Assembly (NCBI GenBank): GCA_945879075.1
Contig: CAMCUY010000016.1
Coordinates: forward strand, 1-34,422
Origin: Akkermansia muciniphila
Lineage (GTDB): Bacteria > Verrucomicrobiota > Verrucomicrobiia > Verrucomicrobiales > Akkermansiaceae
Length of the DNA stretch: 34,422 bases
Reading direction: 5' to 3'
Shown: positions 1 through 34,422 of the stretch, piece by piece
Layout of the letters: every line of letters starts with the position of its first letter
Numbering within the stretch: position 1 is the stretch's first letter
Notes under the pieces: model-generated
Database searches by the model: none
What the model saw: the letters and a program-made list of their open reading frames with translations, nothing else
Told to the model about the DNA's origin: nothing
Position numbers and translations under genes: made by a program

Positions 1-2661
1 AAAGCGGCGGAAGGTGGCTATTCCTATCGGTATGTCCCGTTGTTCAGCGCACGCCGCCCGCCGGAAGACCAGCCGAGACTCGCACCGCCGGCGCTTGAGC
101 CGCTGCTTGGAACGGCTGCAAACGAATGGATCGATTTTTCAACCCTGCCTTACATGGACAAAGTGCGGGCGGCGTGGCTGCCGATCAAGGACGAGAAGGA
201 CCGGACCGTCGCCCGCTATGCCTACTGGGTCGAGGATTTGCAGGGCAGGCTCGACCCCGCGCTTGCCGGCAATCTCGGCGGACCGGATCTAACTCACGCG
301 CGCGCCGCCCACCCGTTCCCCGCGCCCGGCCTCAATCCGGACCCCGAGTCGGATGCGGCGGCTCCTCTCAACCAGATCGGCCTTTTCGCCATCGAACCGG
401 CCACCACTTCTGATAGCCAGGGAGCGCTTGGCAAGACATTGGTCGAAAACCGCCGGCTGCTGGTGTCGCCCGGCTCCACGCTCGCCGCCGCCGGAATCAC
501 TCCACCGCTGCTTCGTGACGGAGTCGGCCGTCTCGTCGATCCGAAAGCGCGGGCCGTCGAGGAAAGCCTGGCCGCCAATCTCCAGCCCTATTTCGAGCGC
601 CCGCTCATTCCCTTTGCGCCCGGCATCGATCCCGCCGTCGCGGGTCGGCCGTGCAAGAATCTAAATGCCTTGTTAGCGATGAGTCCGGGCGCCGCCGTCG
701 ATGAAATGGCCGCGTTCGTCCGCGCCGCGCTGCCGGATTTCGACAAGCGCAAGGGCGGCTTTCCCGAGGACTATCTGAAAACCCTGGCAGCCAACGCGAT
801 CGACTACGCGGACGCGGATTCCAATCCGACCCTGAAGCCCGGCGAATGCCGCGGCCTGGATGCGTGTCCGTTGCTGAGCGAGATCGCCCTGCAGGTGAAC
901 TACGCGGGAATCTCCAATCAGCAGGATCGGAAAATCATGACCTTCCGTTTCAAGCTGTTCGCCGAGCTCTGCAATCCGACGAGCCAGCGGGTCGCGGGTG
1001 ATGCGAGGCTCAGCTACGAGGTGGCGCTGCCGATGGACGGCATCGGGGCGGGGATTGGCGGCGAGCCGTTCGATTCGCCGGCCCTCCTCTCAGATCCGGC
1101 AATCGCGAGCCATGACCTCGCGCTCATCAGCGGACGCTACTGGACCCGCCAGGTCCGTGTGGAGCTCGAGCCGAATCAATACCGCTGTTATCTTTTCGCC
1201 GATGTTATCTATCAGATGGATGTGGGCGCCTCGTCGGATTTCATCCCGGATGAAACTCCTTTCAGTCTTAACGAAGCCCGGTCCGAGTCCGGTTTATCAC
1301 TGATGTGGAACGGAAAAGTGTTGGAGCGGGCGGATGGCATCCTGCGTCAGGCCGGCTTGATCTACTCGAAGAAGAACGGCGTTATCACGGGCGGTTTCAA
1401 AACGGGAACCCCGAAAACCCTCACCAAGGCCGCCCTGCCAGGCCATGTTTACGACGACTATCCGACGATGTATTACAACATGGGAGATCCGCGGATGACC
1501 CATTACCTGCGGGCCGCGCCGCTCGACGAGAACGCCTATCCCGAGAATATCAGCCCGAACCGCCGGAACATCCGCCTTGAGATTTACGAGGATGACGTGG
1601 CGGCCAAACCCAAGGTTTACGCGCGCATGCTTCCCTCTGAGTGGCCGGATGGCGGGCACAACGCGGCCGTCGGCGCCTGGTCGCCGGGGGGCAGCGACAA
1701 GACGGAGATGACCGACTCGAAGTTCGATTTTCCGTATGACGCCCAAATGGCGCTGGCCGCGCCGCAGCCGATTTCCAACGGCGGTCGTTTTTACAGCGCC
1801 ACCGAGCTCGGCCGGGTCTTCGATCCGGTCATGCACGCGCCGGCGTTTCCTAGCAGCGCTGAAACCGCCGAGCTCCGTAACAAGGGCAAAATGCCGTCCT
1901 CCCGCTCATCGTGGCCCGATGTTCGCGGCAATCAAGCCAGCCTGTTTTACGGCGGGGGGAACAGCCTGCGCATCGGCCGTCTGGAGCATCCGGATTTCGA
2001 TTTGATCGCCATGCCCGGGCTTCATGCGGCGCGTTTGCTGGACCTTTTCCATGTCGGGCGTTCCCGCTCTGAAAATCCGGCTGAGCGCGAGGGGCCGGTG
2101 ACGCGCGTCGAGGGCCATGTGAATCTCAACACCGCTTCCCGTGACGCGCTCCGCGCGATGGCGGCCGGCGCGCTTGTCATGGACCCGCTGTTAGCCCGGC
2201 GTTCGGGCGGCGACCACCTCGGCGCGCCAAGCATGGCGCCGCCCGTTTCCCCGCTCTCCCTCTCCGCTCCCACCGCGGCCAATGAAGCCGACCGCATCGC
2301 CGATGCGATCATTGACAGCCGGCCCTACCACAGCACCGCGGACCTTGCGCGTGCCGAAGGGCCGGACGGCGTGGCGGTTTTCGGGAACCGCGCGATGTAT
2401 CCGGATGACACTAACATCGAATGGAGCGACGCTGCCGCCGAGGAAATCTTCGCCCGCGTGTATGAGGGCGGCACGGTGCGCTCGCGAAACTTCCGGGTGT
2501 GGATCGTGGCCCAGGCGCTCGCCCCGGGTGCTGCGGCGGAGGTACTCGCCGAGGTCCGGACCGTCCACACGCTGTTCGCGGACCCCGGCGAGCGCGCGGC
2601 TGACGGCTCCATCGTTCCCGGTAAATTCAAAACCACCCTCACCTCCTCCAATGAATTCTAG
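1..2661 (+). CDS. Verru_Chthon cassette protein A-like, GspK-like C-terminus (5' end missing)
   Basis: The frame is open from base 1, so the start lies outside the window and at least 886 residues are present. Near the C-terminus (from about base 2119) is VNLNTASRDALRAMAAG, which resembles the helix-hairpin-helix-type segment of minor pseudopilin GspK proteins. A domain with RNFRVWIVAQAL and FADPGER follows. A very long, Ala/Pro-rich protein with this ending fits the Verrucomicrobia-specific family called Verru_Chthon cassette protein A, which is encoded with pilin-like proteins B, C and D. If so, it would be an envelope protein of a type II secretion or pseudopilus-like machine. That role is inferred from the family, and its partners would lie upstream of the window. 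The final 11 bases overlap the next gene, which suggests translational coupling. I am sure it is a gene and moderately sure of the family. Confidence 0.65.
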   Translation, partial: KAAEGGYSYRYVPLFSARRPPEDQPRLAPPALEPLLGTAANEWIDFSTLPYMDKVRAAWLPIKDEKDRTVARYAYWVEDLQGRLDPALAGNLGGPDLTHARAAHPFPAPGLNPDPESDAAAPLNQIGLFAIEPATTSDSQGALGKTLVENRRLLVSPGSTLAAAGITPPLLRDGVGRLVDPKARAVEESLAANLQPYFERPLIPFAPGIDPAVAGRPCKNLNALLAMSPGAAVDEMAAFVRAALPDFDKRKGGFPEDYLKTLAANAIDYADADSNPTLKPGECRGLDACPLLSEIALQVNYAGISNQQDRKIMTFRFKLFAELCNPTSQRVAGDARLSYEVALPMDGIGAGIGGEPFDSPALLSDPAIASHDLALISGRYWTRQVRVELEPNQYRCYLFADVIYQMDVGASSDFIPDETPFSLNEARSESGLSLMWNGKVLERADGILRQAGLIYSKKNGVITGGFKTGTPKTLTKAALPGHVYDDYPTMYYNMGDPRMTHYLRAAPLDENAYPENISPNRRNIRLEIYEDDVAAKPKVYARMLPSEWPDGGHNAAVGAWSPGGSDKTEMTDSKFDFPYDAQMALAAPQPISNGGRFYSATELGRVFDPVMHAPAFPSSAETAELRNKGKMPSSRSSWPDVRGNQASLFYGGGNSLRIGRLEHPDFDLIAMPGLHAARLLDLFHVGRSRSENPAEREGPVTRVEGHVNLNTASRDALRAMAAGALVMDPLLARRSGGDHLGAPSMAPPVSPLSLSAPTAANEADRIADAIIDSRPYHSTADLARAEGPDGVAVFGNRAMYPDDTNIEWSDAAAEEIFARVYEGGTVRSRNFRVWIVAQALAPGAAAEVLAEVRTVHTLFADPGERAADGSIVPGKFKTTLTSSNEF

Positions 2662-3331
2662 CAGTTTCCTTGTCATGGTCTTGTTGATGTGCCTGGCTCC
2701 ATTACTACAAGGCCAAGATTCCAAACGCGGGCCGGTTGGTTTCGTCCGCATGCTCGATGCCGTGGCGATCGGGACGGGCCGGCTGGAGTTCACGCTCGAT
2801 GGGAAGGCGGTGCGTTCCGCCGGCTATCAGCTGGGCAACGTCACCGGAGGCATCGCCCTGAAGCCTGCGGACTACAAAGTGGTTTTTCGCCGGGAAGGCG
2901 TGAAAGAGGGCGAAACCCGGGTGCAGGTGAAAGTCGGCGACACCATCATCCTCATTCCCTTCGCCGAGGAGATTCCCGCCACCGACCACCAGCCCGCCGG
3001 CTGGCAGATCCGGATTTTAAAATTGAAGCAACACGAGTCGGAAGACAAGCCGACGGCCTCCTTCGTCTCGGTTTCAAGAGAGCCCGAACTCAAGGTGGAG
3101 ATCCGGCAGGCGGATGGGAAATGGGAACCGGTCTTCGTCAAGCGGCTCGGGATTGCGCGGGCGGAAATCCAACAATCGCGTGGCTACCTGTCCGTGCGCT
3201 GCAAGGGGCGGGACCTGTCGGCGGTTTCGGTGGGGGCTGCCGGGAATTTCGTTTCGGTTCTCTACGACGATGAAAACGGCGTGCTTCGGTCGAAGACCTT
3301 TCAGGATTACAAGTATCTCAGCGCGGAGTGA
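2651..3331 (+). CDS. Secreted protein of unknown function
   Basis: The protein has 226 residues. The chosen ATG at 2651 lies inside the end of the preceding gene and gives a typical signal peptide: a short polar start, a hydrophobic stretch FLVMVLLMCLAPLL, then QGQD. An alternative ATG at 2675 keeps most of that hydrophobic segment. The mature part looks beta-rich, with alternating hydrophobic residues and repeated Gly turns around GRLEFTLDGK, LGNVTGG and ADYKVVF. This pattern faintly recalls periplasmic beta-sandwich proteins such as AlgF, but I cannot confirm a family. The overlap suggests it is co-expressed with the large cassette protein and may work with it at the envelope. It converges on the small minus-strand gene that ends 26 bp away. 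Confidence 0.75.
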   Translation: MNSSSFLVMVLLMCLAPLLQGQDSKRGPVGFVRMLDAVAIGTGRLEFTLDGKAVRSAGYQLGNVTGGIALKPADYKVVFRREGVKEGETRVQVKVGDTIILIPFAEEIPATDHQPAGWQIRILKLKQHESEDKPTASFVSVSREPELKVEIRQADGKWEPVFVKRLGIARAEIQQSRGYLSVRCKGRDLSAVSVGAAGNFVSVLYDDENGVLRSKTFQDYKYLSAE

Positions 3332-3357
3332 GGACGGGGCAAACGCGTGATTTTTGC

Positions 3358-3600
3358 TCACCCGCAGGGCGGAGACGCTGCTGAAGGGGGAATCACTGAG
3401 GCCCCGAAATCCGGCCATTCTTCGGTTTGGCTGCCTTCGTTTTTCATGAAGTCGGCCAGGACTTCTTCAGGCGTCATCTTTGCCCAGTAGGCGCTCGCCA
3501 TCAAATGCCATGGATCGTTCGGGTCGTATTTCAACTCCAACGGCAACGGCTCTTCAGGATGATCCGAAGCTTGTGAATCCGAGCGGGTCATGGCGCTCAT
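3358..3600 (-). CDS. Small hypothetical protein downstream of gatB
   Basis: This is an 80-residue, acidic, Pro-rich and probably soluble protein. I start it at the ATG at 3600; a GTG immediately upstream would add one residue. The central part (ELKYDPNDPWHLMASAYWAKMTPEEVLADFM) looks like a small helical domain. No family is recognised. It begins 15 bp after the gatB stop on the same strand, so it is probably the last gene of that transcript. Its position, orientation and sensible composition support a real gene, but there is no homology evidence. Confidence 0.5.
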   Translation of the reverse strand: MSAMTRSDSQASDHPEEPLPLELKYDPNDPWHLMASAYWAKMTPEEVLADFMKNEGSQTEEWPDFGASVIPPSAASPPCG

Positions 3601-3615
3601 CACAAAAAGTTCGAT

Positions 3616-5067
3616 TTACAGCAGCCTCCCCCGCAGCAGTTCGGTGACTTGCTTGGGGTTGGGCTTGGTGGCGGCGGACTTCATGACTTGGCCGGTTAGA
3701 AAATTGAGGAGCTTCTCGTTGCCGGCTTTGACGGCTTCGACTTCGGCCGGGTTGTTGGCGATGACTTGGTCGCAGAGGCCTTCGAGCTCGCCGGCTTCGG
3801 CGGGTTTGAAGCCGAGGCTGTCGGCGATGACGGCGGGGTCTTTCTCCGGGCTGTCGAAGAGCACGGTGAAGACCTCCTTGGCCTGATTCGCGGCGAGGGT
3901 GCCGTTTTCCATCAGAACGAGGAGCGCGCGGAGTTTTTCCGGGGCGACCGGGCATTCGCCGATGCCGAGGGCGCGCTCGTTGAGGGTGCCGAGCAGGTTG
4001 TTGATGATGAAGTTGGCGACTTTTTTGCCGGGGATGGCGGGGTCGGTGACAGCCTCGAAATAGGCGGCGAGGTGCTTGTCGGAGGAGAGGACGGAGGCGT
4101 CGTAGGCGGTGACGCCGAGTTGGTGCTCGAAGCGCGCGGCGAGCTCATGCGGCAGCTCGGGGACGAGCGGGCGGACTTTGGCTAACAACGGCGCGGTTTC
4201 GATGGGCAGGAGGTCCGGGCAGGAGAAGTAGCGGTAGTCGTGGGCGTCCTCCTTGGTGCGCATCATCTGGGTTTCCCCGCGGTCGTCGTCCCAGCGGCGG
4301 GTGGACTGGATTTGCGGGATGCCGCGGTTGAGCTCCTCGGTCTGGCGCATGATTTCGAAATGGATCGCGCGGCGGATCGCGGAGATGGAGTTGAGGTTCT
4401 TGAGCTCCACTTTCTGGCCGAGCGGGTCGGCGGCGTTCTTGCGCAGCGAAATGTTCACGTCGCAGCGGAGCTGGCCTTTTTCCATGTCGGCATCCGAGAC
4501 GCCGCCTTGCTGGAGGATCATCTGGAGCGAGCGGACGTAGGCGAAGGCTTCCTCGCCGGACTCGAGGTCGGGCTCGGTGACGATTTCCATCAGCGGCGTG
4601 CCGGCGCGGTTGAAGTCGATGAGCGACGAGTTCCCGAGGTGGGTGGATTTCGCGACGTCCTCCTCGAGGTGGATGCGGTTGAGGCGGACGGTTTTGTCGG
4701 GGTTGACGATGTTTTTCCGGTGATCGGTCGGGTAGCAATGTTCGTAGAGCGGGACGCCGCCACCGATGCAGAGGGGAAGGTCCATCTGGGTGGTCTGGTA
4801 GTTCTTCGGCATGTCCGGATAGAAATAGTTCTTCCGGTCCCACTTGGAGATTTCCGGCGAGCCGCAGCCGATCATCAGGCCGGTGAGCAGGGTTTTCTCG
4901 ATGGCCTCGCGGTTGAGGACGGGCAGCGCGCCGGGCAGGCCGAGGCAGACGGGGCAGGTGTGGGTGTTGGGGGTGTCGCCGAAGGAGGTGCGGCAGGCGC
5001 AGAACATCTTGGTGTTCGTGTTGACCTGGCAGTGGACTTCGAGGCCGATGGTGACGAGATAGGACAT
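3616..5067 (-). CDS. gatB: Asp/Glu-tRNA(Asn/Gln) amidotransferase subunit B
   Basis: At 483 residues this has the normal GatB length. GatB is the tRNA-binding and kinase subunit of GatCAB. It phosphorylates the side-chain carboxylate of mischarged Glu-tRNA(Gln) or Asp-tRNA(Asn) and transfers ammonia released by GatA. The N-terminus VTIGLEVHCQV is diagnostic, and the zinc-type cysteines sit in MFCACRTSFG and THTCPVCLGLPGALPVLN. Further family motifs are YFYPDMPKNYQTTQ, GTPLMEIVTEPD and the RYFSCPDLLPI region. The C-terminal 130 residues form the YqeY-like helical tail. gatA and gatC are not in the window. It lies 46 bp downstream of the membrane-protein gene, with a small imperfect tandem repeat in between. 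Confidence 0.97.
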   Translation of the reverse strand: MSYLVTIGLEVHCQVNTNTKMFCACRTSFGDTPNTHTCPVCLGLPGALPVLNREAIEKTLLTGLMIGCGSPEISKWDRKNYFYPDMPKNYQTTQMDLPLCIGGGVPLYEHCYPTDHRKNIVNPDKTVRLNRIHLEEDVAKSTHLGNSSLIDFNRAGTPLMEIVTEPDLESGEEAFAYVRSLQMILQQGGVSDADMEKGQLRCDVNISLRKNAADPLGQKVELKNLNSISAIRRAIHFEIMRQTEELNRGIPQIQSTRRWDDDRGETQMMRTKEDAHDYRYFSCPDLLPIETAPLLAKVRPLVPELPHELAARFEHQLGVTAYDASVLSSDKHLAAYFEAVTDPAIPGKKVANFIINNLLGTLNERALGIGECPVAPEKLRALLVLMENGTLAANQAKEVFTVLFDSPEKDPAVIADSLGFKPAEAGELEGLCDQVIANNPAEVEAVKAGNEKLLNFLTGQVMKSAATKPNPKQVTELLRGRLL

Positions 5068-5080
5068 TTTTCGGGTAGAT

Positions 5081-5112
5081 GCTGAAATTCTGAAAAGCTG
5101 AAAAGCCGAAAG
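5081..5112. repeat. Imperfect 8-bp tandem repeat in the gatB leader
   Basis: About four imperfect units of GCTGAAAA/GCCGAAAG run head to tail between the membrane-protein stop (5114) and the gatB start (5067). The units vary in length (7-9 bp). The block is AT-rich against a GC-rich background. No function is known; it could affect spacing or mRNA structure just upstream of gatB. Confidence 0.6.
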
Positions 5113-5113
5113 G

Positions 5114-5905
5114 TCAGAGGCTGAGATCCTTGAGAAGTTTTTTCACTTGGGGATCGGCGAGGGCTTTGGTGAGGAGGGGATGGCGCAGGAGTGTGCCGTA
5201 ATTTCCATCGCGGGCAAGGTTTTGGAGCTCCGGGTCGTTGACGATGATGGCGCGCGGAATCGGCTTGCCGGTCTGGGGATTGATGACGGGGTTGAGCGGT
5301 GAGTCGGCCTGTGCGGTGATGAGTTTGGCGAGGGCGAGGCGGGAAGGCTCGGCGACGGGATCGAGGATTTTGAACAAATTTGCGGGGAGCGCAGCTTCGA
5401 CGGAGGATTTGAGTTTCTGGCTGAAGCCGTCCGGGGTGGTTTCTGGAATTCCGATGGATTTCTCAGCGTAGGCGCGAACCTCGGCGATGGAGCCATTGTG
5501 ATGGACGAGCGTGGCGCCGATGATGCAGATGAGCGAGGTGGGAATGAGTGCGAGCAGGAGGAGAAACGCCAGTTTGATGATGGAACGGGGCTTTTCCTCG
5601 TCGGGGGATTTTCCGAAGGGGCGGACGATGCCTTTGGCGAGTTTCCGGATGAGGAAAAGGGAAATGAGGAAGGCGGCGACTGGCAGGCCGTTGGTGATCC
5701 AGGAGAGGGATTGCCCGGTCCACTCGACGGATAGCGTGGGCGCTTGCTGCCAGACGCGGAAGCCGATCCACGCGCTGAGGCTGAGGACGACGGTGCCGAC
5801 GATCATTCGGGTCATTCCGCGCAACAGCACGAATCCGGCGCACACCGCGAAGATGATGAGCGCGGCGGTGCCGAGGCTGATTTGTGGGATGGAGTCGGGA
5901 GACAA
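5114..5905 (-). CDS. Membrane protein, weakly CvpA-like
   Basis: The protein has 263 residues. The N-terminal half holds hydrophobic segments at about 12-30 (TAALIIFAVCAGFVLL), 36-50, 70-88 (GLPVAAFLISLFLI) and 110-132 (LAFLLLLALIPTSLICIIG). A soluble, charged C-terminal half of about 130 residues follows. The order of short membrane helices then a loop loosely recalls CvpA-type proteins, but the resemblance is weak and no function is claimed. The only start that keeps the first membrane helix is a TTG at 5905; no clear ribosome binding site is visible. It lies between aroC and gatB on the same strand, behind a large inverted repeat. Confidence 0.7.
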   Translation of the reverse strand: MSPDSIPQISLGTAALIIFAVCAGFVLLRGMTRMIVGTVVLSLSAWIGFRVWQQAPTLSVEWTGQSLSWITNGLPVAAFLISLFLIRKLAKGIVRPFGKSPDEEKPRSIIKLAFLLLLALIPTSLICIIGATLVHHNGSIAEVRAYAEKSIGIPETTPDGFSQKLKSSVEAALPANLFKILDPVAEPSRLALAKLITAQADSPLNPVINPQTGKPIPRAIIVNDPELQNLARDGNYGTLLRHPLLTKALADPQVKKLLKDLSL

Positions 5906-5917
5906 GAGGAAGTGCGA

Positions 5918-5988
5918 ATGTGGCGGCGATCAACGGTCGCCGGGAGGAGAATGAAGAGCTCGCGGCGACCGGTGATCGCCGCCACGTT
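5918..5988. repeat. Large inverted repeat overlapping the aroC stop codon
   Basis: The arms at 5920-5942 and 5963-5985 pair with one mismatch over 23 bp (core GTGGCGGCGATCA with ACGGTCGCCG). Weaker pairing continues outwards to 5918 and 5988. The loop is 20 nt. The outer arm reaches into the aroC TAA at 5987-5989. There is no T-run, so it is not a classic terminator. It may be a REP-like palindrome or an mRNA-stabilising stem between aroC and the downstream membrane gene. Confidence 0.8.
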
Positions 5989-7069
5989 AGTGCGCCAGCG
6001 CGCGCTGGCGGAGAAGATGGTCAGTGAGAACCAAAGTCGCCATGGCCTCGACGATGGGGACGGCGCGGGGAAGGACGCAGGCGTCGTGGCGGCCTTTGCC
6101 TTGGAGTTCGGTGTTTTCGCCGTCGGCGGTGACGGTTTGCTGGCTGCTCATGATGGTGGCGGTGGGCTTGAAGGCGACGCGGAAAATGATGGTTTCGCCG
6201 TTGGAAATTCCGCCCTGCACGCCGCCGGAGCGGTTGCTGGTGGTGCGGACCTTGCCGTCAACCATGCGGAACGGGTCGTTGTGCTCGCGGCCGGTTAGCA
6301 AGGTGCCGGCGAAACCGGAACCAATCTCGAAGCCCTTGGTGGCGGGGATGGAGAGCATGGCTCTGGCGAGGTCAGCTTCGAGCTTGTCGAAGATCGGTTC
6401 GCCGAGGCCGGGCGGGCAGTTGCGGATGACGCACTCGATCACGCCGCCGACGGAATTTCCATCCGCGCGGATGTCCTTAATGCGGGCTATCATCGGCTCG
6501 ACCATCGCGGCGTCGCCGGTGCGGACGATGTTGGACTCGATGTCCTGCGAAGTGACGGTCTCGGGGTCGACGTCGGCGTTGAGTTCCTGGATGGATTTCA
6601 CCCAGGCGAGGATTTCGATGCCGGGGTGCAGGGTGTCGAGCACCTGTTTGGCAACTGCCGCGGCGGCGACACGGCCGATGGTTTCGCGGGCGGAGGCGCG
6701 GCCGCCGCCGGAGCCGGAGCGGATGCCGTATTTCGCGTCGTAGGTGTAGTCGGCGTGGCTGGGGCGGTATTTCGCGGCCATTTCATCGTAAGCGCCGGGG
6801 CGTTGGTCGGTGTTGCGGACGAGGATGGCGATGGGACAGCCGAGGGTGACGCCGTCTTGCAGGCCGGAGAGGATTTCTGCGGTGTCGGCCTCCTTGCGTG
6901 GAGTGACGATTTCCGACTGGCCGGGGCGGCGGCGGTCGAGCTCGTGCTGGATTTGCGCCTGCGAAACGGCAATGCGCGGCGGGCAGCCGTCGATGACCAC
7001 GCCAACGCCGCCACCGTGCGACTCACCGAAAGTGTGGATGCGAAAAACGTGGCCGAAGGTGGATGACAT
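5987..7069 (-). CDS. aroC: Chorismate synthase
   Basis: This 360-residue protein has the standard family length. It converts 5-enolpyruvylshikimate-3-phosphate to chorismate with reduced FMN, the last common step to aromatic amino acids and folate precursors. Signature motifs are present in order: [19 protein letters not shown] at the N-terminus, RRRPGQ, the [14 protein letters not shown] segment with active-site His, then [20 protein letters not shown], and [27 protein letters not shown] near the end. It is divergently transcribed from folP, a fitting neighbour because chorismate feeds para-aminobenzoate synthesis. The 103-bp spacer between them holds an AT-rich tandem repeat. Confidence 0.97.
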
Positions 7070-7121
7070 GCGCGGAGGTTAAGCAGACAGCGGCGGGGGG
7101 CAAGCGGGAAGGGGCGGGAGT

Positions 7122-7161
7122 GATTTTGGATTTTGGATTTTGGATTTTGGATTTTGGATTT
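7122..7161. repeat. 7-bp tandem repeat GATTTTG (5.7 copies)
   Basis: Five perfect copies of GATTTTG and a partial sixth end 11 bp before the folP ATG, within the aroC-folP divergent spacer. It is strikingly AT-rich against the local background. Copy-number change by slippage would alter the spacing of any folP or aroC promoter placed across it, but no such variation can be seen from one sequence. Confidence 0.9.
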
Positions 7162-7172
7162 AAGAAGCGTGC

Positions 7173-8045
7173 ATGCGGTTGCGATTGCCTGAGCGGGTCA
7201 TTGAGTTTCCCCGGCGTCCGCTGGTGATGGGGATCGTGAATGTGAACGACGATTCGTTTTCCGGCGACGGGACGTTGGATTTTAAAAAAGCGGTTGCGCT
7301 GGCCCGAGGCCAGGTGGCGGCGGGCGCGGACGTGATCGACATGGGCGCGGAAAGCGCGCGGACGAACCGCGAGGCGGTGCCGGTGGCGGAGGAATTGCGG
7401 CGGTTCCGTGGATTTCTGGAGCGCTGGGACGAGGTCTGGCAAGGCGTGGAGCCGCGCGATGCCTTGCAAATCTGGCCGCCGGTTTTGTCCGCAAACACGT
7501 GGCGACCGGAGGTGGTGGCGGGAGTTTTGCAGGCGGGAGAGGTCGAACTGATCAACGATATGGGCGCGCTGCCGGACGACCGGAACGCCCGTCTTTGCGC
7601 CGCTCATGGCGCGGCGCTGCTCGTGATGCACAGCGTGGGCGAGCCGAAAATCCCGCATTTCCAGCAGCAATGGGCCGACGTGATGGGCGAGCTGGAGCGG
7701 TTTTTTGAGGAAAAACTCGCGCTCGCCGAAGCCGCCGGGCTCTCGCCGGAAGCCGTGATCCTCGACCCCGGCATCGATTTCGCGAAGCAGCGGGAGGACA
7801 ATCTCACGGTCTTTCGCGAGCTGGCGCGCCTGCGGAAACTCGGGCGACCGGTGCTGGTTCCGGTCTCGCGGAAAACAGTCATCGGTGAGGTGCTAGGTCT
7901 GCACGATCCGTCCGCCCGTGATGCCGGGACCCTCGCGTGCATCAGCGCGGGGATGGCACGCGGCGCAGAGATTTTCCGCGTCCATCACGTCGAGGCGGCG
8001 TGGCAGGCGGTGAAAACGCTCGCGGCGATCTCGGCCGGCGGCTGA
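7173..8045 (+). CDS. folP: Dihydropteroate synthase, divergent
   Basis: This 290-residue protein has the DHPS TIM-barrel motif order. Loop 1 is GIVNVNDDSFSGDG (residues 20-33; usual form NxTPDSFSDGG). The strand-2 loop is GADVIDMGAESARTN (51-65; usual GGESTRPGA). INDMGAL, VMHS, ILDPGIDFAK, PVSRKTVIG and the final RVHHVEA follow. The enzyme would join 6-hydroxymethyl-dihydropterin diphosphate and para-aminobenzoate. Key Lys and Arg residues (SRK, RVH) and the DPG aspartate remain, but loop 1 lacks TP, and Thr and Pro of STRPG are Ala and Thr. It could be a DHPS with altered sulfonamide response or a pterin-binding paralogue. Its stop is 2 bp from the convergent hisD stop. Confidence 0.82.
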   Translation: MRLRLPERVIEFPRRPLVMGIVNVNDDSFSGDGTLDFKKAVALARGQVAAGADVIDMGAESARTNREAVPVAEELRRFRGFLERWDEVWQGVEPRDALQIWPPVLSANTWRPEVVAGVLQAGEVELINDMGALPDDRNARLCAAHGAALLVMHSVGEPKIPHFQQQWADVMGELERFFEEKLALAEAAGLSPEAVILDPGIDFAKQREDNLTVFRELARLRKLGRPVLVPVSRKTVIGEVLGLHDPSARDAGTLACISAGMARGAEIFRVHHVEAAWQAVKTLAAISAGG

Positions 8046-8047
8046 AC

Positions 8048-9337
8048 CTATTTCTCCAGACGGATGGCGGTGGACCGGCCGTGGGCGTCGAGCCCCTCGA
8101 TGCGGGCGAACTCCTCGACGACGGAGAGTGATTTCCTGACAGAATTCTTGTCGAGCCGGACGATGCTGGTCCGGCGCTGGAACTGGTCCGCGCGGATGCC
8201 GGAGAACGACCTGCCCGAGCCGCCGGTGGGCAGCGTGTGGCTGGGGCCTGCTAGAAAATCGCCGACCGCGACCGGCGAGTCGTTCCCCAGATAGATCGCG
8301 CCGGCGGTGCGGATTTGCGGCAGCCAGCGGGCCTCGTCCGCGGTGATCAGCGAAAGGTGCTCGGGAGCGAAGGCGTTGGAAATGGCCACGCCGTCCGCAA
8401 ACGATTTCAAGTGCAGCAGGAAAGTGCCGCGCTTGAGGACTTCGCGGATGATTTTGGTGCGGGAAAGCGTGGGCAGCTGGCGCTCGATGGCTTTGACGAC
8501 CTTGCCGAGCAGCGCTTTGGAATCGGTGGCGAAGCCAACCACGCTGTCGCCGCCGTGTTCGGCCTGCGCGAGGATGTCGGCGGCGATGAAATCCGGATTT
8601 CCGCTCTTGTCGGCGAGGATGAGGATTTCACTCGGACCGGGCAGCAGGTCGATGGAAACCGCGCCGACGAGCTGGCGTTTTGCCTCGACGACGAAGCAGT
8701 TACCGGGGCCGAAGATCCGCTCCACCGGTTTGATAGACCGCGTGCCCAGTGCAAGCGCGGCGATGGCTTGCGCGCCGCCGACCTTGATCGCCTCGGTCAC
8801 GCCGGCGGCCTTCATTGCATAAAGAAGCGCGGGATTCACCGAGCCGTCCGGGCCGCAGGGAGTGGCTGCTAGAATTTCCGGCACGCCCGCCGCCTGCGCG
8901 AATCCGGCGGTCATCAGCGCGGTGGAAACCAGCGGAGCCTTGCCGCCGGGAACGTAAACGCCCACCCGGTCAAACGGCGTGAAGCGCTCGCCGACCGTCG
9001 CGCCCTCGGCGTTTTTCGCGGACCAATCCTTCCGCAAACTCCGTTTCGCGAAGCTGTGGATGTTCGCCAAACTGCGGGCGACCGCGTTTTTCGTTTCGTC
9101 GGTGACGGCCTTTTCGGCGGCGGCAAATTCCGCGGCGCTGACGAAAAGCGTCTTGGCGGTGAGCGTCGCGCCGTCGAAGCGCTTGGTGAAAGTGAACAGG
9201 GCCTCGTCGCCCTTGAGTGCGACCTCCGCGATGATTTCGGTGACCAGGTCGCGCGTGCCGGGCTCGGGCAGGGCGCGGCGGTTGAGGCGGCGGACAAACG
9301 GCGCGTAGCCGGAATCGAGGTAGCTGAGAATTTTCAT
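8048..9337 (-). CDS. hisD: Histidinol dehydrogenase
   Basis: The enzyme catalyses the last two steps of histidine synthesis, oxidising L-histidinol to L-histidine with NAD+ and zinc. Starting at the ATG at 9337 (MKILSYLDSGY) gives 429 residues, the normal family length. The frame stays open another 39 codons upstream, but that stretch is not HisD-like. Motifs seen are YVPGGKAPLVSTALM, VGGAQAIAALALGT, IFGPGNCFVVEAKRQL, DLLPGPSEILILAD and the zinc-site QAEHGGDS. A DSPVAVGDFLAGPSHTLPTG segment and a terminal LDAHGRS carrying the last His ligand complete the set. No other his gene is in the window. The promoter is probably in the 260-bp spacer upstream. Confidence 0.96.
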   Translation of the reverse strand: MKILSYLDSGYAPFVRRLNRRALPEPGTRDLVTEIIAEVALKGDEALFTFTKRFDGATLTAKTLFVSAAEFAAAEKAVTDETKNAVARSLANIHSFAKRSLRKDWSAKNAEGATVGERFTPFDRVGVYVPGGKAPLVSTALMTAGFAQAAGVPEILAATPCGPDGSVNPALLYAMKAAGVTEAIKVGGAQAIAALALGTRSIKPVERIFGPGNCFVVEAKRQLVGAVSIDLLPGPSEILILADKSGNPDFIAADILAQAEHGGDSVVGFATDSKALLGKVVKAIERQLPTLSRTKIIREVLKRGTFLLHLKSFADGVAISNAFAPEHLSLITADEARWLPQIRTAGAIYLGNDSPVAVGDFLAGPSHTLPTGGSGRSFSGIRADQFQRRTSIVRLDKNSVRKSLSVVEEFARIEGLDAHGRSTAIRLEK

Positions 9338-9597
9338 GCCGGGTGGAAGTGCCGGAACATGAGCGCCGACGAGCGGTTCGCCAAGCCTGATCCTGCGGGT
9401 GACGCATCTAAAATACCAAGACTTTAGCCGCAAAAAGGCGCAAAAATGGCGCAAGAACCCAATCTCGTTACCTGTTTCTCTCTGTCGAGAGAATCATTCA
9501 GGGCCGGGAGCTGGGGTGGAATGGATCCATTTCGATTTCCTAACCTCAGCAATCTCCATTTTTGCGTTTTCTGGATCCTTTTTGCGGCCGAAAATCT
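9338..9597. other. Intergenic region with two GCCGCAAAAAGG-type motifs
   Basis: This 260-bp gap separates the hydrolase stop from the hisD start, both on the minus strand. It is AT-richer than the flanking genes. GCCGCAAAAAGGCG lies at 9427-9440, followed by CAAAAATGGCGCAAG. A reverse-oriented relative (GGATCCTTTTTGCGGC) lies at 9573-9588. The same core recurs at 28312-28326. I see no gene in it; a hisD promoter should be here but no convincing -35/-10 pair stands out. Confidence 0.55.
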
Positions 9598-10560
9598 TCA
9601 AGCCCCGAGGAACTCCGCCGCCCGTGTTTCCGAGGCGTATTCGCCGCGGGCGCCGGGGCTCATGAATCCGACGTGGCCGCCGGTCGCGGGGGATTCGAAA
9701 TGGAAAAAGCCGCTGGCCGCCGCCTCTTCGCGGGGATGACAGCCGTCTCCCAGAAACGGGTCGTTCGCGGCGTTGACGAGCAAGGTGGGCAGGGTGATGT
9801 GCGGGAGAAATTGGCGGCAGCTGTTGCGCGCCCAATAGTCCTCGGCGTCGCGGAAGCCGTGGATGGGCGCGGTGAAGCGGTCGTCGAATTCCTGGAAGCT
9901 GCGGATGCGGTCGAGTCCGGTGAGGTCGAGCTGGCCGGGGAACATGAGGTTTTTCGCGCGGAGCTTCGCCCGCATTTCCCGCAGGAAGCGGTCCATGTAA
10001 ATCCGGTTGGACGGGAGCGCGAGTTGCCGCGACGAGCAGGCGAGATCGCAGGGGACCGAGAAAGCCACCGCGCGATGAAGCCGCGGCGAGAGCTCCGTCG
10101 GGCGCTCGCCGAGGTATTTCAACGTGAGGTTTCCGCCGAGACTGAAGCCGATCAGATCGATGGACTTCGCCGGGTGGTTCGCCAGCGCGTGGGAGATGAC
10201 AGCGTGCAGATCCCCGGTCGCGCCGCTGTGATACATCCGCAGCAGGCGGTTAGGCTCGCCGCCGCAGCCGCGGAAATTCCACACCAACACGTCCCAGCCA
10301 CGCCGGATCAGGGCGGCGGCCATGCCTTGGATGTAGCCGGTTTTCAGGCTGGCTTCCAAGCCGTGGGAAAGAATCGCGAGGCGCGGGCGACCTTGCTCCG
10401 CCCATTCCAGGTCGAGGAAATCGCCGTCAGGAAGCTCCAGCCGATCGGGCCGTTTGGTGGCGCGCGCCACCCGCCGGAACAGGGCGGGGTAGATGGTTTG
10501 CACGTGCCCGCCGGGCAGCCACGATGGCGCGCGGTAGCTGGAATCCTGAATCAATGGCAT
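9598..10560 (-). CDS. YheT-family alpha/beta hydrolase
   Basis: I start at the ATG at 10560 (MPLIQDSSYRAPSWLPGGH), giving 320 residues, typical of the YheT/UPF0017 family. The early WLPGGHVQTIYPALF segment is a family hallmark. The catalytic triad is visible: nucleophile Ser in GFSLGGN, Asp in NAANDPFLGD and His in GGHVGF close to the C-terminus. HGLEAS forms the oxyanion-hole region. Members are esterase-like enzymes with unclear natural substrates. There is no signal peptide, so it is probably cytoplasmic. It is divergent from the fatty-acid-hydroxylase-like gene, with a 139-bp shared upstream region. Confidence 0.9.
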   Translation of the reverse strand: MPLIQDSSYRAPSWLPGGHVQTIYPALFRRVARATKRPDRLELPDGDFLDLEWAEQGRPRLAILSHGLEASLKTGYIQGMAAALIRRGWDVLVWNFRGCGGEPNRLLRMYHSGATGDLHAVISHALANHPAKSIDLIGFSLGGNLTLKYLGERPTELSPRLHRAVAFSVPCDLACSSRQLALPSNRIYMDRFLREMRAKLRAKNLMFPGQLDLTGLDRIRSFQEFDDRFTAPIHGFRDAEDYWARNSCRQFLPHITLPTLLVNAANDPFLGDGCHPREEAAASGFFHFESPATGGHVGFMSPGARGEYASETRAAEFLGA

Positions 10561-10699
10561 GAATGTCTGCCGGTGATTTAGCCGCGAATCCTTGACGCCG
10601 CAAGGTATCTCCCGACGCGCCCGACAATGGCGCTTGTCATCCTTCCCGGCGGGGTATACCCGCACGGCGGCTTAAGGAATCATTTCGCCAATTTTACTC

Positions 10700-11275
10700 A
10701 TGACATTTTTCATCCTCTGGGCCCTCGCAGGCCTCGCCGTCGGCATCGTCTTCGCCTCGTTTTTCGAATGGACGCTTCACAAATACGTGATGCACCGCCC
10801 GGTTGGGAAATTCCGCTACGCGTTCCAAGCCCACGCCATCGTCCATCACGGGACTTTCAAGGCGGACAAGACCTATCACCTGCTCGATGAGAAGGACAAG
10901 GAAACCATCCCGATGGCGTGGTGGAACGGTCCGGTGATCATCCTGATCGGCGCGATCCCGTTCGCGGTGCTTTCCTGGCTGACCGGGCAGTGGGCCTTCG
11001 TGGTCGGCGGTGCGCTGGCTTTCGCGTCTTACTACTGCTTTTACGAGTACATCCACTGGTGCATGCATTTGCCAAAAGCCCGCCGCGTCGAGAAGCCCTG
11101 GTGGTTCCGCCGGCTCAACGGCCACCACTTGCTGCATCACCGCTACATGCACAAGAATTTCAACGTCGTTTTGCCGATCGCCGACTTGTGCCTCGGGACC
11201 TTCATGGCCCGCTCGAAAACCCACTTCGCGCAGGCGACGGGGCCTTCGGTGCCTAACATCCAGCCGCTGGGCTGA
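10700..11275 (+). CDS. Fatty acid hydroxylase / sterol desaturase superfamily membrane protein
   Basis: This 191-residue membrane protein has the histidine clusters of the di-iron fatty acid hydroxylase superfamily: HKYVMH near residue 27, HAIVHH near 45, EYIHWCMH near 116 and NGHHLLHHRYMHKNFNV near 140-156. Hydrophobic segments are at the N-terminus (FILWALAGLAVGIVFAS) and in the middle (VIILIGAIPFAVLSWL, AFVVGGALAFASYYCF). The likely chemistry is O2-dependent hydroxylation or desaturation of a lipid or carotenoid; the substrate cannot be read from sequence. The start ATG follows the leader TTTTACTC. After the stop is a small TTTCC-GGGC-GGAAA hairpin with no T-run. Confidence 0.88.
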   Translation: MTFFILWALAGLAVGIVFASFFEWTLHKYVMHRPVGKFRYAFQAHAIVHHGTFKADKTYHLLDEKDKETIPMAWWNGPVIILIGAIPFAVLSWLTGQWAFVVGGALAFASYYCFYEYIHWCMHLPKARRVEKPWWFRRLNGHHLLHHRYMHKNFNVVLPIADLCLGTFMARSKTHFAQATGPSVPNIQPLG

Positions 11276-11467
11276 ATTTCCGGGCGGAAAGAGAATGCTG
11301 GAGTTTCCCAGTCGAAATGACTTGGACTCCCGACCGCCCGATGAAATACCTCCTGCCACACCGTCACGCCGATCGACCCGATGACGATGAAGCAATCCTG
11401 CAAGTACCTGCCTGAGAACTTGCGTCCGGATGGCAACTGCTGCTGCCAATCCACGAGCTCGAAGTAA

Positions 11468-12220
11468 TCAGGAAATCCGCCGGACCTCGACGCGGTCCCA
11501 CAACACCCGATCCCGCCAGTCGCGGAAATTTTCCTGATAGGCGTCGAGCTGCGGTCGCGTGGCCACCGCTTCGCCGACGACGAGGACCTCGTTCATGCCT
11601 GCGGGGGTGGTGAGGCTGCGCACCCTGGGGAACGCGTCGCGCAGGATTTTGCGCGTGAGCGACTGCATTTTCCGGTGGCCGGCTCCGGTCACCAGGTTCA
11701 CCGCCAGCACGCCGCCGGGAGCGGTGGCACGGCGGAGATGGACGAGCAGCTCGGGATTCCAGGCCTGCGGGCGGAACACGTCGGTCTTGCCGGCCAGATA
11801 GATGTCGTCGAACACCACGTCGAACTGCCGCTGGTTTTGCGCGAGCCACGGATAGGCGTCGGTGGTGATCACCTCGATGTCGAGCGCGTCGAGCTCCATG
11901 TGCTCGCGGGCGAGGCCGACGATTTCCGAGTCGATGTCGATGGCGGTGAGTTTGCAATCCGGCAACAAGTGGCGTAGCACCCGGAAAGCGGTGCCGCCGG
12001 CCAGGCCGAGCATCAGGATCGAGCGCGGCGGGCCGTCCTTGCGCAGCAGCGCGGCGGCGGCGATGAGGTCCCACGCGAGCCCGGTGAGGAAGCGGGTTTT
12101 GTGAAACGACGCATGCAGCGCCCCGGCGACGCGGAACTCGGTGGCCAGCTCCGATTTCCAGATTTCCAGCGATTGAAAGCGAGTGTGGACGATTCCCGTG
12201 CGGCGCATCGACGGGAGCAT
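11468..12220 (-). CDS. Spermidine synthase-like SAM-fold protein
   Basis: This 250-residue Rossmann-fold protein resembles spermidine synthase-like methyltransferases. The SAM-type motif I is MLGLAGGTAFRVLRHLLP, followed by the acidic residue in LTAIDIDSEIVGLA. FDVVFDDIYLAG matches the Asp-containing motif of spermidine synthases. PGGVLAVNLV follows as the motif III strand. The frame is open to 12298, but starting there would run through a perfect palindrome at 12290-12309. I prefer the ATG at 12220 (MLPSMRRTGIVH), with 12208 as an alternative. Real polyamine synthase activity is uncertain because many such proteins have other substrates. The 192 bp between the previous gene's stop and this stop hold nothing I can name. 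Confidence 0.75.
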   Translation of the reverse strand: MLPSMRRTGIVHTRFQSLEIWKSELATEFRVAGALHASFHKTRFLTGLAWDLIAAAALLRKDGPPRSILMLGLAGGTAFRVLRHLLPDCKLTAIDIDSEIVGLAREHMELDALDIEVITTDAYPWLAQNQRQFDVVFDDIYLAGKTDVFRPQAWNPELLVHLRRATAPGGVLAVNLVTGAGHRKMQSLTRKILRDAFPRVRSLTTPAGMNEVLVVGEAVATRPQLDAYQENFRDWRDRVLWDRVEVRRIS

Positions 12221-12289
12221 GCAGCGCGGGTTTGACGGAGTCGAGGACTTCGGCGGGAGGTCACTGAAAGTGGCTGCCAAAATAAGGGG

Positions 12290-12309
12290 AGTGGACATTT
12301 TTGTCCACT
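12290..12309. repeat. Palindrome AGTGGACA-TTTT-TGTCCACT
   Basis: Two perfect 8-bp arms with a TTTT centre lie between the divergent methyltransferase and trhA genes. The element shares its core (GYGGACAAAAATRTCC on one strand) with the palindrome at 12369-12390. It is either an operator or a short REP-like repeat. Confidence 0.8.
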
Positions 12310-12368
12310 TGGCCGATGCGCGGCGAAAGCTGCGGCGCGAAGCTCATCCATTTCTCTTCCCATCGTCT

Positions 12369-12390
12369 GGGCGGACAAAAATATCCGCCC
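12369..12390. repeat. Palindrome GGGCGGACAAAAATATCCGCCC
   Basis: Seven-bp arms GGGCGGA and TCCGCCC surround CAAAAATA. This is the second copy of the GGACAAAAAT palindrome, about 80 bp from the first and about 90 bp upstream of the trhA start. Confidence 0.75.
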
Positions 12391-12477
12391 CCCATAAGGC
12401 TGCCTCATGCCTACCCACCCGTTTCAGTGACACCCACTTCGGCGGGCTGGACAAGCGGGCGATCCGGAGCGAAACCC

Positions 12478-13146
12478 ATGCTCCGCAGGATGTTTCTGGA
12501 AATTCCCCATCGCTCGCCGTTGTGCGATTCCCACCGTGAAGAAGTCGCGAGTCTCGTGACCCACGCGGCGGGCGTGGTGTTCAGCATCGCGGCGCTGGCG
12601 ACGATGCTTTTTGTGGCGTGGGGCGAGCCGCTCAAAGTCGTTTCCGGCGCGGTCTTCGGGATCTCGCTGGTCCTGCTTTACCTGTCATCCACGCTCTATC
12701 ACTTCTTCACCTCGCCGCGGTGGAAGGCGCGTTTCCAAGCGCTCGACCACGCCTGCATTTACCTGCTCATCGCCGGTTCCTACACGCCGGTCACCCTCGT
12801 CACCCTGCGCGGCGCGACAGGCTGGTGGCTGTTCGGAATCGTCTGGGCGATGGCGGTCACCGGCGTCCTGATCAAGACAGTGGGGAAGGGGAAAAAGGAC
12901 CATTGGATTTCCACCGCGCTCTATCTGGCGATGGGCTGGCTCATCGTTTTCGCGATCGGCCCGCTCTACCGCGGCTTGCCGACGGCCGGCTTGGTGTGGC
13001 TGGTCGCCGGCGGCTTGAGTTATACTTTTGGAATCGTTTTCTACGCGTGGCACCGGCTGCCGTTCAACCACGCGATCTGGCACCTCTTCGTGCTCGGCGG
13101 CAGCGTCTGCCACGTGGTGGCGGTCTGTGGATTTGTCCTCGGTTGA
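12478..13146 (+). CDS. trhA: TrhA / hemolysin III family membrane protein
   Basis: I start at the ATG at 12478, giving 222 residues. Family features are EEVASLVTHAAG just before the first helix, SSTLYHFF after the second, DHACIYLLIAGSYTP in the third, and NHAIWHLFVLGGSVCHVV at the end. These conserved His, Asp and Ser residues form the metal site of the PAQR/HlyIII superfamily. Seven hydrophobic helices can be counted. Members include Bacillus hemolysin III and E. coli TrhA, linked to membrane homeostasis; actual hemolysis should not be assumed. It is divergent from the methyltransferase, and the region between them contains two related palindromes. Confidence 0.93.
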   Translation: MLRRMFLEIPHRSPLCDSHREEVASLVTHAAGVVFSIAALATMLFVAWGEPLKVVSGAVFGISLVLLYLSSTLYHFFTSPRWKARFQALDHACIYLLIAGSYTPVTLVTLRGATGWWLFGIVWAMAVTGVLIKTVGKGKKDHWISTALYLAMGWLIVFAIGPLYRGLPTAGLVWLVAGGLSYTFGIVFYAWHRLPFNHAIWHLFVLGGSVCHVVAVCGFVLG

Positions 13147-13161
13147 TTTCAATGAGGGCTT

Positions 13162-13203
13162 TTTGAAATAACACCGCTTTTTTCATTTGACCCATTTGAA
13201 ATA
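13162..13203. promoter_or_regulatory. Direct repeat TTTGAAATA, possible operator of the toxin-antitoxin pair
   Basis: TTTGAAATAACACCGC starts at 13162 and TTTGAAATAGCGCTGC at 13195. They share the first nine bases and most of the rest. The 33-bp centre-to-centre distance is about three helical turns, so both sites face the same side of DNA. They lie 19 bp or more upstream of the toxin start. A TTGACC at 13187-13192 could be a -35 box. Binding by the ribbon-helix-helix antitoxin is inferred. Confidence 0.5.
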
Positions 13204-13221
13204 GCGCTGCATTTTTCAGCC

Positions 13222-13473
13222 GTGAAGTTCGTTCCGGGAGATGAAGCCAAGGGCAGCATGAAAGCCCGCGGTCTCACCTTTGAGATGATCCTCACCGCCA
13301 TCGCCGACGGCAAGATCCTCGCTTTTGAGCCTCATCCGCAGCGTCCCGGCCAGATGCTCCTGATTGTTGAGATCGCAGGTTACGCCGTCGCCGCTCCATG
13401 CGAACAGCGGGACGATGCCTGGCGCATCATCACCGCCTACCCGTCCCGCAAACACAAACGCCACCTGCCATGA
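13222..13473 (+). CDS. BrnT/DUF4258-like toxin
   Basis: This 83-residue protein starts at a GTG. The segment KARGLTFEMILTAI resembles the KHGISFEEA region of BrnT toxins. The C-terminus WRIITAYPSRKHKRHLP matches the Arg/Ile-rich strand and basic tail of BrnT and DUF4258 RNase-fold toxins. Such proteins cleave RNA and arrest translation. The stop overlaps the start of a ribbon-helix-helix partner by four bases (ATGA), in the toxin-first order used by brnTA. No clear Shine-Dalgarno site is visible. I am confident it is a toxin-antitoxin component and less sure of the exact family. Confidence 0.7.
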   Translation: MKFVPGDEAKGSMKARGLTFEMILTAIADGKILAFEPHPQRPGQMLLIVEIAGYAVAAPCEQRDDAWRIITAYPSRKHKRHLP

Positions 13474-13793
13474 AAACGAAGCCCCGCATCAAATCCGTAG
13501 AGGAAGTCCCGCTCACCCCCTACGAGCAAGCCACCGAGGACGCCATCGACGAAAACGCCCCGCTCCAACCCCTCAGCTCCGAGCGGAAGGAGGAATTCCA
13601 AGCCGCCGCCCGTGCCGCTCTGGTCGTCATGCGTGGTGGCAAGCGTCCCGGCTCTGGTCGCAAGTCCCGTGCCTACGTCAAGACGACGGTTCTTCTCGCC
13701 CCGGACGTCCGCGGCAAGCTTGAAATCCTCGCCAAGCAGGCAGGCAGCCTCAGCGCCGCAGTGGAAAAGGCGATCATGGCCCAGCCCGTCTGA
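13470..13793 (+). CDS. BrnA-like ribbon-helix-helix antitoxin
   Basis: This 107-residue protein starts at the ATG that overlaps the toxin stop. The N-terminal half is acidic and probably disordered (VEEVPLTPYEQATEDAIDEN), as expected for a toxin-neutralising segment. The C-terminal half has a basic linker (GGKRPGSGRKSR) then YVKTTVLLAPDVRGKLEILA, a ribbon-helix-helix strand and first helix, and AGSLSAAVEKAI as the second helix. It should bind the toxin and repress its own operon through the direct repeats upstream. Having the DNA-binding part at the C-terminus differs from VapB proteins, whose DNA-binding part is N-terminal. Confidence 0.72.
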   Translation: MKTKPRIKSVEEVPLTPYEQATEDAIDENAPLQPLSSERKEEFQAAARAALVVMRGGKRPGSGRKSRAYVKTTVLLAPDVRGKLEILAKQAGSLSAAVEKAIMAQPV

Positions 13794-13888
13794 GCGCTCA
13801 CGCGACGAGCCTTGAAGAGGATGAATTCGGGAATGATTGTGAGGCCGGTCTCCTTGGAATTGGAGAGTGTGGCTTCCAGCCAGCGGCC

Positions 13889-15274
13889 TCAAGCCAGGGC
13901 GGTTAGCAGTTTCTCGTGGATGCCGCCGAAGCCGCCGTTGCTGAGCACGGCGATGATGTCGCCGGGCTCGGCGGATTCGGTGACCTTGGCGATGATGGTT
14001 TCGAGGTCGGGCAGATAGAAACCCCGGCCGCCGAGGCGGGCGATGTCGGCGGAGAGTTGGTCGGGATCAAGGCGGTCGTTTTCCGGGATTTTGTGGAGGT
14101 CCGGGATGGCGGCGACGACGGCGAAATCGGCGGCGGCGAGGGCTTCCGCCAGCTCGGTTTGGAAGACGGCGCGGCGGGTGGTGTTGGAGCGTGGTTCGAA
14201 CAGAATCCACAGCCGCGAATCCGGGTGGCGCTGGCGCAGACTCTGGACGGCGAGACGAATGGCGGTGGGATGGTGAGCGAAGTCGTCGATGACCTTGATG
14301 CCGTTGACCTCGCCGCGAAGTTCCTGGCGGCGGGCGACGCCGTCGAAGGATTCGAGTCCGGCGCGGATTTCGTCCGGCGTGAGTCCGGCGAAGGTGGCGG
14401 CGGCGATGGCCATGGCGGCGTTGCGGACGTTGAACTCGCCGGTCATGCGGGTGGAGTAGGGGACGCCGCCGAGGGTGAAGGAGCTGCGGTCCGGTTGGTA
14501 GCTGACACTTTCGATCCGCAGCGCGCAGTTTTCGCCGAAGCCGACGGTGGTGACGGGGCAGGGCGCGCCTTGTGCGACGTCGAGGCAGTTCTGCTCGTCG
14601 CCATTGATGTAGGCCACGCCGCGGCGCGGGACGATGTTGAGCAGGCGGCGGAAGGTGAGTTTGATTTCGTCGAGGTTGTTATAGATGTCGGCGTGGTCGA
14701 ACTCGACGTTGTTGACGACGACGCACTCGGGCAGGTAGTGGAGGAATTTCGAGCGCTTGTCGAAGAAGGCGGTGTCGTATTCGTCGCCCTCGAGCACGTT
14801 GAATTCGGAGTCGGTGAAATGTGCACCGTGGCCGAGGTTTTTCGGCAGCCCGCCGATCATGTAGCCGGGATCGCGGCCGGCGTTGACGAATATCCACGCG
14901 AGCATCGACGAGGTGGTGGTCTTGCCGTGGGTGCCGGAGACGACGAAGTTGCGTTTTCCGCGGAGGAAGAATTCCTTCATCACCTCCGGCAGGGAATGAT
15001 AGAGCAGCTTGCGGTCGAGAGCGGCCTCGGCCTCGGGATTGCCGCGGGAAATGGCGTTGCCGATGATGACGACGTCGGTGTCGGCGGGGATGTTTTCCTC
15101 GGCGTAGCCTTCGGTGAGGGTGATGCCCTGGCCGCGGAGGAAGTCGGACATCGGCGGATAGACGTTGGCATCGGAGCCGGTGACGGTGAAGCCGCGTTGT
15201 TTCATGGCGGCGGCGACTGCACCCATGGCGGTGCCACAGATGCCGGTGAAGTGAAATTTATTCTTGGCGGACAT
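13889..15274 (-). CDS. mpl: UDP-N-acetylmuramate:L-Ala-gamma-D-Glu-meso-DAP ligase
   Basis: This 461-residue Mur ligase reattaches the recycled tripeptide to UDP-MurNAc. The N-terminus HFTGICGTAMGA and SDANVYPPMSDFL are Mpl-type. The ATP loop is VSGTHGKTTTSS. GDEYDTAFFDKRSKFLHY distinguishes Mpl from MurC, which lacks that segment. Further Mur motifs are NNVEFDHADIY, NVRNAAMAIAAA, DDFAHHPTAIR and LFEPRSNTTRR. It indicates peptidoglycan recycling and a Gram-negative-type wall with meso-diaminopimelate. It starts 97 bp after the HAD hydrolase stop on the same strand, so the two could be co-transcribed. Confidence 0.95.
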   Translation of the reverse strand: MSAKNKFHFTGICGTAMGAVAAAMKQRGFTVTGSDANVYPPMSDFLRGQGITLTEGYAEENIPADTDVVIIGNAISRGNPEAEAALDRKLLYHSLPEVMKEFFLRGKRNFVVSGTHGKTTTSSMLAWIFVNAGRDPGYMIGGLPKNLGHGAHFTDSEFNVLEGDEYDTAFFDKRSKFLHYLPECVVVNNVEFDHADIYNNLDEIKLTFRRLLNIVPRRGVAYINGDEQNCLDVAQGAPCPVTTVGFGENCALRIESVSYQPDRSSFTLGGVPYSTRMTGEFNVRNAAMAIAAATFAGLTPDEIRAGLESFDGVARRQELRGEVNGIKVIDDFAHHPTAIRLAVQSLRQRHPDSRLWILFEPRSNTTRRAVFQTELAEALAAADFAVVAAIPDLHKIPENDRLDPDQLSADIARLGGRGFYLPDLETIIAKVTESAEPGDIIAVLSNGGFGGIHEKLLTALA

Positions 15275-15371
15275 CGAAGGGCGCGAGGCTATGCGGCGGA
15301 ATCGAGGCTGCCAATCAGGAATAGCGGGGGCGGGAAGAGATGGGTCTTATAGGGCCTACAGGACCTGTTTC

Positions 15372-16253
15372 TCAGAACGTCGGAGCCGCCACCGTCGCGT
15401 TTTCGCGCTCCTCGCTGCGGCGTCGGAGGATGCGGTCGGCGGTTTCGGTGACCATTTCCTGGAGCAGCAGCCAGAGGTGCGAGCCTTGGCGGTAGTCGGC
15501 GGGGGCGATGTGTTTGACGCGGCCGGCGTGGGTGGAGAGTTGGAAACATTTCCGGAAGGAGCGGCCGCTGGCGTCCTCAGGATTGTAAACGGCGATGGCT
15601 TGGCCGCCGTTCCGTGCCATGACGGTGAAGCAGGGGACGTCGGTCGGGCCGTCGCCGACATAGACCATGTTTTCGAAGGGAATCGGCCGTTGGTCGGCGG
15701 GCATGTGGTCGTTCACGTCCTGGTCGTAGCCGAGCATACCCTTGTTGATGCGGAAGAGATACTGGGTCTTGGTGGTGTGGGAAATGACGCGCTTGGGGAA
15801 GCTGATGCCACCCTTGGAATCCTCGCCGAACTCGCAGCCGAACATCGCTTTGACGAAGGGTTGCAGGCGCGAGCCGTCGAGCAGGGCCTTGAGTCCGGAG
15901 GAGATGATGTAGTGCTCGACCTTGATGCCGGCGGCTTCGTGGTCGGGGCGGAGGGCGGCTTGCGGCAGGCCATCGAAAAGCTCGGGCAGGCCGGGGAAAA
16001 ACCGCAGGCCGGCACCGAGCTCGATGAGGCGGGCGTTGCTGACGTTGTCCATGCCGAGGTAGTCGAGCAGGCACTTCAGATAGGCGAGCTCGCCGTCCCA
16101 TTTCTCGTCTTGAACAAGGGCGTTGCACTTTTTCCAGAACTGCGCGGGATCAATCCCGAACTCGGGGAATAAAACGTCGTCCTGCATGTAGCGCGGACTG
16201 AGCGTCTGGTCGTAGTCATAAACCAGAGCGATGGTGTTTTGGGGAGCGGCCAT
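15372..16253 (-). CDS. HAD-superfamily hydrolase
   Basis: Starting at the ATG at 16253 ([17 protein letters not shown]) gives 293 residues. HAD motif I is DYDQT with both aspartates. Motif II is ISSG (in [13 protein letters not shown]). A candidate motif III lysine lies in the following region ([14 protein letters not shown]). Motif IV is [12 protein letters not shown]. About 80 residues between motifs I and II form a helical cap. It should be a Mg2+-dependent phosphatase or phosphotransferase in the cytoplasm; the substrate is not evident. It lies 54 bp downstream of the ABC exporter and upstream of mpl on the same strand. Confidence 0.88.
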
Positions 16254-16307
16254 TGGAGATGACGGAGGCTTGCAACGGCGAACCGCCGCGACAAGGCGCA
16301 AATCCGC

Positions 16308-18044
16308 TCAAGGCGTCTGCTCGGGAGCCAGGAAGGATTTCTGGCAGAGCTCGGCGTATTTCCCACCCTGGGCGAGCAGGGTGGCGTGGGTGCCTTGCTC
16401 GATGACCTCGCCCTTCTCCAGCACGTAGATGCGGTCGGCGTTTTGGATGGTGGAAAGCCGGTGCGCGATGACGAAGGCGGTGCGGTTCTCCATCAGCCGG
16501 TCGAGCGCGTCCTGGATCTGGCGTTCGGTCTCGGAATCGACCGACGCGGTGGCCTCGTCGAGTAACAGGATCGGTGCGTTCTTGAGCAGGGCGCGGGCGA
16601 TGGAGAGGCGTTGTTTCTCGCCGCCGGAAAGTTTCACGCCGCGCTCGCCGACGTTGGTATCGAGCTGTTCGGGAAGTTCCTTGACGAAGCGGTCCGCGTG
16701 GGCGGCTTCCAAGGCGGTCCAGAGGTCGGTGTCGGAGGCGTCGCGTTTGGCGAGCTGGAGGTTTTCGCGGACGGTGCCGTTGAATAGGAACGGCTCCTGG
16801 GTGACGTAGGCGAGGTGGCCCCGCAGCGAGGATTTCGCAAGCGTGCCGATGTCAATCCCGTCGATGGTGATTTCGCCGGAGGTCGCTTCATAAAAGCGAG
16901 CCAGCAGGGACAGCACCGTGGTTTTTCCCGCACCCGTCGACCCTACGAGCGCGATGGTCTGGCCGGGTTGGGCGTCGAGTGTGACCCCGTGCAGCGTCGG
17001 TTGATCCTGATAGGCGAAGGTGACGTTTTCGAAACGCACGTGGCCCGCGATTTCTGCGGGGAGCGCGGTGCCGCGGGTGGAGTTGGGTTCCTCCTCGGCG
17101 TCCAGGATGTCGAACACCCGGTCCGCCGCCGCGCGACCTGACAGGATCATCTGATTGAGCGAGTTCAGGCGGTCGATCGGCTCGTAAAACAGCGAGAGGA
17201 ACAGCAGGAATTTCGTGAAATCGCCGATGGTCAGCTCCCCCTTCATCACCGCGCCGCCGCCGAAGGCAAGGACCAGCACGTAGCCGGTCATCCGCAGGAA
17301 CGACATGCCCGGCGAGTAGAACGCCCACCATTTCATCATCCGCAGCGAGGCGACCCGCAGCAGGTTGGAAAACTGGTTGAAGCGGGAATGCTCGGCCGCC
17401 TCCGCCGCGTAGGCCTTGATCTGGCGGACTCCGGAGATGTTGTCGTGGAGCAGCGCGTTCAAATCGGAAGCCGCATCGCGCTGGTTCCGATAGCGGTCAC
17501 GGCCCTGGGTCGAATAGATCCACGCGCCCACGACCAGAAACGGCACCGGCAGGGTCGCCCACGCCGCCACCGTGGGATTGAGGAAAAACAGGAAGATCCC
17601 GATGCCGAGCACTTGCAGCGCGGCGATCAACCCCTGTTCGATCCCGTCGATGAGCACCCGCTCCATGTTGGTGACGTCCTCGACCACCCGCGTCATGATG
17701 TCGCCGGTCCGGCGCGTGTCGAACCACTGGAGCGGCAGGCGCTGGATTTTTTCATAAAGATCCGAGCGGATGTCGAAGATGACCTTTTGCTCAAAGATGT
17801 TGTTGATGAAAATCCGGACCGAATTGAGCCCGTCCTTGATCAGGAATCCGAGCAAGGCGATGAAGATCCAAAAGGAAAATTCATCGTGGCGGGCGGGGTT
17901 CGGGATGATTTTGTCGATCACGAAACCCGTCGCGTTCGGGAACACGAACACCGCCAAGGTCATGCCGACCGCACAGAAAAGCTGCGCCGCCGCCAGGCCC
18001 GGGTAGTGGCGTAAGTAAGAAAAGACGCGGACAATCGACTTCAT
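16308..18044 (-). CDS. MsbA-like ABC exporter (fused permease and ATPase)
   Basis: This 578-residue half-transporter would act as a homodimer. The N-terminal 320 residues hold about six membrane helices, with the family segment LPLQWFDTRRTGDIMTRVVEDV. The ATPase part has Walker A GSTGAGKTT, a Q-loop in AYVTQEPFLFNGTVREN, signature LSGGEKQR, Walker B ILLLDEATASVD and switch His in VIAHRLST. All catalytic residues are present, so it should be active. Likely substrates are lipid A-core, other lipids or hydrophobic compounds; sequence alone cannot choose. It is divergent from the coiled-coil pair, with a 153-bp spacer in which I see no clear promoter. Confidence 0.93.
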   Translation of the reverse strand: MKSIVRVFSYLRHYPGLAAAQLFCAVGMTLAVFVFPNATGFVIDKIIPNPARHDEFSFWIFIALLGFLIKDGLNSVRIFINNIFEQKVIFDIRSDLYEKIQRLPLQWFDTRRTGDIMTRVVEDVTNMERVLIDGIEQGLIAALQVLGIGIFLFFLNPTVAAWATLPVPFLVVGAWIYSTQGRDRYRNQRDAASDLNALLHDNISGVRQIKAYAAEAAEHSRFNQFSNLLRVASLRMMKWWAFYSPGMSFLRMTGYVLVLAFGGGAVMKGELTIGDFTKFLLFLSLFYEPIDRLNSLNQMILSGRAAADRVFDILDAEEEPNSTRGTALPAEIAGHVRFENVTFAYQDQPTLHGVTLDAQPGQTIALVGSTGAGKTTVLSLLARFYEATSGEITIDGIDIGTLAKSSLRGHLAYVTQEPFLFNGTVRENLQLAKRDASDTDLWTALEAAHADRFVKELPEQLDTNVGERGVKLSGGEKQRLSIARALLKNAPILLLDEATASVDSETERQIQDALDRLMENRTAFVIAHRLSTIQNADRIYVLEKGEVIEQGTHATLLAQGGKYAELCQKSFLAPEQTP

Positions 18045-18197
18045 GGGAGGCCAAGAGCGATGCCCCCCGGTGAGTGCTTTGTAAAGCCAAGGTGGAGTGA
18101 AGTTTGAAAGTCTCTGAAATTTGGGGTTGCGGAGGGCAAACCGGACTTCCTAGTGTCGCGCCACGCAAGGATTTCACTGCTCACTCAAAAAGAACCC

Positions 18198-18989
18198 ATG
18201 TCCAAAGTCTTCGGAATTCTCACAGCAATCGCCCTCGGCCTCTCGGCTCTCATTGCTTCCAAAAACCAAGCTGAATTCGAGTCCCGCACTGCGGAGACCG
18301 CAGCCGAAAAGGACCTTCTCACCAAGGCTCAAGCCCGCCTCAAGGCAGCCCAGGAAGTGCTTGCGGCCCTCCCTGTCGAACGCGCCGGCGTGGATGCGGA
18401 GGTCGAAACCTTGACCGCCACCGAAGCGCGCCAGCAGAAAACCAATGCCGGAATCAAGGCGGAGATCGAAGCCACCACCGCCAAGATCGCCGCGAATCAG
18501 GAGGAACTCGACGGCATCCGTGACAAGACTTCCAAAATGGGAGATTTGAAGGAGCTCGCCTCCAAGATGCGCGCCACCAGCGGCGAACTCGAGGAGTTGG
18601 CCCAGTCGATCACGGCAAACGAGGCGAAACTCGCCAATCTCACCGCCCAGGATGCTTCCACGAACACTCAAATTGGCGATGCTAAAAGCAAGTTCGACTG
18701 TTTCAGCAACAGTCGGTCACTTCCCTCGCTGAAAACACGGATTCGTTCGATTTATCCGAACTGGGGCTTCGTGACCCTTGCCTCCGGCAACAGTGCCGGC
18801 GTGGTGATCAACTCAACCCTCGACGTCATTCGTGAAGGCGAAACGATCGCCAAACTTCTGGTTACCGCGGTCGAGAGCAACTCATCATCCGCCAGCATCG
18901 TGCCGGATTCCCTGGCGCCGGACGTGACCCTGATGGTGGGCGATCAAGTGATTCCCGGTCCAGCAGCTGTTATAACCGCCAGCAACTGA
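18198..18989 (+). CDS. Membrane-anchored coiled-coil protein, paralogue 1
   Basis: This 263-residue protein starts at the ATG at 18198. One N-terminal hydrophobic helix (FGILTAIALGLSALIA) is either a signal anchor or an uncleaved signal. Residues about 25-170 are a long coiled coil rich in Ala, Glu, Lys and Gln. The last 80 residues form a compact beta-type domain beginning YPNWGFVTLASGNSAG and ending LMVGDQVIPG. The layout loosely recalls MreC, but no family is recognised. The next gene has the same architecture and shared motifs, so the pair probably arose by duplication and may form a hetero-oligomer in the periplasm. A poor leader (AGAACCC) precedes the start. Confidence 0.8.
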   Translation: MSKVFGILTAIALGLSALIASKNQAEFESRTAETAAEKDLLTKAQARLKAAQEVLAALPVERAGVDAEVETLTATEARQQKTNAGIKAEIEATTAKIAANQEELDGIRDKTSKMGDLKELASKMRATSGELEELAQSITANEAKLANLTAQDASTNTQIGDAKSKFDCFSNSRSLPSLKTRIRSIYPNWGFVTLASGNSAGVVINSTLDVIREGETIAKLLVTAVESNSSSASIVPDSLAPDVTLMVGDQVIPGPAAVITASN

Positions 18990-19027
18990 TCTCCGGATTT
19001 TTTCAACACCCATTTCAAGGATATCTC

Positions 19028-19837
19028 ATGAAACCCATTCTTTACTCCGTCGCAATCGTCGCAGCATGCGGTGCCGCGTTTCTATCGTTCACTAAGTCTC
19101 AAAAATTCAAGGCTCTTGAATCGGACCGGGTCGAAACGATCGCCACCAAGAAACAGACACTTGCTGATGCCGATGTCGCCGACACTGAAATTAAAAAGGA
19201 AAAGGTGCTGCTTGCCGCTTCCCAAGAGAAACAGGAGTTGCTGACCCAGAGCGTGTCCTCGCTCAAGTCCACCGGAACCTCACTCGCGAACGATCTTGCC
19301 AAAGTGAACGAGGATCTCAAAAGCCAGGATGAGGAATACGCTCAGCTTGAAAAAGCCCTTGAGGAGGTCAACAAGATCCTTGCTGATCTCGGCGGTGGCG
19401 TGACTCTCGATACCCTGCCGGATAAAATCCAACAGATCGACGACGATAAGAAAGCCAAGCAGACGAAACTTGAAGAGCTCGAAGTGCTTGTCGGCGGTGC
19501 TGAGAAAAGCCTCGCCACCAGCAGCGCTGAACTGGACCGCCTTACCAAGCGGATGATCGAGCGCAACGTGCGGATCGGCCGCAATTCGATGGACGCGGTC
19601 GTCACTGCGGTGAATCAGGATTGGGGATTCCTGGTCATCGGTGCCGGTTCGAATTCCGGTTTTACTCCGCAGACCGGACTGTTGGTCGAGCGCGACGGAC
19701 GCAAGATCGGCCGGGTGCGTCCCTCCGCGATCGAGCCGACCCAGACGATCGCCGAGATTGACCTTGGGAGCCTCTCCTCCGGCGTGCGACTCCAGCCCGG
19801 TGACCGCGTGATTCTCGCCCAACCGGTGGCCAACTGA
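19028..19837 (+). CDS. Membrane-anchored coiled-coil protein, paralogue 2
   Basis: This is 269 residues long, 38 bp after paralogue 1, with a clear AAGGA ribosome binding site at 19017-19021. The N-terminus has a signal-anchor helix (ILYSVAIVAACGAAFLSF), then a coiled coil to about residue 190. The C-terminal domain carries QDWGFLVIGAGSNSG, LLVERDGRKIGRV and LQPGDRVILA. These align with NWGF, GNSAG, LDVIREGETI and VGDQVI of paralogue 1. Function is unknown; a periplasmic scaffold or spacer is inferred. A strong intrinsic terminator follows, so the two genes form a complete transcription unit. Confidence 0.82.
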   Translation: MKPILYSVAIVAACGAAFLSFTKSQKFKALESDRVETIATKKQTLADADVADTEIKKEKVLLAASQEKQELLTQSVSSLKSTGTSLANDLAKVNEDLKSQDEEYAQLEKALEEVNKILADLGGGVTLDTLPDKIQQIDDDKKAKQTKLEELEVLVGGAEKSLATSSAELDRLTKRMIERNVRIGRNSMDAVVTAVNQDWGFLVIGAGSNSGFTPQTGLLVERDGRKIGRVRPSAIEPTQTIAEIDLGSLSSGVRLQPGDRVILAQPVAN

Positions 19838-19854
19838 TCAAACTATTTATTTCC

Positions 19855-19892
19855 AAAAGCTCCGCAGGCTTGCATGCCGCGGAGCTTTTTTT
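19855..19892 (+). terminator. Intrinsic terminator after the coiled-coil pair
   Basis: AAAAGCTCCGC at 19855-19865 pairs perfectly with GCGGAGCTTTT at 19879-19889 around a 13-nt loop, and a run of seven T follows at 19886-19892. It is 18 bp after the stop of paralogue 2. This is the only textbook Rho-independent terminator I found in the window. Confidence 0.92.
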
Positions 19893-19902
19893 ATGGTCGG
19901 GC

Positions 19903-20094
19903 ATGAAGCGAAATTTCTCTCTGTTGCTGCTCGTCGTTGCCGCCAGTCTCGGGTTCTCCTCCTGTGCCGACGAGCCTGCGAGGAGGCCCGTGGGGCCGGT
20001 TTCCGAAACCAGCAAGATCCCGTGGAACAGCCCGGTGGCCGGTCAAGGTCAAGGTCAGTTCGGCATGATGCCGCAGAACCAATACCGCCGCTGA
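19903..20094 (+). CDS. Small lipoprotein
   Basis: This 63-residue protein starts at the ATG at 19903, just past the terminator; an upstream in-frame ATG at 19870 would lie inside the terminator loop and is unlikely. MKRNFSLLLLVVAASLGFSSC is a lipoprotein signal with lipobox LGFSSC and the acylated Cys at position 21. Asp at the second mature position (CADEP; the order is C-A-D) does not give a clear sorting signal. The mature part is about 40 residues, polar, with GQGQGQFGMMPQNQ at the end. No family is recognised. It is convergent with rlmH, whose stop is 13 bp away. Confidence 0.7.
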   Translation: MKRNFSLLLLVVAASLGFSSCADEPARRPVGPVSETSKIPWNSPVAGQGQGQFGMMPQNQYRR

Positions 20095-20107
20095 TCTTGC
20101 GGGCGTC

Positions 20108-20551
20108 TCAATCCCGGTGGTAAGGCGAGCCGCTTTTCAGTGAAGCCACTCGGTAAAGCTGTTCTAGCAGGACGAGCAGCGCGAGTTCATGCTGCAGAGT
20201 GAATGGGGAGAGCGTTAGGACAAGGTCGCACTTTCCCCGCAGCGCCTCGTTGTGACCGTCGGCCGCGCCGATCAGGAACGCCACGGTCTTCACGTCGCCG
20301 CGCATTTCAAGCGCCTCGAGTTTGTCGGCGAATTTGCGAGTCGTCAGACACTCGCCGCGCTCGTCAAGCGCGACGCGGTAACAGCCTTGAGAACGTTCCA
20401 GCAGGCGTTCCGAAACCTCGTCCCGGTTGCCCGCCTTGATCACGACCAGTTCGTGCCCGCCGGCGCGCGACAGGCGTTTCAGATACTCTTCCACACCCGC
20501 TTTGGCGTAAGCGAGCGCGGGCTTGCCGGCGACGATGAGACGAATTTGCAT
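20108..20551 (-). CDS. rlmH: 23S rRNA pseudouridine-1915 N3-methyltransferase
   Basis: This 147-residue SPOUT methyltransferase has nearly the standard length of about 155. RlmH methylates the pseudouridine at position 1915 in helix 69 of 23S rRNA on 70S ribosomes. Diagnostic features are the SAM-binding knot FLIGAADGHNEALR, LTLSPFTLQHELALLVLLEQLYRV and the invariant C-terminal end PYHRD. The N-terminus MQIRLIVAGK is also typical. It is divergent from the EF-hand lipoprotein with 50 bp between starts. Confidence 0.95.
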   Translation of the reverse strand: MQIRLIVAGKPALAYAKAGVEEYLKRLSRAGGHELVVIKAGNRDEVSERLLERSQGCYRVALDERGECLTTRKFADKLEALEMRGDVKTVAFLIGAADGHNEALRGKCDLVLTLSPFTLQHELALLVLLEQLYRVASLKSGSPYHRD

Positions 20552-20601
20552 GCGGTGCTTCCGAGCTTGCCCGTTCCTCGCTGCCGCGCCAGCCTCAATC
20601 C

Positions 20602-20934
20602 ATGACGAAGCTCATGATTGTGCCGTTGATTCTCTCCCTAGCCGCCTGCGCCAGCGGTCCCGGGCCTGTTACTCCTGAAAACCAGACCGAGCGACAGATG
20701 CTCGGGCTCCTCGAAAAATTCGACCGCTGGGATGACGATGGCAATGGCGAGTTGACCGCGAAAGAAGTGGACCACGGCATCAACCGCTTCAAGGGCACGC
20801 CGATGGAGGTTAATTACACCGGCAAGCAAGTCATCGGGTTTTACGACACCGACCACAGCGGCTCCGTGTCGCTGCGGGAAGCGCAAGCCGGCTATCATCG
20901 CGCCCGTGAGCTGGAGGGCCGACTCAACCGATGA
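20602..20934 (+). CDS. EF-hand lipoprotein
   Basis: This 110-residue protein has a lipoprotein signal (MTKLMIVPLILSLAAC, lipobox SLAAC). Two EF-hand loops follow. The first, DDDGNGELTAKE, has acidic or Asn ligands at 1, 3, 5 and Glu at 12. The second, DTDHSGSVSLRE, has Asp, Asp, Ser and Glu at the same positions. It should bind Ca2+ at the outer or inner membrane surface. Its stop overlaps the next start as ATGA, so translation is coupled to the methyltransferase. The functional link between an exported Ca2+ protein and a cytoplasmic enzyme is not obvious. Confidence 0.85.
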   Translation: MTKLMIVPLILSLAACASGPGPVTPENQTERQMLGLLEKFDRWDDDGNGELTAKEVDHGINRFKGTPMEVNYTGKQVIGFYDTDHSGSVSLREAQAGYHRARELEGRLNR

Positions 20935-21665
20935 ACTCCATCTATGAATCCGAAAAGCTTGTTGCGGAGTATCTGTTATTCCATTTCGGCAGGCCGGAGG
21001 AAATCCTGACTCCGGATCGCGTCTGGCCTCAGGGCATGCATGATGCCTTGGACTTCGCTGTCCGCACGACCGCGCATTTCTCTCCGGAAACCGCAGACCG
21101 CGGCTTGGACCTCGGATGCGCCGTCGGCCGCTCGGCCGGTGAAATGTCCCGCACCTGTCGCGAGGTGGTCGGCATCGATTTCTCCCACGCTTTCATCCAT
21201 GCCGCGGAGGCTTTGAGAGATGGAAAACCGCTGGCCTTCGACCGCCGGGAGGAAGCGTCCCGGGTGACGGCTCTCGAAGCCCGGTTTCCCGCCGGGATTG
21301 ACGGCTCCAGGCTCCATTTCCAACAAGGCGACGCCATGCACCTGTCGCCGGACCTCGGCGCTTTCGACCGCGTTCATGCGGCGAACCTGCTCTGCCGCCT
21401 GCCAGAACCGGAAAAATTGTTAGCCCGGCTTCCCGCCTTGGTGAAACCGGGCGGCGAGCTCGTGCTGGCGACGCCGTGCACGTGGCTTGAGGAATTCACC
21501 CCGCCGCGGAACTGGCCCGTTAGCGGGACTTTCGAGTGGCTGGAATCCACGCTCGCGTCCTCCTTCACACTGCTGCGCCGGGCGGACGAACCCTTCCTGA
21601 TCCGCGAGACCGCCCGCAAGTTCCAGTGGACCACCTCGCTGGTCACCGTCTGGCGGAAAAAGTAG
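20931..21665 (+). CDS. Stand-alone 4-mercaptohistidine N1-methyltransferase-like protein (OvoA C-terminal domain family)
   Basis: This 244-residue SAM-dependent methyltransferase matches the C-terminal domain of OvoA, which methylates 4(5)-mercaptohistidine in ovothiol synthesis. Seen motifs are LDLGCAVGRSAGEMSR (SAM motif I), VVGIDFSHAFIHAA, AANLLCRLPEPEKLL, TWLEEFTPPRNW and PFLIRETARKFQW close to the end. The last two are very characteristic of that family. The protein has no DinB or FGE-type sulfoxide synthase domain, and no such gene is in the window, so the partner must be elsewhere or the substrate differs. It resembles the separate methyltransferases of ovothiol-like or selenium-containing histidine pathways. 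Its stop lies inside a large inverted repeat shared with tsaB. Confidence 0.85.
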   Translation: MNSIYESEKLVAEYLLFHFGRPEEILTPDRVWPQGMHDALDFAVRTTAHFSPETADRGLDLGCAVGRSAGEMSRTCREVVGIDFSHAFIHAAEALRDGKPLAFDRREEASRVTALEARFPAGIDGSRLHFQQGDAMHLSPDLGAFDRVHAANLLCRLPEPEKLLARLPALVKPGGELVLATPCTWLEEFTPPRNWPVSGTFEWLESTLASSFTLLRRADEPFLIRETARKFQWTTSLVTVWRKK

Positions 21666-21720
21666 TCCAGGACTTCAGTCCGCTCTTTGAATTTAAGAAG
21701 CGGACTGAACTCCTCGACTA
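21662..21720. terminator. Large inverted repeat between convergent genes
   Basis: TTCAGTCCGCT (21674-21684) and AGCGGACTGAA (21699-21709) are perfect arms. Imperfect pairing continues outwards (AGTAGTCC-AGGA with TCCTCGACTA) so the element spans nearly 60 bp. It contains both the methyltransferase stop (21663-21665) and the tsaB stop (21693-21695). The AT-rich apex (CTTTGAATTTAAG) could serve as a bidirectional terminator; it may also be a REP-like repeat. Confidence 0.75.
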
Positions 21721-22385
21721 CCTTGAGGCTTGGCCGGGGTGATGTGCGGCGGCTTGAGATACATCGGCTGCGGCGATTCGGTGAGCCACTTCTCCCTGAC
21801 TTCCGGGCGCGTCGCCCGCCACGCCTGCCACAGCCGTTCCGCATTCGGGAATTCAAGCCGCACCTGCTCCCGAAGCTCCGGAGGAAGGGGAAAGCGTCCG
21901 GGTTCCTCAAAGGAAATAACCGATAGCCCGCCCGCGATCGCCTCCGCGACGATGACTTCCAGCCCGCTTGCATCGGTGAGTCCGGGCCCGGCCAGCAACC
22001 GGGAATTTTCCATCCTGGCCGTCCAGAAACTGCCGCGGCGGGCGTCGCCGATGGCCAAGCAGGGCGCTCCGCCATGTGCCGATGGCACAGCCAGGATCGA
22101 CGGCACCGCCACCGCCGGGCAGCCGCAGGCGATCGCCACCCCTTGCGCCGCGGCGATTCCCACCCGAGTGCCGCTGTAGCTGCCGGGTCCGCTGCCGACG
22201 AGAACGAGACCGGTTTCAACCCCGCCCTGCCCGTCGAGCAGTTCCTGGAGCGGGGCAAACAGCACGGCGTTGTGGCTGCGGTCACTGGTGAATTCGCGCT
22301 GCTCCAAATGTCCGCCCGGCCCGATGGTCGCGAGCGAGGCGCGGGGCGTGGAGGTCTCAATCACCAAAGTGAACGTGGCGGTCAT
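21693..22385 (-). CDS. tsaB: tRNA threonylcarbamoyladenosine synthesis protein TsaB
   Basis: This 230-residue TsaB is a catalytically inactive Kae1-like ASKHA protein that scaffolds TsaD in making t6A at position 37 of tRNAs reading ANN codons. The N-terminus LVIETSTPRASLA and SHNAVLFAPLQELL are typical. The best motif is GLVLVGSGPGSYSGTRVGIAAAQGVA. The C-terminal half is Pro/Arg-rich and less conserved, ending with PMYLKPP, which matches the usual PxYLR ending. tRNA-Thr(UGU), a t6A substrate, is encoded upstream on the same strand. tsaD, tsaC and tsaE are not in the window. Confidence 0.92.
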   Translation of the reverse strand: MTATFTLVIETSTPRASLATIGPGGHLEQREFTSDRSHNAVLFAPLQELLDGQGGVETGLVLVGSGPGSYSGTRVGIAAAQGVAIACGCPAVAVPSILAVPSAHGGAPCLAIGDARRGSFWTARMENSRLLAGPGLTDASGLEVIVAEAIAGGLSVISFEEPGRFPLPPELREQVRLEFPNAERLWQAWRATRPEVREKWLTESPQPMYLKPPHITPAKPQGSRGVQSAS

Positions 22386-22498
22386 GAGAAGAGGCTAAAG
22401 AGCGACCCGCGAACCCGCCAGCTTGGTTTCAACGAATGGTTTCGTGGGGCAGATTCAAGCGGCCAGTGCAATAAAACCCGCCATAAATCCTTGTAAAG

Positions 22499-22573
22499 TG
22501 GAGCCGGCTATCAGAGTCGAACTGATGACCTACTGATTACAAATCAGTTGCTCTACCACTGAGCTAAGCCGGC
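22499..22573 (-). tRNA. tRNA-Thr (anticodon UGU)
   Basis: Read on the minus strand, the acceptor GCCGGCT pairs with AGCCGGC, followed by discriminator T and an encoded CCA at 22501-22499. The D-stem GCTC/GAGC, anticodon stem ACTGA/TCAGT with loop TTTGTAA (anticodon TGT), and T-stem ATCAG/CTGAT with loop TTCGACT all fold. The body is 72 nt before CCA. The A at position 37 is the t6A site expected in a threonine tRNA. Confidence 0.96.
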
Positions 22574-22802
22574 TGGGGTTCCATGGAACGAGGCGGAGTA
22601 TTCTCATTCCAGCCCGGCCGCAAAGCGCAAATTCCACGGGAGCGAGGAATTTTTTTCCGGGCCGGTCACGCTGCCATGCGCCAGCCACGGAATGCGCCAC
22701 GTTTGACATGAAACCCGTTTCATGGAGATAGTTCCGCGTTCCAACTCTCTCCCGGCGTGCCGACGTCGTCCATGATCGCCACCCTCTCCAATCTCCAATT
22801 CC
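22574..22802. other. Spacer upstream of rlmN with a promoter and palindrome
   Basis: These 229 bp separate the 5' end of the tRNA gene from rlmN. No gene is evident. The only clear structure is the TTGACA box and CATGAAAC palindrome at 22703-22732, annotated separately. Short open frames through the region lack plausible composition. Confidence 0.6.
22703..22732 (+). promoter_or_regulatory. Promoter with an embedded palindromic operator
   Basis: A consensus -35 TTGACA at 22703-22708 is followed after 18 bp by GATAGT (22727-22732, four of six matches to TATAAT). CATGAAAC-CC-GTTTCATG at 22707-22724 fills the spacer with perfect 8-bp arms. The arms resemble LacI-family half sites (TGAAAC). The next gene in this direction is rlmN, 70 bp downstream. 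Confidence 0.55.
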
Positions 22803-23885
22803 GTGCTCCCATCCCTCACCGGCCAATCCCCGGAACATCTCGCCGCCTGGCTCAAGGACGCCGGCGAACCCGCTTTCCGCGCCGACCAGATCCTCGAATG
22901 GGTGTGGAAAAAAAAAGTCACCTCCATCGCGGCGATGACCAACCTGCCCGCCGCCCTCCGCGCGAAATTGGCAGACTCGTTCCGCCTCGCCGCGCTTGAA
23001 CACAGCACCACCCAGGGCTCTGCCGACACCACCCGCAAGTTCCTCTTCCGCCTGCACGACGGCCGCTACGTGGAAAGCGTGCTGATCCCGGCGAACCCCG
23101 CGCTCTACGGCGAGAAATCCGACCGCCGCACGCTCTGCGTCTCCTCGCAGGTCGGCTGTGCTTATGGCTGCAAGTTCTGCGCCTCCGGGCTCGCCGGCTT
23201 CACCCGCAATCTTGACGCCGCGGAAATCGCCGGGCAGGTCCTCGCCGCGGAGCAGCTTTCCGGCGAGCGCGTCGATTCCCTCGTCTTCATGGGCATGGGC
23301 GAACCGCTCGCCAACCTCGACAACCTGCTAGCCGCCATCGCCCTCATCACCGGCCCGAAAACCCTGCATCTCGGCGCGCGCCACCTCACCATTTCCACCT
23401 CCGGCCTCGTCCCGCAGATCAAACAGCTCGCCGAGCACCCGCAGCAAATCCGCCTCGCGATTTCACTCCACGGCGCCACCGACGACGTCCGCCAGCAGAT
23501 CATGCCGATCAACAAAAAGTGGCCGGTCGCCGAGTTGTTCGCCGCGCTCGACCATTGGAACGCGAAGAAGACCCAGAAGCTCACGCTCGAATACATCCTC
23601 ATCCAGGACGTCAACGACTCACTCGAACAAGCCGCCATCCTCGCCCGCCACGCCCGGCGGTTAGGCGCAAAGGTGAACCTCATTCCCTACAACACTGTCG
23701 AGGGGCTGGAATGGAAACGCCCGCCGAACAACCACTGCCGCGCGTTCCAGCAGGTGCTGCAGAGCGCCGGTGTCACCGCGAACCTGCGCCTCGAAAAAGG
23801 CCACGACATCGACGCCGCCTGTGGCCAGCTCCGCCTCAAGCAGGAGACCGAGGAAGGCATCATCGCAGCGCCCGCGAAGGGCTAA
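22803..23885 (+). CDS. rlmN: Dual-specificity RNA methyltransferase RlmN
   Basis: This 360-residue radical-SAM enzyme makes 2-methyladenosine at A2503 of 23S rRNA and at A37 of some tRNAs. The [4Fe-4S] cysteines are C119, C123 and C126 in GCAYGCKFCAS. The second catalytic cysteine is about C340 in GHDIDAACGQLR. Other motifs are VFMGMGEPLANLDN, LTISTSGLVP, LAISLHGATDDVRQQIMP and NLIPYN. Translation begins with GTG; no better ATG exists in frame. A run of nine A at 22908-22916 encodes Lys-Lys-Lys, a possible slippage site. It is convergent with the acyl carrier protein gene, with a small hairpin between them. Confidence 0.96.
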   Translation: MLPSLTGQSPEHLAAWLKDAGEPAFRADQILEWVWKKKVTSIAAMTNLPAALRAKLADSFRLAALEHSTTQGSADTTRKFLFRLHDGRYVESVLIPANPALYGEKSDRRTLCVSSQVGCAYGCKFCASGLAGFTRNLDAAEIAGQVLAAEQLSGERVDSLVFMGMGEPLANLDNLLAAIALITGPKTLHLGARHLTISTSGLVPQIKQLAEHPQQIRLAISLHGATDDVRQQIMPINKKWPVAELFAALDHWNAKKTQKLTLEYILIQDVNDSLEQAAILARHARRLGAKVNLIPYNTVEGLEWKRPPNNHCRAFQQVLQSAGVTANLRLEKGHDIDAACGQLRLKQETEEGIIAAPAKG

Positions 23886-23893
23886 CAACGGCC

Positions 23894-23908
23894 GGAGCGT
23901 CCCGCTCC
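23894..23908. repeat. Short hairpin GGAGCG-TCC-CGCTCC
   Basis: Perfect 6-bp arms lie in the 31-bp gap between the convergent rlmN and acyl carrier protein stops. No T-run follows on either strand. It may be a weak bidirectional terminator or part of a REP-like element. Confidence 0.5.
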
Positions 23909-23916
23909 TGCGGAAC

Positions 23917-24177
23917 TCACGCGAGCCTTGCCGCGATCAGCGCCGCCAGAGTCGCCGGCGTGGCCAGATTCGCGCGCGTCAGGTCTGCCGCCACGAGTTC
24001 GAAGTCGAACCGGTCCTCCACCGCCGTCACCAGCCGCACTGTCGCCAAGGAATCCAGACCCGCCTCAAATAAATCCCCATCTTCGGGAAAATCCCAGTCC
24101 AGGTCGATGACCCCTTCATCGTTCAACCAGTCGATGAGTTCCACGGGGGTCGGTGATTTCTTGTTCGTTACTTCCAT
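23917..24177 (-). CDS. Acyl/peptidyl carrier protein
   Basis: This 86-residue carrier protein has the phosphopantetheine attachment motif EAGLDSLATVRL, with Ser in DSL about halfway along (near residue 43). The overall four-helix pattern and the acidic first half fit an acyl or peptidyl carrier protein. It differs from housekeeping AcpP, which usually has GADSLDTVELVM, and no fatty acid synthase or NRPS gene is next to it. It is probably a specialised carrier that loads an acyl or amino-acyl group for an enzyme encoded elsewhere. It is divergent from the gpgS-like gene, with 149 bp between the starts. Confidence 0.88.
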   Translation of the reverse strand: MEVTNKKSPTPVELIDWLNDEGVIDLDWDFPEDGDLFEAGLDSLATVRLVTAVEDRFDFELVAADLTRANLATPATLAALIAARLA

Positions 24178-24224
24178 GTGGAAAAACGGTGCTATGACTT
24201 TTTCGCCCCTTCAAGCGGAAAGGT

Positions 24225-24238
24225 TGAAAAAATTTTCA
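24225..24238. promoter_or_regulatory. Palindrome TGAAAAAATTTTCA in a divergent promoter region
   Basis: Perfect 6-bp arms TGAAAA/TTTTCA around AA lie between the divergent carrier-protein and gpgS-like genes. An operator serving both is possible, but the element is AT-simple and could be chance. Confidence 0.35.
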
Positions 24239-24326
24239 CCCGCCCGCGCAGCTGGAATTTCACGGAGCAAGGCACCGGAAGAGCATCGTCCTTGCACGCC
24301 CCCGGCAGCACCGCTAGGAATTCGCC

Positions 24327-25262
24327 ATGCCTTCCCCACAGCGCTTTCATCACCGGCAGTTCGCCGATGTGGACGCGTTGGTGGCTTTGAAAAATTCGCA
24401 GCGCGTCTCCGTCTGCATCCCCACGCTCAACGAAGCGGAGACCATCGGCACTATCGTTTCAATCATCCGGGAGACACTCGTGCGCCGCGGGCTGGTCGAT
24501 GAAATCCTCGTCATCGACTCCGGCTCCACGGACACCACTCGCGAACTCGCCGCTGCAGCGGGAGCCGGCGTCCACCTCGCCTCCGGGATTCTTCCGGACC
24601 GGACGGGCTATTGCGGAAAGGGCGAAAACCTCTGGAAAGCCCTCCACGTTTCCAGCGGCGACATCATCTGTTACGTCGATGGCGACATCTCGAATTTCCA
24701 CCCCGGCTTCGTCACCGGACTCGTCGGTCCGCTGCTCGCCGACCCCGCCGTCGACTATGTCAAGGCCTTCTACGAACGCCCGCTGGCCTACGGCGATGAG
24801 TCCCACTCGACCGGCGGCGGGCGTGTCTCGGAAATCCTCATCCGGCCGCTGATCTCGCTGTTCTATCCGGAGCTCGGCGGCATCCTCCAGCCGCTTTCCG
24901 GCGAATACGCCGCCCGCCGCGTGACTCTGGAATCGCTCGCGTTCCCCGTGGGTTACGGCGTGGAAATGGCACATCTCATCGACCTCGCGCGCGACGGGAA
25001 AATCGACCGCATCGCCCAGACCGACCTCGTCAAACGCATCCACCGCAACCGCGACGACGACGAGCTTGGCAGCATGGCCTTCGCCATCCTCCGCGTGGTG
25101 CTCCGCCGCCTGGAGCGCGACGGCAAGCTCACTCTCGCATCTCCCCTGCCCGCTCTCTATCAATCGTGGGCGATCAACGGGGAAAGTATCGAACCGCTCG
25201 CGAAAACCATCCCCGAGCCCGAGCGCCCGCCGGTCCGGGGTGACTCAGGCATGCCTGCCTGA
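24327..25262 (+). CDS. gpgS: Glucosyl-3-phosphoglycerate synthase
   Basis: This 311-residue GT-A glycosyltransferase matches GpgS (family GT81), which transfers glucose from NDP-glucose to 3-phosphoglycerate, giving glucosyl-3-phosphoglycerate. Motifs in order are VCIPTLNEAETIG (29-41), DEILVIDSGSTDTT (58-71), GKGENLW (97-103), metal-binding DGD (118-120), YVKAFYERP (144-152), GGGRVSE (163-169), PELGGILQPLSGEYAARR and GYGVEMAHL. H239 in RIHRNRDDDELG corresponds to the metal-binding His of mycobacterial GpgS. After dephosphorylation the product, glucosylglycerate, is a compatible solute or a precursor of methylglucose polysaccharide. No GpgP phosphatase is recognised beside it. The stop lies in an inverted repeat. 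Confidence 0.88.
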   Translation: MPSPQRFHHRQFADVDALVALKNSQRVSVCIPTLNEAETIGTIVSIIRETLVRRGLVDEILVIDSGSTDTTRELAAAAGAGVHLASGILPDRTGYCGKGENLWKALHVSSGDIICYVDGDISNFHPGFVTGLVGPLLADPAVDYVKAFYERPLAYGDESHSTGGGRVSEILIRPLISLFYPELGGILQPLSGEYAARRVTLESLAFPVGYGVEMAHLIDLARDGKIDRIAQTDLVKRIHRNRDDDELGSMAFAILRVVLRRLERDGKLTLASPLPALYQSWAINGESIEPLAKTIPEPERPPVRGDSGMPA

Positions 25263-25300
25263 TCTTCGTGGCCCGCGGGAAGAGCAGGCAGGAATGCCTG
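25246..25300. repeat. Inverted repeat overlapping the gpgS stop codon
   Basis: CAGGCATGCCTGCCTG (25246-25261) pairs with CAGGCAGGAATGCCTG (25285-25300) with one mismatch. TCTTC/GAAGA extends the stem towards an apex GTGGCCCGCG. It overlaps the stop at 25260-25262. No T-run follows. It resembles a REP-type palindrome or an mRNA 3' stabiliser more than a terminator. Confidence 0.8.
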
Positions 25301-25410
25301 TATCACGCGGGACAAAAAGAAACCGGCGAAAACCAAAGCGGGAGGGAGTGGTGTATGCGCGATCGCGGAGGCTGTGATAATCCTTGAAATCGCCCGCTCG
25401 GGGGGACGTG

Positions 25411-27543
25411 ATGGCCGGGATGATCAAGGATGCGTTTCTCCACGAACTGCTGGGCCGGATGTCGGTCGAGGAAAAGGCCGGGCAACTCAACCTCCTGACC
25501 GGTGCGATGGACGCCACCGGCATGAAGCATTCGGACGATCTGGAAGCGAAGATCCGCGCGGGCCACTGCGGCGCGGTGCTGAATGTTTACACGCCCGCCG
25601 CCACGCGGGCCCTGCAAGAACTGGCCTTGGCGAGCCCGCTGCAAATCCCGCTGATTTTCGGCTACGACGTGATCCACGGCCAGCGCACGATCTATCCGAT
25701 CCCGCTCGGACTCTCGTGCTCGTGGAATCAGGATCTCATGCAACGCTGCGCCCAGATGGCGGCGGTGGAGTCGGCGGCGGACGGGCTGCACTGGGTTTAC
25801 TCCCCGATGGTGGATATCTCGCAGGACCCGCGCTGGGGCCGGGTGGCGGAGGGCGCGGGCGAAGACCCGTGGCTGGGCGCTCAGATCGCGGCGGCGATGG
25901 TGCGCGGCTATCAGGGAAATGATCTCGCGGACCCTGCCTCGGTGCTCGCCTGCGTGAAGCACTTCGCGCTCTACGGCGCGCCGATGGGCGGGCGGGATTA
26001 CCACACGGTGGACATGAGCCGCCGGGCGATGGAGGAAACGTATTTCCCGCCGTATCGCGCGGCGATCGACGCCGGGGCGCGGACGGTGATGACCGCCTTC
26101 AACGACATCGACGGCATTCCCGCGAGTGCTAACCGCTGGCTGCTCACCGAACTGCTGCGCGGGCAGTGGGGCTTCCAAGGCTGGATCGTGACCGACTACA
26201 CCGCGGTGACGGAAATGAAAAACCACGGCACCGCCGCCACGGACTCGGACGCGGCGCGGCAGTCGCTGGACGCCGGGGTGGACATGGACATGGTGTCGGA
26301 AGCTTTTCTAGCAGGGCTGCCGGGATTGGTGGAATCCGGAGCGGTCAGCGAGACACAAATCGACGCCGCGGTGCTGCGGGTGCTGGGAACGAAGTGGGAT
26401 CTCGGGCTCTTCCGCGATCCCCTCGCCCGCTGCAATCACGAGTCCGCAATTCATCCGAGCCCGGAAAACAGGAAGCTCGCGCGTGAGGCGGCCCGCGAGT
26501 CGATGGTCCTCTTGAAAAACAAAGGCGGTCTGCTGCCGCTTTCGAAACACCAAAACATCGCGCTCATCGGCCCGCTCGCCGACAGCCGCCGCGACATGCT
26601 CGGCTGCTGGATCGCCGCCGGGGATGAAGCCCTCGCCGCCTCGCCGCTCGATGGATTCCGCGAAATGGCGGAGGTGGTTCACGCCAAAGGCTGCGGCATC
26701 AGCGAGGGCAACGAGGATTTGTTAGCAGACGCGGTCCGCGAGGCCAGCCAGGCCGACGTCGTCGTGCTGGTGCTCGGCGAATGCTGGCAGATGAGCGGCG
26801 AGGCCGCCAGCCGGACGGATATCCGCCTGCCGCAATGCCAGCGGGAACTGGCGAAACACATTCTGGAAACCGGCAAGCCCTGCGTGCTCGTCACGATGAG
26901 CGGACGCCCGCTGGAGCTGGCCTGGGAGGACTCGCAGTTTCCCGCCATCCTCCAGGCGTGGGCGCTCGGAACGGAAGGCGGCCACGCGCTGGCGGAGGTG
27001 ATTTTCGGCGACGCCGCGCCGGTCGGAAAACTCACAATGGGCTTCCCCCGCCGCGTCGGCCAGCTGCCGATGACTTACCGCGAGAAACCCACCGGCCGCC
27101 CCTTCGACGCGGCGGTGCAATATTCCTCCAAGTATCTCGACGCGCCTAACGACGCGCTCTATCCGTTCGGCCACGGTCTGACTTACGGGGAATTCCGCCA
27201 CGGCGCGGTGACCATCGACTCGCCGGAAATGCAGCCGGGCGGGACGGTCACGGTCTTCACGGAGGTCACGAATCTCAGCACCCATGCGGCGACGGAGACC
27301 TTGCAGCTTTAAATCCGCGACCTCGTCGCCTCGGTCAGCCGCCCGGTCAAGGAACTGCGCGGCTACCAGCGCGTGACGCTCGCCGCTGGCGAATCGCGGG
27401 TGGTTTCATTCCACATCACCGACGCGGACCTGAGTTTCCCGGGGCGCGATTTCCAGCCAGTGGTCGAGCCGGGGGATTTCGAGGCGATGATAGGCCCGAG
27501 CTCCGCGGAGCTGCGGACGGTGAGGTTTGTGCTGGGTAATTGA
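25411..27543 (+). pseudogene. GH3 beta-glucosidase interrupted by one in-frame TAA
   Basis: Conserved glycoside hydrolase family 3 coding runs from 25411 to a TGA at 27541-27543, but TAA at 27310-27312 stops it after 633 codons. The reading frame continues without shift for 76 more codons (IRDLVASVSRPVKELRGYQR and onward), the usual C-terminal fibronectin-like domain. The family sequence there is LYIRD, so one base change of a Tyr codon explains the stop. Before it are KHFALYG, GRDYHTVD, nucleophile Asp in GWIVTDYTAVTEM (codon at 26194) and GHGLTYGEF, so the catalytic domains are intact. There is no signal peptide, so it would be cytoplasmic. The truncated product may still fold; a sequencing error or read-through is also possible. 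Confidence 0.88.
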
Positions 27544-27560
27544 CCCGGCGCGCCCTGCTT

Positions 27561-27998
27561 TCACGACAGGAGAGGATTCCATACCTTCTCGAAGCCGAAG
27601 CCTTTGAAGTCTCTCACATTCGCTGTGGCAAGCTTGGTGACGCCGTGATGCCGCAGGGTGACAGCTAGCCGGGCGTCGATGATTTGTTGAAATCCGGACT
27701 TCGTTTCAGAGGCCCATTTCCACAAATGGGAGGACACCCTCGAATCGTAGTCAACGCAGCGCCAAAGCGGATTGGTTTTCATGGCTTGGCAGTAATCCGC
27801 CGCTTCCCGGGCAGTGTAGGGTTTTAGAAAGACTGCCCCGTTGCGCAACTGCATGTAGAGTTCCACCAACACCAACTCGCAAACCACGAACTCATCCTCC
27901 AACGAGTCCAATTTAGAGAAAAATTCACGGGCCTTCGCATGACTCAGCGAGTCTGGATCGGCAGCATGGATGAAGAGATTCGTGTCTGCGGTGATCAT
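27561..27998 (-). CDS. PIN-domain toxin, VapC-like
   Basis: This 145-residue PIN-domain protein has the first catalytic Asp in ITADTNLFIH, the conserved Glu in CELVLVELYMQL, an Asp in QQIIDARLAVTLRHHG and a final TANVRDF matching the (T/S)xNxxDF end. Such toxins are Mg2+-dependent endoribonucleases acting on tRNA or rRNA. Its start overlaps the antitoxin stop by 4 bp (ATGA), the standard vapBC arrangement. It lies just downstream of the interrupted GH3 gene, in convergent orientation. Confidence 0.88.
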   Translation of the reverse strand: MITADTNLFIHAADPDSLSHAKAREFFSKLDSLEDEFVVCELVLVELYMQLRNGAVFLKPYTAREAADYCQAMKTNPLWRCVDYDSRVSSHLWKWASETKSGFQQIIDARLAVTLRHHGVTKLATANVRDFKGFGFEKVWNPLLS

Positions 27999-28255
27999 GG
28001 TTGATTCGTCTGGAAGCGGTTCTCCATGGCGAAAGCCTCCGCGTTCACGGAAGAAGGATCAACGAGATGTCCGCCGCTGCCTCGCAATACCGGCATTTTC
28101 CAAGGTGTGGCCTCGTGAGTCGCCTCCGGACAACTCATGACATAGATTTCCATGCCGCGCCGGATGACCTCCGCCACGGAGATATCACGCAGTTGGGCGA
28201 TGCTGCGGAGTCGGCCAAAAAGGGGTTCGGGCAGTTGAATTTGAGTGCGGGTCAC
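27995..28255 (-). CDS. Ribbon-helix-helix antitoxin, VapB-like
   Basis: This 86-residue protein has an N-terminal ribbon-helix-helix DNA-binding domain: TRTQIQLPEPLFGRLRSIA then ISVAEVIRRGMEIYV. The C-terminal 40 residues are polar and probably wrap the toxin. The start is a GTG at 28255 with no Shine-Dalgarno site, consistent with a near-leaderless message from the promoter at 28262-28291. It probably represses its own promoter through the CAATCT/AGATTG inverted repeat. Confidence 0.83.
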   Translation of the reverse strand: MTRTQIQLPEPLFGRLRSIAQLRDISVAEVIRRGMEIYVMSCPEATHEATPWKMPVLRGSGGHLVDPSSVNAEAFAMENRFQTNQP

Positions 28256-28260
28256 GAATA

Positions 28261-28291
28261 CAATCTAATGTCAGCATGAGATTGTCGTCAA
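28261..28291 (-). promoter_or_regulatory. Promoter and operator of the first VapBC-like module
   Basis: On the minus strand, TTGACG (28291-28286) and TAGATT (28267-28262) are separated by 18 bp. Inverted half sites CAATCT (28261-28266) and AGATTG (28279-28284) overlap the -10 region. The predicted transcript would begin almost at the GTG start codon of the antitoxin. Confidence 0.5.
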
Positions 28292-28311
28292 AGTCATTTT
28301 CACGCTCTCTC

Positions 28312-28326
28312 GCGCCTTTTTGCGGC
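28312..28326. repeat. GCCGCAAAAAGGCGC motif
   Basis: GCGCCTTTTTGCGGC is the reverse complement of the GCCGCAAAAAGGCG motif at 9427-9440, and the following CGAAATCTTC resembles CGAAAATCTTC at 9589-9599. It sits in the 162-bp spacer between the antitoxin start and the ABC-2 permease, which otherwise shows no gene. Confidence 0.55.
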
Positions 28327-28417
28327 TCGAAATCTTCGGCCTGCTTTGCCCCGCCAGCCGCCGGACCTTTTCCCTTTGCCTTGCCGCGGGAATGGCTTAC
28401 CAAGAGCGCCCCACCGC

Positions 28418-29170
28418 ATGAGATTGTTCCGAATCCTTACTTTTAAAGAACTGAAGGGGTATTTCCTGACCCCCTTCGGCTGGGTCGTCCTGGCCTTCGT
28501 CACGATCATGCAGGGCGTCTCGCTGTCCACGGCGATGAAGGGCTTCCGCGACACGCCGGTGCGCGACAGCCTGGTTTACGTGACCTTCCACACGCCACTG
28601 TTCTGGTTCTATTTCCTGTTCATTTTTCCGCTGATCACCATGCGGCTGTTCTCCGAGGAGGAGCGCTCGGGGACTTTGGAAACGCTGCTCACCGCGCCGG
28701 TGCGGACCTGGCAGGTGGTGTTTTCGAAATACGCGGCGGCGATGATTTTCTACACCGTGCTGTGGATTCCGGGGCTCGTGCAGTTCAAGATGTTCGAATG
28801 GATAACGGATCTTCCGCCCGCCTGGACGCCAGGCGCGCTCGGCGGGGCGTTCACCGCGGTGATGCTGATGGGCGCGGCGTTCACCGCCATCGGCTGCCTG
28901 GCCTCGGCGCTGACATCGAGCCAGATCATTGCGGGGATTTTCACCATCGGGCTGCTGGTCATCCAGTATTTCATGGGATTCGTCACGGTCATCTGGGGCG
29001 AGTCATTCGCGGGCGCGCCGTTCTTCCATTACATTTCCTCGCAGCAACATTTGCACTACTTCGCCAGCGGATTGTTCGACACTCGGCCGATGGTTTATTT
29101 CCTGAGCCTCGCCGTCTTCGTGCTGTTCCTGACCTATCAAGTCGTTGACTACCGCCGCTGGCGCCGTTGA
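28418..29170 (+). CDS. ABC-2 type permease, GldF-like
   Basis: This 250-residue integral membrane protein starts at the ATG at 28418 (MRLFRILTFKELKGYFLTP). It has six hydrophobic segments, including WVVLAFVTIMQGV, FWFYFLFIFPLITM and IAGIFTIGLLVIQYFMG. The segment MRLFSEEERSGTLETLLTAPV is the hallmark of ABC-2 permeases (the E-loop region). With the next gene it matches the GldF-GldG pairing. No ATPase gene lies upstream, where a toxin-antitoxin pair is found instead, so its energising subunit must be encoded elsewhere. Confidence 0.88.
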   Translation: MRLFRILTFKELKGYFLTPFGWVVLAFVTIMQGVSLSTAMKGFRDTPVRDSLVYVTFHTPLFWFYFLFIFPLITMRLFSEEERSGTLETLLTAPVRTWQVVFSKYAAAMIFYTVLWIPGLVQFKMFEWITDLPPAWTPGALGGAFTAVMLMGAAFTAIGCLASALTSSQIIAGIFTIGLLVIQYFMGFVTVIWGESFAGAPFFHYISSQQHLHYFASGLFDTRPMVYFLSLAVFVLFLTYQVVDYRRWRR

Positions 29171-29189
29171 GTTTCCTGATTTTTTCATC

Positions 29190-30731
29190 ATGTCCGATCC
29201 TTCCTCCGAGCCCCAGGCAAAACCCGCCCGCCCGCTGAACCGCTGGGGACTGGGCACGCTTTCCGTGCTCCAGATCGTCTTAGTCGCGATCATCCTCATC
29301 GCGCTGAACTATCTCGCAGCCCATCATTTCACCCGCGTGGATCTCAGCCGCGAGGCGGCTTACACGCTCTCCCCTGCCACCCGGAACTACCTCAAAAACA
29401 AGGCCGTCAGCGAGCGCGGGACGCCGATCAAGTGGATCATGGCCTTCCGCCGGAGCTCGCCGTTTTACGAACGGGTGCGGGCCCTCGCCGAGGAATACGC
29501 GCGCCTTTCCGATGGCAAGATCCTGTTGGAAATCGTCGATCCGCTCCGCAGCTCGGACCGCACGCAGGAGGTGACCGCCGCCTACGGGCTGCCGCTCACC
29601 AAGGACCTCATCGTCATGGACGCGCGGGCCGACGACGGGCCGGTCTCCACCGAGGACAAGAACGGCAACCGCATCCTGCACCCTAACGTCAAGCTCATCG
29701 TCGCCGACGACATGGCCGTTTACAGCACCGTCGATTCCCAGCGGAAAATCACCGGCTTCCAGGGCGAGGACGTCCTGACCGCCCGCCTCGTCGAGTCGAT
29801 CGAGGGCCGGGCGCGCAAGATGGCTTTCCTCGCGGACAAGAGCCGGATCGATGCCGAGGGCGAGAATTCAGCGGCAAAATCGCTGCTCGACACCCTGCGT
29901 TTTCAAAACGTCGATCTCCGGGGCATTCATCTATCCGGCCTCGCGGAAATCCCCGCCGATGTCGAAGGCGTCGCGCTGGTCGCCCCGAAATACGATCTCA
30001 CCGACGCTGAGCTCGCCGTGTTGGAAAAATACTGGACCACCCCGCGCTCGGCCATGCTGGTTCTGCTAGAGCCCGGCGACACGCTGCCTAAATTGCGGGC
30101 CTTCCTCCGTGGCAACGGCATCACTCCCCGACGCGACCGGGTGATTTCCCTCGTGGACCAGCGCATCGACACCACCGCGCGCGGCATCTTCACGGCCGGC
30201 ATGGATTTCACCAAGGACTTCGCCGGCCAGGCCACCGTGTTCGAGGGCGCGACCTCATCGCTCGAAGTGCGCGAAGGCGCGGAGGATTTGATGAACAAGC
30301 GGGTGAACCCGATCGGCCTGATCCAGGCGGCGGACGGTTTCTGGGGCGAGACGAAATTCGGCGGGAAAGACACCGCATTCGATGAAAAGGAAGACACCAA
30401 GCCGCCTTTCTATCTGGCCGCCTGCGTCATCCGCGGCGCCGCCAGCGACGACCGCTTCGCCGCCGCGACCTCGCGGATGGTGGTCATCGCCAACACCGAT
30501 TTCCTCGAGCCCAAGCAACAGCGCGCGGAGAACATCGACTTCCTCGCCTCGTCCGTGAACTGGCTGATGGACCGCCAGTCGCTCGCCGGCATCGGCCCGC
30601 GCTCGCTCCGCACCTACAAGATGCCCCTGCTCGACGCGCAGGTCTCCTTCATCAACCGGGTGAACCTGTTCTTCCTGCCCGCCTTCCTGATGCTGGCGGG
30701 AGCCTTCGTCTGGTCATCGCGCCGCGCCTAA
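29190..30731 (+). CDS. GldG-like ABC transporter auxiliary protein
   Basis: This 513-residue protein starts at the ATG at 29190, 19 bp after the permease. It has an N-terminal membrane helix (LSVLQIVLVAIILIALNYLA), then HHFTRVDLSREAAYTLSPATR. That helix followed by an RxDLTxxxxYTLS-type motif is typical of GldG-like proteins (ABC_transp_aux). A large periplasmic domain follows, with a ThuA-like middle (VALVAPKYDLTDAELAVLEKYW), and a second membrane helix lies at the end (LFFLPAFLMLAGAFVW). In Bacteroidetes GldG is needed for gliding. Homologues in other phyla accompany permeases of unknown substrate, so gliding is not implied. Confidence 0.87.
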   Translation: MSDPSSEPQAKPARPLNRWGLGTLSVLQIVLVAIILIALNYLAAHHFTRVDLSREAAYTLSPATRNYLKNKAVSERGTPIKWIMAFRRSSPFYERVRALAEEYARLSDGKILLEIVDPLRSSDRTQEVTAAYGLPLTKDLIVMDARADDGPVSTEDKNGNRILHPNVKLIVADDMAVYSTVDSQRKITGFQGEDVLTARLVESIEGRARKMAFLADKSRIDAEGENSAAKSLLDTLRFQNVDLRGIHLSGLAEIPADVEGVALVAPKYDLTDAELAVLEKYWTTPRSAMLVLLEPGDTLPKLRAFLRGNGITPRRDRVISLVDQRIDTTARGIFTAGMDFTKDFAGQATVFEGATSSLEVREGAEDLMNKRVNPIGLIQAADGFWGETKFGGKDTAFDEKEDTKPPFYLAACVIRGAASDDRFAAATSRMVVIANTDFLEPKQQRAENIDFLASSVNWLMDRQSLAGIGPRSLRTYKMPLLDAQVSFINRVNLFFLPAFLMLAGAFVWSSRRA

Positions 30732-30737
30732 CTTGCC

Positions 30738-32624
30738 ATGCGATCCCTCGGCTTCACTCTCATCCTCGCGCTGTTAGCCATCCTCGTCTGCGGGCTGGCT
30801 GGCTGGCAGTGGAAGGAAGGAAACTTCCACTCCGTGCTCGGCGCCCCCCCCGTCCCGCTCGGCGAGCGGATCTATTCCACATTCACTCCGGGCGAGGTGA
30901 AACACATCGAGATCTCCCGCAACGGCGTCATCGCCAGCTTCGACCTCCGCGAAAACGGCTGGCAGGCCACCCTGCCCTGGCAGGACCGCATGGACCCCCG
31001 CGCCGCCGTCAGCATCATCAATTTCACCCTCGGCCTGCGCGTCGAGGACTTCGCCGGCCGCGATGACATCGACGAACAAAAAGCCGGTCTCCGCGAAGGC
31101 TGCGTCAACGTCCGGCTGGAAGGGAAAAACCACATCCCGCTGGCGAGATACAAACTCGGCCGCCAGACCCCGTGGCTGGCCACCGTGAAGGACATCGAGA
31201 AGCCAGCGCCCACCGTTTTCATCCACCCCCGCGACCCAGGCCGCAAGCGCTTCATCTACTCCTGCACCGGCGACATTTCCCCGCTCTTCAAGGACGGCTT
31301 GAAATTTCTCCGCGACCACCGCCCGTTCTATTTCAACCCCATCGCCCTCCAGAAAATCCGCATCCGCGCCGAGCAGGGCGAACTCACCCTCGGCCGGGAA
31401 ACCCCGCAAAGCCCGTGGCGCGTCGTCAAGCCGCTCGACCTCGCCACCGATCCCGCAGCCATCAAATCGCTCCTCGAAGGGCTCTACGAACTGCAGGCGG
31501 TGAAAATCTCCGACCGCGCCTCGGTCACGCTCCCGACCCATGGCACGCTCGCCAAATCCGGACAAATCGCCCTCTCCTCTTTCGGCTCGGATACCGAGTC
31601 GGTGCTGGAAATCTTCCCTCGCGAGACTCCCGAGTCACGCGACGTGCGCGCTTCTATCAGCGACCGGCCGGACACCATCTTCGACCTGCCGCTCAATCCC
31701 GAGCCGAACCTCGTCTCTCTGGCAGACCTGCCGCTCGCCATCAACGACCTGCGCGACGCCACCCTAACCAACCTCAACATCCAATCCCTGCGCGGCATCC
31801 TGATCCAGCCCGCCACCGGCGCGGAAATCCTCGTCTCACGCACGCCGCCGCAACCGTGGACCGCGAGCATCGACAGCCGCTCGCAGGAAGCGAACGAGGA
31901 ACGCCTTTTCACCCTGCTCAAGGCCGTCACCGAAGGCCGCGCGATCGGCTTCGAAACCGACGCCGCCACCGACTTCACCCCGTGGGGACTGCACCGGCCG
32001 TTTTTAAAACTCAGCTTCCTCGGCAAGGACAACCAGGCGATCAACCTCGCCTTCGGCATCGACGGCAGGGGCGGATTTTTCGCCAACCGTCTCGGCACGC
32101 CGACGGTGATGCGCGTCGATCAATCGCTCGTCGCCTCCATCGCCGTGCGTCCCTACGAGTGGCGGCCGGCGCGGCTCTGGTCGCTCGACCGGGTCAACCT
32201 CATGGCCATCGAGCGCAAGTCGGGCACCGAGCCACCGCTGATGCTGCGCTATGATTTCAACAAAGAGGAATGGACCGCCAGCCGAGATGACAAGGACATC
32301 ACCCCGTCGCTCGATCCGGCGCGGGCGAACTACATGTTAGGAATCCTCGAAGGACTCAAGGTCAACCGCTGGCTCTCGCCCGACGACGAGTCCGCCGCCA
32401 AGGCCCTGCTCGGTCCCACCCTCACCTTCAAGGTCATCGAAAAAACCACCAACGACACCGGCGACTTCACCGGGCTCGTCAGCCGCGAGATCACGCTCGC
32501 CCCCGGCAGCGCCGGCGCGAACCCGGCATTCTATTACGGCCGCCTCAAGTCCGACGCCCATCCCTTCCTGCTCGACCGCGACACCTACGGCAAGCTCGCC
32601 ACGGATCTGTTTGAAAAGGAGTAG
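30738..32624 (+). CDS. DUF4340-type envelope protein
   Basis: This 628-residue protein begins 6 bp after the GldG-like stop. It has one N-terminal membrane helix (FTLILALLAILVCGLAGW) and a large extracytoplasmic region. Repeated units such as VKHIEISRNGVIASFDLREN and IRIRAEQGELTLGRETPQSPW resemble the DUF4340 repeat, with about four such strand-rich blocks. DUF4340 proteins usually lie behind GldF/GldG-like genes, as here. The tight spacing indicates one operon of permease, auxiliary protein and this protein. Its molecular function is unknown; a structural periplasmic partner of the transporter is inferred. Confidence 0.85.
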   Translation: MRSLGFTLILALLAILVCGLAGWQWKEGNFHSVLGAPPVPLGERIYSTFTPGEVKHIEISRNGVIASFDLRENGWQATLPWQDRMDPRAAVSIINFTLGLRVEDFAGRDDIDEQKAGLREGCVNVRLEGKNHIPLARYKLGRQTPWLATVKDIEKPAPTVFIHPRDPGRKRFIYSCTGDISPLFKDGLKFLRDHRPFYFNPIALQKIRIRAEQGELTLGRETPQSPWRVVKPLDLATDPAAIKSLLEGLYELQAVKISDRASVTLPTHGTLAKSGQIALSSFGSDTESVLEIFPRETPESRDVRASISDRPDTIFDLPLNPEPNLVSLADLPLAINDLRDATLTNLNIQSLRGILIQPATGAEILVSRTPPQPWTASIDSRSQEANEERLFTLLKAVTEGRAIGFETDAATDFTPWGLHRPFLKLSFLGKDNQAINLAFGIDGRGGFFANRLGTPTVMRVDQSLVASIAVRPYEWRPARLWSLDRVNLMAIERKSGTEPPLMLRYDFNKEEWTASRDDKDITPSLDPARANYMLGILEGLKVNRWLSPDDESAAKALLGPTLTFKVIEKTTNDTGDFTGLVSREITLAPGSAGANPAFYYGRLKSDAHPFLLDRDTYGKLATDLFEKE

Positions 32625-32670
32625 AAGCCCATCCTCCGATTTCCCTGCGGGATTTCAACTTGACGAATGA

Positions 32671-32693
32671 GGTAAATGGCACCACCAGTTACC
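32671..32693 (+). promoter_or_regulatory. Inverted repeat, likely operator of the second VapBC-like module
   Basis: GGTAAATGG (32671-32679) and CCAGTTACC (32685-32693) are inverted with one mismatch around CACCA. The site ends 3 bp before the antitoxin ATG at 32696, a fitting place for autorepression. A TTGACG at 32660-32665 might be the -35 box, but no matching -10 box is clear. Confidence 0.5.
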
Positions 32694-32695
32694 AC

Positions 32696-32983
32696 ATGAA
32701 TTATGCCACGACACTTGCAAGGACCAGCGTCTCGCTGGACACCGACACTTTGGCGAATTTGGACAGTCTCGCCAAACGCTGGTCCGTCTCGAAGGCGGAG
32801 GTGATGCGCCGCGCAATTCGCAAGATGAAGACCGAGGCGGATGCCGAGGACCAACGCCCCAGCCCGCTTCAAGCCTTGGAATGGCTGCAAAACGGCGCGG
32901 GCCTGAGTGTGGCCGAGGGCGCGGAATTCAAGGCAAACATCGAGGCCGAGCGCCAGGCGAAACGCTATTGGTGGGAATCATGA
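32696..32983 (+). CDS. Ribbon-helix-helix antitoxin, VapB-like
   Basis: This 95-residue protein starts at the ATG at 32696; an in-frame TTG at 32660 would run through the operator and is less likely. The N-terminal ribbon-helix-helix domain is LARTSVSLDTDTLANLDSLA then WSVSKAEVMRRAIRKM. The C-terminal half is acidic then basic (AEGAEFKANIEAERQAKRYWW) and probably binds the toxin. The stop overlaps the PIN gene by 4 bp. Confidence 0.85.
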   Translation: MNYATTLARTSVSLDTDTLANLDSLAKRWSVSKAEVMRRAIRKMKTEADAEDQRPSPLQALEWLQNGAGLSVAEGAEFKANIEAERQAKRYWWES

Positions 32984-33357
32984 TTTATCTGGATACCAAT
33001 TTCCTCGTGGACCTCGTGACCGTCGGATCGCCCGGCGGCAGGAAGATTTCCACCTGGTTGGAGGCGGGAAAATCCGTGGCGACCAGCGCGGTCGCGTGGT
33101 CGGAATTTTGCAACGGCCCGCTGTCGAAGGCGCAAAAAGACGCGGCGTTCGCGGTGTTGGATCGGCAAATCACCGACTTCACCTGGCGGGAAGCGGAGGA
33201 GGCGGCGCGGCTTTTCAACCTGAGCGGCAGGCGGCGCGGCTCGCACGCGGATTGCATGATCGCCGCGGCCGCCATCGTTTCGGGCATGCCGCTGGCCACT
33301 TTCAACGGCGCGGATTTCCAGCGGTTGACACCTTTCGGTTTGCGGCTCGAAGGTTGA
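32980..33357 (+). CDS. PIN-domain toxin, VapC-like
   Basis: This 125-residue PIN domain protein starts at the ATGA overlap. Catalytic positions are Asp in MIYLDTNFLVDL, Glu in AVAWSEFCNG, Asp in RGSHADCMIAAAAI and the terminal ATFNGADFQRL. It is a complete, probably active RNase toxin. It is distinct from the first PIN protein in sequence outside these motifs, so the two modules look independent rather than recently duplicated. The dGTPase-like gene follows 37 bp later on the same strand. Confidence 0.88.
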   Translation: MIYLDTNFLVDLVTVGSPGGRKISTWLEAGKSVATSAVAWSEFCNGPLSKAQKDAAFAVLDRQITDFTWREAEEAARLFNLSGRRRGSHADCMIAAAAIVSGMPLATFNGADFQRLTPFGLRLEG

Positions 33358-33394
33358 GATTGCCGGACGGGCCGGGGCATCTAGTCTCCGGCAA

Positions 33395-34422
33395 ATGTTG
33401 AACCGCTTTTATGGAGCTTTTGACACGGAGCGGCGCTCGGGCGCCTGCGACGGGTCTGACTATCGGACCCCCTTCCAGATCGACCGCGACCGCGTGCTGC
33501 ACACGCCCACGTTCCGGCGATTGCAAAACAAAACGCAGGTTTTCTGGAGCGGCGAGTATGATTTCTATCGAACCCGGCTGACGCACTCGCTCGAAGTCGC
33601 GCAGATCGGCAAGTCGATTTCCTACTGGCTCAAAAGCCAGCCGGACGGCCCGCTCGGCGACGATTTCTTCATCGACCCGGATCTGGTAGAGGCGATCTGT
33701 CTTTCGCACGATCTCGGGCACCCGCCCTTCGGCCACGCGGGCGAGCGGACTCTGAACCACCTGATGCGCGGGCATGGCGGCTTCGAGGGCAACGCCCAGA
33801 CCTTGCGTCTGCTAACCGAGCGGATTTTCTCCGCGAAACGGGCCGGCATGGACCCGACGCGGGCATTTCTCGACGGCGTGCTGAAATACAAATCGCTGTG
33901 GACCGAACTCGGAAACCAGCCGGAGCACCACTTCATCTACGACGAGCAGCACGCCTACCTCGACTGGGCGATGGGAGGAAACGACTTCCCGCTCGAACTC
34001 ACGCCCGGCAGGACGCGCGACAAGTTCAAGTCCATCGAGTGCCAGGTGATGGATTGGGCGGACGACACCGCCTACTCGCTCAACGATCTATCCGACAGCG
34101 TGCGCGCGGGGTTTCTCAACATCGAGAAAATCGAAAGCTGGGCGGAGAAACACAACGAGCCCGTCGGCCAAGACACGCCGCTCGGCGACCTGATGGCGGC
34201 GATCCGCCGCAAGCGCGTCGATCCATTCGTCGGCAAGCGCATCGGGAAATACATCCAGTCCACGCACTTGGCGACAGACGTGAATTTCCTCAGTGCCTCG
34301 ACCAACCGCTACCGCTTCCGGTTGGCCATCGACGAGTCGGTGAAGGCCGAGTCCCGGATGTTCAAGCGCCTCGCGTTCGAGGTCGTCTTCCTTTCGCCGC
34401 AACTCAAGCAGCTGGAGCACAA
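33395..34422 (+). CDS. dgt: dGTP triphosphohydrolase-like HD-domain protein (3' end cut by window)
   Basis: About 342 residues are visible from the ATG at 33395 and the frame is open to the window edge. The HD-domain metal ligands appear in order: RTRLTHSLEVAQIG (His), then SHDLGHPPFGHAGE (His-Asp), and CQVMDWADDTAYSLNDL with the later Asp. FRRLQNKTQVF just before is typical of the dGTPase family. These enzymes hydrolyse dGTP or other dNTPs to the nucleoside and triphosphate, controlling the nucleotide pool. Family membership is firm; the substrate is inferred. The C-terminal part lies outside the window. Confidence 0.9.
   Translation, partial: MLNRFYGAFDTERRSGACDGSDYRTPFQIDRDRVLHTPTFRRLQNKTQVFWSGEYDFYRTRLTHSLEVAQIGKSISYWLKSQPDGPLGDDFFIDPDLVEAICLSHDLGHPPFGHAGERTLNHLMRGHGGFEGNAQTLRLLTERIFSAKRAGMDPTRAFLDGVLKYKSLWTELGNQPEHHFIYDEQHAYLDWAMGGNDFPLELTPGRTRDKFKSIECQVMDWADDTAYSLNDLSDSVRAGFLNIEKIESWAEKHNEPVGQDTPLGDLMAAIRRKRVDPFVGKRIGKYIQSTHLATDVNFLSASTNRYRFRLAIDESVKAESRMFKRLAFEVVFLSPQLKQLEH

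Follow-up and report, generated by a model that had tools for sequence, protein, structure and literature searches.

A stand-alone OvoM/OvsM-type methyltransferase of Akkermansiaceae and its co-distribution with an M29/NicX-like protein in genomes without detected OvoA

Three kinds of N-methyltransferase acting on thio- or selenohistidine are the closest described counterparts of the gene product studied here. OvoM methylates 5-thiohistidine and, as defined, works with the OvoA sulfoxide synthase of the same genome. OvsM methylates 5-selenohistidine in a pathway with a selenoxide synthase of the DinB/FGE type. The third methyltransferase is fused to its synthase as the C-terminal domain of OvoA (OvoC; PDB 8khq). 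A stand-alone methyltransferase gene is not new in itself, as both OvoM (Sulfuricurvum; PDB 9bxl–9bxn) and OvsM (Marinimicrobium koreense; PDB 9bxh–9bxk) are stand-alone enzymes. The gene described here was found in a contig of Akkermansia muciniphila (GCA_945879075.1, CAMCUY010000016.1), and the whole stretch of 34,422 nucleotides that was analysed is referred to as the window. An earlier note on this DNA had described an ovothiol-type methyltransferase as a gene of its own that overlaps an EF-hand lipoprotein gene by 4 bp. Both points were borne out, the one by the open reading frame together with profile, PDB and fold matches, the other by the shared bases, two canonical loops of 12 residues each and a lipobox recognised by eye (Table 1). 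The 110-aa protein matched Pfam EF-hand_6 (2.4e-7, 30.3 bits, cut-off 25); a match to XopAW (24 bits, cut-off 120) was rejected as mere EF-hand resemblance. A promoter and terminator scan gave no signal above chance.

Table 1. Coordinates of features at the two-gene locus (window positions)
Feature	Position	Strand	Basis
EF-hand lipoprotein-like gene, 110 aa	20602..20934	+	ORF, Pfam
Lipobox-like signal LAAC, Cys16 of the EF-hand protein	codon 20647-20649	+	read by eye
EF-hand loop 1, DDDGNGELTAKE, residues 44-55	20731..20766	+	protein sequence
EF-hand loop 2, DTDHSGSVSLRE, residues 82-93	20845..20880	+	protein sequence
GGAGGG, putative methyltransferase RBS within the EF-hand gene	20913..20918	+	inference
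ATGA, stop of the EF-hand gene and start of the methyltransferase gene, 4 bases common to both	20931..20934	+	
Stand-alone OvoM/OvsM/OvoA-C-type SAM methyltransferase gene, 244 aa	20931..21665	+	profiles, PDB, model
Codon of methyltransferase Cys155, just past modelled strand 145-151	21393..21395	+	model, alignment
Codon of methyltransferase Cys183, immediately past modelled strand 171-182	21477..21479	+	model, alignment
RETARKFQ, family motif near the C-terminus, retained in the clade of the window methyltransferase	21603..21626	+	

The window methyltransferase matched the NCBIfam model TIGR04345 (ovoA_Cterm) over positions 1–242 of 242 with 164.4 bits (E 3e-48). The curated cut-off of 170 bits was not reached, and close relatives fell on either side of it. 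OvsM was the best match in a sequence search of the PDB (1.3e-39), and the matches to OvsM, OvoA and OvoM spanned 1.3e-39 to 5.3e-32. The AlphaFold model (pLDDT 90.7) was most similar to OvsM 9bxk, the nearest solved structure (Z 30.0, rmsd 1.9 over 230 residues, 39% identity of aligned residues), followed by OvoM (Z 29.7, 34% aligned identity) and the homologous OvoA C-terminal domain (Z 28.4). The next fold, that of the carnosine N-methyltransferase CARNMT1, reached a Z of only 19.3. In the wide sense, the gene product belongs to the thio/seleno-imidazole N-methyltransferase superfamily of OvoA-C, OvoM and OvsM. It resembles OvoM in being stand-alone, in length and in the RETxRKxQ and NLxxR motifs, but has a shorter loop past Trp195, without Gly-Gly. 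Matches to TIGR04345 were present in 145 of 195 Akkermansiaceae genomes, so the gene is not a chance open reading frame, and a scan of the window's own genome returned the window gene as the single place. Among the best 80 named of 440 methyltransferase-encoding stretches, all titles referred to Akkermansiaceae or other Verrucomicrobiota, except one 'Bacterium'. Matches to the methyltransferase also occurred in 21 plasmid records, and 14 of the 20 among those listed were annotated as ovoA.

Neither the synthase part of OvoA nor a DinB_2 domain was detected in the genome of the window (2.39 Mb, 135 contigs, 90% complete). With the OvoA N-terminal model TIGR04344, whose cut-off is 400 bits, the best score in this 90% complete assembly was 23.9 bits, and DinB_2 (PF12867) gave no match there. 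The earlier note had seen no sulfoxide synthase in the window; for OvoA, this absence holds genome-wide, and a full-length OvoA elsewhere in the genome, which the note had named as contrary evidence, was looked for and not found in the 90% that is covered. PF03781 gave six matches in the same genome, of which two inspected by eye were formylglycine-enzyme-like and lipoprotein-like. Across the family, OvoA exceeded the TIGR04344 cut-off in 0 of 195 Akkermansiaceae genomes. Matches below the cut-off (115.9–132.9 bits) occurred in 14 of the 195 and may represent EgtB/OvsA-type proteins. One Akkermansiaceae genome (G088) contained an OvoA-type gene broken into several frames on contig C355 (L232); its stand-alone methyltransferase (C96) was intact, and it also had the partner gene described below.

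A common upstream gene on the same strand, with a product of about 390–404 aa, was present at 40 of 58 methyltransferase loci from the phylum, and is hereafter called the partner gene. At a threshold of 1e-20, 75 of 387 phylum genomes had a TIGR04345 match, and OvoA exceeded its cut-off in 18 of these 75. The remaining 57 genomes were the same 57 that had a strong partner match (599 bits or more), one of them (G314) also with a TIGR04344 match of 126 bits, and the partner was found in 0 of the 18 OvoA genomes of the phylum sample. Weaker partner-like matches (121–142 bits; G295, G327, G381, G412, G476 and G522) were set aside as paralogues, as were weak second matches in G259, G353, G433 and G457. 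Counted by the stand-alone gene, the methyltransferase occurred in 64 of 387 phylum genomes, with the partner in 57, OvoA in seven and never both; G088, with its broken OvoA beside the pair, is not part of this sample. In 43 of 57 genomes, the partner was a same-strand upstream neighbour of the methyltransferase, with no more than 7 kb between the two matches; the distance was within 150 nt in 30 of 57, the latter spanning 12 of the 16 pair-bearing families. The two genes were not close in 14 of 57 genomes, including that of the window, and in 12 of these 14 they were on different contigs. Among the 195 Akkermansiaceae genomes, 137 had both genes, 43 neither, eight the methyltransferase alone (G001, G018, G046, G094, G106, G130, G138 and G149) and seven the partner alone (G004, G017, G080, G096, G134, G157 and G194). 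Of the partner-only genomes, G004 and G017 were those listed for genus g5, and the other five were 78–89% complete. These counts ignore kinship, and the co-occurrence is partly shared descent. No further widely shared gene on the same strand was found among the clusters listed for the 80 named and 58 phylum loci; the clustering was based on raw open reading frames, and large antisense clusters were regarded as mirror images and ignored. On plasmids, the partner had three distant matches, two of them annotated as aminopeptidase. The window genome's own copy of the partner gene is apart from the methyltransferase (C47:969-2183, L238), downstream of a gene with a bifunctional-nuclease domain (PF02577; L238:426-914) and, by eye, near metal ABC transporter-like genes.

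The partner was not recognised by the profile libraries. Pfam gave no match to the window genome's own copy or to two relatives, NCBIfam gave none to the two relatives, and PF02073 (M29) did not match the own copy up to an E of 5. Two partner paralogues scored 26.2 and 20.2 bits with PF02073, both below the cut-off of 27. The paralogues in Verrucomicrobiota (L269-L274; about 121–143 bits) were M29-like as well. A PDB sequence and profile search with a partner relative and the A2 profile yielded no match, and after addition of the paralogues a profile search reached AmpS at 6e-4. The model of the own partner (pLDDT 94.3) was closest in fold to the 2,5-dihydroxypyridine dioxygenase NicX (7cn3_C; Z 26.4, rmsd 3.9 over 309 residues), at only 13% identity, and more distant from the M29 aminopeptidases of the same superfamily (Z 17.8–19.1; AmpT 19.1, AmpS 19.0, PepS 18.9). 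Partner residues E236, E298, H323, H349 and D351 were invariant (38/38). E236, E298 and H323 aligned with residues of AmpS (1zjc), in which we take Glu, Glu, His and HxD to be the metal ligands; the alignment stops short of the HxD pair (H349 and D351 in the partner), which may correspond to the HxD pairs of AmpS and NicX. The iron ligands of NicX are His265, Ser302, His318 and Asp320 (PMC7910607). Judged by spacing, partner Glu298 would sit near His265 of NicX. The partner is most likely a two-metal hydrolase, because it retains residues alignable with an M29 peptidase; since its fold is closer to the oxygenase NicX than to the peptidases, it may instead be an oxygenase. Among the literature matches listed, none concerned the partner protein or the structures of OvoM and OvsM.

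The methyltransferase itself differs from its described counterparts at two positions. Residues 155 and 183 (window numbering) were Asp and Tyr in all three references, OvoA, OvoM and OvsM, whereas both were Cys in the window methyltransferase. Of 81 Akkermansiaceae rows, the window included, 79 had Cys155/Cys183 and two had Cys with another residue. Cys155 was present in 44 of 50 wider stand-alone methyltransferases, a set with at least 10 rows from Akkermansiaceae whose genomes may overlap with those of the other set. Over 159 rows, Tyr183 accompanied Asp155 in 23/23 cases and Cys155 in 1/128, and eight fused domains had Glu155. In the model, residues 152–155 follow strand 145–151 and residue 183 follows strand 171–182, strands that we take to be beta-4 and beta-5. 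In class I methyltransferases, the beta-4/beta-5 edge binds SAM and the substrate. Asp155 and Tyr183 would be features that define OvoM, OvsM and OvoA-C, and the changes to Cys make 5-thiohistidine less likely as the substrate in the clade of the window methyltransferase. Six partner-linked methyltransferases retained Asp155/Tyr183, so the Cys pair is not required for the partnership, and the change to Cys took place within the partner-linked group or occurred repeatedly. A branch with 95% SH-aLRT placed 18 fused domains together with OvoA, OvoM and OvsM on one side and the window methyltransferase on the other, in a tree that was built by a quick search without bootstraps and took in 10 of the 80 named rows.

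We consider, with a probability of about 0.55, that the product of the window gene is a SAM-dependent N-methyltransferase that is independent of OvoA, has the M29/NicX-type protein as its pathway partner, acts on a ring nitrogen of an azole, and has the EF-hand gene as a bystander. In such a pathway the metalloenzyme would make or trim a compound, and the methyltransferase would methylate a ring nitrogen of that compound, which may be a small histidine derivative or another azole; both would act in one route without OvoA. It is unlikely that the M29/NicX-fold enzyme goes as far as replacing OvoA/OvoB or OvsA, giving rise to an ovothiol-like or new N-methylated azole or histidine mark.

An ordinary OvoM, which would methylate the Npi of 5-thiohistidine supplied by neighbours or by an unfound synthase and in which the Cys changes would be neutral, is a doubtful but serious alternative. 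It is in keeping with the full-length family match and the fold, and above all with the fate of fused OvoA domains. Of the 18 methyltransferase domains fused to OvoA, eight had lost family residues at several out of ten motif sites. These eight formed one tree group (support 100); the other 10 kept the motif residues, save for Arg229 to His in seven. Where the fused domain had decayed, a stand-alone methyltransferase was also present in seven of eight genomes, compared to 0/10 of those with an intact domain. The decayed fused loci (L134, L136, L139-L144) and loci L177-L183 came from two Verrucomicrobiota families. In one family (f5), a second, stand-alone match was found in 20/20 genomes with a fused OvoA-length frame, decay having been checked in four, and in five genomes the stand-alone gene was 12–37 kb from OvoA on the same contig. 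A stand-alone gene in the same genome as a decayed OvoA domain is most simply read as a rescue in trans of the kind that OvoM provides, and this pattern is what speaks most strongly against a change of substrate. The seven stand-alone enzymes that accompany OvoA, all without the partner, comprised four with Asp/Tyr and three with Cys/Phe (L181-L183). With three Cys155 enzymes among the seven, Cys155 may suit a thiohistidine, and close relatives of the window methyltransferase may work with OvoA. An ordinary OvoM is harder to reconcile with the lack of OvoA over the cut-off in 57/57 stand-alone-only phylum genomes (the 126-bit match of G314 included) and with the near-absence of Tyr183 from Cys155 rows, and it leaves the strict tie to the partner unexplained. 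Modification of a macromolecule, with the methyltransferase acting on a protein histidine or RNA and the partner as a peptidase on the same target, is improbable. The methyltransferase gene is mostly single-copy, occurs in 14 of 16 Akkermansiaceae genera and has housekeeping genes as neighbours (in the window, rlmH and tsaB; by eye, tsaB-, YchF- and FtsZ-like frames in relatives), a pattern more like that of core physiology than of a natural-product pathway with a patchy distribution. However, to judge from their PDB titles, free amino acids are the substrates of the nearest solved relatives, and the gene was found in no genome among those listed for genus g3, presumably Akkermansia.

The earlier note had also coupled the methyltransferase to the EF-hand lipoprotein and suggested checking whether the gene pair is conserved. 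The pair recurred in a part of Akkermansiaceae: among the 30 genomes with the best matches, the EF-hand gene was upstream of the methyltransferase in 17 (window counted in) and, by sequence pattern, in 21 of 76 usable named Akkermansiaceae loci (22/80 by BLAST cluster), four of the 80 having been left out for less than 450 nt of upstream sequence. Of the same 76 loci, 13 had the M29/NicX-like partner upstream instead and 42 had neither gene, so that the EF-hand pattern was absent from 55 loci that retain the methyltransferase. Among the 58 phylum loci, the EF-hand gene was not one of the recurrent neighbours. The pairing is real yet restricted to part of Akkermansiaceae, and the proposed coupling found no support. 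A functional pair is therefore very unlikely despite the 4-bp overlap and the recurrence; in addition, the lipoprotein is likely to be exported, and the methyltransferase likely to stay in the cytoplasm. Probably the EF-hand gene is just a bystander, which would have become linked to the methyltransferase in one lineage.

For annotation, these distributions imply that the TIGR04345 cut-off would label the gene a 4-mercaptohistidine N1-methyltransferase in 34 of the 57 stand-alone-only genomes, in which OvoA was not found (52 phylum genomes over the cut-off minus 18 with OvoA). With Roseibacillus and Luteolibacter records among the methyltransferase loci, the methyltransferase and the library-unrecognised metalloenzyme form a concrete two-gene unit that is testable in cultured strains, and the pair may point the way to a new small molecule or modification, one common across Akkermansiaceae but not seen in the listed genomes of genus g3.

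Other features of the window were recorded alongside the locus. Two adjoining coiled-coil-like proteins (18153-18989 and 19028-19837), with C-terminal ends that are similar by eye, had no Pfam match, and 30 of 80 related loci had a cluster of open reading frames upstream at about the distance of these genes. They are followed by a small putative lipoprotein of 74 aa (19870-20094; start codon TTG) that ends in IPWNSPVAGQGQGQFGMMPQNQYRR, and a cluster with this ending was present in 14 of 80 related loci. Downstream of the methyltransferase, a glucosyl-3-phosphoglycerate synthase gene (24327-25262; 357.9 bits, cut-off 262) points to glucosylglycerate synthesis.

Follow-up and report, generated by a model that had tools for sequence, protein, structure and literature searches.

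An in-frame TAA in place of a conserved tyrosine codon of a BglX-type GH3 beta-glucosidase gene in an Akkermansia muciniphila draft genome

A stop codon within an otherwise intact GH3 gene

From our analysis of a 34,422-nucleotide stretch of Akkermansia muciniphila DNA (the window), which makes up contig 16 of the draft genome of a freshwater-type bacterium (G000; 2.39 Mb, 135 contigs, ∼90% complete), we confirm that a TAA codon replaces a tyrosine codon in an otherwise intact BglX-type GH3 beta-glucosidase gene, and we consider it probable that this is a recent nonsense mutation which has left a young pseudogene or a strain-level null allele. The gene lies on the forward strand (positions 25411-27543) and is interrupted at codon 634 (27310-27312). 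The 633 codons before the stop (25411-27309) encode the (alpha/beta)8 barrel and the (alpha/beta)6 sandwich as well as the initial strands of the Fn3-like domain, and in profile searches this part alone matched PF00933 (E 1.3e-68) and PF01915 (E 3.9e-53). After the stop, 76 sense codons (27313-27540) continue in the same frame up to a TGA (27541-27543), and this tail (27313-27543) carries the remainder of the Fn3-like domain. The 76-residue tail alone matched PF14310 (E 3.9e-20, residues 1-64), whereas profile searches found no PF14310 in the 633-residue product, so that only read-through of the TAA would give a product that has the Fn3-like domain. The read-through protein matched all three domains in the order PF00933, PF01915, PF14310 and scored 795 bits against the BglX equivalog NF011678 (cut-off 666). 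The GC contents at the three codon positions of the tail (0.70/0.46/0.83) are close to those upstream (0.68/0.47/0.84), which is indicative of coding composition. Both D262 and E464, in this family the nucleophile and the acid/base, respectively, precede the stop and are invariant in a 16-protein GH3 alignment. The preserved frame, the domain match, and the invariant tyrosine together far exceed chance; the first-pass annotation was therefore exact in placing the TAA at a tyrosine codon and in describing the next 76 codons as in-frame family sequence.

Relatives at the stop position

Across the 16 aligned GH3 proteins (39-90% identical), Y634 was invariant. Intact orthologues with 72-90% identity were found in nine of the 73 genus genomes besides G000, and at the aligned codon they read TAC (G061, G001, G009, G072, G067) or TAT (G012, G034, G029, G031), with an inner stop in none of the nine. 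A stop of this kind, where relatives with intact genes conserve a sense codon, is a feature expected of a nonsense pseudogene. The codon 3' of the stop is ATC in G000 vs. CTC in the two closest relatives (L635I). The strand had been described as LYIRD, which was right as to codon and motif, but the genus mostly reads LYLRD and the isoleucine is a change on the G000 lineage; isoleucine at this position is also found in more distant GH3 proteins.

The closest relatives that carry a name are draft assemblies from metagenomes, labelled Akkermansiaceae or Akkermansia, and neither the 73 genus genomes nor the genome contigs searched included a relative close enough to date the stop. No second copy turned up when the genome was searched at the DNA level with the 3' end of the GH3 gene, and the only other PF00933 match in the genome (contig C4) was rejected as a substitute since it did not come up among the BglX relatives. 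Recombination was also rejected as the origin of the stop, for the identity of the G000 tail to G061 and G012 is about the same as in the rest of the gene. Elsewhere in the genus, the identity of the G001 gene (locus L005, contig C9) to its close relatives falls from ∼0.9 to ∼0.7 in its 3' part (from about the window equivalent of 27111 onward), a drop that points to recombination; this part clearly stems from a different lineage. G010 holds a tenth orthologue (L103, contig C258, ∼2052-4099), which carries several frameshifts and a TGA while its protein sequence is otherwise kept; this damage is of a different, independent kind, either a pseudogene or indel errors.

Selection on the tail and the age of the stop

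We then applied a codon model to the 76-codon tail in five genomes. On the G000 branch, omega of the tail was 0.16, omega = 1 was rejected (2dlnL 14.5), and the value was not above that of the pre-stop part (0.19) in the same analysis. The pre-stop part showed no clear relaxation on the G000 branch in a syntenic set with G061, G012, and G001 (0.14 vs. 0.11, 2dlnL 0.8); another genome set gave 0.19 vs. 0.10 (2dlnL 5.4). On the assumption that the arrival of the stop freed the tail from constraint, the free period could have been zero and would have lasted for at most ∼0.27 of the ∼1.0-1.6 neutral substitutions per codon that the branch comprises. Over the branch, we did not find the relaxed constraint after the stop that is expected of a nonsense pseudogene, although an unrelaxed tail is what a very young stop would leave. 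Purifying selection on the tail leaves three options, a young stop, one that does not exist in nature, and one that is read through, and it fits all three alike. A preserved frame after the stop has the look of a young mutation or of an assembly error, and is by itself no evidence of read-through. Among the neighbouring genes, rlmN, gpgS, the ABC permease gene, the Gld-like gene, and the DUF4340 gene showed no clear relaxation on the G000 branch and no inner stops.

A recent nonsense mutation or an error of the assembly

If the base is real in the organism, a tyrosine codon, TAC or TAT, would have mutated to TAA recently on the G000 lineage, and translation would end at residue 633, within a strand (627-637) of the Fn3-like beta-sandwich. 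The truncated product would retain the two catalytic domains together with roughly one third of the Fn3-like domain, and the half-formed domain would probably render the protein unstable or inactive. Three observations count against the mutation: it is known from a single fragmented assembly, in which a base error would look identical; a second split gene within 164 kb could also reflect a raised error rate; and the part before the stop lacks clear relaxation on the G000 branch.

The main alternative, which we regard as possible but less likely, is that the stop is a base-calling or assembly error or a mixed-strain consensus artefact, and that the gene of the organism is intact (both weightings, for a real allele and for an error, are judgements and not computed values). 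An error is favoured by the tyrosine in all intact orthologues, the tail without decay, the fragmentation of the draft genome, and the other stop-split gene; in public assemblies, many pseudogenes with an internal stop have a technical origin, and such stops are common mainly where coverage is low (PMC11017572). Against an error, the adjacent L635I would require a second difference beside the stop, and these two neighbouring base changes (the stop and CTC to ATC) may weakly favour a real mutation. The five neighbouring genes tested are likewise without inner stops and show no excess of replacement changes on the G000 branch. Consensus errors from short reads are usually rare.

We also surveyed 164 kb of G000 for split genes with a coding-potential scan. 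Two cases were supported by coding straight through the stop, no ordinary start behind it, and family support, namely the GH3 gene and an ORF6N-domain gene on the reverse strand (G000:C5:23897-24601; L097 3897-4601), which keeps its frame across an in-frame TAG (C5:24194-24196). The nonsense allele is thus not singular in this genome, and a frequency of two cases per 164 kb would be consistent both with young pseudogenes at their usual load and with an elevated rate of errors. An in-frame TAG is also found in the ORF6N copies of G069 and G087. The remaining places flagged by the scan appear to be normal adjacent genes or frames on the antisense strand, and the gene at 13889-15274 (reverse strand) was rejected as a split gene because its relatives match to its end.

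Read-through and the truncated enzyme

The first-pass annotation had offered a recent nonsense mutation, a sequencing error, and stop read-through, which is the right set of options, but the last is disfavoured by the tRNA genes, the release factors, the stop usage, and the relatives. That the TAA is suppressed or recoded and the full-length enzyme made at some level is very improbable in our judgement, even though the tail retains its family sequence under purifying selection and in-frame stops with low dN/dS have been argued to be often read through in prokaryotes (PMC7918605). No suppressor tRNA was found among 34 tRNA genes in the ∼90% complete genome, none of which has a stop-reading anticodon; the 34th and weakest (C21:31403) had no ARAGORN call, and its anticodon CCG (Arg) was read by eye. 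RF1 and RF2 are both present as full-length frames, the assignment of one vs. the other having been made by eye from motifs. TAA is an ordinary terminator here, ending 14 of the 56 strongly coding frames surveyed, including in the window rlmN, gatB, and the chorismate synthase gene. No relative has a stop at this site, and TAA was not found to recur inside several genes in the 164 kb surveyed, whose second split gene carries TAG instead. Among stop codons UAA leaks least, and both release factors recognise it. We rejected reassignment or suppression of the stop on the tRNA, release-factor, and stop-usage evidence, a rejection that is less than strict for a suppressor since the genome is incomplete. 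The further idea that the TAA is decoded usefully, with short and full-length beta-glucosidases coexisting and read-through adding the Fn3 domain, is also very improbable. The survey of read-through genes itself regards many in-frame-stop cases as short-lived (PMC7918605).

It is likewise very improbable that truncation after residue 633 leaves a functional two-domain beta-glucosidase, although D262 and E464 both precede the stop and natural two-domain GH3 enzymes (barley ExoI, RmBgl3C) are known (PMC6987092). When the read-through protein was modelled with AlphaFold2 (mean pLDDT 81; ∼76-93 by ten-residue blocks over residues 601-640), residue 634 was placed within strand 627-637, so that the cut falls inside a strand of the third domain and not at a domain border, and the strands 649-657, 662-670, 688-695, and 702-708 are lost. 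The loss of the C-terminal domain claimed earlier is right for most of the Fn3-like domain. Since the cut falls inside a domain, the truncated protein is expected, on the model, to be poorly folded. Y634 and much of the remaining domain are conserved in every relative of the subfamily, and models of relatives place the Fn3 domain and its linker both at the dimer interface and close to the active site (PMC6987092).

Gene neighbourhood

Upstream of the GH3 gene lies an intact gpgS (24327-25262, forward strand), which encodes glucosyl-3-phosphoglycerate synthase (NF010496, 357.9 bits, cut-off 262). The proposal that loss of the C-terminal domain next to gpgS would link to turnover of glucosides found no support. 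The gene gpgS precedes the GH3 gene in G000, G001, G012, G061, and G009, and was not found in the 6 kb upstream of the GH3 gene at loci L037 and L038. The product of GpgS is the alpha-linked glucosyl-3-phosphoglycerate, whereas BglX-type GH3 enzymes cleave beta-glucosides. With adjacency in only part of the genus and an alpha-linked product, a functional link between the two genes is unsupported.

Downstream, on the reverse strand, are a VapC-type PIN toxin gene (27561-27998; TIGR00028, 81.5 bits, cut-off 73.6; PF01850) and its probable small partner gene (∼27998-28261; the pair spans 27561-28279), which has no family match. The gap that separates the GH3 gene from the ABC permease gene (window 27528-28361) differs in gene content among close relatives: it holds the VapC-type pair in G000, other genes in G012 and G061 (of a shared type) and in G001, and almost nothing in G009. 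The G012/G061 gene is on the reverse strand and by eye resembles a formylglycine-generating-enzyme type protein, and stretches of the VapC gene have matches at other sites in many genomes of the genus. A search of a phage collection gave no match. The gene variation in the gap does not visibly bear on the stop.

Significance and comparison with known systems

Most likely this is a recent loss-of-function mutation of an ordinary kind, with an assembly error as a possibility, and not a case of new decoding. Its significance is mainly for annotation, in that the BglX-type enzyme here cannot be counted as functional before a read check. If read through, the protein has the same three-domain order as BglX (NF011678; solved entries 6r5i and relatives, periplasmic beta-glucosidase) and JMB19063 (3u48), and it aligns to 3u48 over residues 7-704 and to 6r5i over residues 6-707 with the catalytic Asp and Glu conserved; in the 3u4a sequence, the Asp aligned to D262 is Asn. 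It differs from BglX and JMB19063 in the in-frame TAA at Tyr 634 and in its N terminus, which shows no obvious signal peptide; its match to NF011678 begins at profile position 34. With ordinary or technical internal-stop pseudogenes (PMC11017572), the gene shares a single internal stop, an otherwise intact frame, and intact relatives. With putative read-through genes (PMC7918605), it shares constrained sequence after the stop; here, however, the stop occurs in a single genome, and its youth can explain the constraint.
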